Shown: piece after piece, positions 1 to 56,048 of the stretch
Layout: each line of letters starts with the position of its first letter
How positions within the stretch are numbered: position 1 is the first letter of the stretch
From: a virus
Virus record (IMG/VR): IMGVR_UViG_3300032286_000209
Span: 1-56,048 of that record
Reading direction: 5' to 3' (one strand)
Length of the DNA: 56,048 nt
Notes under the pieces: generated by a model
Seen by the model: the letters and a program-made list of their open reading frames with translations, nothing else
The model's database searches: none
Told to the model about the DNA's origin: nothing
Translations under genes and position numbers: made by a program

Positions 1-237
1 ACCGCGCATTGGACAGCATCCGCTGTTGATGGCACATATACCGCTGGTACTTACGGCACTTGCAGCTTTGCGGCTGCTACGCCATCCATTCCATACGCCA
101 GCGTGACTCAGCAGGAAGTGCTGGACTGGTGCTGGGCTAACGGCGTGGACAAAGACGCTATTGAAGCCAACCTTGCCGCACAAATTGCACTGTTAAAAAA
201 CCCTGTACAAAAATCTGAACTTCCTTGGAGCGTGTAA
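1..237 (+). CDS. C-terminal part of a small tail-associated protein (DUF7936-like), cut by the window start
   Basis: Frame 1 is open from the first base to a TAA at 235-237 and gives 78 residues. The part seen resembles small phage proteins that end in 'ANLAAQIxxxKNP...LPW' (here EANLAAQIALLKNPVQ and then LPWSV), a family I know as DUF7936; the match is from memory. The segment HWTASAVDGTYTAGTYGT looks like the beta-strand half of that family. The start codon lies outside the window. Its position just before the lysis genes suits a protein encoded behind the tail fibre. Its function is unknown. Confidence 0.6.
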   Translation, partial: TAHWTASAVDGTYTAGTYGTCSFAAATPSIPYASVTQQEVLDWCWANGVDKDAIEANLAAQIALLKNPVQKSELPWSV

Positions 238-471
238 ATGGAATATCAAGCAATGTTCAATTTTGTCGGTGGCGCACTTCTTGTCGCTATTGGCTGGTGG
301 TGCAAAGAAATTTGGGATTCAGTCAAAACTTTAAAAGCAGATATCAAAGCTATTGAGATTGACCTGCCAAAACATTACGTCAGCAAAGCGGACATTGAGA
401 GTCGTTTTGACAAAATCGATGCAACCCTAGAGCGTCTGTTTGATCGGCTAGATTCAAAAGCTGACAAGTGA
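238..471 (+). CDS. Small membrane-anchored coiled-coil protein of the lysis region
   Basis: This 77-residue protein begins with a hydrophobic segment (about residues 7-23, FNFVGGALLVAIGWWC) followed by a charged helical region ending in ERLFDRLDSKADK. Short phage proteins with one N-terminal membrane span and a C-terminal 'FDRLDxKADK' tail are common next to holin and endolysin genes, and some are annotated as holin-like. The ATG follows the previous stop directly (TAAATG) and the stop overlaps the next GTG, so it is probably translationally coupled. A holin or spanin-like role is inferred from position only. Confidence 0.75.
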   Translation: MEYQAMFNFVGGALLVAIGWWCKEIWDSVKTLKADIKAIEIDLPKHYVSKADIESRFDKIDATLERLFDRLDSKADK

Positions 472-629
472 TTGACCAAATTGTTTCTGCTGAAAGCCCG
501 TGGCCCAATACTGAAACTAAGGTGGTGCTGATCTGCCGCCTTCCTAAGAAGGATGAAAAGCTGAGTGCTAATGAGTTTGTGGATAAAGACGGACGTATAT
601 GCCGCTGGACGGTAGTAAACAAGAAATAG
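468..629 (+). CDS. Small hypothetical protein, GTG start
   Basis: A 53-residue ORF begins with GTG at 468, overlapping the upstream stop by four bases (GTGA). It reads MIDQIVSAESPWPNTETK at the N-terminus and ends at a TAG at 627-629. The compact mixture of hydrophobic and charged residues, the tight overlap and the close spacing to the next ATG (12 bases) support it as a real gene. I do not recognise a domain. It has no membrane segment or signal peptide. Confidence 0.6.
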   Translation: MIDQIVSAESPWPNTETKVVLICRLPKKDEKLSANEFVDKDGRICRWTVVNKK

Positions 630-640
630 GAGTTGTTCTA

Positions 641-1131
641 ATGATTGACCCATTCACGGCTTTTGCTATGGCTCAGGCTGCGGTAGCAGGAATAAAAAAG
701 CAGTAGCCCTTGGTAAGGACATCCACAGCTTATATAAGGAATTTAGCGGTTTTTATCAAGCGGCAGATACCGTCCACTTAGCTAGTAGCAAAGCACGGAT
801 TGCTAGTATAGGTAAGACAGATGCACAGATTAGCGCACAAGCTCTTCAGATTGCACTAGCATCCAAAGCGTTGCGAGAGCATGAAAAAGAATTGAAGGAC
901 ATACTCTTCTATAGCGGGAATGCTCCGGTCTGGGAAGAGATGATGGCAGAGCGGACTAGGTTAGTTAAAGAACGAAATATGCTGGAGAGAGAAGAAGAAG
1001 AACGCAGACAGAAGGATAAAGAAGCGAAGGTTGCTATTATTATGAACACCCTTTGGCTAACAGGTGCAAGCGCTATTGTTGTTCCCCTAGTGGGAGCGTT
1101 ATTTCACATCATCACAAATAGGGGTTTTTAA
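641..1131 (+). CDS. Membrane/coiled-coil phage protein, apparently made by -1 frameshifting (or broken by a one-base deletion)
   Basis: ATG at 641 opens a reading frame that stops at TAG 704-706 after 21 codons. The -1 frame continues the protein without interruption to TGA/TAA at 1129-1131. The switch falls on the heptamer A AAA AAG at 694-700, read in frame as ATA AAA AAG, and slipping back one base gives ...GIKK|AVALGKD..., which matches phage proteins I know as one continuous frame (MIDPFTAF... KK.VALGKD). The full product is about 163 residues: a short N-terminus, a long charged helical region with an RxxEEEERRQKDKEAK coiled coil, and one C-terminal membrane span (about 140-158). A CCTT/AAGG mini-hairpin starts about 7 bases after the slip site. 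A missing A in the A6 run would look the same. Confidence 0.7.
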
Positions 1132-1631
1132 TGGACTGGCTTAAATCTGTAGCACCAACTCTTGCCACCGCACTAGGTGGCCCTCTCGCTGGCATGGCTG
1201 TCAGCGCTGTAGCTAAAGCTATTGGCTGCGAACCCGATGATGTACAAGGCATCATCAGCAGCAACAAGCTTACAGCAGAGCAGGTAGCTTCCATTCAATT
1301 GGCTGAGCTAGAGATTAAAAAACAAGCACAGTCTATGAACCTAGACTTTACAAAGCTGGTAGCTGAGGATAAGAAGTCTGCTAGAGATATGCAGATTGCA
1401 ACAAAGTCATGGATTCCTCCTGTGCTGGCTATGAGTGTAACGGCTGGTTTCTTTGGCATCTTGGCTGGATTGATGTATGGACAAATCCAACATGCCCCAC
1501 AAATTGATATAATGCTGGGTGCTTTAGGCACTGCTTGGACAGGTATAATCTCCTTCTACTTTGGATCCTCTGCCAGCAGCCAAGCTAAGAATGAGTTGAT
1601 TTACAACTCTAGACCATCAGAGAAAAGTTAA
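1131..1631 (+). CDS. Holin, three-transmembrane family
   Basis: This 166-residue protein starts on the last base of the previous stop. It has a hydrophobic Gly/Ala-rich N-terminus (residues 6-31), a charged middle with AELEIKKQAQSMNLDF, and two strong C-terminal membrane segments (about 96-115 and 126-147). The pattern, including 'DxxSARDMQ' before the SWIPPVLA membrane segment, is that of the phage 'holin of 3TMs' family (PF11351-like). Holins form lesions in the inner membrane and trigger lysis. The endolysin gene follows immediately, which supports the call. Confidence 0.85.
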   Translation: MDWLKSVAPTLATALGGPLAGMAVSAVAKAIGCEPDDVQGIISSNKLTAEQVASIQLAELEIKKQAQSMNLDFTKLVAEDKKSARDMQIATKSWIPPVLAMSVTAGFFGILAGLMYGQIQHAPQIDIMLGALGTAWTGIISFYFGSSASSQAKNELIYNSRPSEKS

Positions 1632-1637
1632 CAGCAT

Positions 1638-2165
1638 ATGAAGCTCAACTACGATAAAGCGTTTGAATTGGTTTTAAAATCAGAGGGTGGCTATGTCAAC
1701 GATCCCGACGATCACGGTGGAGAAACCAACTTAGGAGTTACTAAGGCAGCTTGGATGTCTTATCTAGGTGTGAAAGAACTACCTGTCAATGCTATGCGTG
1801 AGTTGACAAAAGAGAAGGTTAAGCCTTTCTACAAGAAGATGTATTGGGACAAAGTATGTGGAGACGATCTGCCATCAGGCATTGACTACCTAGCCTTTGA
1901 TTTTGCTGTCAATGCCGGTACAGGACAGGCGGCTAAGTTTGTTCAGCGGGCCGTTGGTGCTGTGGCTGATGGTGCTATTGGCCCAGCCACAATGGAGAAG
2001 GTAATTAAGACAGCCTCAGCGGATCTGCTTACTAGCTTCAGCACACAGAAAGAGAACTTCTACAAAGACATTGTAGCTAGAAAACCCACCCAAGCTAAGT
2101 TCCTTAAGGGATGGCTTACTAGAACAGCCGCTGTTGAGAAAGCTGCTAGAACAATGCTTGTTTAA
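1638..2165 (+). CDS. Endolysin: glycoside hydrolase 108 N-acetylmuramidase
   Basis: This 175-residue protein carries the GH108 signature near its N-terminus: SEGGYVNDPDDHGGETNLGV, with the catalytic Glu at residue 16 and the GGxTxxGVT segment following. The rest (YLAFDFAVNAGTGQAAKFVQ ... DGAIGPATMEKV) matches the peptidoglycan-binding half (PG_binding_3-like). It should cut the glycan strand of peptidoglycan once the holin admits it to the periplasm. No signal peptide is visible, in keeping with holin-dependent export. It lies 6 bases after the holin gene. The length is typical for the family. Confidence 0.93.
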   Translation: MKLNYDKAFELVLKSEGGYVNDPDDHGGETNLGVTKAAWMSYLGVKELPVNAMRELTKEKVKPFYKKMYWDKVCGDDLPSGIDYLAFDFAVNAGTGQAAKFVQRAVGAVADGAIGPATMEKVIKTASADLLTSFSTQKENFYKDIVARKPTQAKFLKGWLTRTAAVEKAARTMLV

Positions 2166-2167
2166 TT

Positions 2168-2485
2168 ATGCAAGAGGTTCCTAATAAAGTTAACATCTTC
2201 GGCAGAGAATATACTATAACTGCCAAAGAACTTTTGGATGGATCCACAGACAGAGAAGAAACATTGGGTCAATGTATAAACGACAAGCTGTGCATAGAGA
2301 TTAAAAAGGGACAGCACTCTTTGTTGGAAGCAGACACTTTGCTACATGAAATAATTCATGCTATAGATGAGATTATGCAAACAAGGATGACAGAAAGACA
2401 AGTGTGCTGTGTAGCCACTGGTCTTATAGGAGTATTGAAAACTAACCCAGAGTTTAATGAGTATTTATATAGGATGACTAGATAA
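2168..2485 (+). CDS. Small zinc metallopeptidase-like protein
   Basis: A 105-residue protein containing LLHEIIHAIDE (about residues 57-67), which is an HExxH zinc-binding motif. A flanking EADT segment and the beta strands before it suit the small 'SprT/ImmA-like' or phage metallopeptidase-related group. Similar short proteins occur in many phages between lysis and structural genes, usually without a known substrate. It could act on the cell wall or on virion proteins; neither can be decided here. The stop overlaps the next start (TAATG). Confidence 0.7.
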   Translation: MQEVPNKVNIFGREYTITAKELLDGSTDREETLGQCINDKLCIEIKKGQHSLLEADTLLHEIIHAIDEIMQTRMTERQVCCVATGLIGVLKTNPEFNEYLYRMTR

Positions 2486-4317
2486 TGAAAGAAACTTTCA
2501 CAGAACAGCAGAGAGAAATTGTAGCCCGTAAGATGGGCTATGATGGCCCTATGCAGATGTTTGATGAATATCTAGCATCCACTCCATCTGATGCCACTAA
2601 GTATGCTGCCATCACTTCTAAGTATGCGCTTAAGATGGCTGAGGGTGGCTTAGCTCAGATTGATAATAGCACAACAACCACAGAAGTTACGGATGGAAGT
2701 GATGCCGTTCCTGTTGCACCAGCGCCTACCATCGTCATCCCCGCTACAACAACACCCACTGAAGGAATGCAAGCTGTGCCAACCACAGCGGCTCCTGCTG
2801 TTAGCACTGTAGCAACTTCAATTGCCCCAGCAGAAGTAAAAACTGTAGCTGCTCCAACCGCTGTACAGACAACGGGAATTACTCCCACCACTTCACAGGC
2901 CGCTGTTCAAGCGGAGCTAGATAAGACAAAGGCTGTTCAAGGGGCGGTGTCGGAACAAGGACAGGCCACTGCTGCCGTAATGGAACCAACAGCAACTGCT
3001 GTTAAGAATCTGCAAGCAGCACAAGGCACTGCCGCTCAAACTGTAGCACCAGCAGAAAGAGCAATACAGGCTGGAGAAATGGTTAGTGGCACTGCTGTAG
3101 ATCAAGCTAGGGTGAGTGAAGCACTGGCACAGAACGTAGCAGCACAAGGCACTGTCACTGAAGACATGACCACCACTGGTCAGCTTAATAAGTTGATGAC
3201 ATCGTTTGACGCTGGCGCTCCTCCTCCGTGGGCAGCAGCTTCTATCCGCTCTGTTACGGCTCAGCTAGCAGCTAGAGGACTAGGAGCATCTAGCTTGGCT
3301 GGACAGGCCATCATTCAAGCCACTCTTGAATCGGCAGTTCCTATCGCCAATGCTGATGCTAAGATTTATGCAGACATGGGCTTAGTTAACTTGTCCAATA
3401 GACAAGCCATAGCTATTGAAACAGCTAAGCAAAGAGCAGCTTTCCTTGGGCAGGAGTTTGATCAAGGCTTCCAAACAAAGGTGCTGAATGCAGCTAAGAT
3501 TGCTGATGTTGCTAATAAGAATTTCGATGCTAGTGTAACCATTGCACTAGAGAATTCCAGACTTGCTAACAGTATGAGCATTTCTAATCTATCGGCAAAG
3601 AATGCTTTGGTGTTAGCTGAGGCTGCTCAACTTTCTTCGTTGGAGACAGCTAATCTAAACAACCGTCAACAAGTTGCTGTGGATAATGCTAAAGCTTTCT
3701 TGGCTATGGATCTGAAGAACACAGACATTGCCAGCCAAACTAATTTGATTAAGGCTCAGACAATTGCTAATACCATTGTCAGTGATACAGCAGCAGAGAA
3801 CGCAGCTAAGGCTACCAATGCCGCCAATGAATTAGAAGCCAACAAAATTAATGCAACCCTTGCTCTCACTGCATCACAGTATAACTCGTCAGAGCAGAAC
3901 AGAGTATTAATTGCTAACAACAACGCCATTAATGAGATTGCTAAATTCAACTCCAGTGAAACCAACAAGCGAGAAGAGTTTAATGCTACAATGTCAAACC
4001 AAATTAACATTGCTAATGCTAAACTCTTGGCTGATATCTCCACTGCTAATACAAGAGAAGTGAATGCAGCTAATGCTGTGAATGCAAAGAATGCTACAGA
4101 TCAATCCTCTTCTGTTTATGCTCAGCAGATGCAGACATACAGGGATTTGTTAGAGCTTTCCTATAAAGCTGGAGAGAATGACAAAGATAGACTGACTCAA
4201 ATAGCAACAGCTACCATCACTGCTAATGCTAGTAAAACAGCAGCAGAAATTAAAGCTAATAGCGAGAGTGCTTCTGCTTGGGGAAAACTTGCTTTTGATA
4301 TTTACAAGGCGTGGTAA
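2485..4317 (+). CDS. Large Ala/Thr/Asn-rich internal virion or tail-associated protein
   Basis: A 610-residue protein of low complexity. It has an ordered N-terminus (1-60), then a Pro/Ala/Thr/Val-rich linker (60-180), then a long predicted helical section (about 230-590) rich in Asn, Ala and Ser with phrases such as NAKIADVANKNFD and ENAAKATNAANELE. No enzyme motif is seen. KMAEGGLAQ at residues 50-58 is one copy of an A-K/E-GG motif that recurs in other virion-arm proteins. Its place in front of the two very large proteins suggests it belongs to the set of ejection (internal core) proteins. That role is inferred. Confidence 0.7.
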   Translation: MKETFTEQQREIVARKMGYDGPMQMFDEYLASTPSDATKYAAITSKYALKMAEGGLAQIDNSTTTTEVTDGSDAVPVAPAPTIVIPATTTPTEGMQAVPTTAAPAVSTVATSIAPAEVKTVAAPTAVQTTGITPTTSQAAVQAELDKTKAVQGAVSEQGQATAAVMEPTATAVKNLQAAQGTAAQTVAPAERAIQAGEMVSGTAVDQARVSEALAQNVAAQGTVTEDMTTTGQLNKLMTSFDAGAPPPWAAASIRSVTAQLAARGLGASSLAGQAIIQATLESAVPIANADAKIYADMGLVNLSNRQAIAIETAKQRAAFLGQEFDQGFQTKVLNAAKIADVANKNFDASVTIALENSRLANSMSISNLSAKNALVLAEAAQLSSLETANLNNRQQVAVDNAKAFLAMDLKNTDIASQTNLIKAQTIANTIVSDTAAENAAKATNAANELEANKINATLALTASQYNSSEQNRVLIANNNAINEIAKFNSSETNKREEFNATMSNQINIANAKLLADISTANTREVNAANAVNAKNATDQSSSVYAQQMQTYRDLLELSYKAGENDKDRLTQIATATITANASKTAAEIKANSESASAWGKLAFDIYKAW

Positions 4318-4320
4318 ATT

Positions 4321-4536
4321 ATGCAACAGATTAAAAACTATTTCAAGAAGATTGAAGCTGTCTTGGAGAAGAGAAAGCTCACTCCTAAGAAGAAGTCTTC
4401 CAAGTCTAAGGGACTGCTGGCTGCTCCTCCCTCTGTAGAGAAGGCAGAGAAAGAAGACCCAACAATTAAGATGGTGGCAGACTACATCGAAGGCATCAGA
4501 GAAACAAGACAGGAGATCTTAGATGGCAACAAATGA
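4321..4536 (+). CDS. Small basic virion-arm protein
   Basis: A 71-residue protein, very Lys-rich in the first half (LEKRKLTPKKKSSKSKG), with a short acidic helical C-terminus (MVADYIEGIRETRQEILDGN). It starts 3 bases after the previous stop. The end overlaps the next gene by 14 bases, so the two are probably translationally coupled. Its role is unknown; a DNA-binding or virion-packaged small protein would fit the charge, but this is inference. Confidence 0.65.
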   Translation: MQQIKNYFKKIEAVLEKRKLTPKKKSSKSKGLLAAPPSVEKAEKEDPTIKMVADYIEGIRETRQEILDGNK

Positions 4537-5023
4537 ACTAACTGCTGGACAGGTGTTGCAGCCTATCCCTGCTGGAATCTCTTGGACTGCACCGGAGAAA
4601 AGCAGAGCATGGCAGAATCCTCCTAAGTTTACAAAGCTTTCTGATGTAGCTAATAACTACATTACTATGTTGTCTTCTAAGCAGATGGCTAATACTGTGT
4701 TGGATGCCATAGACACTAAGGCTCCTCTAGCTTCTTTAGCTGAAGTTATCATGCTCAGTGGTGTGCAGAAGGGCGCTCATACTTTGGATACTGGTGTACT
4801 TGTTATGCCCATCATCGTTGAGATGTTAAAGACAGTGGCTATGTTACACGATGTTAAAACAGTTACATATTCTGAGGAATATGATGATATGCGTGCTATA
4901 CCTACTAGAGCAGTTAAGATGGCTTTGGCTAGTAGTATGGAAATGCCAACAGAAGAGATGTCTTTACCTGCCGAAGAACCGAAGGCGGGATTGATGCAGC
5001 GTAAAACTAAAGTGGGGATTTAA
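4523..5023 (+). CDS. Putative structural protein of the internal-core cluster
   Basis: A 166-residue protein. It begins with a Pro-rich segment (PIPAGISWTAPEKSRAWQNP), followed by a helical core (SDVANNYITMLSSKQMANTVLDAID and a hydrophobic TGVLVMPIIVEMLKTVAML), and a flexible acidic C-terminus ending GLMQRKTKVGI. Proteins with this plan ('P[IP]PG.SLT.PP..WE.PP', then a helical core, then 'GLM.R') occur in structural clusters of marine podoviruses. It is likely a virion component, perhaps an adaptor between ejection proteins. It overlaps the upstream gene and lies one base before the next. Confidence 0.65.
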   Translation: MATNELTAGQVLQPIPAGISWTAPEKSRAWQNPPKFTKLSDVANNYITMLSSKQMANTVLDAIDTKAPLASLAEVIMLSGVQKGAHTLDTGVLVMPIIVEMLKTVAMLHDVKTVTYSEEYDDMRAIPTRAVKMALASSMEMPTEEMSLPAEEPKAGLMQRKTKVGI

Positions 5024-5024
5024 C

Positions 5025-7298
5025 ATGTTTGATTGGACATCTTTTGGTACTGGTTTTGCTAAAGCTGCCAGCGAAAACTTTGCTAAAGAAGAAGAAGATG
5101 CAAGAGCGCTGGGTGCTGCTAATGTTAAATCTATGTATGAGAACTACGCCTCTGTTGTAAAAGAAAACAGAACGCTTTCTAACGACATTAAAGAGAAGAT
5201 TAATATTGTTAAAGGCTTTGCCCCTGATGCTACAGATGATCAGTTGGTTGCTCTTGCCCAAGACAGAGGAATCTTGGACATGCTGTCTACTAGACTAAAA
5301 GAGAAAGACTTTGATCCTACTGGCTTTAACATCAATAACTTTGTTAAAGTGGCAAACCCTTCCAATTCTCCATTAGCGGCTGAGGATCGTATCAATCAGT
5401 TGTTCACTATTCCCTCTGCTGTTAATAATGCTTCTGCCGCCTTCAAGTCCCTTACTCCTGAAGGTGAAGTTAAAGAAAGCCCCGGCTTCCTCTCCTACTT
5501 CGACCCTGTTGGCTTAGCTAAAAGAGGCGGTGAAAAAGAGGCCAGAGTCAGCGCCGAGAAAACTGCTGCTGCTCTGGGTGTGCCTTTGGAGAAACTCCAA
5601 GGAGCAATGGGATATAGAAGAGATATCAAACCGTCTGGTGCTGAGTATGATTTGGTTGCGCTAAAACCCGGCAAGACACTAGATCAAAGCATAGACGATG
5701 CTGCTGTTAAGCTGGCTGCTGCCCAGAAGAAGGGTGATGCTAAAGATATCGAACTGGCTAAGGCTAATGTAGATAATCTAACTTCCGTTAAACAGTCGCT
5801 GAGCGATCCACAGCAGAAGTGGCTGAACAAGGTTGCCTCGCTTAAAGACAAGCAGCTTAACGGCACTGATAAAGAAAAGGCTGATGCCACACAGCAACTA
5901 GATGCCATCTATGCAGAAGAGAAGAGAGCTACTTTAGCTAAACAAATGCCGAAAGAGCAAAGAGACAATCTGATTGCTCAAAAAGAAATTGATGCTAACA
6001 GCAATGATCCCAAGAAAGCAAAAGAAGCATTAGATTGGTTGCTCAATGAGGCAGGTGTTCAGGCTAAGGTTGCTGAGGCTAAGCAGACAACTTCACAGCA
6101 ACGTGAAAACTATCTTGCCGACCTTGATTTGAAAGCTAAAGGCCAGCGCGGTACAGAGGCAGAACAAGTAGCGGCCCAAGCAAAGCTAGTTGAGATGAAG
6201 AAGCTTGATAAGCTTGTTGCAGAAGCTGGTCAAACTGATGTCCAAGCCAGAGAGAATAGACTTGCTGCTTTGAAGACTAAGGCAGACGCTGGTGATGTTG
6301 CTGCCAAGAATGAGTTGTTGCAGGTAGCAGCAATTGATAAAGCTATTTCAGAAGCTAAACAAACTGACGCTGAGAAGCTGACCAACATGAAGGCTCAGTT
6401 GATCTCTGCGTCTGCTGCTGGTGACAAAGACGCTGAGCTTAAGCTCCAAGCATTGTTTGCTGTGGAAGGTGCAGAGGCCCGCGCTAAAGAAGGTGCTGCT
6501 GCACAGCGTACTAACCGCATTGCAGAATTGAAGACAAAACTGGCGGCTGGTGATACCTCTGTTAAAGCAGAACTTGATAGCGCCATTGCTATAGACGCTG
6601 CTGCTAAGAAACAAGAACAAGAGGCTCTACAGAGTGATGTAGCTAAGCGCAACGACAGACTTGCTGCCTTGCAGACCACCATCACCACTTCCACAAATCC
6701 AGCAGAAGTTAAAGCAGCTAGGACACAGATGGCTAAGGAACTGAAGCTCATTGCTGATGAGGCTAGAGCCAGACAAGTTCCTACAGCCGCTTCAGATAAA
6801 GTGCCAGCCTTGGGTGCTTTGAATAGCTTTGTTGCTGTCGCTGTTACTCAGGCAGTGCAGAATAAGCACGGCAATTTGAAGAACGATATGGCTATTGTGA
6901 GCAGACCTAATGGTGATGGAACATTCTATCAAGACTACGATTATGTTGGTGATGATCCTGTATTGAGGAAACAGATTGCTGACACCAAAGCTGCGGCAGC
7001 TAGGAAAGCGCTATCTGTATATACAGACAACAACGGTAAGCCATTAGATAGAAATGTCCAAGCTGTTATGAATGTTTGGGTTGGATCTGCTGCGGCTCCA
7101 GCAGGGACAGAAACAGAAACAGGAACAGGTAAAGGAAAAGGGCTAGGCTCTAGAGCAGCTTCTAACACCACCACTACAGGATCTGGAGACAACACAGTGG
7201 TCACTGTTACAGACCCCACAGGAACTCCTCGTGTATTCAAAGGTAAAGACGCAGCTAGTAAAGCAGCAGGATTCAAGGCAGCAGCAGGAATTAACTAA
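5025..7298 (+). CDS. Internal virion (ejection) protein with degenerate helical repeats
   Basis: A 757-residue, mostly helical protein. Residues 1-200 look like an ordered N-terminal domain. From about 258 to 577 the sequence falls into about seven weakly conserved repeats of 40-48 residues, with a core like R(E/D)NRLAALKTKxxAGDxxAK and then AIDKAISEAKQ. The C-terminus is Gly/Thr-rich (TETETGTGKGKGLGSR) and ends in a small compact piece. No enzymatic motif was found. By size and position it is a candidate equivalent of a T7-type core protein that is ejected into the cell with the DNA. Its stop overlaps the next ATG. Confidence 0.7.
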   Translation: MFDWTSFGTGFAKAASENFAKEEEDARALGAANVKSMYENYASVVKENRTLSNDIKEKINIVKGFAPDATDDQLVALAQDRGILDMLSTRLKEKDFDPTGFNINNFVKVANPSNSPLAAEDRINQLFTIPSAVNNASAAFKSLTPEGEVKESPGFLSYFDPVGLAKRGGEKEARVSAEKTAAALGVPLEKLQGAMGYRRDIKPSGAEYDLVALKPGKTLDQSIDDAAVKLAAAQKKGDAKDIELAKANVDNLTSVKQSLSDPQQKWLNKVASLKDKQLNGTDKEKADATQQLDAIYAEEKRATLAKQMPKEQRDNLIAQKEIDANSNDPKKAKEALDWLLNEAGVQAKVAEAKQTTSQQRENYLADLDLKAKGQRGTEAEQVAAQAKLVEMKKLDKLVAEAGQTDVQARENRLAALKTKADAGDVAAKNELLQVAAIDKAISEAKQTDAEKLTNMKAQLISASAAGDKDAELKLQALFAVEGAEARAKEGAAAQRTNRIAELKTKLAAGDTSVKAELDSAIAIDAAAKKQEQEALQSDVAKRNDRLAALQTTITTSTNPAEVKAARTQMAKELKLIADEARARQVPTAASDKVPALGALNSFVAVAVTQAVQNKHGNLKNDMAIVSRPNGDGTFYQDYDYVGDDPVLRKQIADTKAAAARKALSVYTDNNGKPLDRNVQAVMNVWVGSAAAPAGTETETGTGKGKGLGSRAASNTTTTGSGDNTVVTVTDPTGTPRVFKGKDAASKAAGFKAAAGIN

Positions 7299-10200
7299 TG
7301 GACTATGAAGCACTGGCTAAGAAGTACGGTGGGGAAACGGTTGCTCCTCAGGTTTCACCCGGAAGACAGCAGCGTACCCCTACTTTGTATGACGTTGACT
7401 ATTCCAAAGTGGCTAAAGAGTTTGGAGGAACCACTATTTCTGATTCAGGAGATCTTCCTGAAGCTCCCATGCTTCTGCCGCCTATCCTTGTAGAATCAAG
7501 TAGTGCTGCTGCTCCTGTAGCTGATAAGTCCAGAGTATCGGCAGCGTTCAGTTATAAATCTAAGCTTGCTGAGAAGTTTGCTCCTAGAGCAGAGGCTATG
7601 CAAGAGAAAGTGGCACAGGCAAAACTGACAGAAGAGAGCAAGATTCCTGTTGCTAAACTATCCAGTGACCCTGAAAACTACAAAACAATTCTTGACTTCA
7701 GTAAAGCTAGATACAACCGTGTACCAGCTAAGGGAGAAACCAAAGAAGAGTTTGTATCTAAATTCCTCACTGATATGAGGAACGATGACTTCAACACACT
7801 GGATCTAGTTTCAACTCTTAACTACATGCGTAACGCTAAGCCAGAGGATGCTGCTAAGACAGCACTGGCTAAGGCGTTGTATGAGAAGACAGCCTCTCCC
7901 TTTGATGTTAGAGGTGGTGGACAGAAAGGCTTTAGTCCCTACTACGATGTACTGAAGGCACTGGCGACAGATCCTGTTAATTACTTCGGTGGTGTTACTG
8001 GATTCTTTGGTAAGCAAGCAATTAAAGCTGGTATACGCCAACAGACTGCCGCTGCTCTTGGTCAACAGGCAGCAAAGACAGGAGTAGCTAAAGCCCTCAC
8101 TGCTACACCAACTAAGGTGGTAGCTACAGCTACTGGTGGAGAGGCTGTTATTGGTGTTGCACAAAGCGCTGCTCAGCAGAGACTGGGCCAAGAAACACAG
8201 AAAGCTTTAGGCCAAGAAGTAGATGACTTGTCTGCTTCTCAAATGGCTGTAGCTGCCATCTTCTCTGCATCTTTTGGTTATGTCGGAGCCAAAGGAACAA
8301 TGACAACCTTTGGTAAGTCTGGTGCAGATGATCTAAACAACTTGATGGATAAGGCTAAAAAAGAGGCTGCTGTTACCAATCCCAATGCTCCTACCACCCC
8401 AGTGGAAAGACAGCTTGCAGATCCTGTGGCTGCTCAGATGAATCTGGAAGCTGAAGAGTTTATGAAGAGAGAAGGTAAAAGAATACTGGATGAAGTGTCT
8501 CCAGCTACTCCTTTGCTGGATGCAAAGATTGCTAACGACATGTCAGCTAGGGCTGTTCGTGTTGCCCGTCACATCATTGAGAATGACCCATCATTTCAGC
8601 TTGGGCCAAATGAGAAGATAAGCACAGCCATTTCCAGTGTGTTCTCTAAACTAGACTCCGGTGAAATCAATGATGCTGTGCTGGAGCAAGCCATCAATGC
8701 AGCAGGACTTACTCCAAGAGAGTTTGCTCAAGCTAATAAGCTTACAGTGACAGAAGCTGCTTCTATTATGCAGCAATACTCTGTCGCTTCTAGGGCCATG
8801 AACAAACTCAAGGAAATTGATCCTGAGTTTAAGAAGATGGCTGATGAATTGTTTGGTAAGCCTGATGACTACACATCAGCAATTGGCTGGGTTGGTAAAG
8901 GAATCAGCAGGGTAGAAAGAGAAAGTAAAGCTTTTGTTGTCAGTGGCATTGGAACCACGGTACGAAATGTATTGGGTACTATGCCAGTGCTAACCTACAC
9001 ATCTGCTGCTTCTGTCATTGAAGGTACTCTTTATACAGCGGGTAAGGTGCTATCTGATGGTGCTTCAGGGCAGCGTCTGCAAACCCTCAAGCGTGGAATG
9101 GCTGACACAATGAAGGATGCGTTCTCTGTCTACGGCTACCTAGCTAAGACAGACTTGTCTGATGAAGTTACCTACTCTTTGCTAGAACACAACCCATCTA
9201 TTAGAAACAACATCTTAAGCGCCACTCAAGAAGGAAGCAATAAAGAACTATCTCAAGCAGCGCAGCTATTCAACAGCCTGAATGCTACGCAAGATGCGTG
9301 GTTTAGAAAAGCTATTTTCAATGCTGCCGTAGAGAAGAATGCAAGAAGAGCAGGACTAGATCCATTCCTCATCATGGCAGAAGGTAAGTCTGTTCCTGCT
9401 TCTATTCTTCAGAAGTCTGCTGATGATGCTCTTAAATCTACATTCTCTTATCAACCTAAGGTGCAGCCTAAAGGACTAGGTTCACTGGAAGCCGGTGCTG
9501 AAACTACTGCTAATTATTTCATCAAGGCTGCTGAGCTTCCGGGTGGTAGCTTGTTTGCTACATTCCCCCGCTTCATGAGCAACGCAATTGCATTCCAATA
9601 TAGATACAGTGTACTAGGCGCTGCCAGTGGTGCAGAAGACATGCTGCGTGGTGGTGCTATGGAAGCGGCAGGAGATGCTGCTGGTGCTGGCCTGAAGCGT
9701 CAGGGGCAGGAGAACCTAGCTAAGGGCGTTGTTGGTACTGCTGCACTGGCAGCGGCCTATGACTATCGCATGAACAATCAAGACAGCAATTGGGCAGAGA
9801 TAAAGAAGGAAGATGGATCCTCTGTAGACATGAGATCTATTTTCCCTATTGGCCCACTGTTGGCTGTAGCTGATGTCATAGCTAAGGTGAAGCTTGGTGA
9901 GAAGCCCGACACTGCCGGTGCTTTAGAAGCTGTGGTGGGAATGAAGATGCCAGCGGGTACACAGAGCCAATTCCTAGACCAGTTGTTTGCTGCTTTCTCT
10001 TCTGAGAAAGATGCAGATAAGATGGAAGTTGCTGTTGGTAAAGTGCTAGGTGACTTCACTGCCCGCTTTGCTGCTCCCTTTGTGTTTAAGAGTGGATATG
10101 AATTCCTAGACTTGTTTAGAGAACAAGGAACTATCCAGCGGGATCCCAATGTTATAACTGCTGATACCACTACCGGAAGAATCGCTGAGGCTGCTGTTAA

Positions 10201-10765
10201 TAGAGTGCAGGGTAAACTGCCAATCCTGAAAGAAGACCTACCTGAAGCTGTGCCTCGCCTTAGAGAAGGGCCAATTGTTAAGGAAGGTGAATTCTTTAAT
10301 AGCTTGGTTGGTATCAGAGAGATACCGAAGAAGACACCAGCAGAGGAAGAGATTACTAAAGTTAATGCTGATCCATTCAGAGTATATGGTGGTAGCAGTG
10401 GCAATAAGACTTATGACAGAGCATTCATTGAGCAAGTTAATCCTCGCGCCATTGCTTATATCGAGAAGCTGATTGAGAAGGACACATATCAGAAGCTGTC
10501 CTTAGCAGAGAAAAGAGAGAAGATACAGGCAGTGCTGTCTAGAGCAACAGAAGTTGCTACACTACAGACACGGGCTAGCTTTATGGAAACTCCTGAAGGT
10601 AGGACAATGCTGAACAAGATGGAGTTTGACAAGCTCACTGCTGATGATCGTAAGATTATTAATGAGCGCTATGCTAAGGAACACAATGGTATTACTTTGG
10701 AAGAGGCTAACGCCTACGATAAGGTGAAGGCTTACAAAGCTAAGTTAGCTAATGTGAAGAATTAA
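7298..10765 (+). CDS. Very large internal virion (ejection) protein
   Basis: At 1155 residues this is the longest gene in the window. It starts on the last base of the previous stop. It has a short N-terminal repeat of 'KKYGGxTVA' / 'KEFGGTTIS' (residues 7-15 and 31-39), amphipathic and hydrophobic helices around 200-350, and a hydrophobic segment around 770-830. Late regions carry RSIFPIGPLLAVADVIAKV and many short charged helices. I see no lysozyme or transglycosylase motif. In podoviruses the largest helical protein of this cluster forms the trans-envelope conduit (compare T7 gp16). The role is inferred from size and neighbours. Confidence 0.75.
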   Translation: MDYEALAKKYGGETVAPQVSPGRQQRTPTLYDVDYSKVAKEFGGTTISDSGDLPEAPMLLPPILVESSSAAAPVADKSRVSAAFSYKSKLAEKFAPRAEAMQEKVAQAKLTEESKIPVAKLSSDPENYKTILDFSKARYNRVPAKGETKEEFVSKFLTDMRNDDFNTLDLVSTLNYMRNAKPEDAAKTALAKALYEKTASPFDVRGGGQKGFSPYYDVLKALATDPVNYFGGVTGFFGKQAIKAGIRQQTAAALGQQAAKTGVAKALTATPTKVVATATGGEAVIGVAQSAAQQRLGQETQKALGQEVDDLSASQMAVAAIFSASFGYVGAKGTMTTFGKSGADDLNNLMDKAKKEAAVTNPNAPTTPVERQLADPVAAQMNLEAEEFMKREGKRILDEVSPATPLLDAKIANDMSARAVRVARHIIENDPSFQLGPNEKISTAISSVFSKLDSGEINDAVLEQAINAAGLTPREFAQANKLTVTEAASIMQQYSVASRAMNKLKEIDPEFKKMADELFGKPDDYTSAIGWVGKGISRVERESKAFVVSGIGTTVRNVLGTMPVLTYTSAASVIEGTLYTAGKVLSDGASGQRLQTLKRGMADTMKDAFSVYGYLAKTDLSDEVTYSLLEHNPSIRNNILSATQEGSNKELSQAAQLFNSLNATQDAWFRKAIFNAAVEKNARRAGLDPFLIMAEGKSVPASILQKSADDALKSTFSYQPKVQPKGLGSLEAGAETTANYFIKAAELPGGSLFATFPRFMSNAIAFQYRYSVLGAASGAEDMLRGGAMEAAGDAAGAGLKRQGQENLAKGVVGTAALAAAYDYRMNNQDSNWAEIKKEDGSSVDMRSIFPIGPLLAVADVIAKVKLGEKPDTAGALEAVVGMKMPAGTQSQFLDQLFAAFSSEKDADKMEVAVGKVLGDFTARFAAPFVFKSGYEFLDLFREQGTIQRDPNVITADTTTGRIAEAAVNRVQGKLPILKEDLPEAVPRLREGPIVKEGEFFNSLVGIREIPKKTPAEEEITKVNADPFRVYGGSSGNKTYDRAFIEQVNPRAIAYIEKLIEKDTYQKLSLAEKREKIQAVLSRATEVATLQTRASFMETPEGRTMLNKMEFDKLTADDRKIINERYAKEHNGITLEEANAYDKVKAYKAKLANVKN

Positions 10766-10778
10766 TTGGGGATATCTT

Positions 10779-12626
10779 TTGGCATTATTTAGTAAATTAG
10801 CTGCTCCTCTTATTGAGGAAGTTGGCACAGATGTGCTTAAAAAAGAGGCAGGTGTTGTAGCTTCTAAAGTTGTTAAGCCATCTCCTCTTATATCTAAAAC
10901 AGCTACATCTGTTTCTAAGAAACAACTGGAGATGGAGGCTGCTTCTGCTGTTGATGATGTCTTGGGCATCGCCCCTAAACCAAAGGTAGTGGAGCAGACA
11001 GCTATAGTGCTGGCTAAGAAGAAGCCCGCTGCTGTCATTCCCGACATCCCCCTTTCATCCACTAAGCGCCCCGTCTTTCAGCCTACATCTACTTCTAAGG
11101 TGGTAAAAGACGAAGGGCTATATTTAGGTGAGGTGGAAAGAGAAGGACGCTTTGTAGATAATGCAGAGCCTGTGCTTGCTAAGCAGGAAGCTGCACCAGC
11201 ACCAGAAGCCGCTGTAACTCCTACACCACCAGCAGAAGAAGTTCCTGTGTGGAAACAGCAATACGATCTGTATAAGAAGTACGAAGCAGAAGGAGAAGAT
11301 GTTGGAGACTTCGATCCCGATGCACCTTTCTCTTGGAACAATCCTGAGAAACAAGAAGTAAGACCGGCAAAGCTACCAGAAGCACCAGCTATTCCTGAAT
11401 CTAAAGTGGTTCAAGGTAACTTAGATAATACTAGCTTTGCACGAAATGGGCCTACCTCTAGAAAGCAAGTGCTGTCCACCATCAGGGAAATAAGAACAGA
11501 TGCTTTTGATAGCCTTATCAATCTTCCTAAAGTAAAAGAATTACCAGATGCTGAAGATGTAATGGCAGTGGTGCAGGGAGACTTCCGATTAAATCAAGGC
11601 AGAGAGATTAATCTTTCTAGCCCTAAGGATATAGCCGTTGTTGAAGATATGGCTGCTTCAGCGCAGAAGAGATTAGACGCTTTGCGTGTGGAATACAAGG
11701 ATACGCCACCTATTAAACTCTATCATGGTAAGGATGCCACATGGAATGAAGCACCTACCAATAGATTTATAACAGGCTTTGAAGACCCACAAAAGTTTAG
11801 TAAATACCACAGTGAGTTGGAAGTGGGCGGCACATCTTTCACCAGAGATCTTAACCTCAATTTTGAGACATCCTCTTTTGGTGGTACAAATCCCAACAAG
11901 TTCTTGTACACCGAAATGCCGTATGCTGATTACATGTTTAAGAGAATTAACATGACACCGACAGCATACGAAGATAAGAATTTGAATGTCATTGCTCAGT
12001 CAATCAATGGATCTGACAGAGTAATTAGACCCGTTAGCATACCTAGGTCTGCCAGCTTCAAAGAAACAGAAGACATGATTACGGAGACAGACAAGCTTCG
12101 TCCTGAAGGAAAAGGAACAGGCAGTCAGCTAGAAGTTAAATCAGGGAAGACTGAAGTGGCTGATAAGTCTGCTGGATTCTTGGAGAGAAGAAAACAAGAA
12201 GATAAGATTAAAGAGAACATCATCTCTTTATCCGGTGACTTAAACACAGAGAGAGGTGTTGTTGCTGCTAATAAGATTTACACTGAGCTAAGAAATCTTC
12301 TCAACAATTATCTAGAGAAAGCTAGCCTGACATCCACTAGGGCAGGGATGGGCCAGCGATATCACCAAGAACTTACTAACTTAGGTGTTATCAGAGGAGA
12401 GAAAGATGTTGTGTCTACAGACTCAATGCTTAAAACAGTAAGCACTATCTTGGAAAAGCAAGGGTCTAAAGAGAAAGCATCCCTACTCAGATCTTTGAGA
12501 ACTGAGTTGAGAGTGCTTGAACAGGGCTACAGAGCAGACTCACAAAAACAAGTGCAGTCTGTCAACAAAGTTAGAGAGCTAACCCAGAAGTTTGCTAAGG
12601 GTGGGTTAGCTTCTAAGAAGAGTTAG
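10779..12626 (+). CDS. Internal virion protein, TTG start, last gene of the rightward arm
   Basis: A 615-residue protein. The best start is TTG at 10779 (MALFSKLAAPLIEEVG), with GGGGA about 8 bases upstream; no ATG lies near. A Pro/Ala-rich linker (about 125-215) joins an N-terminal helical part to a middle domain with LYHGKDATWNEAPTNRF (about 313-329), which recalls the start of ADP-ribosyltransferase-like or ART-type folds ('yHGT..'), but I see no full catalytic set. The C-terminus has coiled-coil helices and ends KFAKGGLASKKS, a copy of the recurring A-K/E-GG motif. Its TAG stop overlaps the stop of the opposing gene. Confidence 0.68.
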   Translation: MALFSKLAAPLIEEVGTDVLKKEAGVVASKVVKPSPLISKTATSVSKKQLEMEAASAVDDVLGIAPKPKVVEQTAIVLAKKKPAAVIPDIPLSSTKRPVFQPTSTSKVVKDEGLYLGEVEREGRFVDNAEPVLAKQEAAPAPEAAVTPTPPAEEVPVWKQQYDLYKKYEAEGEDVGDFDPDAPFSWNNPEKQEVRPAKLPEAPAIPESKVVQGNLDNTSFARNGPTSRKQVLSTIREIRTDAFDSLINLPKVKELPDAEDVMAVVQGDFRLNQGREINLSSPKDIAVVEDMAASAQKRLDALRVEYKDTPPIKLYHGKDATWNEAPTNRFITGFEDPQKFSKYHSELEVGGTSFTRDLNLNFETSSFGGTNPNKFLYTEMPYADYMFKRINMTPTAYEDKNLNVIAQSINGSDRVIRPVSIPRSASFKETEDMITETDKLRPEGKGTGSQLEVKSGKTEVADKSAGFLERRKQEDKIKENIISLSGDLNTERGVVAANKIYTELRNLLNNYLEKASLTSTRAGMGQRYHQELTNLGVIRGEKDVVSTDSMLKTVSTILEKQGSKEKASLLRSLRTELRVLEQGYRADSQKQVQSVNKVRELTQKFAKGGLASKKS

Positions 12627-12799
12627 TCTTGCTTGAAGTAAAGATATATAAAGCCGATAATCAGTCCCACGATCAAGAGAACTAGTGGGGCTAGCGTCGG
12701 TGCTAACACCAGCCACCAAGACCAATCAATAACATTGAAGAGCTTGGCTGCTACGAATACCAAAGTAAGCAGATGAAAAAAGTTAAGATTAATAGTCAT
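12623..12799 (-). CDS. Small two-span membrane protein
   Basis: A 58-residue ORF read leftward from ATG at 12799, with AAGGAAAT as ribosome site 4-5 bases upstream. It contains two hydrophobic segments (about residues 7-21 and 28-54), separated by NVIDWSWW. Small phage membrane proteins with 'LxVIDWSWWWVLAP' are frequent, and their function is unknown. The TAA stop (12623-12625) overlaps the TAG of the convergent structural gene. Confidence 0.75.
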   Translation of the reverse strand: MTINLNFFHLLTLVFVAAKLFNVIDWSWWLVLAPTLAPLVLLIVGLIIGFIYLYFKQD

Positions 12800-12817
12800 G
12801 TTATTTCCTTGAGTTGA

Positions 12818-12894
12818 TGGTTTGCCCTATTGGAATTGAACCAATGACCTACAGCTTAGAAGGCTGTTGCTCTATCCAACTGAGCTAAGGACAA
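12818..12894 (-). tRNA. tRNA-Arg (anticodon UCU), CCA encoded
   Basis: The complementary strand folds as a full cloverleaf: acceptor TTGTCCT pairs with AGGGCAA (one T-G pair), D arm GCTC...GAGC, anticodon arm ACAGC-CTTCTAA-GCTGT with anticodon TCT, and T arm ATTGG-TTCAATT-CCAAT. A discriminator A is followed by an encoded CCA. UCU reads AGA, which is very frequent in the rightward structural genes. Confidence 0.93.
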
Positions 12895-12901
12895 ATGTAA
12901 A

Positions 12902-12976
12902 TGGTTCCGGTTGACGGGCTTGAACCGCCGACCTACCGCTTACAAGGCGGTTGCTCTACCACTGAGCTAAACCGGA
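12902..12976 (-). tRNA. tRNA-Thr (anticodon UGU), CCA encoded
   Basis: The complementary strand gives a cloverleaf with acceptor TCCGGTT/AACCGGA (perfect), D arm GCTC...GAGC, anticodon arm ACCGC-CTTGTAA-GCGGT with anticodon TGT, and a T arm GGCGG-TTCAAGC-CCGTC containing one mismatch-like pair. A discriminator A and an encoded CCA follow. UGU reads ACA, also common in the structural genes. It lies 7 bases upstream of the Arg tRNA gene on the same strand, so both are probably on one transcript. Confidence 0.92.
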
Positions 12977-12981
12977 AGGTC

Positions 12982-13164
12982 TTACTTGCCCTGCTTCAGT
13001 GCGTAGATGTTTTCAAAATAGCCCCTATCGAAGCCACGCTGCCACTCCTTACCCTGCACTGTGTCAGGATCGTACTGGTTGGCAAGCCAGCCCTTGTAAA
13101 AGGCCATCCTTCCTTGATCGAATTGGATCCGCAAAGGGGCAGTTCTTTCAAATTTGATAGTCAT
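12982..13164 (-). CDS. Small conserved phage protein
   Basis: A 60-residue protein starting MTIKFERTAPLRIQFDQG. The start at 13164 is chosen because it overlaps the upstream stop by four bases (ATGA) behind GGAGAAACC. The second half, KEWQRGFDRGYFENIYAL, resembles short phage ORFs with a 'W.RGFDRGYxxN' motif. There is no recognisable domain. The final codons sit only 5 bases from the Thr tRNA gene. Confidence 0.7.
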   Translation of the reverse strand: MTIKFERTAPLRIQFDQGRMAFYKGWLANQYDPDTVQGKEWQRGFDRGYFENIYALKQGK

Positions 13165-13637
13165 GGTTTCTCCTTTAGTTGACTTATCTTGATGTTGTAG
13201 CAATCGCTCTTCACAGTGTAGCCGTTGGCTGGATCCACTGTACCTTTCTGCATGAAGACTGCATCCTTCATGTACTGGTCTTTATTATACACACCTAAAT
13301 ACCAGCCCACAGAGAAGTCATTCTTCACACGAACAAAGGCATAGTAGTCGCAGTCTTGCTTAGTGTTCAGAGCGGCAATAGAACAGTCGTAGGTAGGCAG
13401 CGGGACATAGCCCGTCTGCTTAGTCTTCACATCTATTCTAATGCCATCAGGTAACACAAGATCATAGTCATAGGTGTTGAATAGCTCACCACCTAAGACC
13501 TGCTGAGCAATAGCCTCACCAATGAAACCGGCAATATTGCCAGCCCCTCTGATGATGCTATTGCGTAACTGTCCCATCTCAGCAGCCTTGTCTCTGGCCT
13601 CGACCAGCATGGCTGGAGATATGACTACCTCTATCAT
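13161..13637 (-). CDS. PD-(D/E)XK-like nuclease
   Basis: A 158-residue protein whose start at 13637 overlaps the RNR stop by four bases (ATGATAG). It carries GFIGEAIAQQVLGGELFNTY and then DYDLVLPDGIRIDVKTKQTG (about residues 56-75). The E, D...DVKTK arrangement is the core of the PD-(D/E)XK restriction-endonuclease-like fold. It may trim or resolve DNA during replication, or act in nucleotide recycling or host DNA degradation; the sequence does not say which. Translational coupling to the RNR puts it in the nucleotide-supply operon. Confidence 0.65.
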   Translation of the reverse strand: MIEVVISPAMLVEARDKAAEMGQLRNSIIRGAGNIAGFIGEAIAQQVLGGELFNTYDYDLVLPDGIRIDVKTKQTGYVPLPTYDCSIAALNTKQDCDYYAFVRVKNDFSVGWYLGVYNKDQYMKDAVFMQKGTVDPANGYTVKSDCYNIKISQLKEKP

Positions 13638-15547
13638 CTGATTGGGCAAGCGCCAGTAGCACACTCGTCATCAAGGCCAATGGTGGCTTCAGCAACTTGT
13701 GTGATGAGGCGGGTAGAGGCTATCAAAGCATTGTATTGCTCTTCAGTAATCTCTTCCAGCGGAGCTTGCTTAAAGCCATGCTCACTATGCAGTAGGAAAG
13801 ACAAGCTCTTGTGCGAGTTCTTGTAGTGCTTCTTCAGATACTTCTTGATCTCAGGTAGCTCTTCCTTCTTGTAGTAGATGGTGCAGCTAACACTGTTGTC
13901 ACTCCAATTCTCCTGCAACCAGCGGACAGTATCAAGCTGATCCAGTGCATCCACTTCGCTGGCAAGCGTAGCCAATTCCGTATGACGGAACGGGAACGAC
14001 ACCACCACAGTGCTGTGATCAGCAGAGCCATCAAAGTTTTGTTGGTACTCTACGGGATATCCGTGGTCACGGCAAGTCTGCACCAGCGGATGATTCGCAC
14101 TGATGCGAATACGCCTTATCATATGACGCGCATATGCTGGATGGCAACCCGGAGTAACTCCCGGCAGCAAGGACAGCGTACCACTAGGTTTGATGGTGGT
14201 CAACTTGATAGACTTGTTAAACCCATTCTGAGCGCTGTACTGCTCATCGTAGTCACGCAGGTAGGTGTAGACATCACTGAGCCATTCAAGCTGCTCCTTG
14301 GCGCTTTCTAGTACGCCTGTGATGCCAATACCCATACGCATGTTCTTGTTGACAACGGTTTGGGTGGACTCAAGATGGCAAGGCAAAGCCAAGCTGTGCT
14401 TGTTAATCCGATATAGCAATGTTGCTACATCCAGCAACTCTTCCTTTGAAGTAATGTTTGGCAAGAAGATTTCTGCTAAGCAGCAGGTTTCTTTATCAGC
14501 CAAGCTCTGCTCTGCACATGGGTTGTATCCCTGCACATCAGGATCGGGATACTTTGTATCTCCCAAGCGTCCCACCTTGCGAGACAGGCGCAGGTTAATC
14601 AGGCCGTAGGGTTCTCCCTTGCCTTCATAGCCATCCCAGAAGAATTCATGTAGGTCTTCAATGTCGTTACAGACAACGCTGTTGTTTGACATTGCTCTCC
14701 ATGAGGGAATGTTGCCCATGTCCCAGCGCTTAGCCAACAAGAATTCAACATCATCAGGATCGCCAATAGCAATCTGTGCAGAGCGGCGTACATTACCCGC
14801 CACCACCACAGCACCAATGATATTCATAATGTCCAAGCAGTCGATAGGACGCAGCTTACGCCCAGCACGGCGGGCTAAAATCTCGCTGATCTTCCCTATC
14901 CCCCACACCAAGTCCTCAGGCCCGCTGGCAGTGCCACCAAAGCCCTTGATGGGTGCGCCCTTGCTACGAATAAGCTGTGTGCTGTAGGTGAATGTCTGAT
15001 TACCGCTGCTGTGGGCTAGGAATGCTGCCTTCAATGTCTTACCAAGCAGGGCAACCCATCCTTCACGGCTGTCAGGAACAATAAACTGAGCGCCAGAACT
15101 ATCCACTCTAGTGGGAGCTTTGAAATTCTCATTAACAGCAGGTAGCTTGTCCACATTCTTCTTCTGAATGTTGTAGCCAACACCACTACCCAGCATCAAC
15201 AAGTCCATAGCCCAAGTGAAAGGCTCAACAGGCTTATCCACCACAGTGAAAGCACAATTCTGTAGGCTTGCAAGCCCCAGCTTATCCACTGTATTGGTTC
15301 CAAGCTGCCACAAGAAGCGACCAGCAACACTGCCTTTAAGTTCAAGGAAATGTTTAGTGAGTCGTGCTTGTTCTTCTGCTGTGAAGTTACAACCTAGCTG
15401 GTCATTGGTTGCATTCACCACACGCTTAATGGTGTCGGTGAATTCTTCTGTTGGGCTATTGATATCAGTCTCGTTAAGGCGGCGTGAATAGGTACGCTTG
15501 TATGTGAGGTAGCCAACAGATGACCAAGGGGTTTGAATGTCGTTCAT
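13634..15547 (-). CDS. nrdJ: Ribonucleoside-triphosphate reductase, adenosylcobalamin-dependent (class II, monomeric type)
   Basis: A 637-residue class II ribonucleotide reductase. It reduces NTPs to dNTPs with an adenosylcobalamin radical, so it needs host or scavenged B12. Visible: SLQNCAF with C98 (first redox Cys), YNPCAEQ with thiyl-radical C344 and E346, then ETCC with the partner Cys at 355/356, and a C-terminal Cys pair (C629, C634 in ECATGACPIR) that passes electrons from thioredoxin. This set fits the monomeric Lactobacillus-type enzyme, although it is about 100 residues shorter. ATG at 15547 follows AGGAGAATT. No nrd partner gene is seen. Confidence 0.93.
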   Translation of the reverse strand: MNDIQTPWSSVGYLTYKRTYSRRLNETDINSPTEEFTDTIKRVVNATNDQLGCNFTAEEQARLTKHFLELKGSVAGRFLWQLGTNTVDKLGLASLQNCAFTVVDKPVEPFTWAMDLLMLGSGVGYNIQKKNVDKLPAVNENFKAPTRVDSSGAQFIVPDSREGWVALLGKTLKAAFLAHSSGNQTFTYSTQLIRSKGAPIKGFGGTASGPEDLVWGIGKISEILARRAGRKLRPIDCLDIMNIIGAVVVAGNVRRSAQIAIGDPDDVEFLLAKRWDMGNIPSWRAMSNNSVVCNDIEDLHEFFWDGYEGKGEPYGLINLRLSRKVGRLGDTKYPDPDVQGYNPCAEQSLADKETCCLAEIFLPNITSKEELLDVATLLYRINKHSLALPCHLESTQTVVNKNMRMGIGITGVLESAKEQLEWLSDVYTYLRDYDEQYSAQNGFNKSIKLTTIKPSGTLSLLPGVTPGCHPAYARHMIRRIRISANHPLVQTCRDHGYPVEYQQNFDGSADHSTVVVSFPFRHTELATLASEVDALDQLDTVRWLQENWSDNSVSCTIYYKKEELPEIKKYLKKHYKNSHKSLSFLLHSEHGFKQAPLEEITEEQYNALIASTRLITQVAEATIGLDDECATGACPIR

Positions 15548-15616
15548 AATTCTCCTGTTTTGAAAGATAAAAAAAGGGAGCCGATGCTCCCATAGGGAAA
15601 GCAGTTATACTAGAGT

Positions 15617-15931
15617 TTACCGCTCATCCCCGCTACCCATAATTTTATTACGGGCTTTTCTGTCAGCTAGTTTTTCTAGATTAGCTGCACAGATTTCCGA
15701 CAGGCTTAGTCCTGCATCATCTGCTACAGCGCAGACCATCCACATAACATCACCAAGTTCTTTCTTCATCATTTCTTCCATGTTCTTTTCACCTGCTCCA
15801 TCGCGGATGAGTTTGGCAACAAGGCCCAATACTTCCCCAACTTCTGCTGCCAAATTAAATAAGGCATAGGCTTCGTTTGCACTGTCAAGCCGATATGACA
15901 TTGCTTCTGTTTGATAAAAATCTAAATCCAT
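15617..15931 (-). CDS. MazG-like nucleotide pyrophosphohydrolase
   Basis: A 104-residue protein of the all-alpha NTP pyrophosphatase type. It shows NLAAEVGEVLGLVAKLIRDG (about residues 27-46) and MKKELGDVMWMVCAVADD (about 55-72), the two metal-binding helices with the ExxE and ELGD(V)xW signatures. Such phage enzymes hydrolyse NTPs or dNTPs, or alarmone-like nucleotides, and often lie beside RNR and polymerase genes as here. The ATG is preceded by AAGGAATAAG. The substrate cannot be told from sequence. Confidence 0.85.
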   Translation of the reverse strand: MDLDFYQTEAMSYRLDSANEAYALFNLAAEVGEVLGLVAKLIRDGAGEKNMEEMMKKELGDVMWMVCAVADDAGLSLSEICAANLEKLADRKARNKIMGSGDER

Positions 15932-16009
15932 CTTATTCCTTATTTTAATTTTCTAGATTGGAAACCCCTGTTATTTTATCGACAAGGGTTTCCATATCAG
16001 GGACTAGTC

Positions 16010-16438
16010 TTACTCAGCCCACTCGTTCCAAACATTGGCAGTGAGATTCCAGAAGTAATCAGAAGCTGCTTCTTTGCCCATGTAAAGGGTAAGCAACTGT
16101 GATGCTGCGTGTGCAAGCTCAGCAGTTTCACCTTTCTCATCTTCTTCTTCAAATGCGTAATACTCATAGCAGGTTTTCAATTCTGCAATGACAGCAGCAT
16201 AGGGATCAGCTTCTTCTTCAGCTTCCTCTTCTTCTTCCTCTTCGTCCCAATCGAACAGCCCTTCTTCTTCTTCTTCTTCGACTGCTTCTTCAACAGCATG
16301 TTGTTGGGCAATGTAGTTCTGCAACATGGCAATGAAGCCCATGTTGATCAACTCCACTTTGGAGTCTTCGTCCATCTCAAGTCCGAGAATAGCGCTACCG
16401 TCCTCTTGCTCCGAGATATAAGTACAAGTAATGTTCAT
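16010..16438 (-). CDS. Very acidic protein with poly-Glu tracts
   Basis: A 142-residue protein whose central part (about 52-76) is two Glu runs, EEAVEEEEEEGLFDWDEEEE followed by further EEEAEEEAD. The N-terminal 45 residues (MNITCTYISEQEDGSAILGL) resemble a small beta-rich phage domain ('xxDGSAxxxxxxDEE.K..LI..GF'), and the C-terminal 50 residues form helices with AELAHAASQLLTLYMG. The strong negative charge would suit a DNA-mimic or a decoy for basic proteins, but no homologue of Ocr or similar can be claimed. The start overlaps the HNH gene stop (ATGA). Confidence 0.7.
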   Translation of the reverse strand: MNITCTYISEQEDGSAILGLEMDEDSKVELINMGFIAMLQNYIAQQHAVEEAVEEEEEEGLFDWDEEEEEEEAEEEADPYAAVIAELKTCYEYYAFEEEDEKGETAELAHAASQLLTLYMGKEAASDYFWNLTANVWNEWAE

Positions 16439-16830
16439 TTTGATTTCCTTTTCAATTTCTCACTAAGAGTTTTTACCTTATGGCAATCCAGACACAATAT
16501 CTGAAAGCCTACCACTTCACAGTACATGTTCTCAATGTACTTATCCCAACTAACAAACCCGATAACTGGATCCACTACAGGATGGATATGATCTACCTGT
16601 ACATCATTAGCTACAAACTCTCCAGTGCATGCAGCGCATCTGTAATGCTGTGCCAACTTACCTGTCTTCTTATTTTCTTTTCTTCCTACCAGAGCATCCC
16701 TTAGTGCTGCATACTTAGGAGGCCACCTACGCGAGGCAGACCTCAGGGCTGATGTTACGAAGCTTCGATACCTAGCCTCTGTCCACTCACCACCATTACG
16801 GGGTTTGATGGTTTGTTTCTTAGAGGCCAT
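16435..16830 (-). CDS. HNH nuclease-like phage protein
   Basis: A 131-residue protein with RCAACTGEFVANDVQVDHIH (about residues 63-82), later VGFQILCLDCHKVKT. The paired CxxC motifs and the DHI...H segment form the HNH (treble-clef, beta-beta-alpha metal) nuclease core. The basic N-terminus (RYRSFVTSALRSASRRWPPK) probably binds DNA. This version is common in phage replication operons rather than as an intron-type homing enzyme. It could nick DNA at replication or packaging sites; this is inferred. Confidence 0.85.
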   Translation of the reverse strand: MASKKQTIKPRNGGEWTEARYRSFVTSALRSASRRWPPKYAALRDALVGRKENKKTGKLAQHYRCAACTGEFVANDVQVDHIHPVVDPVIGFVSWDKYIENMYCEVVGFQILCLDCHKVKTLSEKLKRKSK

Positions 16831-16836
16831 CGGTAT

Positions 16837-17109
16837 CTATAGTCCCATCTTGTCAAGCTTGTTGACAATGAGTTGGGCATACCCAGCAATATCTTGCCAG
16901 CTATCTTTGTAATAAGGATCGCCATTAACAATGCGGGCAATCTTATTAGCAATCATGTCCAAGCTTTCACGCATATCATCCTGAGCAGCTTCGTTTATCA
17001 TGGCTCCGTTAGCTATGATGCGCTTTATCTCTTGGCTGGTGGTGGCTACATTGATGTACTCACCGTAGCGATCTCCTCGCTGCTCCAATATCTCAGCTAC
17101 AGAAGTCAT
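16837..17109 (-). CDS. DUF6378-like conserved phage protein
   Basis: A 90-residue protein starting SVAEILEQRGDRYGEYIN and containing MRESLDMIANKIARIVNGDP and then SWQDIAGYAQLIVNKL. This is the pattern of DUF6378 ('ILxxRGxRYG...LxMIxxKIARIxNGDPxYxDSWxDIAGYA'), seen in many phages near nucleotide genes. The helical plan recalls MazG-like and dUTPase-like all-alpha enzymes, but no proven activity is known to me. The start overlaps the upstream stop (ATGA). Confidence 0.82.
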   Translation of the reverse strand: MTSVAEILEQRGDRYGEYINVATTSQEIKRIIANGAMINEAAQDDMRESLDMIANKIARIVNGDPYYKDSWQDIAGYAQLIVNKLDKMGL

Positions 17110-17471
17110 TGCACCCCTCCTACAGTGGGAGTATTGATATCGAAAGAGCGGAGGTCTTTGTCTAGGTCAGCAAAGCTGTTGTGATTGACATCGTAATCAA
17201 CATCAATCGCGTTGTGTGCATAGAACTTATTGCAGTGATCCATTATCTCTGTTGCCACTTCTTCGTTGCTTTCCATGAGTGGGACAACAGAGGCCAGCAA
17301 TACTGCCATGCCAATCATATCGTCCATTGCTTCCTTAGAAATAGTGACAGGGCCAAAGCCACTAATAACAACTTCAAATGTCTGATCCCACTGCCCATCT
17401 TCTCCCACATGAGGGCGCAAGATAATCGCAACATCATTGGGCTGTAGATCATTCTTAGGATTCCTTTTCAT
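17106..17471 (-). CDS. Conserved hypothetical phage protein
   Basis: A 121-residue protein; the start at 17471 (MKRNPKNDLQPNDVAIILRP) overlaps the exonuclease stop by four bases, which favours it over the longer ORF from 17498. The middle, VVISGFGPVTISKEAMDDMI and then GMAVLLASVVPLMESNEE, shows a beta-rich N-terminal half and a hydrophobic helix. Similar proteins are found beside phage exonuclease or polymerase genes. No enzymatic motif is seen. Confidence 0.72.
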   Translation of the reverse strand: MKRNPKNDLQPNDVAIILRPHVGEDGQWDQTFEVVISGFGPVTISKEAMDDMIGMAVLLASVVPLMESNEEVATEIMDHCNKFYAHNAIDVDYDVNHNSFADLDKDLRSFDINTPTVGGVQ

Positions 17472-18187
17472 ACTGTGTCCTTCATCGGTGGTTGCCATAG
17501 TTCATCCTCATATCTTCTAAGCCAGAGCAGTCTGGCATTCTCTATAACTCTTTCCTCGTTCCCCTCATACTGCTCTAAACAAATGGAATACATTTCCATT
17601 TCATCTGTTGCTTCTGATAGGAGTTTGTCAGCAGTGACGGGGCCAACCCCTTTTATGCCTATGATATTATCAGCGGAATCCCCTGTTAATATTTGTTTGT
17701 AGAATCTATACATACCCTCTTCAGGAGTTATGTTATATCCTACCTTCTTTACAAAATTATAGTGCCAGCCAGCTATCTGATCTAAATCTTTATCGACAGA
17801 AGCAATGACAAAATTACTTTGCAACTTAGTTGCTTCTATTGCTATAGCATCATCAGCTTCTTGACCATCAATAATAACAGCGCCCCAATCATCTACCAAA
17901 TGTTTTCTCAACAGCGGTAAGTGTTGTGGTTTAGGCGCTGTCCTATTACCTTTATACACAGCAGTGGTTGCTATGTCTAGTCTGAAATTATTCTTACCTG
18001 TTAGGTAGAGTTTCCATTCATCGGCATAACAACCACTGTATGTATTATCAACGCCAATCAGTAGGATGTCGGTGAGATAACTGTTAAGAGATCTCTTAGC
18101 TGTTTTCCCATCGTCATCCTTACAAGCAAATGCTATGCGATAGGCAATAATGTCAGAGTCAACTAACGCTATCACCTTGCTTTGCAT
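17468..18187 (-). CDS. 5'-3' exonuclease (PIN/FEN-like, H3TH)
   Basis: A 239-residue nuclease of the phage 5'-exonuclease/flap endonuclease family. It starts VIALVDSDIIAYRIAFAC, with the metal-binding Asp residues (D10, D12), has VYKGNRTAPKPQHLPLLRK in the arch region, DGQEADDAIAIEA (about 107-119) with the acidic cluster, VIASVDKDLDQIAGWHYNFV, and the helix-three-turn-helix GDSADNIIGIKGVGPVTADK (about 168-187). It would remove RNA primers and process 5' flaps, working with the family-A polymerase, which lacks such a domain. Confidence 0.92.
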   Translation of the reverse strand: MQSKVIALVDSDIIAYRIAFACKDDDGKTAKRSLNSYLTDILLIGVDNTYSGCYADEWKLYLTGKNNFRLDIATTAVYKGNRTAPKPQHLPLLRKHLVDDWGAVIIDGQEADDAIAIEATKLQSNFVIASVDKDLDQIAGWHYNFVKKVGYNITPEEGMYRFYKQILTGDSADNIIGIKGVGPVTADKLLSEATDEMEMYSICLEQYEGNEERVIENARLLWLRRYEDELWQPPMKDTV

Positions 18188-18192
18188 TGTTG

Positions 18193-18402
18193 TTACTGAT
18201 CAAGATCTTCTAGGGGAAGTTCCATTTGGGCAGAATCTTCCGCAGCTTGTGCTGCCTGTGCCGCCTGTGCTGCTTCAACTTGAGGGATAGCCTGTCGTTG
18301 AATCTCATTGATGTGAGGAGCAGCCGCCTTATAAGGCAGTTCTCCCATACCAGTAAGCATCATATTAACGGTATCGATGTGCAAATTTAGTGTGATAAGC
18401 AT
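18193..18402 (-). CDS. Small conserved phage protein
   Basis: A 69-residue protein starting MLITLNLHIDTVNMMLTGMG. The N-terminal 45 residues match a small phage family ('LTLNLxxDxVNxVLxGLGELPxK...I..IQ.QA'), and the C-terminal part is Ala/Gln-rich (VEAAQAAQAAQAAEDSAQ), ending acidic. It lies between the exonuclease and the ssDNA-binding protein gene, so it may belong to the replication complex. The function is unknown. Confidence 0.75.
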   Translation of the reverse strand: MLITLNLHIDTVNMMLTGMGELPYKAAAPHINEIQRQAIPQVEAAQAAQAAQAAEDSAQMELPLEDLDQ

Positions 18403-18414
18403 TCCAGTTTTCCT

Positions 18415-18828
18415 TTACAAAATATCTTCATCATCAAGAGCAGACTCAGCGCCAAACTCAACAAGACCTGTAATCACAATCTTACCCAAGGACGGGCTGA
18501 TGCCCTTCTTGTTTTTGTAAGACCACTCATACGCACCAACCAAAGCCTTAGCTTTGCTTCCATTGCCAATGGCTTCTTCAATCAGATCACCGTCTGCATC
18601 AAACACCTTGATGGGCGACTGACTCTTGCAAGTGATATACCGACCTTGCTCAGCCTTCTTATCTTCACCAGTTTGAACACTGATACCCATTGCTTCCAAA
18701 GCATCGACAGCAGCATCGCTCAGATTGCACAGGTTAAGCTGATACTTACCTGACATATCATTCACTTTGGTATGCTGACACCAGAACACATCAGCTTTAA
18801 TCTTAACTCGCTTTGATAAATCTGCCAT
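18415..18828 (-). CDS. Single-stranded DNA-binding protein, T7 gp2.5-like
   Basis: A 137-residue protein. It carries KVNDMSGKYQLNLCNLSDAA (about 21-40), GRYITCKSQSPIKVFDADGD (about 62-81) and GNGSKAKALVGAYEWSYKNK (about 88-107), which follow the OB-fold SSB of T7-like and related phages. The acidic C-terminus SALDDEDIL is the usual contact for polymerase and helicase. It would coat ssDNA at the fork and favour strand annealing. The start is preceded by AAAGGAAATAGT. Confidence 0.85.
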   Translation of the reverse strand: MADLSKRVKIKADVFWCQHTKVNDMSGKYQLNLCNLSDAAVDALEAMGISVQTGEDKKAEQGRYITCKSQSPIKVFDADGDLIEEAIGNGSKAKALVGAYEWSYKNKKGISPSLGKIVITGLVEFGAESALDDEDIL

Positions 18829-18895
18829 ACTATTTCCTTTATGAAAAATAAAAATCCACTTGTATCGTCAGTGGCAAGAACGCCTCTTTCAAGGA

Positions 18896-19384
18896 CTACG
18901 CATTTGTAATGTCTAAATAATCAGCAGCTTTTCTAAGTAAAGCTGCATCATCTTTCAACATTCCAATTGCCCTATTACATTGATTACACAGTAACCCCCG
19001 AACTTTTCCGGTATCATGATTGTGATCTACAGCAAAACTCCATTTTGCCCTGTCCCCTAATACATTGTTTTCTGTAGCCTCACAAATACCACACTTATTG
19101 TTTTGCTTCTTTAACAGAGAGTAATAAATATCCAGATCTATTCCATACCTTGATTTAAGGTTGTTCTTTCTTACACTTAATTTAGAAGAATCTGAATTGT
19201 TTTCTTTCCATTTTTTTCTACTTAAGTCATCACAGTCTTTGCACCTGTAGGATTTACCATCACTTTTATTTTTATAGTTATAAAAAGAATCAAATGATTT
19301 TCTACAACCACAAACGCAGCAGTCTTTTTCCTGCTCTTCTATGTCCTTCTCAATCTGACTTTTTGTACGCTTTAACTTAGGCAT
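18896..19384 (-). CDS. Endonuclease VII-type HNH nuclease, probably a free-standing homing endonuclease
   Basis: A 162-residue protein. The N-terminus has a zinc site (CCVCGCRKSFDSFY...YRCKDCDDLSR). The catalytic part is KCGICEATENNVLGDRAKWS and then VDHNHDTGKVRGLLCNQCN, typical of recombination endonuclease VII (CxxC ... DHxH ... CxxCN). It stands alone between the SSB and polymerase genes with a strong AGGAGGAATT ribosome site and is more AT-rich and Lys/Asn-rich than its neighbours. That suggests a mobile gene of the HEG type, although a Holliday-junction resolvase role is also possible. Confidence 0.85.
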   Translation of the reverse strand: MPKLKRTKSQIEKDIEEQEKDCCVCGCRKSFDSFYNYKNKSDGKSYRCKDCDDLSRKKWKENNSDSSKLSVRKNNLKSRYGIDLDIYYSLLKKQNNKCGICEATENNVLGDRAKWSFAVDHNHDTGKVRGLLCNQCNRAIGMLKDDAALLRKAADYLDITNA

Positions 19385-19441
19385 AATTCCTCCTGCCTAA
19401 GTTGTATCAGTCAATGACATTTATGTCAATACTATCATTGA

Positions 19442-21268
19442 TTAATGTGTTTGTTGCCAGTTGTTGCCGATCTTTCCTTCGGCAGCAACAGGACATCTGA
19501 ATTTTAGCACAATACCAGCAGTGGTAGCGGCCTCCTCAATAATCTTCATTGCTTTCTCTGCATCCTCTTTAGCAACTTCCCATTGAGTTTCATCGTGGAC
19601 AAAAGCAATAAGCTTTGCATTTATTCCATGCGCCTTCAATGCTTCGTCACACTCCACCAGCCACTGCTTAGCCACAATAGCACCAGCAGATTGCAGCAGG
19701 GTGTTTAAGGCAGCGTGTGCATTCCTAACCCATACCTTTCTACCGTCTAGTGCTGGTAGCAAACCATTAGCAGACAGCCTAGCTATTTTCTCCTTGAGCT
19801 TCTTAAGTGCTGGAGTATTATCCAAGAAGTTATCAATAAGCTTCTTACCTTTTGTTGGTGTCACACCAGCAGTTAAACCAATCTTAGCCGCACCTGCACC
19901 ATAGAGCATGGCATAGGTCATGGTTTTAGTTTGGTTTCTAAACTTCTTATGTTCAGGATTGCTGTCATCCTTCACTGTACCCTTTGGCACTAGTCCAAAA
20001 GCTTGGCAGTTCATCCAATGCACATCACCCTTCAAGAGTTCCTCTTGCCACCGATCGTCCTGCATGTAGTGGGCTAGGCAGCGTAGCTCAATGCCGCTAA
20101 GGTCAACACCCACCTGCACATTGCCCTGCTCCACCGTCCACATCTCTCTGCATTCAGCGCCATAGGGCGTGTCAGGATTGACTGCTGGCACTTGTCCCAT
20201 GTTGGGACTGCTGTGGGTACAGCGGCCCGTCACAGCCCCGTTGGTGATGATGCGTCCATGCACCCTACCATCGTCTTGAACAAACTCCATCCAGCTACTG
20301 ATCTGTGCTGTGCGTTTCTGCAACATCAGATACTCAGCAACCAGCTTAGCTTCGGGCAGATCTATACCTTGCAGCACTGTCTCGTCCACAATGACATTGC
20401 CCTTCTCTGTGTGCTTGTCAAACTTCACACCAAGGGCAGACAATCGCTCAGCAATCTGTTGCCTACTGCCAGCATTGAACAGATGCTCCCTCACTTTCAT
20501 CGGCCCAGCTACGGCTTCCTTTATCAGGGAGGGTTTGCAGCCATCTTGTCGAAGCAAGGCTAGAAGTTCTGTCTTAGTCTCTGCTTTGTATTCCTTCCAA
20601 GAGCCATCGAACACTGTCCAATACTGCGGGGTTTTGAGTGTCTCATAGGTGGGCTTAAACACTTCCTGCATCTTGCATTCAATGTCAGACATGCGCCCAA
20701 TCAAGTGTGCATGCAGAGACATAGCCTTCGGCATGTCCAACTTGAAGCCGTTGTCTTCCATCTGCTTACAGATGATGGCAACCTTATGCTCAAGCTCAAT
20801 GCTTTGGGTACTGAACTTATCTTTTTCAAGAAGAGTTATTAGGTGTTGATGTAGCTTCTTAAGAAGCAGCACATCCTGCTCACAATAAGTAGCCATCGCC
20901 ATAGACCAGCCAGCATCATAGTCAGTGAAGTCTATCTTGTGGCACTTGAGCCTAATGCCCCACGCCTGTAGGCTATGAGACGCTGGTACTTTCTGTCCCT
21001 CTATGAATGCAATGTCCACATCGGGGTTGTGCAGCCGTGAGAGGATTAGTGTGTCTATTAAACAGGCATTGGGGATGGTGACATCCCACACCCTCTTGAG
21101 TACAGGAGCATCAAAACCAATAATGTTATGCCCACATACTTGGTTGCCTTCAAGATATTCTTGTAGTCCATCTCTGTTTCTCCAGTGTTTTACTTCACCG
21201 TCCTTCTCTGTAACGCAGAGCCATATCTGTTTGTGCTTTGTATCGGTTTCGATATCCAAGTAAATCAT
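19442..21268 (-). CDS. DNA polymerase, family A, with 3'-5' exonuclease
   Basis: A 608-residue T7-like replicative polymerase. The exonuclease motifs are intact: D5/E7 in YLDIETD, GHNIIGFDAP with D53, and YCEQDVLLL with Y128 and D132. Polymerase motif A is VGVDLSGIELR (D389), motif B is R444-NQT-K448-TMT-Y452-AML-Y456-G457, and motif C is FVHDE (H558, D559, E560). The O-helix residue equivalent to E. coli F762 is therefore Tyr, as in T7. It lacks the 5'-nuclease domain, which is encoded separately. The length is a little shorter than T7 gp5 (704). Confidence 0.95.
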   Translation of the reverse strand: MIYLDIETDTKHKQIWLCVTEKDGEVKHWRNRDGLQEYLEGNQVCGHNIIGFDAPVLKRVWDVTIPNACLIDTLILSRLHNPDVDIAFIEGQKVPASHSLQAWGIRLKCHKIDFTDYDAGWSMAMATYCEQDVLLLKKLHQHLITLLEKDKFSTQSIELEHKVAIICKQMEDNGFKLDMPKAMSLHAHLIGRMSDIECKMQEVFKPTYETLKTPQYWTVFDGSWKEYKAETKTELLALLRQDGCKPSLIKEAVAGPMKVREHLFNAGSRQQIAERLSALGVKFDKHTEKGNVIVDETVLQGIDLPEAKLVAEYLMLQKRTAQISSWMEFVQDDGRVHGRIITNGAVTGRCTHSSPNMGQVPAVNPDTPYGAECREMWTVEQGNVQVGVDLSGIELRCLAHYMQDDRWQEELLKGDVHWMNCQAFGLVPKGTVKDDSNPEHKKFRNQTKTMTYAMLYGAGAAKIGLTAGVTPTKGKKLIDNFLDNTPALKKLKEKIARLSANGLLPALDGRKVWVRNAHAALNTLLQSAGAIVAKQWLVECDEALKAHGINAKLIAFVHDETQWEVAKEDAEKAMKIIEEAATTAGIVLKFRCPVAAEGKIGNNWQQTH

Positions 21269-21277
21269 TTACTTCTT

Positions 21278-22882
21278 TCATAACAGGGTTTCTTCTTGGG
21301 CTTCTATCTCAAACATGCGGCCTGTCTCTTTGTTGTAGAGCAGGTTGCAAGCAGGGCCAGTGATTCCACTGAAGCGGTTCTTCAACACCCTAACCTTCGT
21401 AGTGTTTCGTTCCACTAAGTCTTCGGCCTGACCATTACGCTCTAGTCCAATCACCATGTCGCTAAGCTGGGCAATGGATCCACTACCGCGAAGCTGTGCC
21501 AGTGAGGTGGCTGCGCCTTCTTCATGCCCAATGTTCTGTGGACGCTTGAGATGGCTCACGATTATAAGCGCAATGTTTGTCTCTTGCACAAGCATGCGGA
21601 GCTTAGTCATAATTTCATCAAGAGCCTTACGCTCATCGCCGCTTTCCTGTGCAGACACAATGATGGACAAGTGGTCTAGGAATACATACTTGCAGGACAT
21701 GCCCTTAGCTAGGTAGCGCACACGGTTGATGATGTTCTCCACTGCTGTGCTACCAAAGTGATCGAACAAGTACAGCCGCCCTGTGCCTAGTGTGCGTTCA
21801 AACGCATCACGCCGCTGCTCAGGAGTTGCCACCACATCAGGTAGATGCAGGGGTGCGTTAGCTGCCAGCGACATCACAGACAGGCCCGTCTTCTTAACAC
21901 TCTCTTCCAAGAACATCAGGCCAATGTTGTCGTGGGTTTTCTGTAGAAGATGCCACACAATCTCTCGCAGCACTTGGCTCTTGCCCAAGCCACTACCTGC
22001 TGTCACTGTCACCAGTTCACCAAAGCGTAGGCCATAGGTTAAGTCGTTTAGTCCTGCCCAAGGGTAGGTGCAGTCTGCTGGTGGCATAGGCTTAGACACC
22101 AGTTCCCACATGCTGGATCCGCTGACAATCCCATCAGGGACATACGCCTCAGATCTCCACCACCGCTCTACAAACTTAGCCTCGCCGTTGTCAGCCAGCC
22201 AATCGCATGCGTCTTTGTATTCAGGCACAGGCTTGAACAACTTGCACTTACTGCCAAACAATTCAGCAACTTCTCTTGCGGCCTTCTGCCCTACGGCATC
22301 GCCATCAAAGCATACGACAACGGTTTCAAAGCTAGAGATATATTCGTACTGAGCCTTGCAATCTTTGACAGCAGAGCTAGCACCGTTGCGGATGGATACA
22401 ACGGGATACTTAGATCCTGTCATCTGGAAAGCAGCTAGTGCATCAAACTCGCCCTCAACAATGGTGAGATATTTACCACCAGAGGGAAATAGGTTTTGTC
22501 CAAACAAGATTCCTTTAGACCAGCTACCCACTGCACTGAACTTCTTATCAGCTACAGCCCTAACTTTGGCAGCAACCAATTGACTATTGCTATCGTAGTA
22601 GGGAAAGTAATAGCTGTCGCCTTCTTTGACAACACCATATTTCTCCATTGTGCTTTTGCTAATGCGCCGATCAGATACACTGACAGCAACTCCTTCTTTA
22701 AATACTTTCAAAGCGGAGGAGACAACTTCAACTTCTTCATCAATCACTATATAAATTTCCTGTTGGTTAGTGGAGGGTGTGAATGTATTACATACAAAAC
22801 ACTTCGTGCTGTGGTCTTCGTTCATTGATAAGCCATCGCTACTGCCACAAGTAGGGCATGGCATGTGAGTTTTTATAAACAC
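21278..22882 (-). CDS. DNA primase-helicase fusion, T7 gp4-like
   Basis: A 534-residue bifunctional protein that primes and unwinds at the fork. The zinc-binding module is CPTC...CFVC (C9, C12, C28, C31). The Toprim fold shows IVEGEFDALAAF (E143) and CFDGDAVGQ (D193, D195). The RecA-like helicase has Walker A GSGLGKS (296-302), Walker B YVFLDH (D403) and IVSHLKRP (about 441-448). The usual start is ambiguous: GTG at 22882 overlaps the upstream gene, while ATG at 22864 begins just before the zinc Cys. The polymerase gene follows 9 bases later. Confidence 0.93.
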   Translation of the reverse strand: MFIKTHMPCPTCGSSDGLSMNEDHSTKCFVCNTFTPSTNQQEIYIVIDEEVEVVSSALKVFKEGVAVSVSDRRISKSTMEKYGVVKEGDSYYFPYYDSNSQLVAAKVRAVADKKFSAVGSWSKGILFGQNLFPSGGKYLTIVEGEFDALAAFQMTGSKYPVVSIRNGASSAVKDCKAQYEYISSFETVVVCFDGDAVGQKAAREVAELFGSKCKLFKPVPEYKDACDWLADNGEAKFVERWWRSEAYVPDGIVSGSSMWELVSKPMPPADCTYPWAGLNDLTYGLRFGELVTVTAGSGLGKSQVLREIVWHLLQKTHDNIGLMFLEESVKKTGLSVMSLAANAPLHLPDVVATPEQRRDAFERTLGTGRLYLFDHFGSTAVENIINRVRYLAKGMSCKYVFLDHLSIIVSAQESGDERKALDEIMTKLRMLVQETNIALIIVSHLKRPQNIGHEEGAATSLAQLRGSGSIAQLSDMVIGLERNGQAEDLVERNTTKVRVLKNRFSGITGPACNLLYNKETGRMFEIEAQEETLL

Positions 22883-23127
22883 CGAAGATAATTATAGATG
22901 GCTTTGCATGCTGCGTCTCCATTAACCAGTGGAGTATCCCAAGCACCATCTAGTCCGTGTTCTTTTCGATAGGCTTCAGTCAGCATCTGTATAGCATTCA
23001 ATGCTTTAATGAGAAGCTCTTTCTCAAGTTCCCCGCTTTTTGGTTCATACTTATCTCTCAAATAGTCTCGCTGTGCCTTGATGCATTCGGGATGCTGGCA
23101 GTGGTAGCCACAACTGTGATCGCTCAT
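22873..23127 (-). CDS. Small Cys/His-rich phage protein
   Basis: An 84-residue protein starting MSDHSCGYHCQHPECIKAQR. The N-terminal Cys/His pattern (C6, H9, C10, H12, C15) resembles a metal-binding mini-domain followed by a helix (KAQRDYLRDKYEPK), then LIKALNAIQMLTEAYRKEHG and ending NYLRCL. Similar short ORFs with 'HCxxPxCIxAQRDxLR' occur in many phage early regions. The function is not known. The start overlaps the preceding stop by four bases, and the end overlaps the primase-helicase GTG. Confidence 0.72.
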   Translation of the reverse strand: MSDHSCGYHCQHPECIKAQRDYLRDKYEPKSGELEKELLIKALNAIQMLTEAYRKEHGLDGAWDTPLVNGDAACKAIYNYLRCL

Positions 23128-23381
23128 GTGTTCTTCTCCTTGAGTTTGGCTTCAATTTCTTCTTTAAAATAAAAAATCCCTGCTTCTCTGTTCAAAAGAT
23201 ACTTACTAGCAATAAATTTAAATTCATCAACATCAAGCCCCACCCATTCGCGCTGTGCTTTTGTTTGCCAGTAATGTACATCACACAAGTCGCCTTGATC
23301 AATGTCGGCTTTGTATAAGTTGAATTGGTAGCTGCCGCAGTTCCAATCGCCACACTTAAATGTGCATCTCCGTTCAGCCAC
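23124..23381 (-). CDS. Small protein with the QREWVGL...EAKLKEKNT module
   Basis: An 85-residue protein beginning at GTG 23381 (SD GAAGGAGACGAACA). The N-terminal half is Cys-rich (MAERRCTFKCGDWNCGSYQF, later DLCDVHYWQ), perhaps a zinc knuckle. The C-terminal half begins QREWVGLDVDEF and ends EEIEAKLKEKNT. The same framing motifs (QREWVGL ... IEAKLREKNT) end the protein at 23876-24487, though the residues between differ. The function is unknown. Confidence 0.72.
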   Translation of the reverse strand: MAERRCTFKCGDWNCGSYQFNLYKADIDQGDLCDVHYWQTKAQREWVGLDVDEFKFIASKYLLNREAGIFYFKEEIEAKLKEKNT

Positions 23382-23553
23382 TGTTCGTCTCCTTCAGAAA
23401 TTCAACATATTGATTAAGGCGGGCAAGCACAACAGGCTCTAGTGCTATCACTTTATTCTCGGAGTGATTAACTGCTAGCCAGATTTGGTAGCCATCAGTG
23501 CTGGCGTAAACACCATCGCCTAAATAAGTTGAATAGGAATCATCTTCAATCAT
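23374..23553 (-). CDS. Small conserved phage protein
   Basis: A 59-residue ORF from ATG at 23553 (after GGAGAAAACAA), starting MIEDDSYSTYLGDGVYASTD and ending LNQYVEFLKETNSG. Phage proteins of the form 'YLGDGVYAxxDGYQIxL...NxIxLEPxVLxxLNxYVexLK' are widespread early-region genes with no known function. The match includes the whole length, so the call is solid despite its small size. The stop overlaps the next GTG start. Confidence 0.85.
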   Translation of the reverse strand: MIEDDSYSTYLGDGVYASTDGYQIWLAVNHSENKVIALEPVVLARLNQYVEFLKETNSG

Positions 23554-23570
23554 TTGTTTTCTCCATTAAT

Positions 23571-23879
23571 TTATCGACTTACACTAATCTGTGCATCAGG
23601 GTTTGCAATACAGGCTTCAAGATAATTTGCAACAAAGGGAACGAAGTGTTCGTACATCCCCCAGCCAGTAGGACTATTGAATTTTTTAAACCTCGCCGGA
23701 TCTGACAGTAGCAAAGCCAATCCTTTGGACAGGGGTTCAATCAAATCGCGGGCGCAATAACCCATCTCATTGGCTAGCCACAATGCTTCATAGATGTTGG
23801 CTTCCCTTGCCATCTCGCCAAGATTGTGTGTGATGTTTGCGCTGTAAACGCTTTGAGTTAATGTGATGTCTAAGCTCAT
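23571..23879 (-). CDS. Conserved phage protein (MSLDITLTxxx...ITHNL family)
   Basis: A 102-residue protein starting MSLDITLTQSVYSANITHNL, with IYEALWLANEMGYCARDLIE and FKKFNSPTGWGMYEHFVPFV. This is a very common phage early protein ('NITHNLxxMAxEAGIYxxLWRP') of unknown function. It is all-helical in the middle and has no enzymatic motif. The start overlaps the upstream stop by four bases (ATGA). Confidence 0.82.
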   Translation of the reverse strand: MSLDITLTQSVYSANITHNLGEMAREANIYEALWLANEMGYCARDLIEPLSKGLALLLSDPARFKKFNSPTGWGMYEHFVPFVANYLEACIANPDAQISVSR

Positions 23880-24487
23880 GTGTTCTTCTCCCTGAGTTTG
23901 GCTTCGATGGCTTGGCCAATAAGAACTCTTGTTGGTTCAATGTCAGGGTTAAACATCACCGATTCATAGCACTCATCCACCTCAGTCTCCGTCAGCCCTA
24001 CCCATTCGCGCTGTGGTGGGGGGGTGAACACTGCGTACACGCATAGTTTTGCGTTTGATGCATTGCATTTACATGGCGGGCCAATGCATTTCCATTGCTC
24101 CTGCGCTGGCTGCACTAGGGCCGCTTTGATTGCGGCGATGGCGTTCGGTTCAAGCGGGTTAACAAACTTTGTGCCATCTTTGCCATGCCTAACAGCTATT
24201 GCGTTTTCCAGCGCCTCAAGCGCCAGCTTCAATGCTTCACGTTCGCTTACAGGCTCCTGCGCTGGCTGTGTTGCGGGTGAAGCGGTGTAAACCTGACCAC
24301 ATATATGGCACTGAACAACACCGTTAAATTGATTCCATTTGATTGCCTCTGTATACCCACAACATGGAAACGACACAGTTTCCTGCAACTTGTCCGCAAC
24401 CATGCGCCGCTTGGCTTGAAAGCCACCACCCCACATCCCCTGCCGCTTGGCAAGGTCATCGAACGCTTCGTCTTCTGCATCTTTCAT
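23876..24487 (-). CDS. Mosaic phage protein: zinc ribbon, PAQEP linker, QREWVGL module
   Basis: A 203-residue protein; ATG at 24487 overlaps the upstream stop (ATGA). It has a Cys-rich piece (PCCGYTEAIKWNQFNGVVQC, then HICG) that looks like a zinc ribbon (about residues 42-64), a linker with QPAQEPVSEREALKLALEAL, a second VQPAQEQWKCIGPPCKC stretch, and the closing module QREWVGLTETEVDECY ... AIEAKLREKNT. The pieces recur in many phage and metagenome ORFs as a mix-and-match set. A function cannot be assigned. Confidence 0.75.
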   Translation of the reverse strand: MKDAEDEAFDDLAKRQGMWGGGFQAKRRMVADKLQETVSFPCCGYTEAIKWNQFNGVVQCHICGQVYTASPATQPAQEPVSEREALKLALEALENAIAVRHGKDGTKFVNPLEPNAIAAIKAALVQPAQEQWKCIGPPCKCNASNAKLCVYAVFTPPPQREWVGLTETEVDECYESVMFNPDIEPTRVLIGQAIEAKLREKNT

Positions 24488-24840
24488 ATCGTTATCCACC
24501 AAAGAATGCCACTCAATGCAGCGGCAAATAAAACAAAACCAAATATAGCAATGACAACTTTCAAGAAGTCAAAGAACAGATCTCCACCAGCATCAGTGTC
24601 ATCATAGTTGTCCATACCTTTGTTCCTTTCTCTGATAGCTTGAACAATGCACCCTTGAACACCAACGGCATCATCTGTTGGCGCAACATCTTCTGCTTCG
24701 GCAATCTTGACGCACTCTTCATACACCTGTGAAGCCACCAGCTTAGCAAACTTTTCCTTATCGAAATGTTCGTAGCTTGCGCCCCATCCATACTCCTCTG
24801 TGGTGGTGGCTTGTTCAATTAACTTGTCGATGTTCTTCAT
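24484..24840 (-). CDS. Small helical protein with a C-terminal membrane span
   Basis: A 118-residue protein (MKNIDKLIEQATTTEEYGWG start; AGGAG lies 8 bases before ATG 24840). The N-terminal 75 residues, with YEHFDKEKFAKLVASQVYEE, match short phage proteins having 'F...LIVxECVKIAE'. The last 28 residues (FFDFLKVVIAIFGFVLFAAA and on to LWWITI) form a single membrane segment, giving an unusual soluble-plus-anchor combination. It could be a natural fusion of two small genes. The N-terminus overlaps the upstream gene by 26 bases. Confidence 0.68.
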   Translation of the reverse strand: MKNIDKLIEQATTTEEYGWGASYEHFDKEKFAKLVASQVYEECVKIAEAEDVAPTDDAVGVQGCIVQAIRERNKGMDNYDDTDAGGDLFFDFLKVVIAIFGFVLFAAALSGILWWITI

Positions 24841-25138
24841 GTGCATCACTCCTATCATTGAGCCACCTGCCAAACTTACTTAGCTCTGGCATTGTACGGT
24901 TGAAGTCTTTAGCAGCCTGTATATTTAAACACTTAACACCATGCTCCATGTCTGACAGCAGAGCAGACCAATACTCATCTGCTATTGCTTCGCGCTCAGC
25001 CGCAGCTACCAGCTTCATAAACTTTGAAAGCGGCTCATCAATTAAAAAGTGTGTAGCTTGGATGCATTGAGGCTGATACTTCTGAGAGTCGTGGTCAACG
25101 ATGAAGCCAGCTTGTGCAGCCAGTGCTTGGATGTTCAT
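24815..25138 (-). CDS. Conserved helical phage protein
   Basis: A 107-residue protein with start at 25138 (MNIQALAAQAGFIVDHDSQK), chosen because it overlaps the upstream stop by four bases; a longer ORF to 25255 is its shadow in the small gene. It contains LIDEPLSKFMKLVAAAEREA and MPELSKFGRWLNDRS. The KFMKLVAAxERE... pattern is common in phage small proteins. There is no known activity. Confidence 0.68.
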   Translation of the reverse strand: MNIQALAAQAGFIVDHDSQKYQPQCIQATHFLIDEPLSKFMKLVAAAEREAIADEYWSALLSDMEHGVKCLNIQAAKDFNRTMPELSKFGRWLNDRSDAHEEHRQVN

Positions 25139-25299
25139 TCCGCATCCCTCCATGTCCAGCCCAGCAGCTTGTTTGTGAACCAGCGTTGTATCCATGATGG
25201 CTTGTAAAGCATCGTGAACCGAATGTTTGATGGGCCTTCTGCGTACAGCAGCCAATAGCCCACAGGCTTGGGCGGTTCGTATAGTTTGTAGGTGTTCAT
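25135..25299 (-). CDS. Small Trp/Tyr-rich protein
   Basis: A 54-residue ORF from ATG at 25299, with ATGA overlap at both ends, that reads MNTYKLYEPPKPVGYWLLYA near the start and ends LGWTWRDAE. Coding is supported by the continuous chain of overlapping stops and starts along this operon. The aromatic content is high (five Trp). It has no membrane-length hydrophobic segment. The function is unknown. Confidence 0.65.
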   Translation of the reverse strand: MNTYKLYEPPKPVGYWLLYAEGPSNIRFTMLYKPSWIQRWFTNKLLGWTWRDAE

Positions 25300-25520
25300 T
25301 TCTCCCTCGCTTTCAGCATTGCGTCTGCTATTTCGTAAGCAATCTCTGCTTTTGACTGCAAATTGTTATAAGGTTTTGTAATCAAATCACCTATGTTTTG
25401 CATAGCCAGCCCAGCAAAGTGGTCACGCATGGTCATGTCCTTTGCAAAGCCGCCGTTCTTCGTCATCCATGTGATGTGCTTATCGTGTTCTTCCATTTCC
25501 AGTTCGTATGGGCTTCTCAT
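25296..25520 (-). CDS. Conserved small phage protein
   Basis: A 74-residue protein starting MRSPYELEMEEHDKHITWMT, then MRDHFAGLAMQNIGDLITKP and KAEIAYEIADAMLKAREK. The 'R..FAxxAMQ..l......E.A..aYEiADAMLKAR' arrangement is a very common phage early ORF motif. It is helical and of unknown role. It is linked to both neighbours by short gaps or overlaps. Confidence 0.8.
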   Translation of the reverse strand: MRSPYELEMEEHDKHITWMTKNGGFAKDMTMRDHFAGLAMQNIGDLITKPYNNLQSKAEIAYEIADAMLKAREK

Positions 25521-25522
25521 AA

Positions 25523-25732
25523 TTATTCCTCATCAGGTTTGAATTCTTCAGCGTCCACAGTCCCTGCTGCCTTCAGCACTTGGTAGCGGACAACATCAAT
25601 GCGGCATGTCTTTGGACGCGAGAACAACCCCCACGCCAAAGCGCAATCCGCTATGTCTTCGTAGTTGATACCACCGCCCCACTCGCCGGACTCCCAGCGG
25701 GTCTTAAATTCTTCCTTGGTCATTGCGGTCAT
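25523..25732 (-). CDS. Small conserved phage protein
   Basis: A 69-residue protein starting MTAMTKEEFKTRWESGEWGG at 25732. This start is preceded by GAGGTGACAGC and overlaps the upstream stop (ATGA), so it is preferred over 25771. DIADCALAWGLFSRPKT and VVRYQVLKAAGTVDAEEFKP resemble phage proteins of the 'LW...VLKAAGxxDAEEFxP' kind. No activity is known. Confidence 0.75.
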   Translation of the reverse strand: MTAMTKEEFKTRWESGEWGGGINYEDIADCALAWGLFSRPKTCRIDVVRYQVLKAAGTVDAEEFKPDEE

Positions 25733-26136
25733 GCTGTCACCTCTACAAATTGTTTCGCCAATGATTCGCATTCGTTAATGCAATACTCTAAAGTCTTGAT
25801 CGTATCGCCCTCAAAAGACATTTCGCGGAGCAGCCCTTTGTCGTATATTTTTTTGTACTCACCCGACATTAGCTCAGGATCTCGTGCGTCACCGAAATGG
25901 GCGCAGTCGTAGCCAAGCCACCACAACCCATCGGATGGGGCTGGATAATCGTGGTTTCCGTTTGCATAAGTCAAGCCGCCATGCACACTAGCAGACACAT
26001 CGTCATACCCTTTGCCATGATGCTCGTGGCTTGATGGCACACCAACATAACCGCAACGATGCCCCGCAGGGTGGACGATGATTGCGGCACGAAAACCTGC
26101 CTCTGTTGTCCAATCTTTCTCAACAATACAACTCAT
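25729..26136 (-). CDS. Conserved phage protein
   Basis: A 135-residue protein starting MSCIVEKDWTTEAGFRAAII, then HRCGYVGVPSSHEHHGKGYD, VHGGLTYANGNHDYP and WWLGYDCAHFGDARDPE. The family ('RCGYVGV...HG.LTY......WWfGFDCAHxGD') is very common in phages and some plasmids and has no assigned function. The conserved His, Cys and Asp hint at metal binding. Its start overlaps the upstream stop. Confidence 0.85.
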   Translation of the reverse strand: MSCIVEKDWTTEAGFRAAIIVHPAGHRCGYVGVPSSHEHHGKGYDDVSASVHGGLTYANGNHDYPAPSDGLWWLGYDCAHFGDARDPELMSGEYKKIYDKGLLREMSFEGDTIKTLEYCINECESLAKQFVEVTA

Positions 26137-26363
26137 ACTTGCTCCTCTGCTGTTTCAATGGGTGTACACACAAGGTTTGGAAACAGCTCATCGATCTGAC
26201 TCACCATCAGAAAGTCTTTGTCCATCACACCGGGGATAATAAACATTCCGAAGTAGGCATCAAGCCATTTGCATTTCATGTTTCCCACTGGGAAGTCTGC
26301 ATAGAACTCAGCAGTATCAAACCCGTTCTTCTCTGCCCACTTTTGGCATTGATAAAGATTCAT
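26133..26363 (-). CDS. Small conserved phage protein
   Basis: A 76-residue protein starting MNLYQCQKWAEKNGFDTAEF, with KCKWLDAYFGMFIIPGVMDK and ending ETAEEQV. It appears to be a compact alpha/beta domain with conserved aromatic residues. The 'CxxWAExxGFDxxxF...KCxWLDAYxG.f' layout is a phage early family without known function. It follows a partial copy of the recurrent TTTCC leader (GAAGGAAACAAC before the ATG). Confidence 0.72.
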   Translation of the reverse strand: MNLYQCQKWAEKNGFDTAEFYADFPVGNMKCKWLDAYFGMFIIPGVMDKDFLMVSQIDELFPNLVCTPIETAEEQV

Positions 26364-26608
26364 GTTGTTTCCTTCTTAATGTTAGCGGGTAAAAATTCTT
26401 TCTTAATATTGACGGTGATGCATGTGCCTTCAAGAGCATCAATCTCAACTCCAGCTTGCGCTGATTGCTTACGAATAATTAACTTCTGATTCTCCATAGA
26501 CTGCTGACACTGTGCCTCAGTTTGAAAATATACAATTGCTTGCATAAAATTACAGTTTGCATTGATGCATGCCCATAAAACAGGTACAAATACACTAACC
26601 ATAAACAC
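26360..26608 (-). CDS. Small protein with an N-terminal signal-like segment
   Basis: An 82-residue protein. Residues 1-16 (MFMVSVFVPVLWACIN) are hydrophobic and may act as a signal or anchor. The rest contains four Cys (C19, C34, C63 among them) and a charged C-terminus. Short phage proteins of this plan ('FxxxCxFxQAxxxFxTxxxCxxxxxxxxxxl') are common in early regions. It could be periplasmic or anchored to the inner membrane. The ATG overlaps the end of the upstream gene. Confidence 0.68.
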   Translation of the reverse strand: MFMVSVFVPVLWACINANCNFMQAIVYFQTEAQCQQSMENQKLIIRKQSAQAGVEIDALEGTCITVNIKKEFLPANIKKETT

Positions 26609-26738
26609 ATCCTTTAGTAAATAAATGAAAAGCGGAATAGCAGGAGGGCTTAGCTATTATGTACACACAATAGACACACACCGCCTGTATCACCGCCACA
26701 ACTCCCAATAGGTGGAAGAAAGAAAGTATTTTCTCCAT
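26595..26738 (-). CDS. Small single-span membrane protein
   Basis: A 47-residue ORF; ATG at 26738 follows GGGAAGGTG. Residues 5-24 (ILSFFHLLGVVAVIQAVCVY) form a strong membrane span, followed by a Cys-containing tail (KPSCYSAFHLFTKGCVYG). The longer ORF starting at 26849 is rejected because it overlaps a better supported gene. There is no assigned function. Confidence 0.6.
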   Translation of the reverse strand: MEKILSFFHLLGVVAVIQAVCVYCVYIIAKPSCYSAFHLFTKGCVYG

Positions 26739-26748
26739 CACCTTCCCT

Positions 26749-26919
26749 TTATTCTTCTTCAACATCTGCAAGCAGATCAAACTTAATAATCTCAAGCACT
26801 CCAATAACCGCAGCCACCGTAACCTTGCCTGAATATTTTTCAATAGCATCTAGTATGTCATCCTGAAGTTGGTGTATTGTATTTGTTCCCTGTTTAAAAC
26901 CGCCTTCAATTACTTCCAT
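26749..26919 (-). CDS. Small helical phage protein
   Basis: A 56-residue ORF from ATG at 26919, behind AGGAGATGAT, reading MEVIEGGFKQGTNTIHQLQD and then AIEKYSGKVTVAAVIGVLEI, ending LLADVEEE. The C-terminal half resembles small phage proteins with 'GKVTxASVIGVLExIK'. The stop lies 10 bases from the next start. It follows the recombinase gene by 15 bases. Confidence 0.72.
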   Translation of the reverse strand: MEVIEGGFKQGTNTIHQLQDDILDAIEKYSGKVTVAAVIGVLEIIKFDLLADVEEE

Positions 26920-26934
26920 ATCATCTCCTGTTGG

Positions 26935-28035
26935 TTAAACAAATCCTCGCATTCTCGCCGCCACTGTAGCACCCTTGAGTGTGTGCTTCATGTAGGGAGC
27001 AACGCTCTGTGGTGTGGCATGGCCTGTCATAGCCATGATGTTAGGCAGAGGCACTTCTGCCTCTATCATCTCAGTAACTGCTGTCCTTCGCAGATCCATG
27101 AGCAGGATGGCTTTGGGTATGCCAGCCCTCTTCATTATTCTACTGCCAATTCTAGCCAGTGAGTTAGCACTGTACGGAAGTAGCCCACCCTTCTGATCTC
27201 TGATGGTGCTGGGTGCTATGTACTGCTGCCACCCAAAGTCTTTGTGCTGCTGCTCCAGCATCTCCCGCAGGTTCTCAGATGTAGGCAAGGACACACTAGC
27301 CCCTCGCTTACTCTGCTCAAGGGACAGTGTACCTGTGCCACTGTCGTAGTTGCTCCACTTGAGCAGCCTGACATCACCTAGCCGCTGTCCCCACTCATAT
27401 GCCATCTGCACTATGAGTCCTACATTACGCAGCCTGAACTCGCTGTATGCCACCGTCAGGAACGCAGCCACATGTTCCTTCTCCCACACCACCTTGCGCT
27501 GCTTATCTGCTCGTCTAAGTATGTGTGTGAATGGGTTGTGTGTGGTGTATCCATTGCGGATGGCGTGATTGAACAGCAGCTTGTACACAGCTAGGCTGTG
27601 GTTGGCTAGGCTCACACTGCTGGTGGCATGGGTGTCATAGATACGCTGACACATAGGGGTTAGGATGTCGCCCAGCTTAGCCTTAGCTAGGGGTACACCA
27701 CCCACCCTATCATTCAGCCAGCGAGACAGATAGTAGTCGTAGTCTGATCGCGTCTTATACTCAAGCTTCTGAAAGCCTAAACTATCTCTGTAATTTATTA
27801 GCAGATCAGTTACAGTGGATGTGCTAGATAAATTTTTAAGACGCTTACGCTCTCCGCGCCACTCATCCAAGATTTTATTCTGCTCATCAGCATACTTGTA
27901 AGCAATTTTCCAATTGTTACCCAGCGATTTACTCTCCACCACCCCTGCCTGAATAGCAGAAGATGGTGGATTATATCGATAGATAACACCAGTTGGTTTA
28001 ACTTCTCGCATTAGGTAGCGGGGAAGATTACTCAC
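26935..28035 (-). CDS. int: Tyrosine recombinase / phage integrase
   Basis: A 366-residue tyrosine recombinase starting at GTG 28035, whose start overlaps the ADP-ribosylglycohydrolase end. The N-terminal part (about 70-170) looks like a SAM-like core-binding domain. The catalytic domain has YEWGQRLGDVRLLKW (first Arg, about 219), a Lys in EQSKRG, LMDLRRTAVTEM (second Arg, with Met where many have His), GHATPQSVAPYMKH with the TGH His and the Tyr nucleophile in APYM. It would catalyse site-specific recombination, likely genome integration or resolution of concatemers. No excisionase, repressor or attP is evident. Confidence 0.9.
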   Translation of the reverse strand: MSNLPRYLMREVKPTGVIYRYNPPSSAIQAGVVESKSLGNNWKIAYKYADEQNKILDEWRGERKRLKNLSSTSTVTDLLINYRDSLGFQKLEYKTRSDYDYYLSRWLNDRVGGVPLAKAKLGDILTPMCQRIYDTHATSSVSLANHSLAVYKLLFNHAIRNGYTTHNPFTHILRRADKQRKVVWEKEHVAAFLTVAYSEFRLRNVGLIVQMAYEWGQRLGDVRLLKWSNYDSGTGTLSLEQSKRGASVSLPTSENLREMLEQQHKDFGWQQYIAPSTIRDQKGGLLPYSANSLARIGSRIMKRAGIPKAILLMDLRRTAVTEMIEAEVPLPNIMAMTGHATPQSVAPYMKHTLKGATVAARMRGFV

Positions 28036-28909
28036 CTACAATCTCCTCTGTCATAGGCTCAGGAATCCGAACAGTTCCCATGTCATACAGCTTCTCAGCC
28101 ATGTCCAGCAACTCATCCCGTTTAGCCAGTGCCTTTAGCCACCGCTTAGGGATGTCCTTGTAGCCATACATAGCACCAGCCATCATGCCTGTCACTGCAC
28201 CTACAGTGTCTGCATCATAGCCCTTGTTCACAGCATGCACCACAGCATCCTCAAAGCATGTGTTCATGTAGCATGATTGGGACGCTTGAACATAAGCATG
28301 CATGATGGTTCCGCTGTTGTCTCTGCCGCTGCTACGGATGTTGAAGCTGCGAAGTTTGTTGTAGTTGGTGAACATCTTACCAGCCATACATTCAGCAATG
28401 AAAGCTGCTGTGTACCGGACAACATCAGGACTACCATGAGTCATCAGCGACACAGCAACACCCTCAGCAATAGCCATCCCCACAGTGTCGTGGTTGGCTA
28501 GCATGATGGGGGCCAGCCGCATGATGGAGCCGTTTCCGCTGGCTCTCAGGTCTGCACTGGCAGCATAGGGAAACTCAGATGTCATCCGGTCAATAGCACC
28601 GGAGCAGGTACGGCCTATGTCAAAGACATAATCTCTTGTGCCGAAGTGTCCGCTCTTTTTCCATGTCTTGAAGTTGTTGACAATCTCAGCAGGATCGAAG
28701 CAGCGGCTGGTGATGTAGGCTTGAGCAATGCAGGTACTCATAGCACCATCATCGCTGTATTCTCCAACTTCCATGCTATGCACACCACCACCTGTCATCT
28801 CGCTATGTACACCTTTTATCTCATGTGGACGAAGAAATTCTAAGGGGGCTCCTAAAGCGTCCCCGATATATAAGCCCATAAACATTCCAATTGCTTTATC
28901 TTTTTGCAT
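28028..28909 (-). CDS. ADP-ribosylglycohydrolase (ARH/DraG family)
   Basis: A 293-residue enzyme that removes ADP-ribose from modified proteins or nucleic acids. It starts with MFMGLYIGDALGAPLEF, then GEYSDDGAMSTCIAQAY with the metal-binding S-D-D (52-54; most members have TDDT, here DDG), LRASGNGSIMRLAPIML (about 141-157), SLMTHGSPDVV, and YDADTVGAVTGMMAGAMYG (about 243-261). All these are ARH landmarks, so it is probably active. It ends inside the recombinase start. It may reverse host ADP-ribosylation, including antiviral marks; this is inference. It follows a TAAAGGAACACA ribosome site. Confidence 0.9.
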   Translation of the reverse strand: MQKDKAIGMFMGLYIGDALGAPLEFLRPHEIKGVHSEMTGGGVHSMEVGEYSDDGAMSTCIAQAYITSRCFDPAEIVNNFKTWKKSGHFGTRDYVFDIGRTCSGAIDRMTSEFPYAASADLRASGNGSIMRLAPIMLANHDTVGMAIAEGVAVSLMTHGSPDVVRYTAAFIAECMAGKMFTNYNKLRSFNIRSSGRDNSGTIMHAYVQASQSCYMNTCFEDAVVHAVNKGYDADTVGAVTGMMAGAMYGYKDIPKRWLKALAKRDELLDMAEKLYDMGTVRIPEPMTEEIVGE

Positions 28910-28932
28910 TGTGTTCCTTTAAAACAGATTCT

Positions 28933-29130
28933 TTAGTCAGCATTAACTTTCAAGTGAGTTAGATAGCCCCGAAGACGGGTGATCTGTGCTGTGCGGTAGA
29001 CGATGATGGAGTCAGCGTATTCCGCTGCTGTCTCTGCCTCAAGCAGGGAAAGCTCAGCCTCTGCTAGCTCAGCACTCACCGATTCCAGCACAGTGATTTG
29101 TTTAAATATTTTGCGAATGAATTGATGCAT
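28933..29130 (-). CDS. Small coiled-coil protein
   Basis: A 65-residue protein starting MHQFIRKIFKQITVLESVSA at ATG 29130, behind AGGAAACACATC. It continues with a Glu/Ala helix (ELAEAELSLLEAETAAEYAD) and a basic end (RTAQITRLRGYLTHLKVNAD). This is a known small phage family ('FIxKxxxxxTVxESVAxELxEAE...') of unknown role. The upstream DNA is the repeated structured segment described separately. Confidence 0.78.
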   Translation of the reverse strand: MHQFIRKIFKQITVLESVSAELAEAELSLLEAETAAEYADSIIVYRTAQITRLRGYLTHLKVNAD

Positions 29131-29160
29131 GATGTGTTTCCTGAAATAAAAGAGAGGAAA

Positions 29161-29419
29161 CCATGCCATAAGAGTCGATAGCTATCGCCATTCTCTTTGA
29201 TGACACGGCCTCCTGAAAAGGTGGAGGAAAGCTACGCTGGGTTGACCCTTTAAATCAGGTGGCAACCAAGACCACTACGCCAGCTACCGACTGACCGCCG
29301 CTCCGCAGTCCCTTGTATCGGCAGCTTCCCTCCGAAAGGTGGGGTACTCACCACGCTGGTTGATCTGTGCTAGTAACGGCGCACTCCAGCATAGCTTTCC
29401 CCCGAAACCTGCCTAAAAA
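29161..29419. repeat. Non-coding segment with three degenerate repeat/hairpin modules
   Basis: No credible ORF fills the gap between the coiled-coil gene and the DUF932 gene. On the + strand two modules align closely: CCTCC-TGAAAA-GGTGG at 29210-29225 and CCTCC-GAAA-GGTGG at about 29330-29342, each continuing to (C)TACGCTGG or CCACGCTGG and then GTTGA. A third, GGTGG...CCACTACGCCAGC, lies at about 29258-29284. A further CCCCC-GAAAC piece sits near 29400. Each module can form a short GC-rich hairpin with a GAAA-type loop. This looks like a structured leader or small RNA; the direction of transcription is probably leftward. Confidence 0.5.
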
Positions 29420-30358
29420 TTAGGCAACTGCTGTCTCGGCAACATCCCAACCGTAGGGGATAGTCTCCTCTACCCAAGCACCACAGTAGTCTTCAGCCAT
29501 TGTCCACAACTCGCTGTTGACACGGATCCCCTCAGACACACTGCTGATGGGACGGGCTTTACGCATCAGTCCACCATTGTTGGCGTTGGCCTTGGTGACA
29601 CTACGAACAAACGCATTGCCCCGCACCACCGCTTCCTGAATACGATTGAACACAGTGAATGCATCCATGTAATCGTCTTCGTTACGCTGCACCGTCAGTG
29701 CATCCCGCACCGTCTTCTCTGTGGCATAGGAGCCAAAGGGAACACCATCGGTGGAATAGGGCATGTCTGTGATAACATCATCAAACATTTTCCAGCGGGT
29801 CTGAACACCCTTACGGGCCATCTCCACAGCATCACCGTACATCAGCTTGGTAGAGCGCAGCTTTTCGATACGCTCCATCAGCAGGGGCAGCGAATCAACT
29901 GTGCTAGCCAGCATATCTTCGAAGCCGTTGATGGCCTTAGCATTGTGGTACATACGGGATTGGAACCCGTCACCAGCAACGATGCCGTTGGAGCAGATGA
30001 AGCGGAAGCAGCCAGCAAACAAACGCACACTGCTGGATCCATCATGGCTGTTGTACAGAATAATCTCAGGGCGAACATCACCGATGATGTCCTGAGTGTG
30101 GTAGGTTTTAGCGAAGCTCAGCATGTGGCTGGAGTGCTGTGCCTCACCCTTGCGGCTCTTCTTCTGAGCAGCTTGCATGGGGAAGTAGCCGAAGTCTGCC
30201 AACACAGGTAGCAATTGGGCAGTGTTCAGCGAAGCGTAACGCTCCGACAAACCGTCTGCTTTGGTGCTGCTGAATACAGCGGGAGCCAACTGCTGGATAC
30301 GCTCATTGGTCAGAGCGGTGTTGTTGACATTGCGGGAGAAGATGAGATGCTTTTGCAT
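29420..30358 (-). CDS. DUF932 / DUF945 family phage-plasmid protein
   Basis: A 312-residue protein with the landmarks of the family: RYASLNTAQLLPVLADFGYF, AQHSSHMLSFAKTY (here with the His/Arg-type loop), EIILYNSHDGSSSVRLFAGC, RFICSNGIVAGDGFQ and the C-terminal WTMAEDYCGAWVEE. DUF932 proteins are common in phages and conjugative plasmids, and their function is unclear; they may bind nucleic acid or take part in replication. It has its own promoter-like region at 30406-30433 and an AAGGAAC site before the ATG. Confidence 0.88.
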   Translation of the reverse strand: MQKHLIFSRNVNNTALTNERIQQLAPAVFSSTKADGLSERYASLNTAQLLPVLADFGYFPMQAAQKKSRKGEAQHSSHMLSFAKTYHTQDIIGDVRPEIILYNSHDGSSSVRLFAGCFRFICSNGIVAGDGFQSRMYHNAKAINGFEDMLASTVDSLPLLMERIEKLRSTKLMYGDAVEMARKGVQTRWKMFDDVITDMPYSTDGVPFGSYATEKTVRDALTVQRNEDDYMDAFTVFNRIQEAVVRGNAFVRSVTKANANNGGLMRKARPISSVSEGIRVNSELWTMAEDYCGAWVEETIPYGWDVAETAVA

Positions 30359-30405
30359 ACGAAAGTTCCTTAAAGGATAGGTTGAACACGAAATAAAGCG
30401 GCGTT

Positions 30406-30433
30406 AATTTACCACTTTCCACAGGGCTGTCAA
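30406..30433 (-). promoter_or_regulatory. Sigma-70-like promoter for the DUF932 gene, with an inverted repeat at the -35
   Basis: On the complementary strand TTGACA (30433-30428) and TAAATT (30411-30406) are separated by 16 bases. The -35 sits inside an inverted repeat ACAGGG-N9-CCCTGT (30421-30441), which could be an operator. It lies 48 bases or more upstream of the DUF932 start and after the end of the next upstream gene. Confidence 0.55.
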
Positions 30434-30454
30434 GTCCCTGTAGAAAATGTCCTA

Positions 30455-30685
30455 CTATTTCGTAGGGCTATTGGCCTTTCTAACCAGCGGTATCACAGGA
30501 GTGAACGCTGCTAGGTGGCACACATCACCAAACATGTTGGTGCAGTAGCTGTACATGCCATCGATGTGATCGAAGCGGTACACATGTCCGGTGCTTGTTG
30601 ATTTGATGTAGCTGTTGTTGGGTAGCTTGTACAGCAACTCCACGGGTAGCTGTTCAAAATCGTTGATGTCTACTTCGCTAATCAT
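30455..30685 (-). CDS. Small conserved hypothetical protein
   Basis: A 76-residue protein starting MISEVDINDFEQLPVELLYK at ATG 30685 (behind AAAGGAATAAT). The middle, YIKSTSTGHVYRFDHIDGMY, reads like a small beta-rich fold that could bind a ligand, and the end is basic. A longer ORF to 30868 runs through the neighbouring small gene and is not preferred. Its function is unknown. Confidence 0.65.
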   Translation of the reverse strand: MISEVDINDFEQLPVELLYKLPNNSYIKSTSTGHVYRFDHIDGMYSYCTNMFGDVCHLAAFTPVIPLVRKANSPTK

Positions 30686-30686
30686 A

Positions 30687-30854
30687 TTATTCCTTTGTGT
30701 TAAGTTGTTGGTGGTGATGGATGTCGAGCAATAGCTCCTGCTTACCAGCAGCATATCCCCTGTCGTAGTCAGCCTGAGCCAGTGACAAATCACCGAAGTC
30801 TGCTCTCGCTGCTGCCCTGTAGCCACATATAAATCCGTATTCGTAGAATGACAT
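30687..30854 (-). CDS. Small phage protein with a GYxAGKxEL motif
   Basis: A 55-residue ORF from ATG at 30854, reading MSFYEYGFICGYRAAARADF and then SLAQADYDRGYAAGKQELL. The GYxAGK pattern is common in short phage ORFs, probably a helix with a glycine turn. The stop (30687-30689) lies one base before the next ATG. The upstream gene stop overlaps the region just before the start. Confidence 0.65.
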   Translation of the reverse strand: MSFYEYGFICGYRAAARADFGDLSLAQADYDRGYAAGKQELLLDIHHHQQLNTKE

Positions 30855-30857
30855 ACA

Positions 30858-31295
30858 TCACCCCTCAAACTGGTATGAGGCCATCAATCGCTTACCTGCC
30901 TTGTTCCTACCCATATCCACTATAGCTCCATCCACTACAGCAAGAGCATGCTTTGTTATCACAACAACATACCGCCCTTTGGGGTGACGCTCAAGGAATG
31001 TCTCCAGTGTCATGCCCTGTGGACGGAATGGAACGCTGTGCTTCTGAGACAGCCGCCGCATTCTCTCACCGTAGTAGGTGACATCGAAAGCACCAGCCAT
31101 CTTGTACACCTTGTCCAGTGCATCCCAAGGTGTGCCTCTGCCCCGTGGCCTACCCTCTTGAGACATGAGACGCAGTGCCACAGGGTAGGGGTAAGCACCT
31201 ACATTGGCAATTGCTCTCACAGCGCAGTCATTCTTTTCGACAATGCCGAAGTCAGCGGGTATGTAACCACCATCTTTGGATACGATGTATTTCAT
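30858..31295 (-). CDS. Papain-like / C39-like protease-fold protein
   Basis: A 145-residue protein. KNDCAVRAIANVGAYPYPVA places a likely nucleophile Cys at residue 24, on the first helix. RYVVVITKHALAVVDGAIVD places a His at 116 and an Asp at 122 on adjacent beta strands, as in papain-like and C39-type peptidases. The spacing of about 90 residues between Cys and His suits that fold. The protein lacks the transporter domain of C39 exporters. It may be a protease, deamidase or transglutaminase-like enzyme, or an inactive relative. It is preceded by a copy of the TTCCTGAAAGGAAACA leader. Confidence 0.65.
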   Translation of the reverse strand: MKYIVSKDGGYIPADFGIVEKNDCAVRAIANVGAYPYPVALRLMSQEGRPRGRGTPWDALDKVYKMAGAFDVTYYGERMRRLSQKHSVPFRPQGMTLETFLERHPKGRYVVVITKHALAVVDGAIVDMGRNKAGKRLMASYQFEG

Positions 31296-31319
31296 ATGTT
31301 TCCTTTCAGGAATGAGAAG

Positions 31320-31589
31320 TTAAACAGTTGGTTGGTAGCTTTCGTAAGACCTAATCTTGCTGGCCTTATCGGTGTGTTTGTAAACAAACTTTATCTTAAC
31401 ATCCCTTTGGTGTAGCTCTTGGCAGAGCAGCCCCAAGTCACAGTCTTCCTCTAGGTACACATTGTCCCGTAGCTGGTAGCTGTAGTCGCTTACACCCTGA
31501 GCCAGCCCTAGGTTGTCTATGACCTGACGCTTCACCTTACCCCATGAGTGTGCTGGGTCTGAGTACATTATGATGGTGAATGTCTTCAT
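31320..31589 (-). CDS. Small hypothetical protein
   Basis: An 89-residue protein starting MKTFTIIMYSDPAHSWGKVK. It contains EEDCDLGLLCQELHQRDV and ends SYESYQPTV. Phage families with 'SDPGHGWxxVxRxxLxxLG' and a later 'EEDxDxxxf' segment are known from memory and fit, though without a function. The start overlaps the upstream stop (ATGA). Confidence 0.72.
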   Translation of the reverse strand: MKTFTIIMYSDPAHSWGKVKRQVIDNLGLAQGVSDYSYQLRDNVYLEEDCDLGLLCQELHQRDVKIKFVYKHTDKASKIRSYESYQPTV

Positions 31590-31810
31590 GCATATTCCCC
31601 TGCTGTGTTACGCTTCTTGATGGCCTTGTTGATGGCGGGATATGGAGTAGGCTCCAGCAGCACATCGTATCCCAATCGGGCTATGTTAGCCAGTGCTGCC
31701 ACCGTCAGTGTCTTCGTGCCACAGAGGGCAGCGAAGAGCAGAGCTTTGTCGCAGATCGGGTACGCTGTAGGTACGCCGTAGTTTTCTTTGATGTGAATAG
31801 AAATTTGCAT
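31586..31810 (-). CDS. Small hypothetical protein with a hydrophobic middle
   Basis: A 74-residue protein when started at ATG 31810 (MQISIHIKENYGVPTAYPIC). An in-frame ATG at 31822 would add MVVI and overlaps the upstream stop. The middle has ALLFAALCGTKTLTVAALAN and the end is basic (AINKAIKKRNTAGEYA). It resembles 'VxAYPVCExAxxFAxiAGTKTLTxxaL' phage ORFs of unknown function. Confidence 0.7.
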   Translation of the reverse strand: MQISIHIKENYGVPTAYPICDKALLFAALCGTKTLTVAALANIARLGYDVLLEPTPYPAINKAIKKRNTAGEYA

Positions 31811-31812
31811 AA

Positions 31813-32196
31813 TTACCACCATGAATAATAAAAAACTGCATCACCATCAAGCAAAGCTTGCTTGGCATCTTCGATAAATTTTTCTGTCTTCTCCACATCC
31901 TCTGAATACATCGTGTCACCACCGAAGAAAAACCCCGGTGTATGTACCAATTGACGCTTGCCCAGTGCATCCTTAAGCCGATCCAAATCAGCCTGTTCCA
32001 GCCTGACATATACACAATTGAATTCGTCAGTGCCACCCTTCTCTTTATAGAGAGCCTCCATCCAACCATGCAGATGATTGAACTTACGCCAATAGGCTAT
32101 CTCAACTCGCTCAATATCATCAGACCAGTCAGCCATAGTTTGGGTGTCGCCAGCCTCTTTCGCTTTCATCTTGAAAGCATACATATCTAAGCCCAT
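31813..32196 (-). CDS. Conserved phage/bacterial protein (MGLDMY family)
   Basis: A 127-residue protein starting MGLDMYAFKMKAKEA, then VEIAYWRKFNHLHGWMEALY, FNCVYVRLEQADLDRLKDAL, TPGFFFGG and FIEDAKQALLDGDAVFYYSW. The family is widespread in phages and bacterial mobile elements. It is sometimes labelled with unrelated enzyme names by error. The conserved W, H and FFFG positions suggest a small alpha/beta fold; the role is unknown. Confidence 0.85.
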   Translation of the reverse strand: MGLDMYAFKMKAKEAGDTQTMADWSDDIERVEIAYWRKFNHLHGWMEALYKEKGGTDEFNCVYVRLEQADLDRLKDALGKRQLVHTPGFFFGGDTMYSEDVEKTEKFIEDAKQALLDGDAVFYYSWW

Positions 32197-32197
32197 A

Positions 32198-32440
32198 TCA
32201 GTGTCCTTTCAGGTAGTGTCGTGAATAAACAATATCGCCATCGAATTCTTCCGGTATTACATAGTCTCCGGTGTGGTTGTTGGCATCGATGTAGGCTTCG
32301 ATGTCGGCCTCTAGCATGTGCCTCTTCTCATGTATCACATTAATGATGCACATCTTAGCACCGAAGCCGTGTCCTATGGAGAACTGGCCCATCTCCATCT
32401 CGCCAAACCATACCATCACAGGGGTGTTGTTGTCACTCAT
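32198..32440 (-). CDS. Small hypothetical protein
   Basis: An 80-residue protein starting MSDNNTPVMVWFGEMEMGQF and ending DIVYSRHYLKGH. It contains KMCIINVIHEKRHMLEADIE, a possible helix with His and Glu residues. No domain is recognised. It is preceded by ACAAGGATGTAAC, and its stop lies one base before the next start. Confidence 0.6.
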   Translation of the reverse strand: MSDNNTPVMVWFGEMEMGQFSIGHGFGAKMCIINVIHEKRHMLEADIEAYIDANNHTGDYVIPEEFDGDIVYSRHYLKGH

Positions 32441-32441
32441 G

Positions 32442-32711
32442 TTACATCCTTGTATATGTTAGCTCTTCAGCGGGTTGCAGGGACATCTTATCTTCCATGA
32501 TGTCAAAGAGCAAAGCTTTCGCTTTGTTCAAGGCCCAGCTTGCTCTCTCCACATCATCCCTCGCCATCAATTCCTGAGCATCTGACATCAGAGATGCTAC
32601 CACCATCCCACCACCGCTGAATCGGTAGGTCATGCTGCGCTTTACAGAGGCTTTGAATTCTTCAATGTCGCAGCCATATACTATTCTTGATTTTAAAAGC
32701 TCTTTTTTCAT
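32442..32711 (-). CDS. Small helical hypothetical protein
   Basis: An 89-residue protein starting MKKELLKSRIVYGCDIEEFK. It contains MTYRFSGGGMVVASLMSDAQ and then RDDVERASWALNKAKALLF, resembling phage early proteins with 'rl.GGGMVvaSlMSDAQExia.gd.e.Ar..lNrAKwvlf'. It begins behind a recurrent leader copy. The function is unknown. Confidence 0.68.
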   Translation of the reverse strand: MKKELLKSRIVYGCDIEEFKASVKRSMTYRFSGGGMVVASLMSDAQELMARDDVERASWALNKAKALLFDIMEDKMSLQPAEELTYTRM

Positions 32712-32722
32712 GTTGTTTCCTT

Positions 32723-32881
32723 TCAGGAAGTGGTGTGTTGTTCTTCAGACTGCGCCCCAATTGCGTCCAGTACAGAGATTGCGTCTTCAATGGCAGCAAT
32801 GCCATCCTCTTTATTACCTACGGTAAGATCGTAGAGAGCAGCGTGGAGCAATTCCCACACAAGGCTTTCTGAAACTGTCAT
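32723..32881 (-). CDS. Small acidic hypothetical protein
   Basis: A 52-residue protein (MTVSESLVWELLHAALYDLT), started at ATG 32881 directly behind the leader TAAAGGAAACAAC. It appears to be a single helix pair with an acidic end (EDAISVLDAIGAQSEEQ). A 33-base longer ORF is not preferred because it reads through the leader. Confidence 0.6.
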   Translation of the reverse strand: MTVSESLVWELLHAALYDLTVGNKEDGIAAIEDAISVLDAIGAQSEEQHTTS

Positions 32882-32953
32882 GTTGTTTCCTTTAGGAACG
32901 GTGCAAAATTGCAACCAGTAACAGTCCTGTCACGGCTGTTACAAGGGCAACTC

Positions 32954-33352
32954 TTACAGAGACAGAGAGTAAATGTAGCCCACCTTGATGCCATTGGCAT
33001 TCGGAGCAACCAGCATCGTAGCACTACGGCTCTTCAGCATGGGCAACTCTGTTGCTGAGCTTACAAAGGTGCTGTACTTGTAGGGGTTGTATGTAACCCT
33101 AGTACCCATCGTCACATACCGCTCTATGACAGCCGGTGCAGTGTCCCCTAGCCATGTGCCACAGACACCAGCATGGACATTCTTGCGCTGCTCTCGCAGC
33201 ACTCGCTGCCGCCCTGCCTCGCTCACTTTGTAGGTGCAATCGTATAGCTGCACCTCATGCTTGTGGGCTATCACTCGCCCTTTGTTCACACCCTCAAGGG
33301 CTTTGATAGAGAAGCACCGTAGGTGCAAATTGAAATAAACGAAAACTCGCAT
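32954..33352 (-). CDS. Conserved phage protein
   Basis: A 132-residue protein; ATG 33352 follows a full copy of the TTCCTGAAAGGAAACA leader. The first 70 residues, MRVFVYFNLHLRCFSIKALE and YKVSEAGRQRVLREQRKNVH, match a widespread phage early protein ('VFVYFNLHKKxFSVKALEGxxKGRVIAHxxxxxLxxxxFKVxxAGxQRVLREKRKNVHAGxxG'). The C-terminal half is beta-rich. It is of unknown function. Confidence 0.82.
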   Translation of the reverse strand: MRVFVYFNLHLRCFSIKALEGVNKGRVIAHKHEVQLYDCTYKVSEAGRQRVLREQRKNVHAGVCGTWLGDTAPAVIERYVTMGTRVTYNPYKYSTFVSSATELPMLKSRSATMLVAPNANGIKVGYIYSLSL

Positions 33353-33363
33353 GTTGTTTCCTT

Positions 33364-33654
33364 TCAGGAATAGTATTGTGCTGACCAATCATCCATAAAT
33401 GCATTCACAGTGTGATCAACCACCGTCTCTTCATCTTCAAGGCCAAAGGCCGACACTCTTACCCATGCCAATCGATAGGTATTCTCAGCGTCTCGAATGT
33501 GGAGATGAAGCTCTGCTTCCTCAACGCTTTCGATGGCCTCTATAATTTCATTATAACCAGCGGACTTAGTTACTGCCCATTCCTCACCGTCAAATACACT
33601 TACAGTGTAGCCCTTAGCTAGGGTATATTTCACTAGGTTTTTGTACGCTTTCAT
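33364..33654 (-). CDS. Conserved phage protein
   Basis: A 96-residue protein starting MKAYKNLVKYTLAKGYTVSV at ATG 33654, behind a TTCCTAAAGGAAACAAT leader. It continues FDGEEWAVTKSAGYNEIIEA and IESVEEAELHLHIRDAENTY. The family ('YKxLVKYALAxGxxVSVFDGEEWxVKxSxxYxeIieaIESVEEAxL.i.d') is common in phages and some bacteria. The role is unknown. Confidence 0.82.
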   Translation of the reverse strand: MKAYKNLVKYTLAKGYTVSVFDGEEWAVTKSAGYNEIIEAIESVEEAELHLHIRDAENTYRLAWVRVSAFGLEDEETVVDHTVNAFMDDWSAQYYS

Positions 33655-34019
33655 ATTGTTTCCTTTAGGAAGAAGTCTTTCAGACTGTTTGCTTGATAGA
33701 AGCCCTTTAGCCATGTGCCACAGAGCTTCTGAAAGCACCCACCGTCTAGCACCGACCCCGATGCCACTGTGGATGTCCTATGCATATTATCACCATGATA
33801 TGCTAGCATGGATGTCGGACATTACCCCGCCGACACCTAGACCCAGCCTATTTCAGCTCCGCTGTAGTGTTTGGGAAACACTATGCAAAGCATACTGACA
33901 CTGGAATAAATTTTTAAAGAACCCATCGAGAGAAGCTACGCTTCACAGCGAGGCTAAGCTCTATAGAGAAGATCTGATAACCCTCTGGAAAGCCCCTTAG
34001 GGCTTGCCGCAGTGCTATC
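33655..34019 (-). other. Intergenic stretch between the GP88-like gene and the YKxLVKY gene, no convincing gene
   Basis: This 365-base stretch has no supported ORF; short in-frame extensions are not backed by ribosome sites. It holds GCATAT-N10-ATATGC at about 33780-33802, a near-palindrome ATGTC-C/G-GACAT around 33810, a GC-rich hairpin AAGCCC-N4-GGGCTT at about 33992-34007 (without a T run), and a leader copy at its left end. It could be a leader RNA or a place of insertion and deletion. Confidence 0.4.
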
Positions 34020-34772
34020 TCAAGCTGCTATTGCAATCGGTATGACCTTACGGTCAAAGACAAAGCCGCTGTAATCGTTTTTCGCTTTGCCTTTGGCATA
34101 AAGAGCCACCACCACACCCTTATCCTCTAAGTGACGAATGTCACTGTTATCACCGCCAATCACTGGCATGCCCCGATGATTGTCGGGGATCGCTGCTACA
34201 TCACGGAAAACTGTCGCAATTCTCATACCCAATGCCACCGCTTTTTCAACAAAGGGCTGAAAGCCCTGCACCCCGCTGTCACTGAATGTCAGATCGTAAT
34301 TTGACGGAATAACCTTACGGTTAACATCTTTGGTGTAGTCATAGAATTGAACATCGGGGAAAGCAGCAAATATATTTGCATACTCTGTGCCATCGGCATC
34401 AGTAAAACCTACGGTTTCCCACCGAATGTCGGAAGTGCCATTCAACCGGATCAGTGGCACTAAGCTTTGCTTACGGGCTTTCTTTACCAATTTGCAAATA
34501 TCAACAACTAGTTGTTGCATGAAAGTGTTTCGCTCTTCGAAAAACCACACTGTCTTATTGACTCTAGCCTGAGCCACTGAATTCATAGCACCCCGTCCAG
34601 CGGTGAATAGGCATCCATTACCGCACTGTGCAATGCCAGCCATCGAACAAGTATTCCACTTTGTGGAAGTGTGTGGTGCTAGATACAGAATGCCGGTTAA
34701 GAAACCGAAGGTTTCACCCTTAACTGTCTTAGCATCAGAGCCGACAGAAAGCAAAGCTTTAGACTTGAACAT
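34020..34772 (-). CDS. GP88/DUF7227-like phage protein
   Basis: A 250-residue protein: ALLSVGSDAKTVKGETFGFL, TGILYLAPHTSTKWNTC (with a Cys as in 'TGILYLaP....nlCp.aS..C...CLytAGRG'), CGNGCLFTAGRGAMNSVAQA, RVNKTVWFFEERNTFMQQLV, VPLIRLNGTSDIRWE and the later MPVIGGDNSDIR with conserved Asp. This is the gene product 88 family of phages. The Cys pattern (C42, C50, C54 region) may bind a cluster or metal; the activity is unknown. It begins behind a leader copy and is one of the first genes of the leftward arm. Confidence 0.85.
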   Translation of the reverse strand: MFKSKALLSVGSDAKTVKGETFGFLTGILYLAPHTSTKWNTCSMAGIAQCGNGCLFTAGRGAMNSVAQARVNKTVWFFEERNTFMQQLVVDICKLVKKARKQSLVPLIRLNGTSDIRWETVGFTDADGTEYANIFAAFPDVQFYDYTKDVNRKVIPSNYDLTFSDSGVQGFQPFVEKAVALGMRIATVFRDVAAIPDNHRGMPVIGGDNSDIRHLEDKGVVVALYAKGKAKNDYSGFVFDRKVIPIAIAA

Positions 34773-34845
34773 ACCGTGTTTCCTTTCAGGAAGTGTGTGG
34801 CAAAATCGCCGTGAGAAACGCTACTATAGCAGATCAATAATGCCC

Positions 34846-35028
34846 TTACCGATTGTAGGTGATTTTGCTTTCAGCCAATGCCACCAAAGGTGTCAGAGCC
34901 AATGCCACTGCACTCATCATCAATAGGCCAGCGCTTTGCTCTGAGCCGTAGAATAACATGCTTGCCACAAAGAACACGAAGGCTTTGAACACCATGTAAA
35001 TCGAAAAACTGTAGTCGGCTTTTCTCAT
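34846..35028 (-). CDS. Small two-span membrane protein, first gene of the leftward arm
   Basis: A 60-residue protein from ATG 35028 (MRKADYSFSIYMVFKAFVFF), with two hydrophobic segments (about 8-24 and 33-50) and a basic tail (AESKITYNR). A longer in-frame ORF to 35076 would run through the long inverted repeat at 35031-35116, so the shorter start is preferred. The ribosome site is weak (AAAGA). Its start codon abuts the base of that inverted repeat. Confidence 0.65.
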   Translation of the reverse strand: MRKADYSFSIYMVFKAFVFFVASMLFYGSEQSAGLLMMSAVALALTPLVALAESKITYNR

Positions 35029-35030
35029 TT

Positions 35031-35116
35031 TTTGTCTTTCATTTTTTATTAAGAAGAAAGTATTTCCCCTTTTCATACTTAAAAGGGGATACTTTCTTCA
35101 AAAAATGAAAGACAAA
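35031..35116. repeat. Long imperfect inverted repeat (large hairpin) at the start of the leftward arm
   Basis: Arms 35031-35073 and 35081-35116 pair as TTTGTCTTTCATTTTTT with its complement, then GAAGAAAGTAT and CCCCTTTT, giving about 36 pairs. Two small insertions interrupt the left arm (ATTAA at 35048-35052, TT at 35064-35065). The loop is 7 bases (CATACTT). It adjoins the start codon at 35028. Confidence 0.85.
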
Positions 35117-35140
35117 GATTCGCGGGTGATGCGCGCAGAT

Positions 35141-35210
35141 CTTCCTAACTTAATACAATTCTAGACGCCATCAGAGATGGCATAAGAATTGTCTCAATTA
35201 AGTTAGGAAG
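35141..35210. repeat. Nested perfect inverted repeat, 28 pairs
   Basis: Three stacked perfect stems are visible: CTTCCTAACTTAAT with ATTAAGTTAGGAAG (35141-35154 and 35197-35210), ACAATTCT with AGAATTGT (35155-35162 and 35185-35192), and GCCATC-AGA-GATGGC (35167-35181). Small loops of 4 and 3 or 4 bases lie between them. This is far beyond a chance hairpin. It may be an RNA, a cruciform binding site or part of the replication origin. Confidence 0.88.
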
Positions 35211-35229
35211 CCGCACACGAGGCTTTTTA
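35207..35229 (+). terminator. Possible Rho-independent terminator after the nested hairpin
   Basis: AAGCC-GCACACGA-GGCTT followed by a T5 tract reads as a short intrinsic terminator on the + strand, directly after the 35141-35210 hairpin. Together they could be the 3' end of a small RNA. The stem is only 5 pairs. Confidence 0.45.
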
Positions 35230-35283
35230 GTGGCTATCAATATCTGCACTTTTTGTTGGCGATCTTTTCTGTGGTGGATAAAC

Positions 35284-35292
35284 TGTGGATAA
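35284..35292 (-). promoter_or_regulatory. DnaA box
   Basis: TGTGGATAA, the complement of the strict DnaA box TTATCCACA. A second, imperfect copy (TGGTGGATAA) lies just before it at about 35272-35281. The repeats at 35314-35380 follow at once. One 9-mer can occur by chance, but its place in the non-coding divergent region supports it. Confidence 0.55.
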
Positions 35293-35313
35293 CTTCAAAG
35301 CACTGTCGATTTA

Positions 35314-35380
35314 TACAGCACTGGATAGCACTGGCTTTTTGTACAGCATCGGGGCTGGATAGACTGGGTTTTAGTACAGT
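35314..35380. repeat. Iteron-like direct repeats
   Basis: TACAGCA starts at 35314 and 35342, and TACAGTA at 35375. The first two units continue in parallel with CTGGATAG, CTGG and a T-run (TACAGCA-N-TGGATAG-N-CTGG-TTTT), giving units of 28 and 33 bases. They lie beside the DnaA box. Confidence 0.6.
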
Positions 35381-35389
35381 ATAGTCTGC

Positions 35390-35408
35390 CGGTATATTCT
35401 ATATACCG
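35390..35408. repeat. Perfect 8-bp inverted repeat
   Basis: CGGTATAT-TCT-ATATACCG, a perfect palindrome with a 3-base centre, in the control region after the iteron-like repeats. Its form suits a dimeric regulator's operator. Confidence 0.65.
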
Positions 35409-35463
35409 CCTCGCTGATGTCGGGGTAGTGCTTAAAAAAGAGGCAGTTTCCAACAATAGTTTG

Positions 35464-35537
35464 ATTCTGAGCTGATTCCGTATCAGAATGCAGTCTTATG
35501 TAACCCCTTGAATTCATTGAGTATTCAGTATTCAAGG
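35464..35537. repeat. Two adjacent inverted repeats with ATTCA-rich spacer
   Basis: ATTCTGA-N12-TCAGAAT (35464-35489) is followed by CCTTGAAT-N16-ATTCAAGG (35506-35537). The spacer and flanks carry five more ATTC or ATTCA words. AGGTGA-N21-TCACCT begins at about 35535. They continue the chain of hairpins of the control region. Confidence 0.6.
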
Positions 35538-35674
35538 TGAATTCTAATGCATTCAAAAGGATCACCTGACTTCATTGACTTCCAAAAGACAATTAATTCT
35601 GGAGATCTGCACCCCTAGGCGCAGCTATACGCAGCCCTGTGCAGCCCTGCGCGGCGGCGTGTGCGCGGCTAGGT

Positions 35675-35700
35675 GGGGGCGGGCGTGGGCCACCGGGGGG
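35675..35700 (+). other. Putative G-quadruplex motif inside a GC-rich island
   Basis: The + strand reads G5-C-G3-CGT-G3-CCACC-G6, which satisfies the canonical four-tract pattern with loops of 1, 3 and 5 bases. It sits in a GC-rich patch (about 35610-35710), unlike the rest of the AT-rich control region, near direct repeats of GCAGCCCTG. A second G6-TA-G6 motif is at 36064-36077. Confidence 0.6.
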
Positions 35701-35802
35701 TATGGCGCTATATGTGTATGGCCTAGCACACAGAAGGGGATTTTAAGATTAGCAACTATAGTTGTAGACCTACACAGCCATCCCATCCAAATCAGCTAAA
35801 AA

Positions 35803-35991
35803 CAAGGCACAGGCTACCTAGCCCTTGGCTGTTGGAGAAAGAGGCTGTAAAGACCGATAGAGTGCCTTGCTGAGGAATCGGCAATGGAAAGAGATGCTGA
35901 CAGTGAAAGCACTTCAAACAACGATCTCTTAGTTTCCGGACAATAGGAGGGAATCAGCCTATGCTGCCTAAAAATTAAGCAGATAGCATAG
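35803..35991. repeat. Non-coding hairpin cluster, candidate small RNA
   Basis: CAAGGCAC (35803-35810) pairs perfectly with GTGCCTTG (35862-35869) and encloses a GGCT-ACCT-AGCC hairpin. Further on, CTATGCT-N19-AGCATAG (35959-35991) is a perfect 7-bp stem with an inner CTGC/GCAG. I see no believable ORF here. It may be a structured transcript. Confidence 0.42.
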
Positions 35992-36013
35992 TTGTTGTTT
36001 CTTAACCACATCC

Positions 36014-36042
36014 TTGCACAGCCTGTTGCTTTGTGCTATCAT
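36014..36042 (+). promoter_or_regulatory. Weak sigma-70-like promoter (rightward)
   Basis: TTGCAC (36014-36019), a 17-base spacer and TATCAT (36037-36042). The -35 is only half consensus, but the spacing is ideal. It would read toward the first rightward gene 255 bases away. Confidence 0.35.
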
Positions 36043-36178
36043 CTGTGTCATACCTCTGTCTGTGGGGGGTAGGGGGGCTATGAAGTTCTTCACAGATGCT
36101 GATAGCGTTGTAAGCGTTAATAGCGATAAAGCAGAATTAATCTTCTTACTTTAATTATCTTTATACTCTTTATTCTGG

Positions 36179-36253
36179 CTATATAGTGGTAATTCCTCTA
36201 TATAGTAGCTGATGTATACTTAAGCTTTAATATATCTAATTTCTCTATATAAG
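36179..36253. repeat. AT-rich tract with repeated CTATATAG
   Basis: CTATATAG occurs at 36179-36186 and 36198-36205, and CTATATAAG at 36245-36253. The surrounding 36120-36290 stretch is very AT-rich, with TTAATATATC and TTTATACTC. It could be a duplex-unwinding element or a cluster of -10-like boxes. Confidence 0.45.
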
Positions 36254-36280
36254 CAACTTCTATGCCACTTAAAGCACTTA

Positions 36281-36289
36281 TGCTATAAT
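36281..36289 (+). promoter_or_regulatory. Extended -10 promoter placed for a leaderless transcript
   Basis: TGCTATAAT is a perfect extended -10 element (TGNTATAAT), with TATAAT at 36284-36289. Transcription would start near 36296, next to the ATG at 36298. No ribosome site lies between them, so the transcript of the first rightward gene may be leaderless. Confidence 0.65.
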
Positions 36290-36297
36290 TTCACATT

Positions 36298-36588
36298 ATG
36301 AAATCGACAGTGAAAGACTATTCCTTTTTGTTAAAAACAAAAGAACAGCTAGATGCTAAGGGATTGTTATCTTCTCCACCTTATTCCGTGATGTCAGAGA
36401 TCTATATAGCTATGCACAATGATAAACTTGAGACAGTGCATATCCCTCACAGTGATGTTTACTTTGTTAGAACTGCTTTAGAAAAGCGTACAGGTTATTG
36501 GTTCCCTCTTGATGCTGTTGAATATGCAATGAAGCAAGAGGGATGGAATGACAGAAAAGGAACTAGCAGGTTTTCTGTTAGCGAATAG
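36298..36588 (+). CDS. First rightward gene, hypothetical protein
   Basis: A 96-residue protein starting MKSTVKDYSFLLKTKEQLDA. It contains VYFVRTALEKRTGYWFPLDA and ends KGTSRFSVSE. It looks like a small alpha/beta protein with a conserved-looking 'R.alE..tG....l..ve.am..eGW'. There is no Shine-Dalgarno sequence before the ATG, and the -10 promoter at 36281 is 9 bases away. It may be an early regulator, but this is inferred from position. Confidence 0.72.
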   Translation: MKSTVKDYSFLLKTKEQLDAKGLLSSPPYSVMSEIYIAMHNDKLETVHIPHSDVYFVRTALEKRTGYWFPLDAVEYAMKQEGWNDRKGTSRFSVSE

Positions 36589-36591
36589 CAA

Positions 36592-36864
36592 ATGCAAATT
36601 AAAAGAGGAACAGAAACATTCAGCGGCTACAACAAGCCTAAGGCTACACCATCGCATCCAACTAAGAGCCATGTTGTGTTGGCTAAAGAAGGGGATAAGG
36701 TTAAGCTTATTCGTTTTGGACAGCAGGGTGTTAAAGGTGCTGGAGCTAATCCAACTACAGAGAAAGACAAAGCCAGACAGAAGAGCTTCAAAGCAAGACA
36801 CGCTAAGGAGATAGCGATAGGTAAGATGTCAGCGGGATACTGGGCTGATAAAGTTAAATGGTGA
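36592..36864 (+). CDS. Conserved phage protein
   Basis: A 90-residue protein with SHVVLAKEGDKVKLIRFGQQ and the signature KSFKARHAKEIAIGKMSAGY followed by WADKVKW. This matches a common phage ORF ('vaVKEGGKVKlIRFGqQGvxGxx.....kr.aFKARHaKNIakGKMSAAYWAnKVKW') often found beside terminase genes. The start is 3 bases after the previous stop. The role is unknown; basic character suits DNA or virion association. Confidence 0.82.
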   Translation: MQIKRGTETFSGYNKPKATPSHPTKSHVVLAKEGDKVKLIRFGQQGVKGAGANPTTEKDKARQKSFKARHAKEIAIGKMSAGYWADKVKW

Positions 36865-36896
36865 TATAACTACGAGTAGTTTTTAAAGGAAACAAA

Positions 36897-37169
36897 ATGG
36901 CAACAGCAACACCGGAAGAGAAAGTAGCAATGTACAGAGAGAAGGCTAAAGACAAAGCTTTGCCTCAAGATGTGCGTAATGCTTATTTGGACAAGGCCAC
37001 AGCGCTAGAAGCCAAAGCCTACGAAGAAACCAAAGCCGGTTCTACGAAGTCTAACACCCCTCCTAAATACAATATGGGTGGTGCTGTTAAGAAGCCCATG
37101 ATGTATGCCAAAGGCGGCTATGTCAATTGCGGGGCTTCGGTTCCTCCTGCTCAGAAAGCGAAGAAATAA
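36897..37169 (+). CDS. Lys/Ala-rich small protein with two GG motifs
   Basis: A 90-residue protein behind AAAGGAAACAAA. The N-terminal 55 residues are an alpha-helical EKVAMYREKAKDKALPQDVR-type sequence. The C-terminal part holds KYNMGGAVKKP and MYAKGGYVNCGAS, two copies of the recurring A-K/E-GG motif. It ends QKAKK. Small proteins of this kind are typical of uncultured phages upstream of the terminase and have no known function. Confidence 0.7.
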   Translation: MATATPEEKVAMYREKAKDKALPQDVRNAYLDKATALEAKAYEETKAGSTKSNTPPKYNMGGAVKKPMMYAKGGYVNCGASVPPAQKAKK

Positions 37170-37171
37170 TT

Positions 37172-37351
37172 ATGGCAACTAAGACTGTTGCTTTAAATAG
37201 ATCGTTGTATGGATCTAAAGCCTCTGCGCTAAAGCGGGAGAGAAAAGATCAGAAGAGAGACATAGCAATGAATCAAGAATTGTTAGGCATGGCTAAAGGT
37301 GGTGCTGTCAAGAAAAGCGCCAAATCTCCCGCTCCAAAAGGAAAGAAATAA
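37172..37351 (+). CDS. Small basic protein with AKGGAVKK motif
   Basis: A 59-residue protein (MATKTVALNRSLYGSKASAL start). It is Lys/Arg-rich and ends LLGMAKGGAVKKSAKSPAPKG and KK. An upstream in-frame start at 37127 was rejected because it overlaps the previous gene and has no ribosome site. The function is unknown; it may bind DNA or a virion protein. Confidence 0.65.
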   Translation: MATKTVALNRSLYGSKASALKRERKDQKRDIAMNQELLGMAKGGAVKKSAKSPAPKGKK

Positions 37352-37352
37352 A

Positions 37353-37610
37353 ATGGCACTCACTAAGAAAATCACTGAAGGCAAAGAAACCTATGCTTCC
37401 AAAGCTGCAATGATGAAGCATGAGAAGAAAGAGCCGATGAAGAAAGAGATGAAAGAAGAGAAGCAAGAGAAGATGATGATGGCTAAGGGTGGTGCTGTCA
37501 AGAAGGGTGCTAAGTCTCCTGCTATTGCTCTCATCATCGGCATGGCTAAGCCCAAAGGTAAAGCTACTATGATGAACAAGGGCGGCATGGCTAAGGGCAA
37601 GAAGTGCTGA
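37353..37610 (+). CDS. Small Met/Lys-rich protein with repeated GG motifs
   Basis: An 85-residue protein, MALTKKITEGKETYASKAAM at the start, then a run of KKE/KEM-rich helix and the motifs MAKGGAVKKGAKSPA and MMNKGGMAKGKKC. The N-terminal line TYASKAAM recalls the SLYGSKASALKRE of the upstream gene and suggests they are paralogues. The start was chosen to overlap the previous stop closely. It may be a tandem duplicate. Confidence 0.65.
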   Translation: MALTKKITEGKETYASKAAMMKHEKKEPMKKEMKEEKQEKMMMAKGGAVKKGAKSPAIALIIGMAKPKGKATMMNKGGMAKGKKC

Positions 37611-37611
37611 T

Positions 37612-37776
37612 ATGGCTACGAAACTTTCTAAGAAGCAAACTGCTAAAGTGGGTAAAGTGATGGGCGAGTTTAAGGGCAAGTCTTTGCATAGCGGCAAAGG
37701 TGGCCCTGTGGTGAAAAATCCAAAGCAAGCCATTGCCATTGCCCTATCTGAAGCTTCTAAGCTAAAGAAGAAGTAA
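37612..37776 (+). CDS. DUF6496-like small basic protein
   Basis: A 54-residue protein reading MATKLSKKQTAKVGKVMGEF, then KGKSLHSGKGGPVVKNPKQA and IAIALSEASKLKKK. This matches DUF6496 ('k.kkVMhEFksGkLhSGskkGPvVkn.kQAIAIALSEAgks'), a small family found in bacteria and phages and thought to be nucleic-acid linked, without proof. The small ORF is missed if a longer minimum length is used. A strong match supports it. Confidence 0.85.
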   Translation: MATKLSKKQTAKVGKVMGEFKGKSLHSGKGGPVVKNPKQAIAIALSEASKLKKK

Positions 37777-37779
37777 GCT

Positions 37780-38148
37780 ATGCCGTTAGAGATAGCAACT
37801 AAGTTTAAGACAGAGGGGCAGAGCATCACCGCTACAGCAGCGGGTGCTAGCGCCCAAGTTTTATACACTTGCCCTAATAATTATTCAGGCATTGTTAAGT
37901 TTTTAAACATCTCTGCTGGCACATCAGGCAATAAAAAAATATCTGTTCAGATTTATCACGATGAAACTGCTCAGTACGATTATTTATTGAATACTCATGA
38001 TATGACAGCACATTCTACTTTCAATGTGTTGAGTGGGAATACGTTCTCTCTACATCAAAGAGATAAGATTGTTGCTTTTACAGACACAGCAAATAATTTT
38101 GATATTGTTATATCGGTAGACGAATACTTTGACCCTGTAAGGAAATAA
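37780..38148 (+). CDS. Putative structural (beta-rich) protein
   Basis: A 122-residue protein starting MPLEIATKFKTEGQSITATA, then YTCPNNYSGIVKFLNISAGT and KKISVQIYHDETAQYDYLLN. The alternating hydrophobic pattern suggests a beta-sandwich, as in small phage head or tail proteins ('lytcP.nt.avvk.l.isN....aVtvtv....'). It is possibly a virion decoration or baseplate-like subunit. It starts 3 bases after the previous stop. Confidence 0.68.
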   Translation: MPLEIATKFKTEGQSITATAAGASAQVLYTCPNNYSGIVKFLNISAGTSGNKKISVQIYHDETAQYDYLLNTHDMTAHSTFNVLSGNTFSLHQRDKIVAFTDTANNFDIVISVDEYFDPVRK

Positions 38149-38149
38149 T

Positions 38150-38326
38150 ATGGCTACTAAGAAATGGATCCAAGAAGCAATTAAGAAACCCGGGGCTTTG
38201 CGGGAATCGCTTGGAGTTAAAGCAGGTAAGACTATTCCAACTAAGGCATTGGCTAAGGCAGCTAAAGCCCCCGGTAAATTGGGTCAACGTGCTAGACTTG
38301 CTGAGACACTGAAAAAGATGAAGTGA
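38150..38326 (+). CDS. Small basic phage protein (KKWIxxAIKKPGALR family)
   Basis: A 58-residue protein: MATKKWIQEAIKKPGALRES, LGVKAGKTIPTKALAKAAKA, PGKLGQRARLAETLKKMK. This is a well known short phage and plasmid family ('kW...Ai.kPGaLrk.lgv..G.kip..kl..a.....G..gkrArlA.tLkkm') of unknown function; its charge and AxxA helices suggest nucleic-acid binding. It is tightly coupled to its neighbours. Confidence 0.85.
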   Translation: MATKKWIQEAIKKPGALRESLGVKAGKTIPTKALAKAAKAPGKLGQRARLAETLKKMK

Positions 38327-38508
38327 TGGCTACCACAAAGAAAGGCGCTGTTGCTACTCCTTACACTAAGCCCACATTGAGAAAGAAGATATTGTCTCAG
38401 GTGAAGGCTGCTGCTGTTCAAGGCACTGCCGCTGGTCAATGGTCAGCTAGAAAAGCACAGCTTGTGGCTAAGAAATACAAAGCTGCTGGTGGCGACTACA
38501 AAACATGA
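38326..38508 (+). CDS. N-terminal half of a DUF5872-type protein (as a separate gene)
   Basis: A 60-residue protein, MATTKKGAVATPYTKPTLRK, then GTAAGQWSARKAQLVAKKYK and AAGGDYKT. The signature 'GqWSARKAQLvakkYKkxGGgYk' is the first part of DUF5872 proteins in other genomes, where it continues as one chain. Here the ATG overlaps the previous stop (TGATG) and the stop overlaps the next ATG (ATGA), so two separate but coupled genes encode the two parts. Confidence 0.78.
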   Translation: MATTKKGAVATPYTKPTLRKKILSQVKAAAVQGTAAGQWSARKAQLVAKKYKAAGGDYKT

Positions 38509-38738
38509 AAGCCTCTCAGAAATCTCTGAAGGATTGGACAGAGCAGAAGTGGCAGACTAAATCTGGTAAGCCTTCTTCTAAGACAGGGGAGCGCTACCTG
38601 CCAGCAGCAGTAATCAAAGCTCTGACACCTGCGGAATATGCTTCCACTACAAAGGCTAAGCGGGCAGGTAAAGCTAAAGGGAAACAATTTGTAGCACAGC
38701 CTAAGTCTGTTGCTGCTAAAACAGCGAGGTACAGATAA
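38505..38738 (+). CDS. DUF5872-like protein (C-terminal part)
   Basis: A 77-residue basic protein, MKASQKSLKDWTEQKWQTKS, then SSKTGERYLPAAVIKALTPA and KQFVAQPKSVAAKTARYR. The DUF5872 pattern ('SLkkWtkQkWrTksGk.S..tGeRYLP..ai..Ls..Eyaat...kr.g...GkQFv.QPk.ia.kt..yR') is complete. Its start overlaps the previous gene by four bases. It probably acts with the WSARKAQL protein. Confidence 0.85.
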   Translation: MKASQKSLKDWTEQKWQTKSGKPSSKTGERYLPAAVIKALTPAEYASTTKAKRAGKAKGKQFVAQPKSVAAKTARYR

Positions 38739-39109
38739 TGGCAAAAGAACTGAACGATAAGCAAAAGAAATTCCTAGAGGTGTTGTTTGAAGAGGCAGCA
38801 GGTAATCCTGTTGTTGCTAAGCGGCTGGCTGGATTCTCTGAAGGCTATTCCACCAAAGAACTAATCAACTCCTTGAAGGAAGAGATTGCTGAAGCCACCA
38901 CACTATATATTGCAATGAATGCTCCACGCGCTGCGTGTGCTATAATTAGTGGCATTGAAAGTCCTACGCAATTGGGCCTCAAAGAAAAACTTAGTGCTGC
39001 TAAAGATATGCTTGATAGAGCAGGTCATGTGAAGACAGACAAGGTGCAGGTTGAGGCAATGAATGGTGTGATGATTTTGCCAGCGAAGGACAGATCCGAG
39101 GAAGACTAA
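38738..39109 (+). CDS. terS: Terminase small subunit
   Basis: A 123-residue protein starting MAKELNDKQKKFLEVLFEEA, then NPVVAKRLAGFSEGYSTKEL, TLYIAMNAPRAACAIISGIE and AAKDMLDRAGHVKTDKVQVE. The N-terminal 'LNDKQKKFLExLFxEAxGNPxxAxxLAGYS' helix-turn-helix and C-terminal oligomerisation helices fit the phage terminase small subunit. It would recognise the packaging site on the phage DNA. It lies just before the large subunit. Confidence 0.82.
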   Translation: MAKELNDKQKKFLEVLFEEAAGNPVVAKRLAGFSEGYSTKELINSLKEEIAEATTLYIAMNAPRAACAIISGIESPTQLGLKEKLSAAKDMLDRAGHVKTDKVQVEAMNGVMILPAKDRSEED

Positions 39110-39555
39110 TGAGTGAACGCACCGCTGGCAAGTGGATATTGCCACAGCCAGAGGGAGGTAAAGAATATGTTTCAGTACCCCAGCTTTCTAGAACGGTTCC
39201 ATTTGGTTATAAGAAGGATGAAGAAAATCAGGGGTGGCTTCTCCCCATCCCAAAAGAGCTAGACGCTCTTGAGCAAGCGAAGAAATACCTAAAGCAATAC
39301 TCGTATAGGCAGGTTGCTGATTGGTTAACGGAAGCATCTGGTAGACAAATTTCTCACGCAGGACTTAAGAGTAGAATAGAACATGAGCAGTCGAACAGGA
39401 GAAAATCTTCAACTTACCGCCTCCTTGCCCAGCGGTACGAAGAAGCCCTTAGGAAGGCCGAAGAGTACGAAAAGAGGATCGGCTCAGAAGGAAGCTACTT
39501 CAAGTCCGACCACTACAGAGACATCTCCTCCAGCTTCAGAAGTGGTGATATCTAG
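39109..39555 (+). CDS. Terminase-associated protein with a helix-turn-helix
   Basis: A 148-residue protein that starts on the small-subunit stop. KYLKQYSYRQVADWLTEASG and RQISHAGLKSRIEHEQ (about 63-98) form a likely DNA-binding helix-turn-helix. The last 50 residues are a coiled-coil helix (LAQRYEEALRKAEEYEKRIG) that shares its DNA with the start of the large terminase. It may help in packaging-site recognition; this is inferred. Confidence 0.7.
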   Translation: MSERTAGKWILPQPEGGKEYVSVPQLSRTVPFGYKKDEENQGWLLPIPKELDALEQAKKYLKQYSYRQVADWLTEASGRQISHAGLKSRIEHEQSNRRKSSTYRLLAQRYEEALRKAEEYEKRIGSEGSYFKSDHYRDISSSFRSGDI

Positions 39556-40969
39556 CGCTGTACAGGCTCCTGCACAGAACATCATCTTTAAGCCCAACGC
39601 AGGGCCACAAACATATTTCCTATCTGCCTCAGAGCGTGAGGTGTTGTACGGCGGTGCTGCTGGTGGCGGCAAAAGCTACGCCATGCTAGCAGATCCGCTA
39701 CGCTATCTAGGCCATCCTCAATTCTCTGGCCTGTTGTTACGCCACACAACAGAGGAACTCCGAGAACTTATCTGGAAAAGCCAAGAAATTTATCCCAAAA
39801 TTTATCCCAACATTAAGTGGAGTGAGCGGAAGATGCAGTGGGTTGCCCCATCTGGCGCTAGATTGTGGATGTCATACCTAGATAGAGATGAAGATGTGCT
39901 TCGTTATCAGGGATTGGCATTTAGCTGGATTGGTTTTGATGAGCTAACCCAGTGGCATACCCCGTTTGCGTGGAACTACATGAGGTCACGGCTGCGTACT
40001 CCTGCTGCTGACCTGCCAATTTACATGAGAGCCACCACAAATCCGGGTGGGCCGGGTCATGCTTGGGTGAAGAAGATGTTTATTGACCCAGCACCGGCAG
40101 GAAAAGCGTTCTGGGCCACCGACATTGACACTGCCACCACCCTATCCTACCCCAAAGGACACTCCAAAGAGGGACAACCGCTGTTCAAACGCAGGTTTAT
40201 ACCCGCAATGCTCACCGATAACCCCTATTTGGCTGAGACAGGCGACTACGAAACCATGTTGTTGTCCCTTCCAGAGCATCAACGCAAGCAATTACTGGAA
40301 GGAAACTGGGATATTGCAGAGGGAGCAGCGTTTCCTGAGTTTAATAGGGCCATACATGTGGTAGAACCCTTTGATATTCCACATAACTGGGTTAAATTTA
40401 GGGCTTGTGATTATGGATATGGTAGTTATAGCGCTGTTGTATGGTTTGCTGTCACCCCAAGTGAGCAATTGGTCATCTATCGTGAGCTTTATGTATCAAA
40501 GGTGTTGGCAAAAGACTTAGCTAGGATGGTGATACAGGCAGAAGAGAACGATGGCACTATGAGATACGGGGTGCTAGACAGTAGCTGCTGGCATAAGCGT
40601 GGTGATACAGGGCCATCACTGGCAGAACAGATGATTATGGAGGGATGTCGCTGGCGACCCTCCGATAGAAGCGCAGGAAGCAGGGTTTCGGGGAAGAATG
40701 AGCTACATAGAAGGCTACAGCTTGATCCGTTTACAGATATGCCAAGAATGGTTATAACTAGTAACTGCGTGAACACTATAGCTCAGCTTCCTATTATCCC
40801 TTTGGATAAAAGAAATCCAGAGGACATTGACACTAAAGCGGAAGACCATCTTTATGATGCAATTCGCTATGGAATTATGAGTCGCCCCCGCAGTAGCTTG
40901 TTTGATTATGACCCAGCTAATCCCAAGCAGTACGGGATGAAGGTGGCAGACCCAGTTTTTGGTTATTGA
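39383..40969 (+). CDS. terL: Terminase large subunit
   Basis: A 528-residue packaging ATPase-nuclease. Walker A is GGAAGGGKSYA (about 90-100), Walker B is WIGFDELTQW (about 185-194), followed by TTNPGGPGHAWVKKMF. Nuclease Asp residues lie in FRACDYGYGSYSAVVW, GVLDSSCWHK and AEDHLYDAIRYG, as in the RNase H-like terminase domain. The ORF starts at ATG 39383 with 172 bases shared with the upstream gene; its first 60 residues are low-complexity Ser/Thr/Pro. A later GTG near 39542 is an alternative start, and the conserved part begins about residue 65. Confidence 0.93.
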   Translation: MSSRTGENLQLTASLPSGTKKPLGRPKSTKRGSAQKEATSSPTTTETSPPASEVVISSAVQAPAQNIIFKPNAGPQTYFLSASEREVLYGGAAGGGKSYAMLADPLRYLGHPQFSGLLLRHTTEELRELIWKSQEIYPKIYPNIKWSERKMQWVAPSGARLWMSYLDRDEDVLRYQGLAFSWIGFDELTQWHTPFAWNYMRSRLRTPAADLPIYMRATTNPGGPGHAWVKKMFIDPAPAGKAFWATDIDTATTLSYPKGHSKEGQPLFKRRFIPAMLTDNPYLAETGDYETMLLSLPEHQRKQLLEGNWDIAEGAAFPEFNRAIHVVEPFDIPHNWVKFRACDYGYGSYSAVVWFAVTPSEQLVIYRELYVSKVLAKDLARMVIQAEENDGTMRYGVLDSSCWHKRGDTGPSLAEQMIMEGCRWRPSDRSAGSRVSGKNELHRRLQLDPFTDMPRMVITSNCVNTIAQLPIIPLDKRNPEDIDTKAEDHLYDAIRYGIMSRPRSSLFDYDPANPKQYGMKVADPVFGY

Positions 40970-40982
40970 ATTAAGGAATAAT

Positions 40983-43085
40983 ATGGTAGAGAAGCAACAA
41001 TCGCTAGGAGATAAAAGCTTAGCCCTTAACGATGTTAAGTCAACAGAGGATGTTGATGTTGAGGGCAGTGGCATTATTGCCTATGTGGAAGAACGCTTCA
41101 CTCGCTCTGAAACAAGCCGAAAACAAGACGAAGCTAGATGGCTTCGTGCCTATCGCAACTATCGTGGCATCTATGGCACTGATGTTCAATTCACTGAACA
41201 TGAGAAATCGCGTGTCTTCATCAAAGTTACGAAGACAAAGACGCTGGCTGCTTACGGACAAATCATTGAAGTATTATTCTCCAACAATAAGTTTCCTCTC
41301 AGCGTAGACCCCACTGTCTTGCCTGACGGTGTTGTAGAGAATGTCCACTTCGATCCAAGCGATAAGACACCTCCATCAGAGAAGAAGCAAACAGAGATTC
41401 CTTTTGGTGAAGAAGGCGGCAAATCTATCTCCAGCGGATTCACTCTAGACAATCTAGAGGAAATGCTTGGGGCAATGAAGGATGAGCTTAAAGACATCCC
41501 CAACTTAAAAGAAGGGCCGGGAGTTACGCCCACCTCTGTCACATTTAGTCCTGCTATGGTGGCAGCTAAGAAGATGGAGAAGAAAATCCATGATCAGCTA
41601 GATGAGACAGGAGCTTCTAAGCATCTGCGCTCTACAGCTTTTGAGATGGCATTGTTTGGCACTGGCGTTATGAAAGGCCCGTTTGCCGTAAACAAAGAAT
41701 ATCCTAGCTGGGACGCTGACGGTAAATACAAGCCAACAATTAAGACAGTGCCCGAAGCTTCTCATGTTTCCATCTGGAACTTCTATTGGGATCCTGATGC
41801 TAACAACACTGGTGATTGCCAATACACCATTGAGAGACACAAGATGTCTCGCACCCAACTGAGGGCTTTGAAGAAGCGTCCCCACTTCCGCGCCAATGTC
41901 ATTGACCAAATCATTGAAGAAGGCGAAGGCTATGTAAAGAAATATTGGGAAGACGATCTCAAAGACTATGCTCCTACATTTGGAGTTGAGCGCTTTGAAG
42001 TGCTGGAATACTGGGGCAATGTAGACATTGCTTTGTTGGAAGAGAACGAAGTGGATATTCCTGAGGACATGAAAGACTCTGGAGAATTACAGGCCAACAT
42101 CTGGTATTGCAACGGCAAAATCTTGAGGCTTGTTCTCAACCCATTCAAGCCCTCGCGCATTCCCTATTACGCTGTTCCCTACGAACTCAATCCCTACTCC
42201 CTTGCTGGTGTCGGCATTGGTGAGAACATGGATGATACACAGACATTGATGAATGGCTTCATGCGTATGGCTGTTGATAACGCTGTGTTGTCTGGTAATT
42301 TGATATTTGAAATTGATGAAACCAACCTTGTCCCCGGTCAAGACTTGTCTGTCTATCCCGGCAAGGTGTTCCGCAGACAAGGGGGCGCTCCGGGGCAGTC
42401 GCTGTTTGGAACTAAGTTTCCGAATGTGTCCAATGAGAACCTGCAATTGTTTGATAAGGCTAGACAGCTAGCAGATGAGTCTACAGGACTTGCGTCTTTC
42501 TCGCATGGTCAAACAGGAGTACAGGGCGTAGGACGCACTGCCAGTGGCATCAGCATGTTGATGAATGCCGCCAGCGGTAATATCAAAACGGTTATTAAGA
42601 ATGTTGATGACTACCTGCTTGCTCCATTAGGAGAAGCATTCTTCAACTTCAACATGCAGTTTGATTACGATCCAGCAATCAAAGGCGACTTGGAAGTTTC
42701 TGCCAAAGGTACAGAGAGCTTGATGGCTAACGAAGTTAGAAGTCAGCGCTTGATGCAATTCTTGCAGATTGCTAGCCAGCCTTCTCTTGCTCCGTTTGCT
42801 AAGTTCCCCTACATCATCCGTGAGATTGCTAAGAGCATGGACTTGGATCCAGAGAAGGTAACTAACAACATGGATGAGGCTTTGAAGCAAGCGTTCCTAA
42901 TTCAGCAGAATGCTCCCCCAGCACCTCCCGGCCTTCCTCCCGGTGCTGCCCCTCAAGGCGCTCCTCCACAGGGCGTAGCTGGCCCTCCAAGCGTTGCAGA
43001 CATGAGCGGCGGTGGTGGTGGCAACATTGGTATTGGTGCGGCCCCAGCCCCCGGAGAACAAGGATTTAGTGGCAATGCAGGATAA
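40983..43085 (+). CDS. Portal protein
   Basis: A 700-residue portal (head-tail connector). The start at ATG 40983 follows TTAAGGAATAAT. Visible: DEARWLRAYRNYRGIYGTDV, FIKVTKTKTLAAYGQIIEVL, VSIWNFYWDPDANNTGDCQY, PYYAVPYELNPYSLAGVGIG, then ENMDDTQTLMNGFMRMAVDN. The pattern 'FxxxkT..Av.qi.d.LFp....f.v.pTp' and 'GiGvpell.D.Q...N...R...DN' is that of podovirus portals. The C-terminus is Pro/Gly-rich (APPAPPGLPPGAAPQGAPPQ). It forms the dodecameric channel for DNA entry. Confidence 0.9.
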   Translation: MVEKQQSLGDKSLALNDVKSTEDVDVEGSGIIAYVEERFTRSETSRKQDEARWLRAYRNYRGIYGTDVQFTEHEKSRVFIKVTKTKTLAAYGQIIEVLFSNNKFPLSVDPTVLPDGVVENVHFDPSDKTPPSEKKQTEIPFGEEGGKSISSGFTLDNLEEMLGAMKDELKDIPNLKEGPGVTPTSVTFSPAMVAAKKMEKKIHDQLDETGASKHLRSTAFEMALFGTGVMKGPFAVNKEYPSWDADGKYKPTIKTVPEASHVSIWNFYWDPDANNTGDCQYTIERHKMSRTQLRALKKRPHFRANVIDQIIEEGEGYVKKYWEDDLKDYAPTFGVERFEVLEYWGNVDIALLEENEVDIPEDMKDSGELQANIWYCNGKILRLVLNPFKPSRIPYYAVPYELNPYSLAGVGIGENMDDTQTLMNGFMRMAVDNAVLSGNLIFEIDETNLVPGQDLSVYPGKVFRRQGGAPGQSLFGTKFPNVSNENLQLFDKARQLADESTGLASFSHGQTGVQGVGRTASGISMLMNAASGNIKTVIKNVDDYLLAPLGEAFFNFNMQFDYDPAIKGDLEVSAKGTESLMANEVRSQRLMQFLQIASQPSLAPFAKFPYIIREIAKSMDLDPEKVTNNMDEALKQAFLIQQNAPPAPPGLPPGAAPQGAPPQGVAGPPSVADMSGGGGGNIGIGAAPAPGEQGFSGNAG

Positions 43086-43290
43086 GACTTATCTCTCTAA
43101 GCTGAAAGCTCTGGTTTCTAACAACAACCAGTGGAATGGCTTTTGTGAAATGCTTCAATTCAATATTGAGCAGCAACAGCGCAAGCTGGAACAGGCATCA
43201 GACCCACGCGAAATCTATCAAGCTCAAGGAGCTATAACTGCGCTTCGTCAATTGAAATATCTCAAGGAAGAAATAAATGCGAACAAATAA
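43075..43290 (+). CDS. Small conserved structural-region protein
   Basis: A 71-residue protein starting MQDKTYLSKLKALVSNNNQW, then NGFCEMLQFNIEQQQRKLEQ and AITALRQLKYLKEEINANK. It is all-helical and resembles small phage proteins ('W..F..yL...i...h..le.a.....iyr.QGai..l..L..l...i'). The start at 43075 overlaps the end of the portal gene. Possibly a portal- or head-associated chaperone; not established. Confidence 0.75.
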   Translation: MQDKTYLSKLKALVSNNNQWNGFCEMLQFNIEQQQRKLEQASDPREIYQAQGAITALRQLKYLKEEINANK

Positions 43291-45025
43291 TTTACTAGCA
43301 ACCGGCGGCATGATGCAAGAGGGTGGCACTACAGATCCTGTCAGTGGTAATGATGTTCCTATTGGCTCATTGAAAGAAGAAGTTAGGGATGATGTTCCTG
43401 CCCAGCTTAGCCCCGGAGAGTTTGTTTTCCCTGCTGATGTAACTCGCTACATCGGTTTGGATAAGCTTATGCAGATCCGTGAAGCAGCTAAAGAAGGCTT
43501 GAAAGAAATGGAGAGCAAAGGGCAAATGGGCAATTCTGAGGAAGTTGAAGGTGACGCTGTTGATGAAGATAAGTTCTCCACCAACATTGATGAAATTATT
43601 GCTGACCTAGATGGTGATGGCAATAGTGAGCCTAAGAAGTTTGCTGAGGGCGGCTCAGTGAATACATCCGACTACAGCGCTGCTCCCATCAAAGGTTTTA
43701 AGATGGTGCAATATGAGGACGTAGAAACAAAGACAGTTAAGTATATTCCGTTTGTTAATGGCAAAGCTTTGCTCCCCATTCCAAAAGGATACACAGAAAA
43801 GAAAGTGGTTGCTCCGGTTGAGCCAGTAGCGCCTGTTGTGCCTGTCGAGGATCAAGCTGCGCTTGCTAGAGCAGGAGGTGGTGGCGGTGGTGGTCGTGGA
43901 GGTAAATCAGAAATAGAAGGTGGTGGTGTTGCTGGTGAATCCAATGATGCAGGAATAGAAGGCTTTGGTGATATTCAAGGTGGAACAAACCCCAATATAG
44001 GAAGAGTGGCTGGTTTTGTTGCGGGCCTTGCTAATCCCATTTTTGGTCTTGTTGTAAGCGCAGCGTCAGCATATTCTATCAAAGAGAATAATAAAAAAAT
44101 GGCGTCTGCTAATGCACAAGCTATAGATGCCTCTGCCTTAGCTGCTGCGGGCTTTGAAGCAAGATCCATAAAAGCAGCTCAAGAAGCCGCAGCAAAAGCT
44201 ACACTAGAAGGTAAGAGTGCTAAAGACATTGCTGTAGCTGCTGCTAACGCTGCTTCTGAATCTGCTGGGACTGCCCTTAGTAAAAGTATTGATGGCAACT
44301 ATGGGGCAAAAACATCACTTGATGCCCTCCTTGGTATTGTCAATGGATTTAATACAGCCAATAAAGACGTAATGGCAATGCCAAAAGAATTGGCAGATAA
44401 AGTTGAACCAAGAGCTTGGAGCAATGTTGTTAAAGCAATGGAAGATGGACTAACTCCTGAACAGGCCGCTACGCTTTCAATGACGGGAGTAGAGGGAAGT
44501 ATTCCAGCAGGTGAGTACAACAATGTTATTGGGCTTGTGAAAGAGGGATATTCTGTAAGAGAAGCTATAGATACCGTGACAATGAGAGGTATTACAGAAA
44601 CAGACCAAGAAGCTAGAGATGCTGAAGCAGCAGATAGAGAAGCGGCAAATCAAAGAGCTTTGGAAGCAGATAGAGCAGAAGCAGATAGAACAGAAGCAGC
44701 CGACAAAGCAGCTAGAGATCAGGAAAGAGCAGATAGAGAAGCTAGCGATAGAGAGGCAGCAGCTAGAGAAGCAACCAATCAAGCATCTCTGAATGCAGCT
44801 AGAGAAGCAGCCGATAGAGCAGAAGCACAGCAAGCGGCAGCAGATAGAGCAGCACAAGCAGATAGAGAAGCAGCAGATAGAGTAGCACAACAAGCAGCAC
44901 AAGCAGATGCTGATCGAGCGGTTGTTAGGGAATCTAGTAGTGGTCGTGGCGGTAACGAAGCTCCCGGAACTGGCAGCTACGGTGACGCAAAAGGCGATCT
45001 CCGTGGCGGCGGCTTTAACGATTAA
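43277..45025 (+). CDS. Virion-associated protein with GEFVFPADVxRYxG domain and coiled-coil tail
   Basis: A 582-residue protein. Its N-terminus has GGMMQEGGTTDPVSGNDVPI and LSPGEFVFPADVTRYIGLDK, a small module seen widely in phage virion proteins ('DPVSGNeVPpGs...EVRDDIPAqLSeGEFVlPADVvRYhGle'). KKFAEGGSVNT is a further A-E-GG motif. A Gly-rich stretch (AGGGGGGGRGGK), a hydrophobic section (about 245-275, VAGFVAGLANPIFGLVVSAA) and a long Ala/Glu/Asp/Arg repeat (about 455-545) follow. It is probably a structural or ejection component. Confidence 0.72.
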   Translation: MRTNNLLATGGMMQEGGTTDPVSGNDVPIGSLKEEVRDDVPAQLSPGEFVFPADVTRYIGLDKLMQIREAAKEGLKEMESKGQMGNSEEVEGDAVDEDKFSTNIDEIIADLDGDGNSEPKKFAEGGSVNTSDYSAAPIKGFKMVQYEDVETKTVKYIPFVNGKALLPIPKGYTEKKVVAPVEPVAPVVPVEDQAALARAGGGGGGGRGGKSEIEGGGVAGESNDAGIEGFGDIQGGTNPNIGRVAGFVAGLANPIFGLVVSAASAYSIKENNKKMASANAQAIDASALAAAGFEARSIKAAQEAAAKATLEGKSAKDIAVAAANAASESAGTALSKSIDGNYGAKTSLDALLGIVNGFNTANKDVMAMPKELADKVEPRAWSNVVKAMEDGLTPEQAATLSMTGVEGSIPAGEYNNVIGLVKEGYSVREAIDTVTMRGITETDQEARDAEAADREAANQRALEADRAEADRTEAADKAARDQERADREASDREAAAREATNQASLNAAREAADRAEAQQAAADRAAQADREAADRVAQQAAQADADRAVVRESSSGRGGNEAPGTGSYGDAKGDLRGGGFND

Positions 45026-45167
45026 TATCTCTCAATACAACAGTATATAATATCCATATCTAAACCAGTGGTGGGCTGGTAGATATTCAATAATAACCCA
45101 CCATCATTGGCTAACCTGACTCCCCGATTTATTCGGCTACAGACAAGCCCCAACTTAAAGGTAGTTT

Positions 45168-46025
45168 ATGACAGAAGCAGTATTGGAAAAACAAGAACAG
45201 AAAGTAGCGTTTGCTAGCCGCAACGCTAATCAGGAAAAGATTACTCAAGAGGAAGAAGAGCTTAAGAATCTCATCGATCTGAACAAAGAGGGAAAACCTG
45301 CACCCACTAGTTCAGAAGATGACAGTAACCTCAGCGCAGAAGAGAAGACATTCAAGAAGCGCTATGGCGATCTGAGAAGCCATTCTCAGAAGCAGCAGGT
45401 TCAGCTTCAGAAAGAGATTGATGACCTTCGCTCACAGCTTCAAAAAAGCACCACTAGTCAGATTAAGCTTCCCACCAGCGAAGAAGACTTGGCTGCTTGG
45501 GCAAACGAATATCCTGAAGTTGCCCGTATTGTGGAAACAATTGCCATTAAGAAAGCTAAGGAGCAAGCAGCAGAACTGGCTGACCGCTTCAAAGCTTTGG
45601 ATGAAAGAGAGCAGCAAACTGCTAGAGACAAGGCTGAGGCTGAACTTCTGCGTATCCACCCCGACTTTGAGGCCATTAAAGAAAGTGATGAATTCCATAC
45701 TTGGGTAGAAGAGCAACCCATTTGGATTCAGAATGCTCTGTATGAGAATGACTCAGACGCTAAATCAGCGGCCCGCGCCATTGATTTGTACAAGGCAGAC
45801 AAGGGAATTGGCAAGGCTAAGAAGTCTGATAACAGAGGAGCAGCCGAAAGTGTATCCACTAGAAGCAGCAGATCTGCTCCGTCCAATATGGATTCTGAAG
45901 GCGTAATTTATGAATCACAGGTGAATGCTATGACCTCTCATCAGTATGAAGCCAATCAAGAAGCCATCTCCAAAGCTATCAAGTCTGGGAAATTTGTATA
46001 CGACTTGAGTGGTAATGCACGGTAG
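45168..46025 (+). CDS. Capsid scaffolding protein (putative)
   Basis: A 285-residue acidic and highly charged helical protein located directly before the capsid gene region. EEKTFKKRYGDLRSHSQKQQ followed by LQKEIDDLRSQLQ is a coiled coil, and DLAAWANEYPEVARIVETIA and EFHTWVEEQPIWIQNALYEN occur later. The pattern is that of podovirus scaffolding proteins ('FKKRYgDlR.h.qk...E...L..qL'). It would guide assembly of the procapsid. The ATG lies behind AAAGGTAGTTT. Confidence 0.8.
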   Translation: MTEAVLEKQEQKVAFASRNANQEKITQEEEELKNLIDLNKEGKPAPTSSEDDSNLSAEEKTFKKRYGDLRSHSQKQQVQLQKEIDDLRSQLQKSTTSQIKLPTSEEDLAAWANEYPEVARIVETIAIKKAKEQAAELADRFKALDEREQQTARDKAEAELLRIHPDFEAIKESDEFHTWVEEQPIWIQNALYENDSDAKSAARAIDLYKADKGIGKAKKSDNRGAAESVSTRSSRSAPSNMDSEGVIYESQVNAMTSHQYEANQEAISKAIKSGKFVYDLSGNAR

Positions 46026-46028
46026 GTG

Positions 46029-46056
46029 TTGACACACACTAAAAGTGTGATATAAC
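46029..46056 (+). promoter_or_regulatory. Strong sigma-70 promoter with an internal operator-like palindrome
   Basis: TTGACA (46029-46034) and TATAAC (46051-46056) are separated by 16 bases. The spacer is a perfect inverted repeat CACACT-AAA-AGTGTG (46035-46049). It reads toward the HNH gene and the capsid gene. The palindrome could bind a dimeric repressor. Confidence 0.72.
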
Positions 46057-46132
46057 TTTACTTGAGCGAAAAGGGTAGCTCCCCTGATTGTGCCGATTCA
46101 CAGTCTAGCTCTTTGTCTAATCGGAGATACTT

Positions 46133-46633
46133 ATGGATGAAGTAAAGACTTGTCGTGTATGTGGAACATCTAAACCGTGTTCTGATTTTTACAAGAAAAA
46201 AAATGACTGTAAAAAATGTGCAATAGACAGGTCGGCTAGAAATAGTATTTCTTATGTGCCGTTGTACGAAAGAGATATTATTTCTAGGTTCAAGAATCTT
46301 TGCACTAAAGCAAAAGGTAGAGCAAAAGAATTTAGTCTCGTAGATCAAGATTTATTTGATTTATGGGAAAAACAAAACGGTCAATGTGCTTACACTAAAC
46401 TGCCGCTGCTTGCAGCAGCCAACCAGTTTAATACAATGAGTCTTGACAGGGTAGATAGCAGTAAAGGCTATGTTGTTGGTAACATTCAACTAGTCTGTGC
46501 AGCTATCAATAAGATGAAACAAGAGTACACTGAAGAAGTATTCCTTTTGTTTTGTCTGTTAGTAACGCAAAACAGTAAGCTTATAGACTTACCTGATGAT
46601 TTGATAGCCCGACATATTCCTTTGGGCACTTAG
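46133..46633 (+). CDS. HNH homing-type endonuclease between scaffold and capsid genes
   Basis: A 166-residue protein with an N-terminal zinc piece (CRVCGTSKPCSDFYKKKNDC, KKC) and a catalytic region, GQCAYTKLPLLAAANQFN followed by SLDRVDSSKGYVVGNIQLVC and AAINKMKQEYT (about 83-127). Sequences with 'sLDRiD...GY..gNiqlVc...N.mK....' are typical of phage free-standing HNH homing enzymes. It is codon-poor in Arg AGA-style structural use and AT-rich, and it interrupts the scaffold-capsid order. It is probably a mobile gene. Confidence 0.85.
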   Translation: MDEVKTCRVCGTSKPCSDFYKKKNDCKKCAIDRSARNSISYVPLYERDIISRFKNLCTKAKGRAKEFSLVDQDLFDLWEKQNGQCAYTKLPLLAAANQFNTMSLDRVDSSKGYVVGNIQLVCAAINKMKQEYTEEVFLLFCLLVTQNSKLIDLPDDLIARHIPLGT

Positions 46634-46718
46634 GAATATGGAGAACCTGTCAGTATCAGCCTCTATAGTGTTGTAAGCGTATTTAAGTATATGCCATACT
46701 ATCTATAGGAGAAATATC

Positions 46719-47789
46719 ATGGCTTTTCCAAAAGCAACTGGTTACGGCAACCTACCCAATGGGAACTTCAGTGCCGTAATCTATTCCAAGCAAGTACAAC
46801 TTGCATTCCGTAAGGCTTCCACTGTTGAAGCTGTGACCAACAACGACTATTTTGGCGAGATTGCCAACATGGGCGATTCGGTTAAAATCATCAAAGAACC
46901 TGAAGTTAGCGTTCAGTCGTATGCTCGTGGCACACAGATCACTGCACAAGACCTGAATGACGAAGACTTCACGCTGGTTGTCGATCAGGCTAACTACTAC
47001 GCCTTCAAGATTGATGACATTGAAGCTGCTCACTCGCATGTCAACTTCATGCAGATGGCTTCTGATCGCGCTGCTTACCGCATCCGTGACCAGTATGACC
47101 AAGACGTTTTGGGCTACCTGTCGGGCTATCAACAGTCTGCCAAGCACACCCAAGCCGGTACTGCCCGCACTACCTTCCCCGGTACTAAGGCACTGACCGA
47201 AGCTGGCTCCAACGAACTGTTGGCTAGCATGCAACTGAAGAAGGGCGACTTCGGCAATATCACCACTGCTTCCGCTGGCGATCACTCCATTCCTTTGGCT
47301 GCTCGTCTGCCCGGAGCTACCGCTCTGCCTACGGCTACGGCTTCTCCTCTGATGGTGATTGCCCGTATGAATCGTTTGCTTGATCAACAGTTTGTTGACT
47401 CGCAAGGTCGTTGGTTGATCGTTGACCCCATCTTCATGGAACTGTTGAAAGACGAAGACAGCCGTTTGCTTAACAGCGACTTCGGCGGTGCTGGTCTGCA
47501 AAACGGTTTGGTGGTGAACAACCTGCACGGCTTCAAAGTGTATGTGTCCAACAACCTGCCTAAAGTGGGAACTGGCGCTGGCACTACCGGAACAGCTAAC
47601 CAGAACACCAACTTCGGTGTGATCGTTGCTGGTCATCAGTCTGCTGTTGCAACCGCTCAGCAGATCACCAAGACAGAAACCTATCGTGACCCCGATAGCT
47701 TTGCTGACATCGTGCGTGGTATGCACCTCTATGGTCGCAAGATTTTGCGCCCTGAGGGAATTGTCACTGCTAAGTATAACGCTGCTTAA
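46719..47789 (+). CDS. Major capsid protein
   Basis: A 356-residue protein with MAFPKATGYGNLPNGNFSAV, YFGEIANMGDSVKIIKEPEV, DFTLVVDQANYYAFKIDDIE and AAHSHVNFMQMASDRAAYRI. This follows HK97-fold capsid proteins of podoviruses, with the 'G.....Gdtv.i...p.......Y' and 'l.vDq..yfaf.vDDiek..' blocks. The C-terminus ends with ADIVRGMHLYGRKILRPEGI. It forms the icosahedral shell. ATAGGAGAAATATC precedes the ATG. Confidence 0.93.
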   Translation: MAFPKATGYGNLPNGNFSAVIYSKQVQLAFRKASTVEAVTNNDYFGEIANMGDSVKIIKEPEVSVQSYARGTQITAQDLNDEDFTLVVDQANYYAFKIDDIEAAHSHVNFMQMASDRAAYRIRDQYDQDVLGYLSGYQQSAKHTQAGTARTTFPGTKALTEAGSNELLASMQLKKGDFGNITTASAGDHSIPLAARLPGATALPTATASPLMVIARMNRLLDQQFVDSQGRWLIVDPIFMELLKDEDSRLLNSDFGGAGLQNGLVVNNLHGFKVYVSNNLPKVGTGAGTTGTANQNTNFGVIVAGHQSAVATAQQITKTETYRDPDSFADIVRGMHLYGRKILRPEGIVTAKYNAA

Positions 47790-47800
47790 GGAGAACATAA

Positions 47801-48295
47801 ATGGCAACTATTACCACTCTCTCTAATGCTGTCGGTGCAGGTACATCACCTGTCCGTTCTGTCCGCAACATGCCCTATGTGGTTGAAAATACCATTAGCT
47901 TGGCTGCGGCTGTAACAGCAAAAGGCTCGGCACTTGCCGCTGCTGATGTCATCGAAGCTCTGCAAATCCCCGCACAATCCATTGTGTTGGCTGCTGGCTT
48001 TGAGATTACATCTGCTGTGACAGGTAGCTGCACAGTGAGCTTGGGCGTTACTGGTGTAACCGCCGCCGCCTACGTCTCTGCCTTTGGTGTGACAGGTTCC
48101 CTCTCTGTTGGTGATTATGCAACACCAGCTACTGCGGGTTATCCTATCGTGACCAAAGCTGCTGACACGCTGGACTTGCTGCTTGTCACTGAGACTACAA
48201 CTCTCAGCGCTGGCTCCATCCGTGTGTTTGCTGTCATCGTTGATGCAGCAGACAGAGTTGGCCCTGCCTCGGTAGATCGTGAACAGTTGGCTTAA
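47801..48295 (+). CDS. Putative head-decoration / structural protein
   Basis: A 164-residue Ala/Thr/Val-rich beta-type protein. YVVENTISLAAAVTAKGSAL, ADVIEALQIPAQSIVLAAGF and LLLVTETTTLSAGSIRVFAV show alternating hydrophobics. The pattern 'r.vveiP.tl...aa...s.l.a.DviqvlnvPAgt.vl.aGv.v' matches small structural proteins after phage capsid genes. It has AGGAGAACATAA before the ATG. A strong terminator follows. Confidence 0.78.
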   Translation: MATITTLSNAVGAGTSPVRSVRNMPYVVENTISLAAAVTAKGSALAAADVIEALQIPAQSIVLAAGFEITSAVTGSCTVSLGVTGVTAAAYVSAFGVTGSLSVGDYATPATAGYPIVTKAADTLDLLLVTETTTLSAGSIRVFAVIVDAADRVGPASVDREQLA

Positions 48296-48312
48296 GCGCT
48301 AACTACCTGAAT

Positions 48313-48350
48313 AGGGGCAGCTTCCACAAGAGGTTGCCCCTTTCTTTTCT
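48313..48350 (+). terminator. Rho-independent terminator after the capsid operon
   Basis: AGGGGCA (48313-48319) pairs with TGCCCCT (48335-48341); the loop is 15 bases, with some extra pairs possible, and is followed by TTCTTTTCT. It ends the capsid and decoration transcripts and gives higher transcription of them than of the downstream tail genes. Confidence 0.78.
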
Positions 48351-48361
48351 AAAGGACTAAC

Positions 48362-48805
48362 ATGGCTATTACTTCCGCAGTATGCACAAGCTTTAAGAAG
48401 GAGCTTCTTGAGCGAAAGCACGACTTCAATGCAACCTCTGGTCATACATTTAAGCTTGCTCTCTTCACTTCTGCTGCCACTCTAGGTGCTTCCACTACAG
48501 CCTACACCACCACTAACGAAGTTGTTGGTACAGGCTATACAGCCGGTGGAGTTACACTTACTAACATTGACCCCACTTCTAGTGGCACTACAGCATTTAT
48601 TGACTTTGCAGATGCTACATTTTCTAGTGCAACTATCACTGCTGCTGGTGCTTTGATTTATAACACTACCACTGATGGTGGAACTGGAACGACTAACGCA
48701 GTTGCTGTAATTTCTTTTGGTGGTGATAAGACATCTACCAACGGCGACTTCGTTGTTCAATTCCCAACAGCAGACGCAACTAACGCAATTGTAAGAATTG
48801 CTTAA
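48362..48805 (+). CDS. Structural protein, small tail or fibre component
   Basis: A 147-residue protein starting MAITSAVCTSFKKELLERKH, then HTFKLALFTSAATLGASTTA and GTTNAVAVISFGGDKTSTNG. The block 'sfK.elL...HnF....htfklALyts.AtLgasTtaYt.tnEv.gtGYtaGG' is a widespread phage structural protein, seen near fibre genes. Beta-rich, it may be an Ig-like or receptor-side component. Its place is right after the terminator. Confidence 0.85.
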   Translation: MAITSAVCTSFKKELLERKHDFNATSGHTFKLALFTSAATLGASTTAYTTTNEVVGTGYTAGGVTLTNIDPTSSGTTAFIDFADATFSSATITAAGALIYNTTTDGGTGTTNAVAVISFGGDKTSTNGDFVVQFPTADATNAIVRIA

Positions 48806-48814
48806 GGTGGTTCA

Positions 48815-49693
48815 ATGGCTCTAGTCCTTGATGACCGCGTACAGGAGACCAGTACAACTACTGGCACTGGAACCTTAACGCTTGCCGGTGCTGTATCAGG
48901 CTATCAGTCATTCGCTGCTATTGGCAATGGCAACACAACTTACTACTGCGTCACTGACGGCACAAATTGGGAGACCGGACTAGGCACATACACCTCATCC
49001 GGTACAACGCTTGCAAGGACAACGGTTCTGGAGTCAAGCAATTCCAACAGCTTGGTCAACTTTCCAGCAGGAAGCAAAAACGTCTTTGTGACGTACCCAG
49101 CAAGCCAAGCAACGCTGCTTGATGCAGCCCAGACGTTGACAAACAAGACGCTGACAAGCCCTACCATAACAGGCGCTGTTGTGAGTTCAATGGCAAGCAG
49201 TGTCATTACGGCAGGAACTGTTGTTGCATCTACCAGCGGAACAAGCGTAGGATTCACCAATATTCCGAGCTGGGTAAAACGAATTACATTGCAATTGTAT
49301 GCAGTATCAACAGATGGCACATCTGGAAATTTAACTGTGCAGTTTGGGACAGGAGGCACACCGACATACGTTACATCTGGATATAACGGTACGTCATCAA
49401 TTATTAGGGGTTCAACATCAACTGTAAGCGCAGCCGCTATTAGTTCTGGGTTTGATTTGTTAAGGGGGTTGGCTAATACAGCATTTACATCTGGAGCATT
49501 TGTTTTTACTTTGGTGGATTCAGCAACAGATAAATGGATTTGTTCTGCGGTAATTGCAAGAAGCGATGAGGCAACTACAATTTTTACCGCAGGGTATATT
49601 GATTTGTCTAGTGCTTTAACCGCTGTTAGGCTGACAACTACTACCGGCGTTAATAGTTTTGACTCTGGTTCTTTGAACATCCTGTACGAGTAA
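48815..49693 (+). CDS. Tail fibre or receptor-binding protein
   Basis: A 292-residue protein. The N-terminal VLDDRVQETSTTTGTGTLTL followed by AGAVSGYQSFAAIGNGNTTY is a known phage fibre N-terminal module ('l.DRVkEts.ttGtGt..L.GAv.Gy.tF'). QTLTNKTLTSPTI is a fibre shaft repeat seen in many fibres. The C-terminal 120 residues (SWVKRITLQLYAVSTDGT...) form a jelly-roll-like domain. It would bind the host surface. Confidence 0.82.
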   Translation: MALVLDDRVQETSTTTGTGTLTLAGAVSGYQSFAAIGNGNTTYYCVTDGTNWETGLGTYTSSGTTLARTTVLESSNSNSLVNFPAGSKNVFVTYPASQATLLDAAQTLTNKTLTSPTITGAVVSSMASSVITAGTVVASTSGTSVGFTNIPSWVKRITLQLYAVSTDGTSGNLTVQFGTGGTPTYVTSGYNGTSSIIRGSTSTVSAAAISSGFDLLRGLANTAFTSGAFVFTLVDSATDKWICSAVIARSDEATTIFTAGYIDLSSALTAVRLTTTTGVNSFDSGSLNILYE

Positions 49694-49696
49694 GCC

Positions 49697-49834
49697 ATGA
49701 CTGCACCTACACGAATTGAAGTTAACGTCCAGACCGGCGAGGTCAGAGAGATTGAACTGCAAGGCGAAGAACTCGCTGCATACGAAGCTGCGTTGGCTGC
49801 CCAAGCTGAAGGCGGCGCTCCACCGGCTGACTAA
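49697..49834 (+). CDS. Small tail-associated protein
   Basis: A 45-residue protein reading MTAPTRIEVNVQTGEVREIE, then LQGEELAAYEAALAAQAEGG. Very short phage ORFs with 'i.vnvqTGEv.e.eLt.eE.aa.ea' often sit behind fibre genes, perhaps as assembly helpers. The start is 3 bases after the fibre gene stop. Coding rests on the spacing and on the resemblance to that family. Confidence 0.72.
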   Translation: MTAPTRIEVNVQTGEVREIELQGEELAAYEAALAAQAEGGAPPAD

Positions 49835-49836
49835 CC

Positions 49837-51063
49837 ATGTTCGGTCTTGCGCCATTTGGTACACCATTCAGCGCAGTACCTGACAATACTAGCGTCCCAG
49901 CGGGGGATTATGAGTATGACGCTAAATATGGTGTAGGAAGATACGGTGACTCCCGATATGGGTTTACTGGTCTTAGTTATGTTCCTGACGGAGTATCAGC
50001 AACCAGTGCTGTAGGTAGCATAACTGTCTCTGCTGAGTCTGTCACTTCTCTTACGGGAGTGTCAGCTACAGCTAGTATAGGTAGTGTTGTTGTAGCAGCT
50101 AAAGCTGTTGCTGCTGTAACTGGTGTAGCTGCAACAGGCAGCGTTGGTAGCTTATCTGTAGCTGCTGCTGCAAATACTTCACTCACTGGAGTGGAAGCTA
50201 CAGCCAGCGTAGGAAGCATCACTGTAGTTGCTAAAGCTGTCACTTCTCTTACGGGAGTGTCAGCTACAGCTAGTGTAGGAAGCATCACTATAGTTGCTAA
50301 AGCTGTCACTTCTCTTACGGGAGTGTCAGCTACAGCTAGTATAGGTAGTGTTGTTGTAGCAGCTAAAGCTGTTGCTGCTGTAACTGGTGTATCAACAACA
50401 GCCAGCGTAGGAAGTATTAATGTAGCAGCTAAAGCTGTTGTTCCAGTATCTGGTGTTGAGGCTACAGGAAATGTAGGAAGTACAACAATAGCTGCTGCGG
50501 CTGTTGCCGCTGTAACTGGTGTTGAAGCTACAGCATCTGTAGGAGAAGTAACTACAAGAACTATTAATAGAATTCCTGTAGATGGAGTAGAGGCTACAGC
50601 TAGTGTTGGCGATATAACAGTAGTAGCTAAAGCGCTTACTTTAGTAGATGGTATTGAAGCAACAGCCTCTATTGGATCTGTTGAGGTGGTGGCAAAAGCT
50701 GTTGCAGCAGTAACAGGAGTAGATGCTACAGCGAGTATTGGAAGTGTCAGTGTAGCAGTTGGTGTTGTTATACCGCTTGAAGGTGTATCTGGTATAACCC
50801 AGCTTGGTAGTGTTATAATAACTACTACATCATTTAATTATGCTGCTGTCGCTTCTCAGTATTTTAGAAACAGAACAGTATATGTTGAGAGACATACACT
50901 GAGTAAAGACAGGACAGTAATGGTGGCACAGGAGATTAGGAAAGTTTATGTTGAGGCTAGATCAACTACAGGAATGCGTACATCTCATGTGTCCTTGTTA
51001 CCAAGAAAAGCATATATGTATAGAAAGACAACTTCTTCAGATAGAAGTGTGCTAGTAGCTTAA
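49837..51063 (+). CDS. Repetitive fibre/shaft protein with 13 repeats of 22 residues
   Basis: A 408-residue protein. After an ordered N-terminus (1-51) come thirteen consecutive 22-residue units of the form GVxATASxGSxxVxAKAVxxxx (about 52-337). The last 70 residues contain three copies of a basic-aromatic motif (NRTVYVERHT, IRKVYVEARS, PRKAYMYRKT). A beta-solenoid or triple-stranded shaft is likely, with a C-terminal cap. It is probably a tail fibre or spike part. The repeats could vary in number by recombination. Confidence 0.78.
   Translation: MFGLAPFGTPFSAVPDNTSVPAGDYEYDAKYGVGRYGDSRYGFTGLSYVPDGVSATSAVGSITVSAESVTSLTGVSATASIGSVVVAAKAVAAVTGVAATGSVGSLSVAAAANTSLTGVEATASVGSITVVAKAVTSLTGVSATASVGSITIVAKAVTSLTGVSATASIGSVVVAAKAVAAVTGVSTTASVGSINVAAKAVVPVSGVEATGNVGSTTIAAAAVAAVTGVEATASVGEVTTRTINRIPVDGVEATASVGDITVVAKALTLVDGIEATASIGSVEVVAKAVAAVTGVDATASIGSVSVAVGVVIPLEGVSGITQLGSVIITTTSFNYAAVASQYFRNRTVYVERHTLSKDRTVMVAQEIRKVYVEARSTTGMRTSHVSLLPRKAYMYRKTTSSDRSVLVA
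49990..50847 (+). repeat. Tandem 66-bp coding repeats, 13 units
   Basis: Thirteen units of exactly 66 bases cover 49990-50847 within the fibre gene. Units starting near 50056, 50254 and 50320 are nearly identical over about 40 bases, while others have diverged. All keep the frame and the GV-AT-S-G-S skeleton. Confidence 0.85.
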
Positions 51064-51072
51064 GGAAAAATA

Positions 51073-51390
51073 ATGTCGTTTAGATGGCCTAATAAAGACC
51101 CAGATGAAATTCTTGACTTCAGTGTAGACTGGTCTAGATGGCTAGGCACTGCCACTATTAGTTCTGTCATTTGGCATGTGGACGATTCTTCAGGCGTTAA
51201 GACAGCCCTCACTGCTGGCAACACAGTGAATGGGATACAGAATGTAGCCCAGACAATTAGCGGAGATGTTGCCACCATCAATCTTGGACTAGGCACAAAT
51301 AACACAGAATACAAATTTACTTGCCAGATCACTGACAATGTGGGAAATGTTGTAGAGCGTGTGATAAGACTCAGAGTTAAGGAACAATAA
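51073..51390 (+). CDS. Fibre-tail adaptor protein
   Basis: A 105-residue protein, MSFRWPNKDPDEILDFSVDW, SRWLGTATISSVIWHVDDSS and YKFTCQITDNVGNVVERVIR. Phage 'fibre-tail adaptor' proteins share the start 'f.WPNKDPdEvLDyt.DWs..L.gDtI..stW' and an Ig-like beta sandwich. It would link fibre to the tail tube. A GGAAAAATA site precedes the ATG. Confidence 0.82.
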   Translation: MSFRWPNKDPDEILDFSVDWSRWLGTATISSVIWHVDDSSGVKTALTAGNTVNGIQNVAQTISGDVATINLGLGTNNTEYKFTCQITDNVGNVVERVIRLRVKEQ

Positions 51391-51391
51391 T

Positions 51392-52120
51392 ATGGCTTAC
51401 AATTTTCTTGACCTAACTAACGAAGTAAACAGAAGCTTTAATGAGGTTGAGCTTACCTCTTCTAATTTCTCTACAGCCACAGGATTCTACGCTAAAGTTA
51501 AAGACTCAATCAACACAGCTATTCGTGATATCAATCACACCCACTATGAGTGGCCTTTCAATCATGTACTAGCAGAAGAAACCCTGTCTGCTGGAACAAT
51601 CAGATACGCATATCCAACTGATGCAAATACACTTGACTATGATACTTTTAGAATTAAAGAAGATGCCACTCTTGGGAACAGGACAATTAAACTGTCTTCT
51701 ATTTCATACGAAGATTATCTAGACCGATACATCGATCACGAATACACAACGGATACAAACAAAAGGACAGTGCCTACTTTTGTCTTTCAAACACCTAGCC
51801 TAGAATATGGTGTTGTTCCAGCGCCTGATCAAGCATATGAACTTTTGTATGAGTATTACAGAGTACCTGTTGATCTAGAAAGCTATGACGATGTTCCTGA
51901 TATCCCTGAAAGATTCAGACATGTCATTGTAGATGGCGCTATGTTCTATGCCTACATGTTCAGAGGCAACGAACAATCTGCTAACATAGCCAAACAGAAA
52001 TATGAAGAAGGCATAAAGCGTATGCGTAGCATGCTTGTCAATCGCTACAGTTATGTAAGATCGGGCATGATTATTCCTGCTAGTGGATCCATTAGATCCT
52101 TTGGGGACAGGGTTAAGTAA
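51392..52120 (+). CDS. Tail tubular protein A / head-tail adaptor (gp11-like)
   Basis: A 242-residue protein: NFLDLTNEVNRSFNEVELTS, TAIRDINHTHYEWPFNHVLA, EETLSAGTIRYAYPTDANTL, then a YRVPVDLESYDDVPDIPERF block and MFYAYMFRGNEQSANIAKQK. This matches podovirus tail adaptor proteins of the T7 gp11 group. It would form the ring below the portal that carries the nozzle. It starts one base after the adaptor stop. Confidence 0.88.
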   Translation: MAYNFLDLTNEVNRSFNEVELTSSNFSTATGFYAKVKDSINTAIRDINHTHYEWPFNHVLAEETLSAGTIRYAYPTDANTLDYDTFRIKEDATLGNRTIKLSSISYEDYLDRYIDHEYTTDTNKRTVPTFVFQTPSLEYGVVPAPDQAYELLYEYYRVPVDLESYDDVPDIPERFRHVIVDGAMFYAYMFRGNEQSANIAKQKYEEGIKRMRSMLVNRYSYVRSGMIIPASGSIRSFGDRVK

Positions 52121-52121
52121 C

Positions 52122-54098
52122 ATGTCAGACGCTTGGAAGACTTATCCCTTTGAGTTTACTGGTGGACTCGTATCTAATCTTTCGCCATTACAACACGGTG
52201 TTAGGCTCCCCGGTAGCGCCCGCATTCTTAAAAACCTTGAGCCTTCTATTAATGGTGGGTACAGAAGAATAGAGGGATATACTAAGCTCTCCAACAGCTT
52301 TGTTCCTGCCTATGACGAACCTCTAGTACACGGAAGCGCTCAAACAGGAACTACATTAGTAATTGCCAACATCTATAGCACTCCAGTAGAAGGGGGAACC
52401 TTTACTATTGCTGGAGTGGCTGGCACATATACCATCGCAACAGGTGGAGTATCTTATGATAGCAGTTATAAGAGAGCGACACTCACCCTAACAACTTCCC
52501 TTGCATCTAGTCCCGCTGATAAAGCCGCCATCACATTCACCTCCCATGTAGGGACGGTATTGGGGGTGGCCTATTGGAGCAGCAGAGCTATTGCTTGCAG
52601 GAACGGAAGTATATATTCCTCCACAGGAAGTGCTTGGACTAAAATTAGCAAGCCTTCCTATGGAACAGTGCTAGTTAATGGAGCAGGACAGACAGGAGCT
52701 TCCATTGCCCTAGATGGATTAACTGTTGCCCCTAGGATTGGTGACACCTTCAGTGTTGCTGGTATAGAGAAAGTTTATACTGTAACGGCTAACGCTACAC
52801 TAGTAAGTGGTGGAGCCACTGTAGCTATAAATCCCAACCTAGCTTCCAGCCCCGCTGATAATGCAGCAGTTACTTGGCTGTCCTTGGACAGAAGCAGCGC
52901 ACTAAAAACAAGATTTGCTAAATACAGAATTGGATCTGTAGAAAAGATTGCTGGGGTTGATGGCTACAATTATCCATTCATCTATGATGGTACAACTTTT
53001 TCTGAAGTAACTGGAACTACAGATGTTGAAGGGGCTGAGTTTGTTGTCTTTCATAAGAATCAATTATTCTTTGCTGTTGGACACAACTTAATATTCACTG
53101 CTCCTTATACCGACACAGACCTTACGGCTGTAAATGGTTCAGGTATTATTTCTGTAGGGGCTAAAATAACTGGATTGGTTGTCTTTAGAGACATTTTAGT
53201 TATATTTACTGAAAGAACAATTAGCCAGCTAACAGGCAATACAATTTCTGATTTTGTTCTACAGCCAGTGACAAGAAATGTTGGCTGCATATCCCCAGAC
53301 ACTATTCAAGAGATTGGTGGAGATTTGATTTTCTTAGGGCCAGAAGGATTAAGACTTTTTGGTTTGACAGACAGAGTAGGCGATTTCAATATAGGGCTGG
53401 TGTCTAAGCCGATACAGAAAGAGATGACCGATTTCATTTCATCTTGTACCAGTTTCTCTAGTGTAGTTATTAAACAGAAGTCTCAATACAGGCTTTTGGG
53501 ATTTAACACAAACACTAAAGCTGCTAGTTCTAGAGGAATCTTAGGTACGCAGATGACTATTGATAACACTAGTAATATTGCTTGGGCAGAGCTTACTGGA
53601 TTCAAAGCCTATGTAGCCGACTCTTATTATGACAATAAAATAGAAACTGTTTTATTTGCTAACACAGACGGATATGTTTACCAGATGGAAAGTGGAAACA
53701 GTCTAGACGGTTCTAACATCGTTGCTTCTTTCGCCACTCCTTTTGTGTTCATGGAAGACGCAAGAATCAGAAAGACAATGTATAAGCTTTTCCTATACAC
53801 AGACCCACAGGGAAGTGTGGCAGTGGATATCAATTTAAAATTTGATTTTGATACCCTTGGAAGTGTTCAGCCTAATCCAATTACACTGAGTAATGTTACA
53901 TCTTCTGTAGGATTTTATGGTTCAAGTGTAGCAAAATATGGTACAACTACATATGGTACTAAACTGAAGAAACTTTTTGAGACACAGGTAATAGGATCGG
54001 GATTCTCTGTATCTCTGCAATTCACATCAGAAAGCACAGATCCTCCTTTCTCTTTGGATGCTGCTACATTAGAGTATTCAACACACGATAGACGTTAA
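52122..54098 (+). CDS. Tail tubular protein B / nozzle (gp12-like)
   Basis: A 658-residue protein from ATG 52122 (AAGTAACATG). It starts MSDAWKTYPFEFTGGLVSNL, then SPLQHGVRLPGSARILKNLE, PSINGGYRRIEGYTKLSNSF. Podovirus nozzle proteins show this opening ('fpl..Gl....pl.....Pg.a..l.N...s..GG.r.i.Gy..f'). Later YNYPFIYDGT and a beta-propeller-like repeat region (about 270-540) follow. It forms the exit channel for DNA at the tail tip. Confidence 0.88.
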   Translation: MSDAWKTYPFEFTGGLVSNLSPLQHGVRLPGSARILKNLEPSINGGYRRIEGYTKLSNSFVPAYDEPLVHGSAQTGTTLVIANIYSTPVEGGTFTIAGVAGTYTIATGGVSYDSSYKRATLTLTTSLASSPADKAAITFTSHVGTVLGVAYWSSRAIACRNGSIYSSTGSAWTKISKPSYGTVLVNGAGQTGASIALDGLTVAPRIGDTFSVAGIEKVYTVTANATLVSGGATVAINPNLASSPADNAAVTWLSLDRSSALKTRFAKYRIGSVEKIAGVDGYNYPFIYDGTTFSEVTGTTDVEGAEFVVFHKNQLFFAVGHNLIFTAPYTDTDLTAVNGSGIISVGAKITGLVVFRDILVIFTERTISQLTGNTISDFVLQPVTRNVGCISPDTIQEIGGDLIFLGPEGLRLFGLTDRVGDFNIGLVSKPIQKEMTDFISSCTSFSSVVIKQKSQYRLLGFNTNTKAASSRGILGTQMTIDNTSNIAWAELTGFKAYVADSYYDNKIETVLFANTDGYVYQMESGNSLDGSNIVASFATPFVFMEDARIRKTMYKLFLYTDPQGSVAVDINLKFDFDTLGSVQPNPITLSNVTSSVGFYGSSVAKYGTTTYGTKLKKLFETQVIGSGFSVSLQFTSESTDPPFSLDAATLEYSTHDRR

Positions 54099-54107
54099 GG
54101 AAAAACT

Positions 54108-56048
54108 ATGACAGGTTACGCAAGAGTAGACTCAGTTAACAATATTGCTGATGGTAACATTATCAATGCATCAGATTTGGATGGAGAGTTTGATGGAGTA
54201 GCTGCTGCCTTTAATAGCAGCACTGGACATGTCCACGATGGCAGTGCAGCCAATGGCGCTCCTATTACTAAAGTGGGGCCGACACAGGATGTAGTTGTTT
54301 CTGCAACAACGATGTTGCCCAAGACCACTGCCACTGTTGACATTGGTAGCAGCAGTCTTAAGTTTAAAGATTTCTATTTCAGCGGTGCTGGTAGCATCAC
54401 TGGAACCATCACTGCTGGTGGGTTCTCTGGCCCTATCAACGGAACTGTTGGAGCAACGACAGCAAGCACAGGTGCGTTCACTACACTGAGCGCTAGTTCC
54501 ACTGTGAGTGGTGCGGGCTTCAGCACCTACTTGGCTTCCCCACCTGCTATTGGTGGAACTGCTGCCGCTGCGGGTACTTTCACCACTCTCTCCATTACAG
54601 GCAACACCACCATTGGTGATGCTGCTACAGATACTATTACAGTGAATGGTCAGTTTGTCACAGGCACTGTATTCAGATCAGCACAAGCAGCAACCAATAC
54701 GCTGAACTTCGCTGCCTATGATGTGGATGGTGTTGCATACACTAACCTGATTACACTAACAGCAAGTAATACTCCTACGCTTACACTAACCTCCACAGGT
54801 GTTGGCACTATCAACAATATGTCTGTTGGTGCAACAACAGCAAGCACAGGTGCTTTCACAACATTGAGCGCTAGCTCGACTGTCAGCGGTACTGGCTTCA
54901 GCACCTATTTAGCGAGTCCTCCAGCAATTGGTGGAACAGCCGCTGCTGCTGGTTCGTTCACAACACTGAGCGCTAGCAGCACTGTTAGCGGAACAGGCTT
55001 CAGCACCTATTTAGCTTCACCTCCAGCAATCGGTGGAACGGCTGCTGCGGCGGGCACGTTTACTACGTTGACCAGTACGGGCAACACAACCATTGGTGAT
55101 GCGGATACTGACACGATTACTCAAGCAGCTTCGTATGTAACGGGTACTCAGTTGAAATCTGCAAAGGCTGCGACCAACACACTGAACCTTGCGGCCTACG
55201 ATGTGGACGGCACAGCTTATACAAATCTGGTCACGCTTACCGCCAGCAATACCCCCACACTTACGCTGACTTCAACAGGTGTAGGTTCTATCGACAATAT
55301 GACTGTTGGCGCAACAACAGCAAGTACGGGCGCTTTCACCACATTCAGCGCTAATGGCACTGCTACGTTTAGTGGCAACGTGTCAATGACCAGTTCGTCG
55401 TTTACCCGCACAGCCACAACTCAAGCGTGGTTAGATGGCTCAATGACCACTGCCACATGGATAGTCGGTGGAACTACACAAACTGGCGCTATTACGTTGG
55501 GCCGGTCTACCGGAGCGCAGACGCTTAACATTGCAACAGGCGCAACCACTGCTTCTACAACCAAAGCCATCAATATTGGAACCGCAGGTGTAAGCACTTC
55601 CGTTACAAACATAACGTCAGGCTCATCGGTAGCAGGTGCGTTGGTTACCCACACATGGAATGCTGGCGCTAACAACATGACGCTGGATTCCAGTGGCAAC
55701 TTAGGGATTGGTAATACCGCTGCAAACGTCAACGACCAAGTTGGGGCTGTTCGTCCCTTGCTTGTCTCAAAGTCGGATTCGGCAACGACCATTGCTGGTA
55801 GCCAAGCCGCGATTGTCATCGGTAACAGCGACACCACAACAAACAACACCTCGCAGCTTTCATTCGCAGCAATTACTGGCGCAAACTCCACTTTCTATAC
55901 TTCTGCTGCAATTAACTGTATTTTTGGCGCAAGAACAAATGGGCAATATCCAACGGGTCAGTTAGTATTTTCTACGTCCACCACATTAAACACTGCGCCA
56001 ACAGAGAAGATGCGTATTGACTCCAGCGGCAACGTGGGGATTGGTACT
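54108..56048 (+). CDS. Long repetitive tail fibre, cut by the window end
   Basis: 647 codons lie inside the window, and the frame stays open to the last base. The N-terminus, NNIADGNIINASDLDGEFDG and then VAAAFNSSTGHVHDGSAANG, is a common phage fibre start ('HdHdGs...G.pi..v...d'). The shaft has repeats of GATTASTGAFTTLSASSTVS, GFSTYLASPPAIGGTAAAAG and NTTIGDA-D-TI; a segment of about 480 bases at 54,600 recurs near 55,080. It ends with MRIDSSGNVGIGT, a hallmark just before a peptidase-S74-type chaperone in many fibres, but the C-terminus is outside the window. Confidence 0.82.
   Translation, partial: MTGYARVDSVNNIADGNIINASDLDGEFDGVAAAFNSSTGHVHDGSAANGAPITKVGPTQDVVVSATTMLPKTTATVDIGSSSLKFKDFYFSGAGSITGTITAGGFSGPINGTVGATTASTGAFTTLSASSTVSGAGFSTYLASPPAIGGTAAAAGTFTTLSITGNTTIGDAATDTITVNGQFVTGTVFRSAQAATNTLNFAAYDVDGVAYTNLITLTASNTPTLTLTSTGVGTINNMSVGATTASTGAFTTLSASSTVSGTGFSTYLASPPAIGGTAAAAGSFTTLSASSTVSGTGFSTYLASPPAIGGTAAAAGTFTTLTSTGNTTIGDADTDTITQAASYVTGTQLKSAKAATNTLNLAAYDVDGTAYTNLVTLTASNTPTLTLTSTGVGSIDNMTVGATTASTGAFTTFSANGTATFSGNVSMTSSSFTRTATTQAWLDGSMTTATWIVGGTTQTGAITLGRSTGAQTLNIATGATTASTTKAINIGTAGVSTSVTNITSGSSVAGALVTHTWNAGANNMTLDSSGNLGIGNTAANVNDQVGAVRPLLVSKSDSATTIAGSQAAIVIGNSDTTTNNTSQLSFAAITGANSTFYTSAAINCIFGARTNGQYPTGQLVFSTSTTLNTAPTEKMRIDSSGNVGIGT

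Follow-up and report, generated by a model that had tools for sequence, protein, structure and literature searches.

The well-known conserved frameshifts of tailed phages reside mostly in tail-chaperone and capsid genes. In E. coli, few motifs are as prone to shifting as A_AAA_AAG, and the stimulators of -1 frameshifting usually begin 5-8 nt downstream (PMC4066793). The locus described here carries the same heptamer and lies on an IMG/VR record analysed over its whole length of 56,048 bases (the window), which contains genes for terminase, portal, major head protein, DNA polymerase, primase/helicase and integrase. Its nearest annotated records, all of them distant, are a Manatee Spring podovirus and HMO-2011-type marine phages. 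The gene with the heptamer is located (on the + strand, as are the other parts of the locus) 5' of a gene for a 166-aa protein with a hydrophobic stretch (1131..1631; profile match to phrog_1544), considered holin-like from its position and hydrophobicity, which is followed by a GH108 endolysin gene (1638..2165; Glyco_hydro_108 and PG_binding_3 by profile/domain match). For five large ORFs at 2485-12626 (610, 166, 757, 1155 and 615 aa), no PHROG match was obtained at E 1e-4; judged by position, they probably encode virion proteins. A scan of bacterial genomes for a possible host retrieved no relative.

The gene opens with a zero-frame ORF of 21 aa (641..706; MIDPFTAFAMAQAAVAGIKKQ), whose ATG at 641 is preceded at a distance of 8 nt by a Shine-Dalgarno-like AGGAG (628..632); this type of start signal is absent from some relatives, and in many of them the start overlaps the stop of the upstream gene instead. 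The heptamer A AAA AAG (694..700) stands in the phase of a programmed -1 site of the form X_XXY_YYZ, read as ATA AAA AAG CAG TAG, such that the zero frame ends one codon past it. The -1 frame is open from G700 for 143 codons up to the stop at 1129-1131 (700..1131) and encodes the rest of a 163-aa protein, the N-terminus of which is provided by the zero-frame codons up to the heptamer. This arrangement had been recognized in a previous sequence-only reading, and its core proposal, that the A AAA AAG of a lysis-region gene serves programmed -1 frameshifting, now has strong comparative support.

An IMG/VR scan yielded 159 relatives confirmed by tblastn, 80 of which were retained (86-92 % identical); exact ATAAAAAAG was present in 81/81 sequences read, including the window. 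A pattern scan for the shifted form matched at least 119 contigs, with ATAAAAAAG in 118/118 sites read back, as compared to five contigs matched by a broad pattern for the in-frame form. After removal of duplicates, all 107 distinct shifted sequences of the window's clade share exact ATAAAAAAG and the same relation of the two frames. Among clade members, no A7 variant was found, the run being A6 in every shifted member. Of the 91 degenerate codons with an unchanging amino acid, only four are invariant at the nucleotide level, three of them being ATA, AAA and AAG of the site; by our own arithmetic, the chance of three given codons falling among 4/91 is about 3e-5.

Across 91 complete sequences, pN/pS amounts to 0.085 for zero-frame codons 3-17 and to 0.072 for -1 frame codons 1-57, as opposed to 1.6-6.9 in the respective wrong frames. 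These values show strong purifying selection in both frames, with the selected frame switching at the heptamer, as expected of a programmed -1 site.

Downstream of the heptamer, the 5' arm of a predicted stem (706..720; GCCCTTGGTAAGGAC) and a 28-nt loop (721..748) are followed by the 3' arm (749..764; GTTTTTATCAAG, bulged C761, GGC). Positions 706-720 pair with 749-760 and 762-764, yielding 15 pairs with one bulge. The stem begins with a G-C pair at +6, after a spacer of 5 nt, and its dimensions fit the rules applied to E. coli stimulators in PMC4066793. In the window, its minimum free energy (-17.9 kcal/mol) is lower than that of all 200 dinucleotide shuffles (z -3.34). The stem is retained in 51 of 56 distinct sequences, where 94.0 % of the cells are paired versus 36-57 % with the partner slid by 1-3 columns; the covariation score is 0.189 compared to 0.149 after shuffling (0/500) and 0.05-0.08 after sliding. 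Pair +8/+62 (708/762) joins two third codon positions at a distance of 54 nt and alternates between C-G and U-A; on the tree, each position has undergone at least six changes, and the two agree in 88/90 rows. Its mutual information ranks first among the 13,861 variable-site pairs of the gene (raw) and third after APC, behind adjacent columns only. The three supported independent pairs all have the same direction, too few for significance (sign test, p 0.25). Synonymous variability drops downstream of the heptamer, and the stem matches part of this dip.

Taken singly, some main-clade stems are weak (z -0.2 to -0.7), and folding of the 90-nt stretch 701-790 gave a z of only -0.64, though the same stem was predicted. 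RNAalifold, applied to several segments, revealed no signal relative to column shuffles, since the stem stands out only with pair counting and tight bounds. In the main clade, the structure starts where a stimulator is expected, at a distance of about 4-10 nt on the 3' side of the heptamer, whereas a subclade of five sequences (L232, L252, L209, L144 and L109) has kept A AAA AAG and lacks the consensus 15-bp stem. Two other elements had been put forward as weak stimulators. The short hairpin CCTT-GGT-AAGG was rejected, as it is not conserved and its bases belong to the 706-720/749-764 stem; the latter, overlooked by the sequence-only reading, appears to be the relevant stimulatory structure. 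Likewise discarded was the upstream AGGA as an internal Shine-Dalgarno stimulator of the dnaX type, an optional element of such sites, because only 4/85 distinct sequences carry AGGA or longer.

Taken together, the gene is very probably expressed by programmed -1 ribosomal frameshifting, the full protein being formed only upon slipping. While the signal is documented by comparative sequence analysis, we infer the slip itself and its efficiency. Ribosomes starting at 641 would arrive at ATA AAA AAG and be slowed at the heptamer by the 15-bp stem 5 nt downstream; the two lysyl-tRNAs on AAA AAG would slip back by one base to pair with AAA AAA, and translation would resume at GCA (700), leading to a helical membrane protein of 163 residues. 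Ribosomes that do not slip would stop after 1 or 26 further codons and release a peptide of 21 or 46 residues. The stop one codon past the heptamer, and with it the 21-residue peptide formerly proposed as a second product, is not conserved, being restricted to 25/91 relatives, while the remaining ones end after 46 residues; the non-shifted peptide is probably a by-product. The likely role of the shift would be to keep the amount of the membrane protein low and fixed; the timing role in lysis suggested by the sequence-only reading may be a further possibility.

An identical protein would result if RNA polymerase added one A to the A6 run and the A7 mRNA were translated normally. Such transcriptional slippage is said to be possible on shorter runs in some bacteria (PMC1088944), and no shifted member departs from a run length of six; efficient cases, however, involve A or T runs of some 8-9 bases or longer (PMC3711429, PMC1088944), in contrast to the A6 found throughout. 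Moreover, the motif is an exact, in-phase A_AAA_AAG heptamer, and the covarying stem, being downstream, could not influence a polymerase that has yet to leave the run. This 3' structure would still be untranscribed while RNA polymerase crosses the A run, a point in favour of the ribosomal mechanism. Slippage of the polymerase is improbable.

Even less probable is the presence of two genes, i.e., a gene for a short peptide and, behind it, a gene in the -1 frame with a start of its own. The short zero-frame ORF does have its own Shine-Dalgarno-like sequence in the window, but the -1 frame there contains no ATG, GTG or TTG before codon 58 (871), and in 88/91 sequences no start codon is present in this frame between the preceding stop and the heptamer. 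The first start codon of the -1 frame is found at codon 53 or later in most sequences (at codon 2 or 4 in six), and the first 57 codons are under strong purifying selection; furthermore, full-length in-frame homologues carry both parts as one protein. Loss of one base from an otherwise continuous gene, by assembly error or recent inactivating mutation, had been regarded as an equally good explanation; since the state is common to about 100 distinct A6 sequences of diverse metagenomic origin, both frames are under purifying selection and a search for A7 members found none, it is refuted as an account of the present state, but it retains its value as the likely evolutionary origin, as distant homologues are continuous and the base was hence probably lost at some time.

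With regard to this origin, the homologues of cultured phages (HMO-2011, CRP phages, DC31 and others) have MIDPxTAxA...IKK[G/A] within a single frame; unbroken full-length relatives had also been mentioned in the earlier reading. Since distant homologues are continuous, the frameshift signal arose within the window's clade: the shifted state is derived, the in-frame IKK codons having probably lost one A, and the stem is specific to this clade. Independent frameshifts elsewhere in the family (phrog_32327) were sought at ATAAAAAAGG and not found; the search gave 22 matches, and the family members among them (all except L313, which has the site in an unrelated frame) are read through. Many members of the family (L309-L330) have A AAA AAG in phase inside one continuous frame, where low-level -1 slipping could yield truncated by-products.

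Three of the five in-frame contigs (L098, L101 and L102) form one diverged lineage, 43 % identical to L221, whereas the remaining two (L099/L100, the same as L221/L222) are close relatives. L221/L222 are nested in the shifted clade as sister to the five sequences in which the slippery site is kept and the consensus stem is lacking, and they read ATC AAA AAG GCC in frame at the site, with a different predicted fold at the place of the stem. In these two members, both slippery site and stem were lost secondarily. At the 5' end of their gene (L221:1440-1560, and likewise L222), an extra T (CCTTTTCGTT) once more shifts the ATG out of frame; judged from the sequence, translation would have to begin at a TTG that overlaps the TGA of the upstream gene, or to shift +1 at CCT TTT C. 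A plain frame from ATG to the end was found in none of the close relatives examined.

The 163-aa protein belongs to phrog_32327, matched by profile over most of its length (E 2.7e-4 for the -1 frame part in the window, E 1.9e-6 for the in-frame L221); neither this family nor phrog_1544 has an assigned function. Structure prediction, modelled on L221, yielded an all-helical protein (mean pLDDT 81) with a long C-terminal helix holding the hydrophobic stretch. A Pfam search detected no domain, a fold search against the PDB nothing significant, and the viral structure library only uncharacterised phage proteins. Several homologues are encoded near lysozyme, holin or peptidase genes.

In the window, the -1 frame ends in a stop that overlaps the holin-like gene's start codon (TAATG, 1129..1133), and such a stop/start overlap (TAATG or ATGA) is present in 83/91 relatives. 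The gene 3' of the frameshift gene varies between unrelated-looking types (MDWLK..., MIPIIGALL..., MSEEKIQAM..., MFDILTGG...), with the overlap mostly kept. In L209 and L109, two of the sequences without the consensus stem, the overlap is also lost (start 17 nt away). Retention of the overlap despite differing next genes suggests that the shift controls the supply of ribosomes to the gene that follows and may thus set the number of ribosomes reaching the holin-like gene. One may speculate that the frameshift acts as a lysis gate, in that only slipped ribosomes reach the overlap and reload on the next gene, the slip rate thereby fixing holin synthesis. Stop/start overlaps are, however, frequent in phages, and therefore coupling to the next gene is a proposal only. 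The gate, though plausible, is rather improbable.

The frameshift concerns a small membrane protein whose gene stands beside the lysis genes of an abundant group of freshwater phages; gene-calling programs would break such a gene in two or overlook it. Searches of the open-access literature retrieved no description of this case. With in-frame IKK relatives, a clade one base shorter and equipped with a stem, and a sub-branch with loss, the family displays the birth of a frameshift signal and renders the evolution of recoding directly testable.

Among known systems, E. coli dnaX employs the same heptamer in the same phase, with a stem-loop a few nucleotides downstream as in the phage gene. The genes are unrelated and differ in that dnaX has an upstream Shine-Dalgarno sequence, which is not conserved in the phage gene, and in that the shift leads to the short product in dnaX and to the long one here. 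Insertion sequences of the IS3 family (IS911/IS3) likewise combine an A_AAA_AAG-type site with a downstream structure and join a short first frame to a long second one; their stimulators are branched hairpins or pseudoknots as opposed to the simple stem of the phage gene, and again the genes are unrelated. Conserved frameshifting in tailed phages is also represented by the tail-assembly-chaperone genes and by gene 10 of T7/T3, where it serves morphogenesis or capsid genes rather than a small lysis-region membrane protein; unlike in these cases, the short product here is not a conserved domain. For the proposed coupling, an analogy is provided by the lysis gene of MS2, an RNA phage with another mechanism, where recoding/termination in the coat gene delivers ribosomes to the overlapping lysis gene. 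Closest by descent are the in-frame homologues of the same family in HMO-2011, the Roseobacter phages CRP-x and Limnohabitans phage DC31, all of which are read through, while several other members of phrog_32327 have ATAAAAAAG at the same IKK codons and yet remain in frame.

Follow-up and report, generated by a model that had tools for sequence, protein, structure and literature searches.

How replication begins in phages whose replication genes are T7-like but in which no phage RNA polymerase is recognised is largely unknown, and the question is raised here by a virus contig of 56 kb (IMG/VR record IMGVR_UViG_3300032286_000209, analysed over its whole length of 56,048 nucleotides and called the window below) in which two long hairpins, together referred to as the element, stand side by side where the gene arms diverge. 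The leftward genes include those for a class II ribonucleotide reductase, pol A, a T7-like primase-helicase, a gp2.5-like SSB, endonuclease VII and an integrase, and the rightward genes are structural (terminase, portal, major head protein). The genes for replication (pol A, primase-helicase, gp2.5-like SSB and an exonuclease) are of T7-like kind. Our answer, tentative and rated at slightly worse than even chances, is that the twin hairpins form the structural core of an origin of the DnaA/iteron type, acting as folded DNA within the leftward operon's leader; we infer that this is the origin, that it folds as DNA and not as RNA, and what binds it. The cumulative GC skew, which in this genome also tracks gene direction, has its turning point at about 35 kb, where the element lies. 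Where the two gene arms converge, genes for tRNA-Arg(TCT) and tRNA-Thr(TGT) are found on the minus strand (12818-12976).

Architecture and folding of the element

Hairpin 1 (35031..35116) has 36 pairs, consisting of a 17-bp basal stem (35031-35047/35100-35116), a 5-nt internal loop (35048-35052), a 10-bp middle stem (35053-35062/35090-35099), a 2-nt bulge (35063-35064) and a 9-bp apical stem (35065-35073/35081-35089) with a 7-nt loop (35074-35080). A linker (35117..35140), whose right end enters hairpin 2 as CAGATCTT, separates it from hairpin 2 (35141..35210), in which 28 pairs are arranged in runs of 14, 8 and 6: an outer stem of 14 bp (35141-35154/35197-35210), an asymmetric 4-nt bulge (35193-35196), an inner stem of 8 bp (35155-35162/35185-35192), an internal loop (35163-35166/35182-35184) and an apex (35167-35181) bearing a conserved GCCA...TGGCAT. 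No strand is assigned to the hairpins or the linker. An earlier, sequence-only reading of this DNA had placed both hairpins at these positions, the first as an imperfect repeat of about 36 pairs and the second as a perfect hairpin of 28; folding bears out both positions and both counts, and hairpin 2 is not perfect, having a bulge and an internal loop.

The same reading held such stems to be too long for chance, and this is confirmed, as none of 200 shuffled sequences folded equally well on either strand, whether as RNA (z of -11.2 for the plus and -12.9 for the minus strand) or as DNA (z of -12.7 and -13.5 for the two strands). The GC content is 31% over the whole element, 27% in hairpin 1 and 40% in the right flank. 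A covariance model gave a single hit for the hairpin pair over the 56 kb window, with no further copies elsewhere in it. In Rfam 15, whether the thresholds were curated or lax, no family reached its gathering cut-off, chance miRNA-like shapes scoring far below. Two further features were considered and rejected: the linker as an alternating purine-pyrimidine tract or third hairpin, which proved inconsistent, and a leader peptide at the hairpin 2 apex (MTTLLA..., seen by eye), which has no ribosome site and whose frame is broken in two clades.

Distribution among related phages

Loci of relatives were collected by means of the terminase, two DNA patterns and the GP88-family gene adjoining the element, which in the window is the second leftward gene (34020..34772, minus strand; PF17338, phrog_1617) and served as the anchor. 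A profile search found the element in 106 IMG/VR loci in addition to that of the window, a number that includes some overlapping fragments of single contigs, and the left flank is complete in 97 of these loci; hairpin order and bulges are identical in every locus carrying the element. When 22 records were searched in full, it was present once in 10 and absent in 12. On a GP88 tree of 70 rows the presence of the hairpins needs 3 changes, against a mean of 20.3 in 500 shuffles, none of which was as low, and this is consistent with hairpins that are old and mainly inherited, having probably been lost a few times. A blast search of a phage collection with the element as query gave no match, and MW202701, the sole relative found with structural genes, carries no element. 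A search of 84,980 bacterial and archaeal genomes with the hairpin pattern returned 35 matches, none of them supported by the profile, which were therefore taken as chance.

DnaA boxes and iterons on the right flank

Candidate DnaA boxes, recognised by sequence, occur in 38 of 44 distinct right flanks (two to five in each, counts that are not independent of phylogeny), and they are phased: the first commonly lies 5 nt beyond the element, the next at 41, 63, 88-91 and 109-112. In full-length records with the element, clusters of several boxes are found solely beside it, whereas 12 loci lacking the hairpins have no such cluster in the 1.5 kb tested and six records of 54-60 kb without the element contain no exact TTATCCACA box; a point against an origin is that L155 has DnaA boxes and no hairpins. 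The sequence-only reading had proposed three functions (a small RNA, a cruciform used by an initiator or the recombinase, and a barrier to transcription), among which the cruciform used by an initiator fits best, since the boxes are phased to hairpin 2 and missing where hairpin 2 is missing. The recombinase named with it found no backing, as nothing ties the element to the integrase, whose gene lies 7 kb away.

The window itself has only a degraded pair of boxes, which speaks against an origin: two DnaA-box-like 9-mers on the minus strand (35273..35292), one exact (TTATCCACA, 35284-35292) and one with a single mismatch (TTATCCACC, 35273-35281), the box adjoining hairpin 2 in relatives such as L084 being disrupted. 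These are followed on the plus strand by an iteron-like 28-bp direct repeat (35292..35347, ...GCACTG...TTTNTACAGC) with two adjoining copies and a degenerate third reaching to about 35380, and then by a dyad, CGGTATATTCTATATACCGC (35390..35409, no strand assigned), a GGTATATNYACC-like dyad being similarly placed in most relatives. Phased repeats of one kind or another are found in 28 of the 44 flanks, compared with 15 of 180 random windows and 9 of 220 shuffles, and in L006, L119 and L134 other repeats, some of them 21 bp apart, occupy the place of the missing DnaA boxes; a few hairpin-bearing flanks have neither boxes nor clear iterons, which also speaks against an origin. Across L109, L123, L006, L119 and L134 unrelated iteron arrays (21-bp DnaA-box repeats, AGATTTTATACTGGTCAGTCT, AAACCCTGTAACACTTTTG and AAATGTCCTGATCGGGACAAAA) replace one another beside the same hairpins.

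Further to the right, about 30 of the 44 distinct flanks share a conserved block in which TGAATTCATTGA and GTATTCA are repeated (35500-35580 in the window; in relatives, 225-275 nt from the element); it is possibly an operator or initiator site. A G-rich stretch on the same side, approximately GGGCGTGGGCCANNNGGGGG...GGCGCTAT (35676-35709 in the window; in relatives, about 380-425 nt from the element), is kept in many relatives with and without hairpins, including the hairpin-lacking L098 and L144.

The first leftward gene and a possible leader RNA

The hairpins had been placed at the head of the leftward arm, which can now be stated more sharply, because the foot of hairpin 1 abuts the first leftward start codon. 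This gene (34846..35028, minus strand) encodes 60 aa, by eye a membrane protein and with no PHROG, and in the window its ATG begins 3 nt beyond the hairpin. Of the 97 loci whose left flank is complete, nearly all have an ORF beginning 3-22 nt from the same foot, often with AAGGA immediately after the last pair, although these ORFs are drawn from about nine unrelated families; no plausible ORF is present at this place in L085, L096 and L106. In a sister group lacking the hairpins, the homologous gene has a different leader, in which a small hairpin holds the ribosome site.

Swapping of the first gene among these small families is seen, for example, in L137, L131, L094, L109 and L134, and nearly all of the swapped genes are without a PHROG match; the position is likely a cargo slot for early host-takeover genes. 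Many later leftward genes have a 13-nt hairpin of their own, TTCCT-GAA-AGGAA, which contains the ribosome site and directly precedes the ATG (in the window at 34772-34792, 33352-33370, 32711-32729 and 31295-31312, minus strand). Loci L084-L163 hold 247 such sites, compared with 2 on the opposite strand, and the stem covaries (TTCCT/AGGAA 204, TTACC/GGTAA 18, TTACT/AGTAA 17, TTTCC/GGAAA 5, mismatched 3); it could be a shared translational operator.

A start codon tethered in this way is not needed by an origin and would be explained by the main rival, in which the leftward early operon begins with a structured 5' leader RNA (minus strand, 5'-hairpin 2-linker-hairpin 1-SD-ATG). Such a leader would set expression of the first early gene, acting either as an RNase III site or as a 5' stabiliser, in the manner of R0.3 ahead of T7 gene 0.3 or of the lambda N leader hairpin. 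We regard this leader as a real contender of somewhat lower probability. The tether, kept across unrelated ORFs, is what favours it; the 13-nt hairpins of later genes make the coupling of hairpin and start site habitual in this operon, and it is usual for RNA to have asymmetric internal loops that are conserved. On the other side, a leader RNA leaves the phasing of the DnaA boxes unexplained, and a promoter scan right of hairpin 2 found no consistent promoter, a TGGACA/TTGATA-17-TATATT-like site having been rejected as a general one because it recurs at one position only with some stem alleles.

The element might otherwise be a cis-acting antiterminator RNA, its nascent twin stems binding RNA polymerase and carrying it past terminators along the long leftward operon, as the twin stems of HK022 put can act on RNA polymerase (PMC9378689). 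The general plan is shared with put, namely two bulged stem-loops heading an early operon with a short conserved stretch between the stems (PMC9378689), but put is about 70 nt long and found in both early operons while the element is about 180 nt and occurs once, and a fixed distance to a start codon would be unexpected; this reading is accordingly an improbable one.

Covariation and the near-absence of wobble pairs

Comparison of relatives for compensatory changes, a check proposed from the sequence alone, was strongly positive. Over 49 distinct sequences and 62 pairs, pairing is intact in 97.5% of cells and both sides have changed in 40 of the 62 pairs, giving 453 double-change cells and a covariation score of 0.415, against 0.132 +/- 0.006 when shuffled and at most 0.135 when slid; helices 1 and 2 of this analysis belong to hairpin 1 and helices 3-5 to hairpin 2. 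In L292 and L295 the sequence of hairpin 1 is unrelated and its plan of loops and bulges is the same. Sequence conservation is limited to the hairpin 2 apex and to the linker end CAGATCTT, where the invariant columns are C115, A116, G117, A118, C120, T121 and T122. In nearly every one of 26 haplotypes an outer-stem allele of hairpin 2 is accompanied by the arm that matches it, and alleles of the outer stem assort with those of the inner stem; a special process behind the independent assortment of nested stem alleles was considered and set aside, short conversion tracts explaining it well enough.

When each arm was aligned to its partner with equal wobble penalties, the stem cells comprised 3,251 Watson-Crick pairs, 1 G-T and 12 A-C, other mismatches being mostly conserved non-pairs at the hairpin 2 apex. 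T7 RNase III sites folded for comparison have G-U pairs at 3/23, 5/21 and 4/25 (12-24%), and the near-absence of such pairs on either strand thus argues against a leader RNA. It is also the main, though indirect, reason for favouring folding as DNA; rapid compensation or a need for perfect double-stranded RNA would look alike. A strand call from the wobble bias was abandoned, since the 1 G-T and 12 A-C cells are too few events of few origins, and mismatches and loops give conflicting strand signals. The element is a clear case for asking whether it is folding at the DNA or at the RNA level that is selected.

It is very improbable that the pairing is maintained by a mutational mechanism, template switching in the palindrome, and not by selection: intermediates are indeed nearly absent and both arms change in blocks (as in the hairpin 2 outer stem of L137 and L143), but loops and bulges, which such correction would erase, hold their position on unrelated sequences in L292 and L295, and the hairpins are retained over the GP88 tree. 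Least probable of all, and by our estimate scarcely credible, is a stand-alone small RNA transcribed rightward, which would comprise both stems and end at the terminator-like plus-strand stem AAGCC/GGCTTTTT that the earlier reading had pointed out: the stem does exist in the window (35208..35228, 5 pairs, 8-nt loop), but it is weak and, together with its T-run, absent from the close relatives L088, L089 and L137, which keep both hairpins, so that a small RNA with this terminator is unsupported, and its promoter would fall left of hairpin 1, in the swapped first leftward gene.

A putative origin within an operon leader

The reading as an origin is favoured by the phasing of the DnaA boxes, their joint absence with the hairpins, the skew turn and the lack of wobble. 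The origin would occupy the leftward (replication) operon's untranslated leader, with the DnaA-box/iteron array on its right and the first leftward gene on its left. An initiator (host DnaA, or a different one in genomes with other iterons) would assemble on the phased boxes adjoining hairpin 2 and melt the AT-rich hairpin stretch (hairpin 1 having the lowest GC content), and the exposed strand would fold into the two bulged hairpins, a platform recognised by shape onto which the T7-like helicase-primase may be loaded and the first primer made. Single-strand hairpins are able to load priming machinery in other systems, such as the ssi sites of RSF1010 (PMC4434180) and the A-site (PMC6127211). 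Among the window's proteins scanned, no initiator protein was recognised. The roles of origin and leader are not exclusive, because both ends of the element abut working elements. Compact, present in a single copy, covarying strongly and tied to DnaA boxes, the element offers a testable candidate origin for a widespread group of freshwater phages that are known mostly from metagenomes.

Comparison with known systems

In integron attC sites a folded strand carries conserved unpaired bases while the stems vary freely and stay complementary, a plan that the element resembles; unlike attC, it has no repeat arrays or cassettes, and the integrase gene is distant. At the RNase III sites R0.3 and R1.1 of T7, as in the leader of lambda N, a first early gene has a hairpin immediately ahead of its ribosome site, and the element is like them in standing just before the start of the first early gene; the T7 sites folded here are shorter, have several G-U pairs and are without DnaA boxes, unlike the element.

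The ssi sites of RSF1010 are positioned beside its iteron origin, and paired hairpins beside iterons are what the element shares with them. These sites, ssiA and ssiB, are two single-strand initiation hairpins recognised by the RepB' primase (PMC4434180), but each strand bears one such site, about 40 nt long and containing a hairpin of 21 nt, while the hairpins of the element measure 86 and 70 nt and stand side by side, and the window's primase is a T7-type primase-helicase, not RepB'-like. The A-site of the ABC-primosome links DnaA to a single-strand hairpin so that the helicase can be loaded (PMC6127211). Its DnaA box forms part of the hairpin stem, whereas here the boxes are outside, beginning a few nucleotides beyond the foot of hairpin 2. 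HK022 putL and putR are likewise twin bulged stems heading an early operon, but they are present twice per genome and are bound by RNA polymerase. We have therefore not filed the element under put or the A-site, since it lacks a defining feature of each, nor under ssi, membership of which is not established. It may, though this is doubtful, represent a new class of origin element, in which twin DNA hairpins are recognised by shape, their stems drift freely under strict Watson-Crick pairing, and the adjacent initiator arrays (DnaA boxes in some genomes, unrelated iterons in others) are swapped like cassettes.
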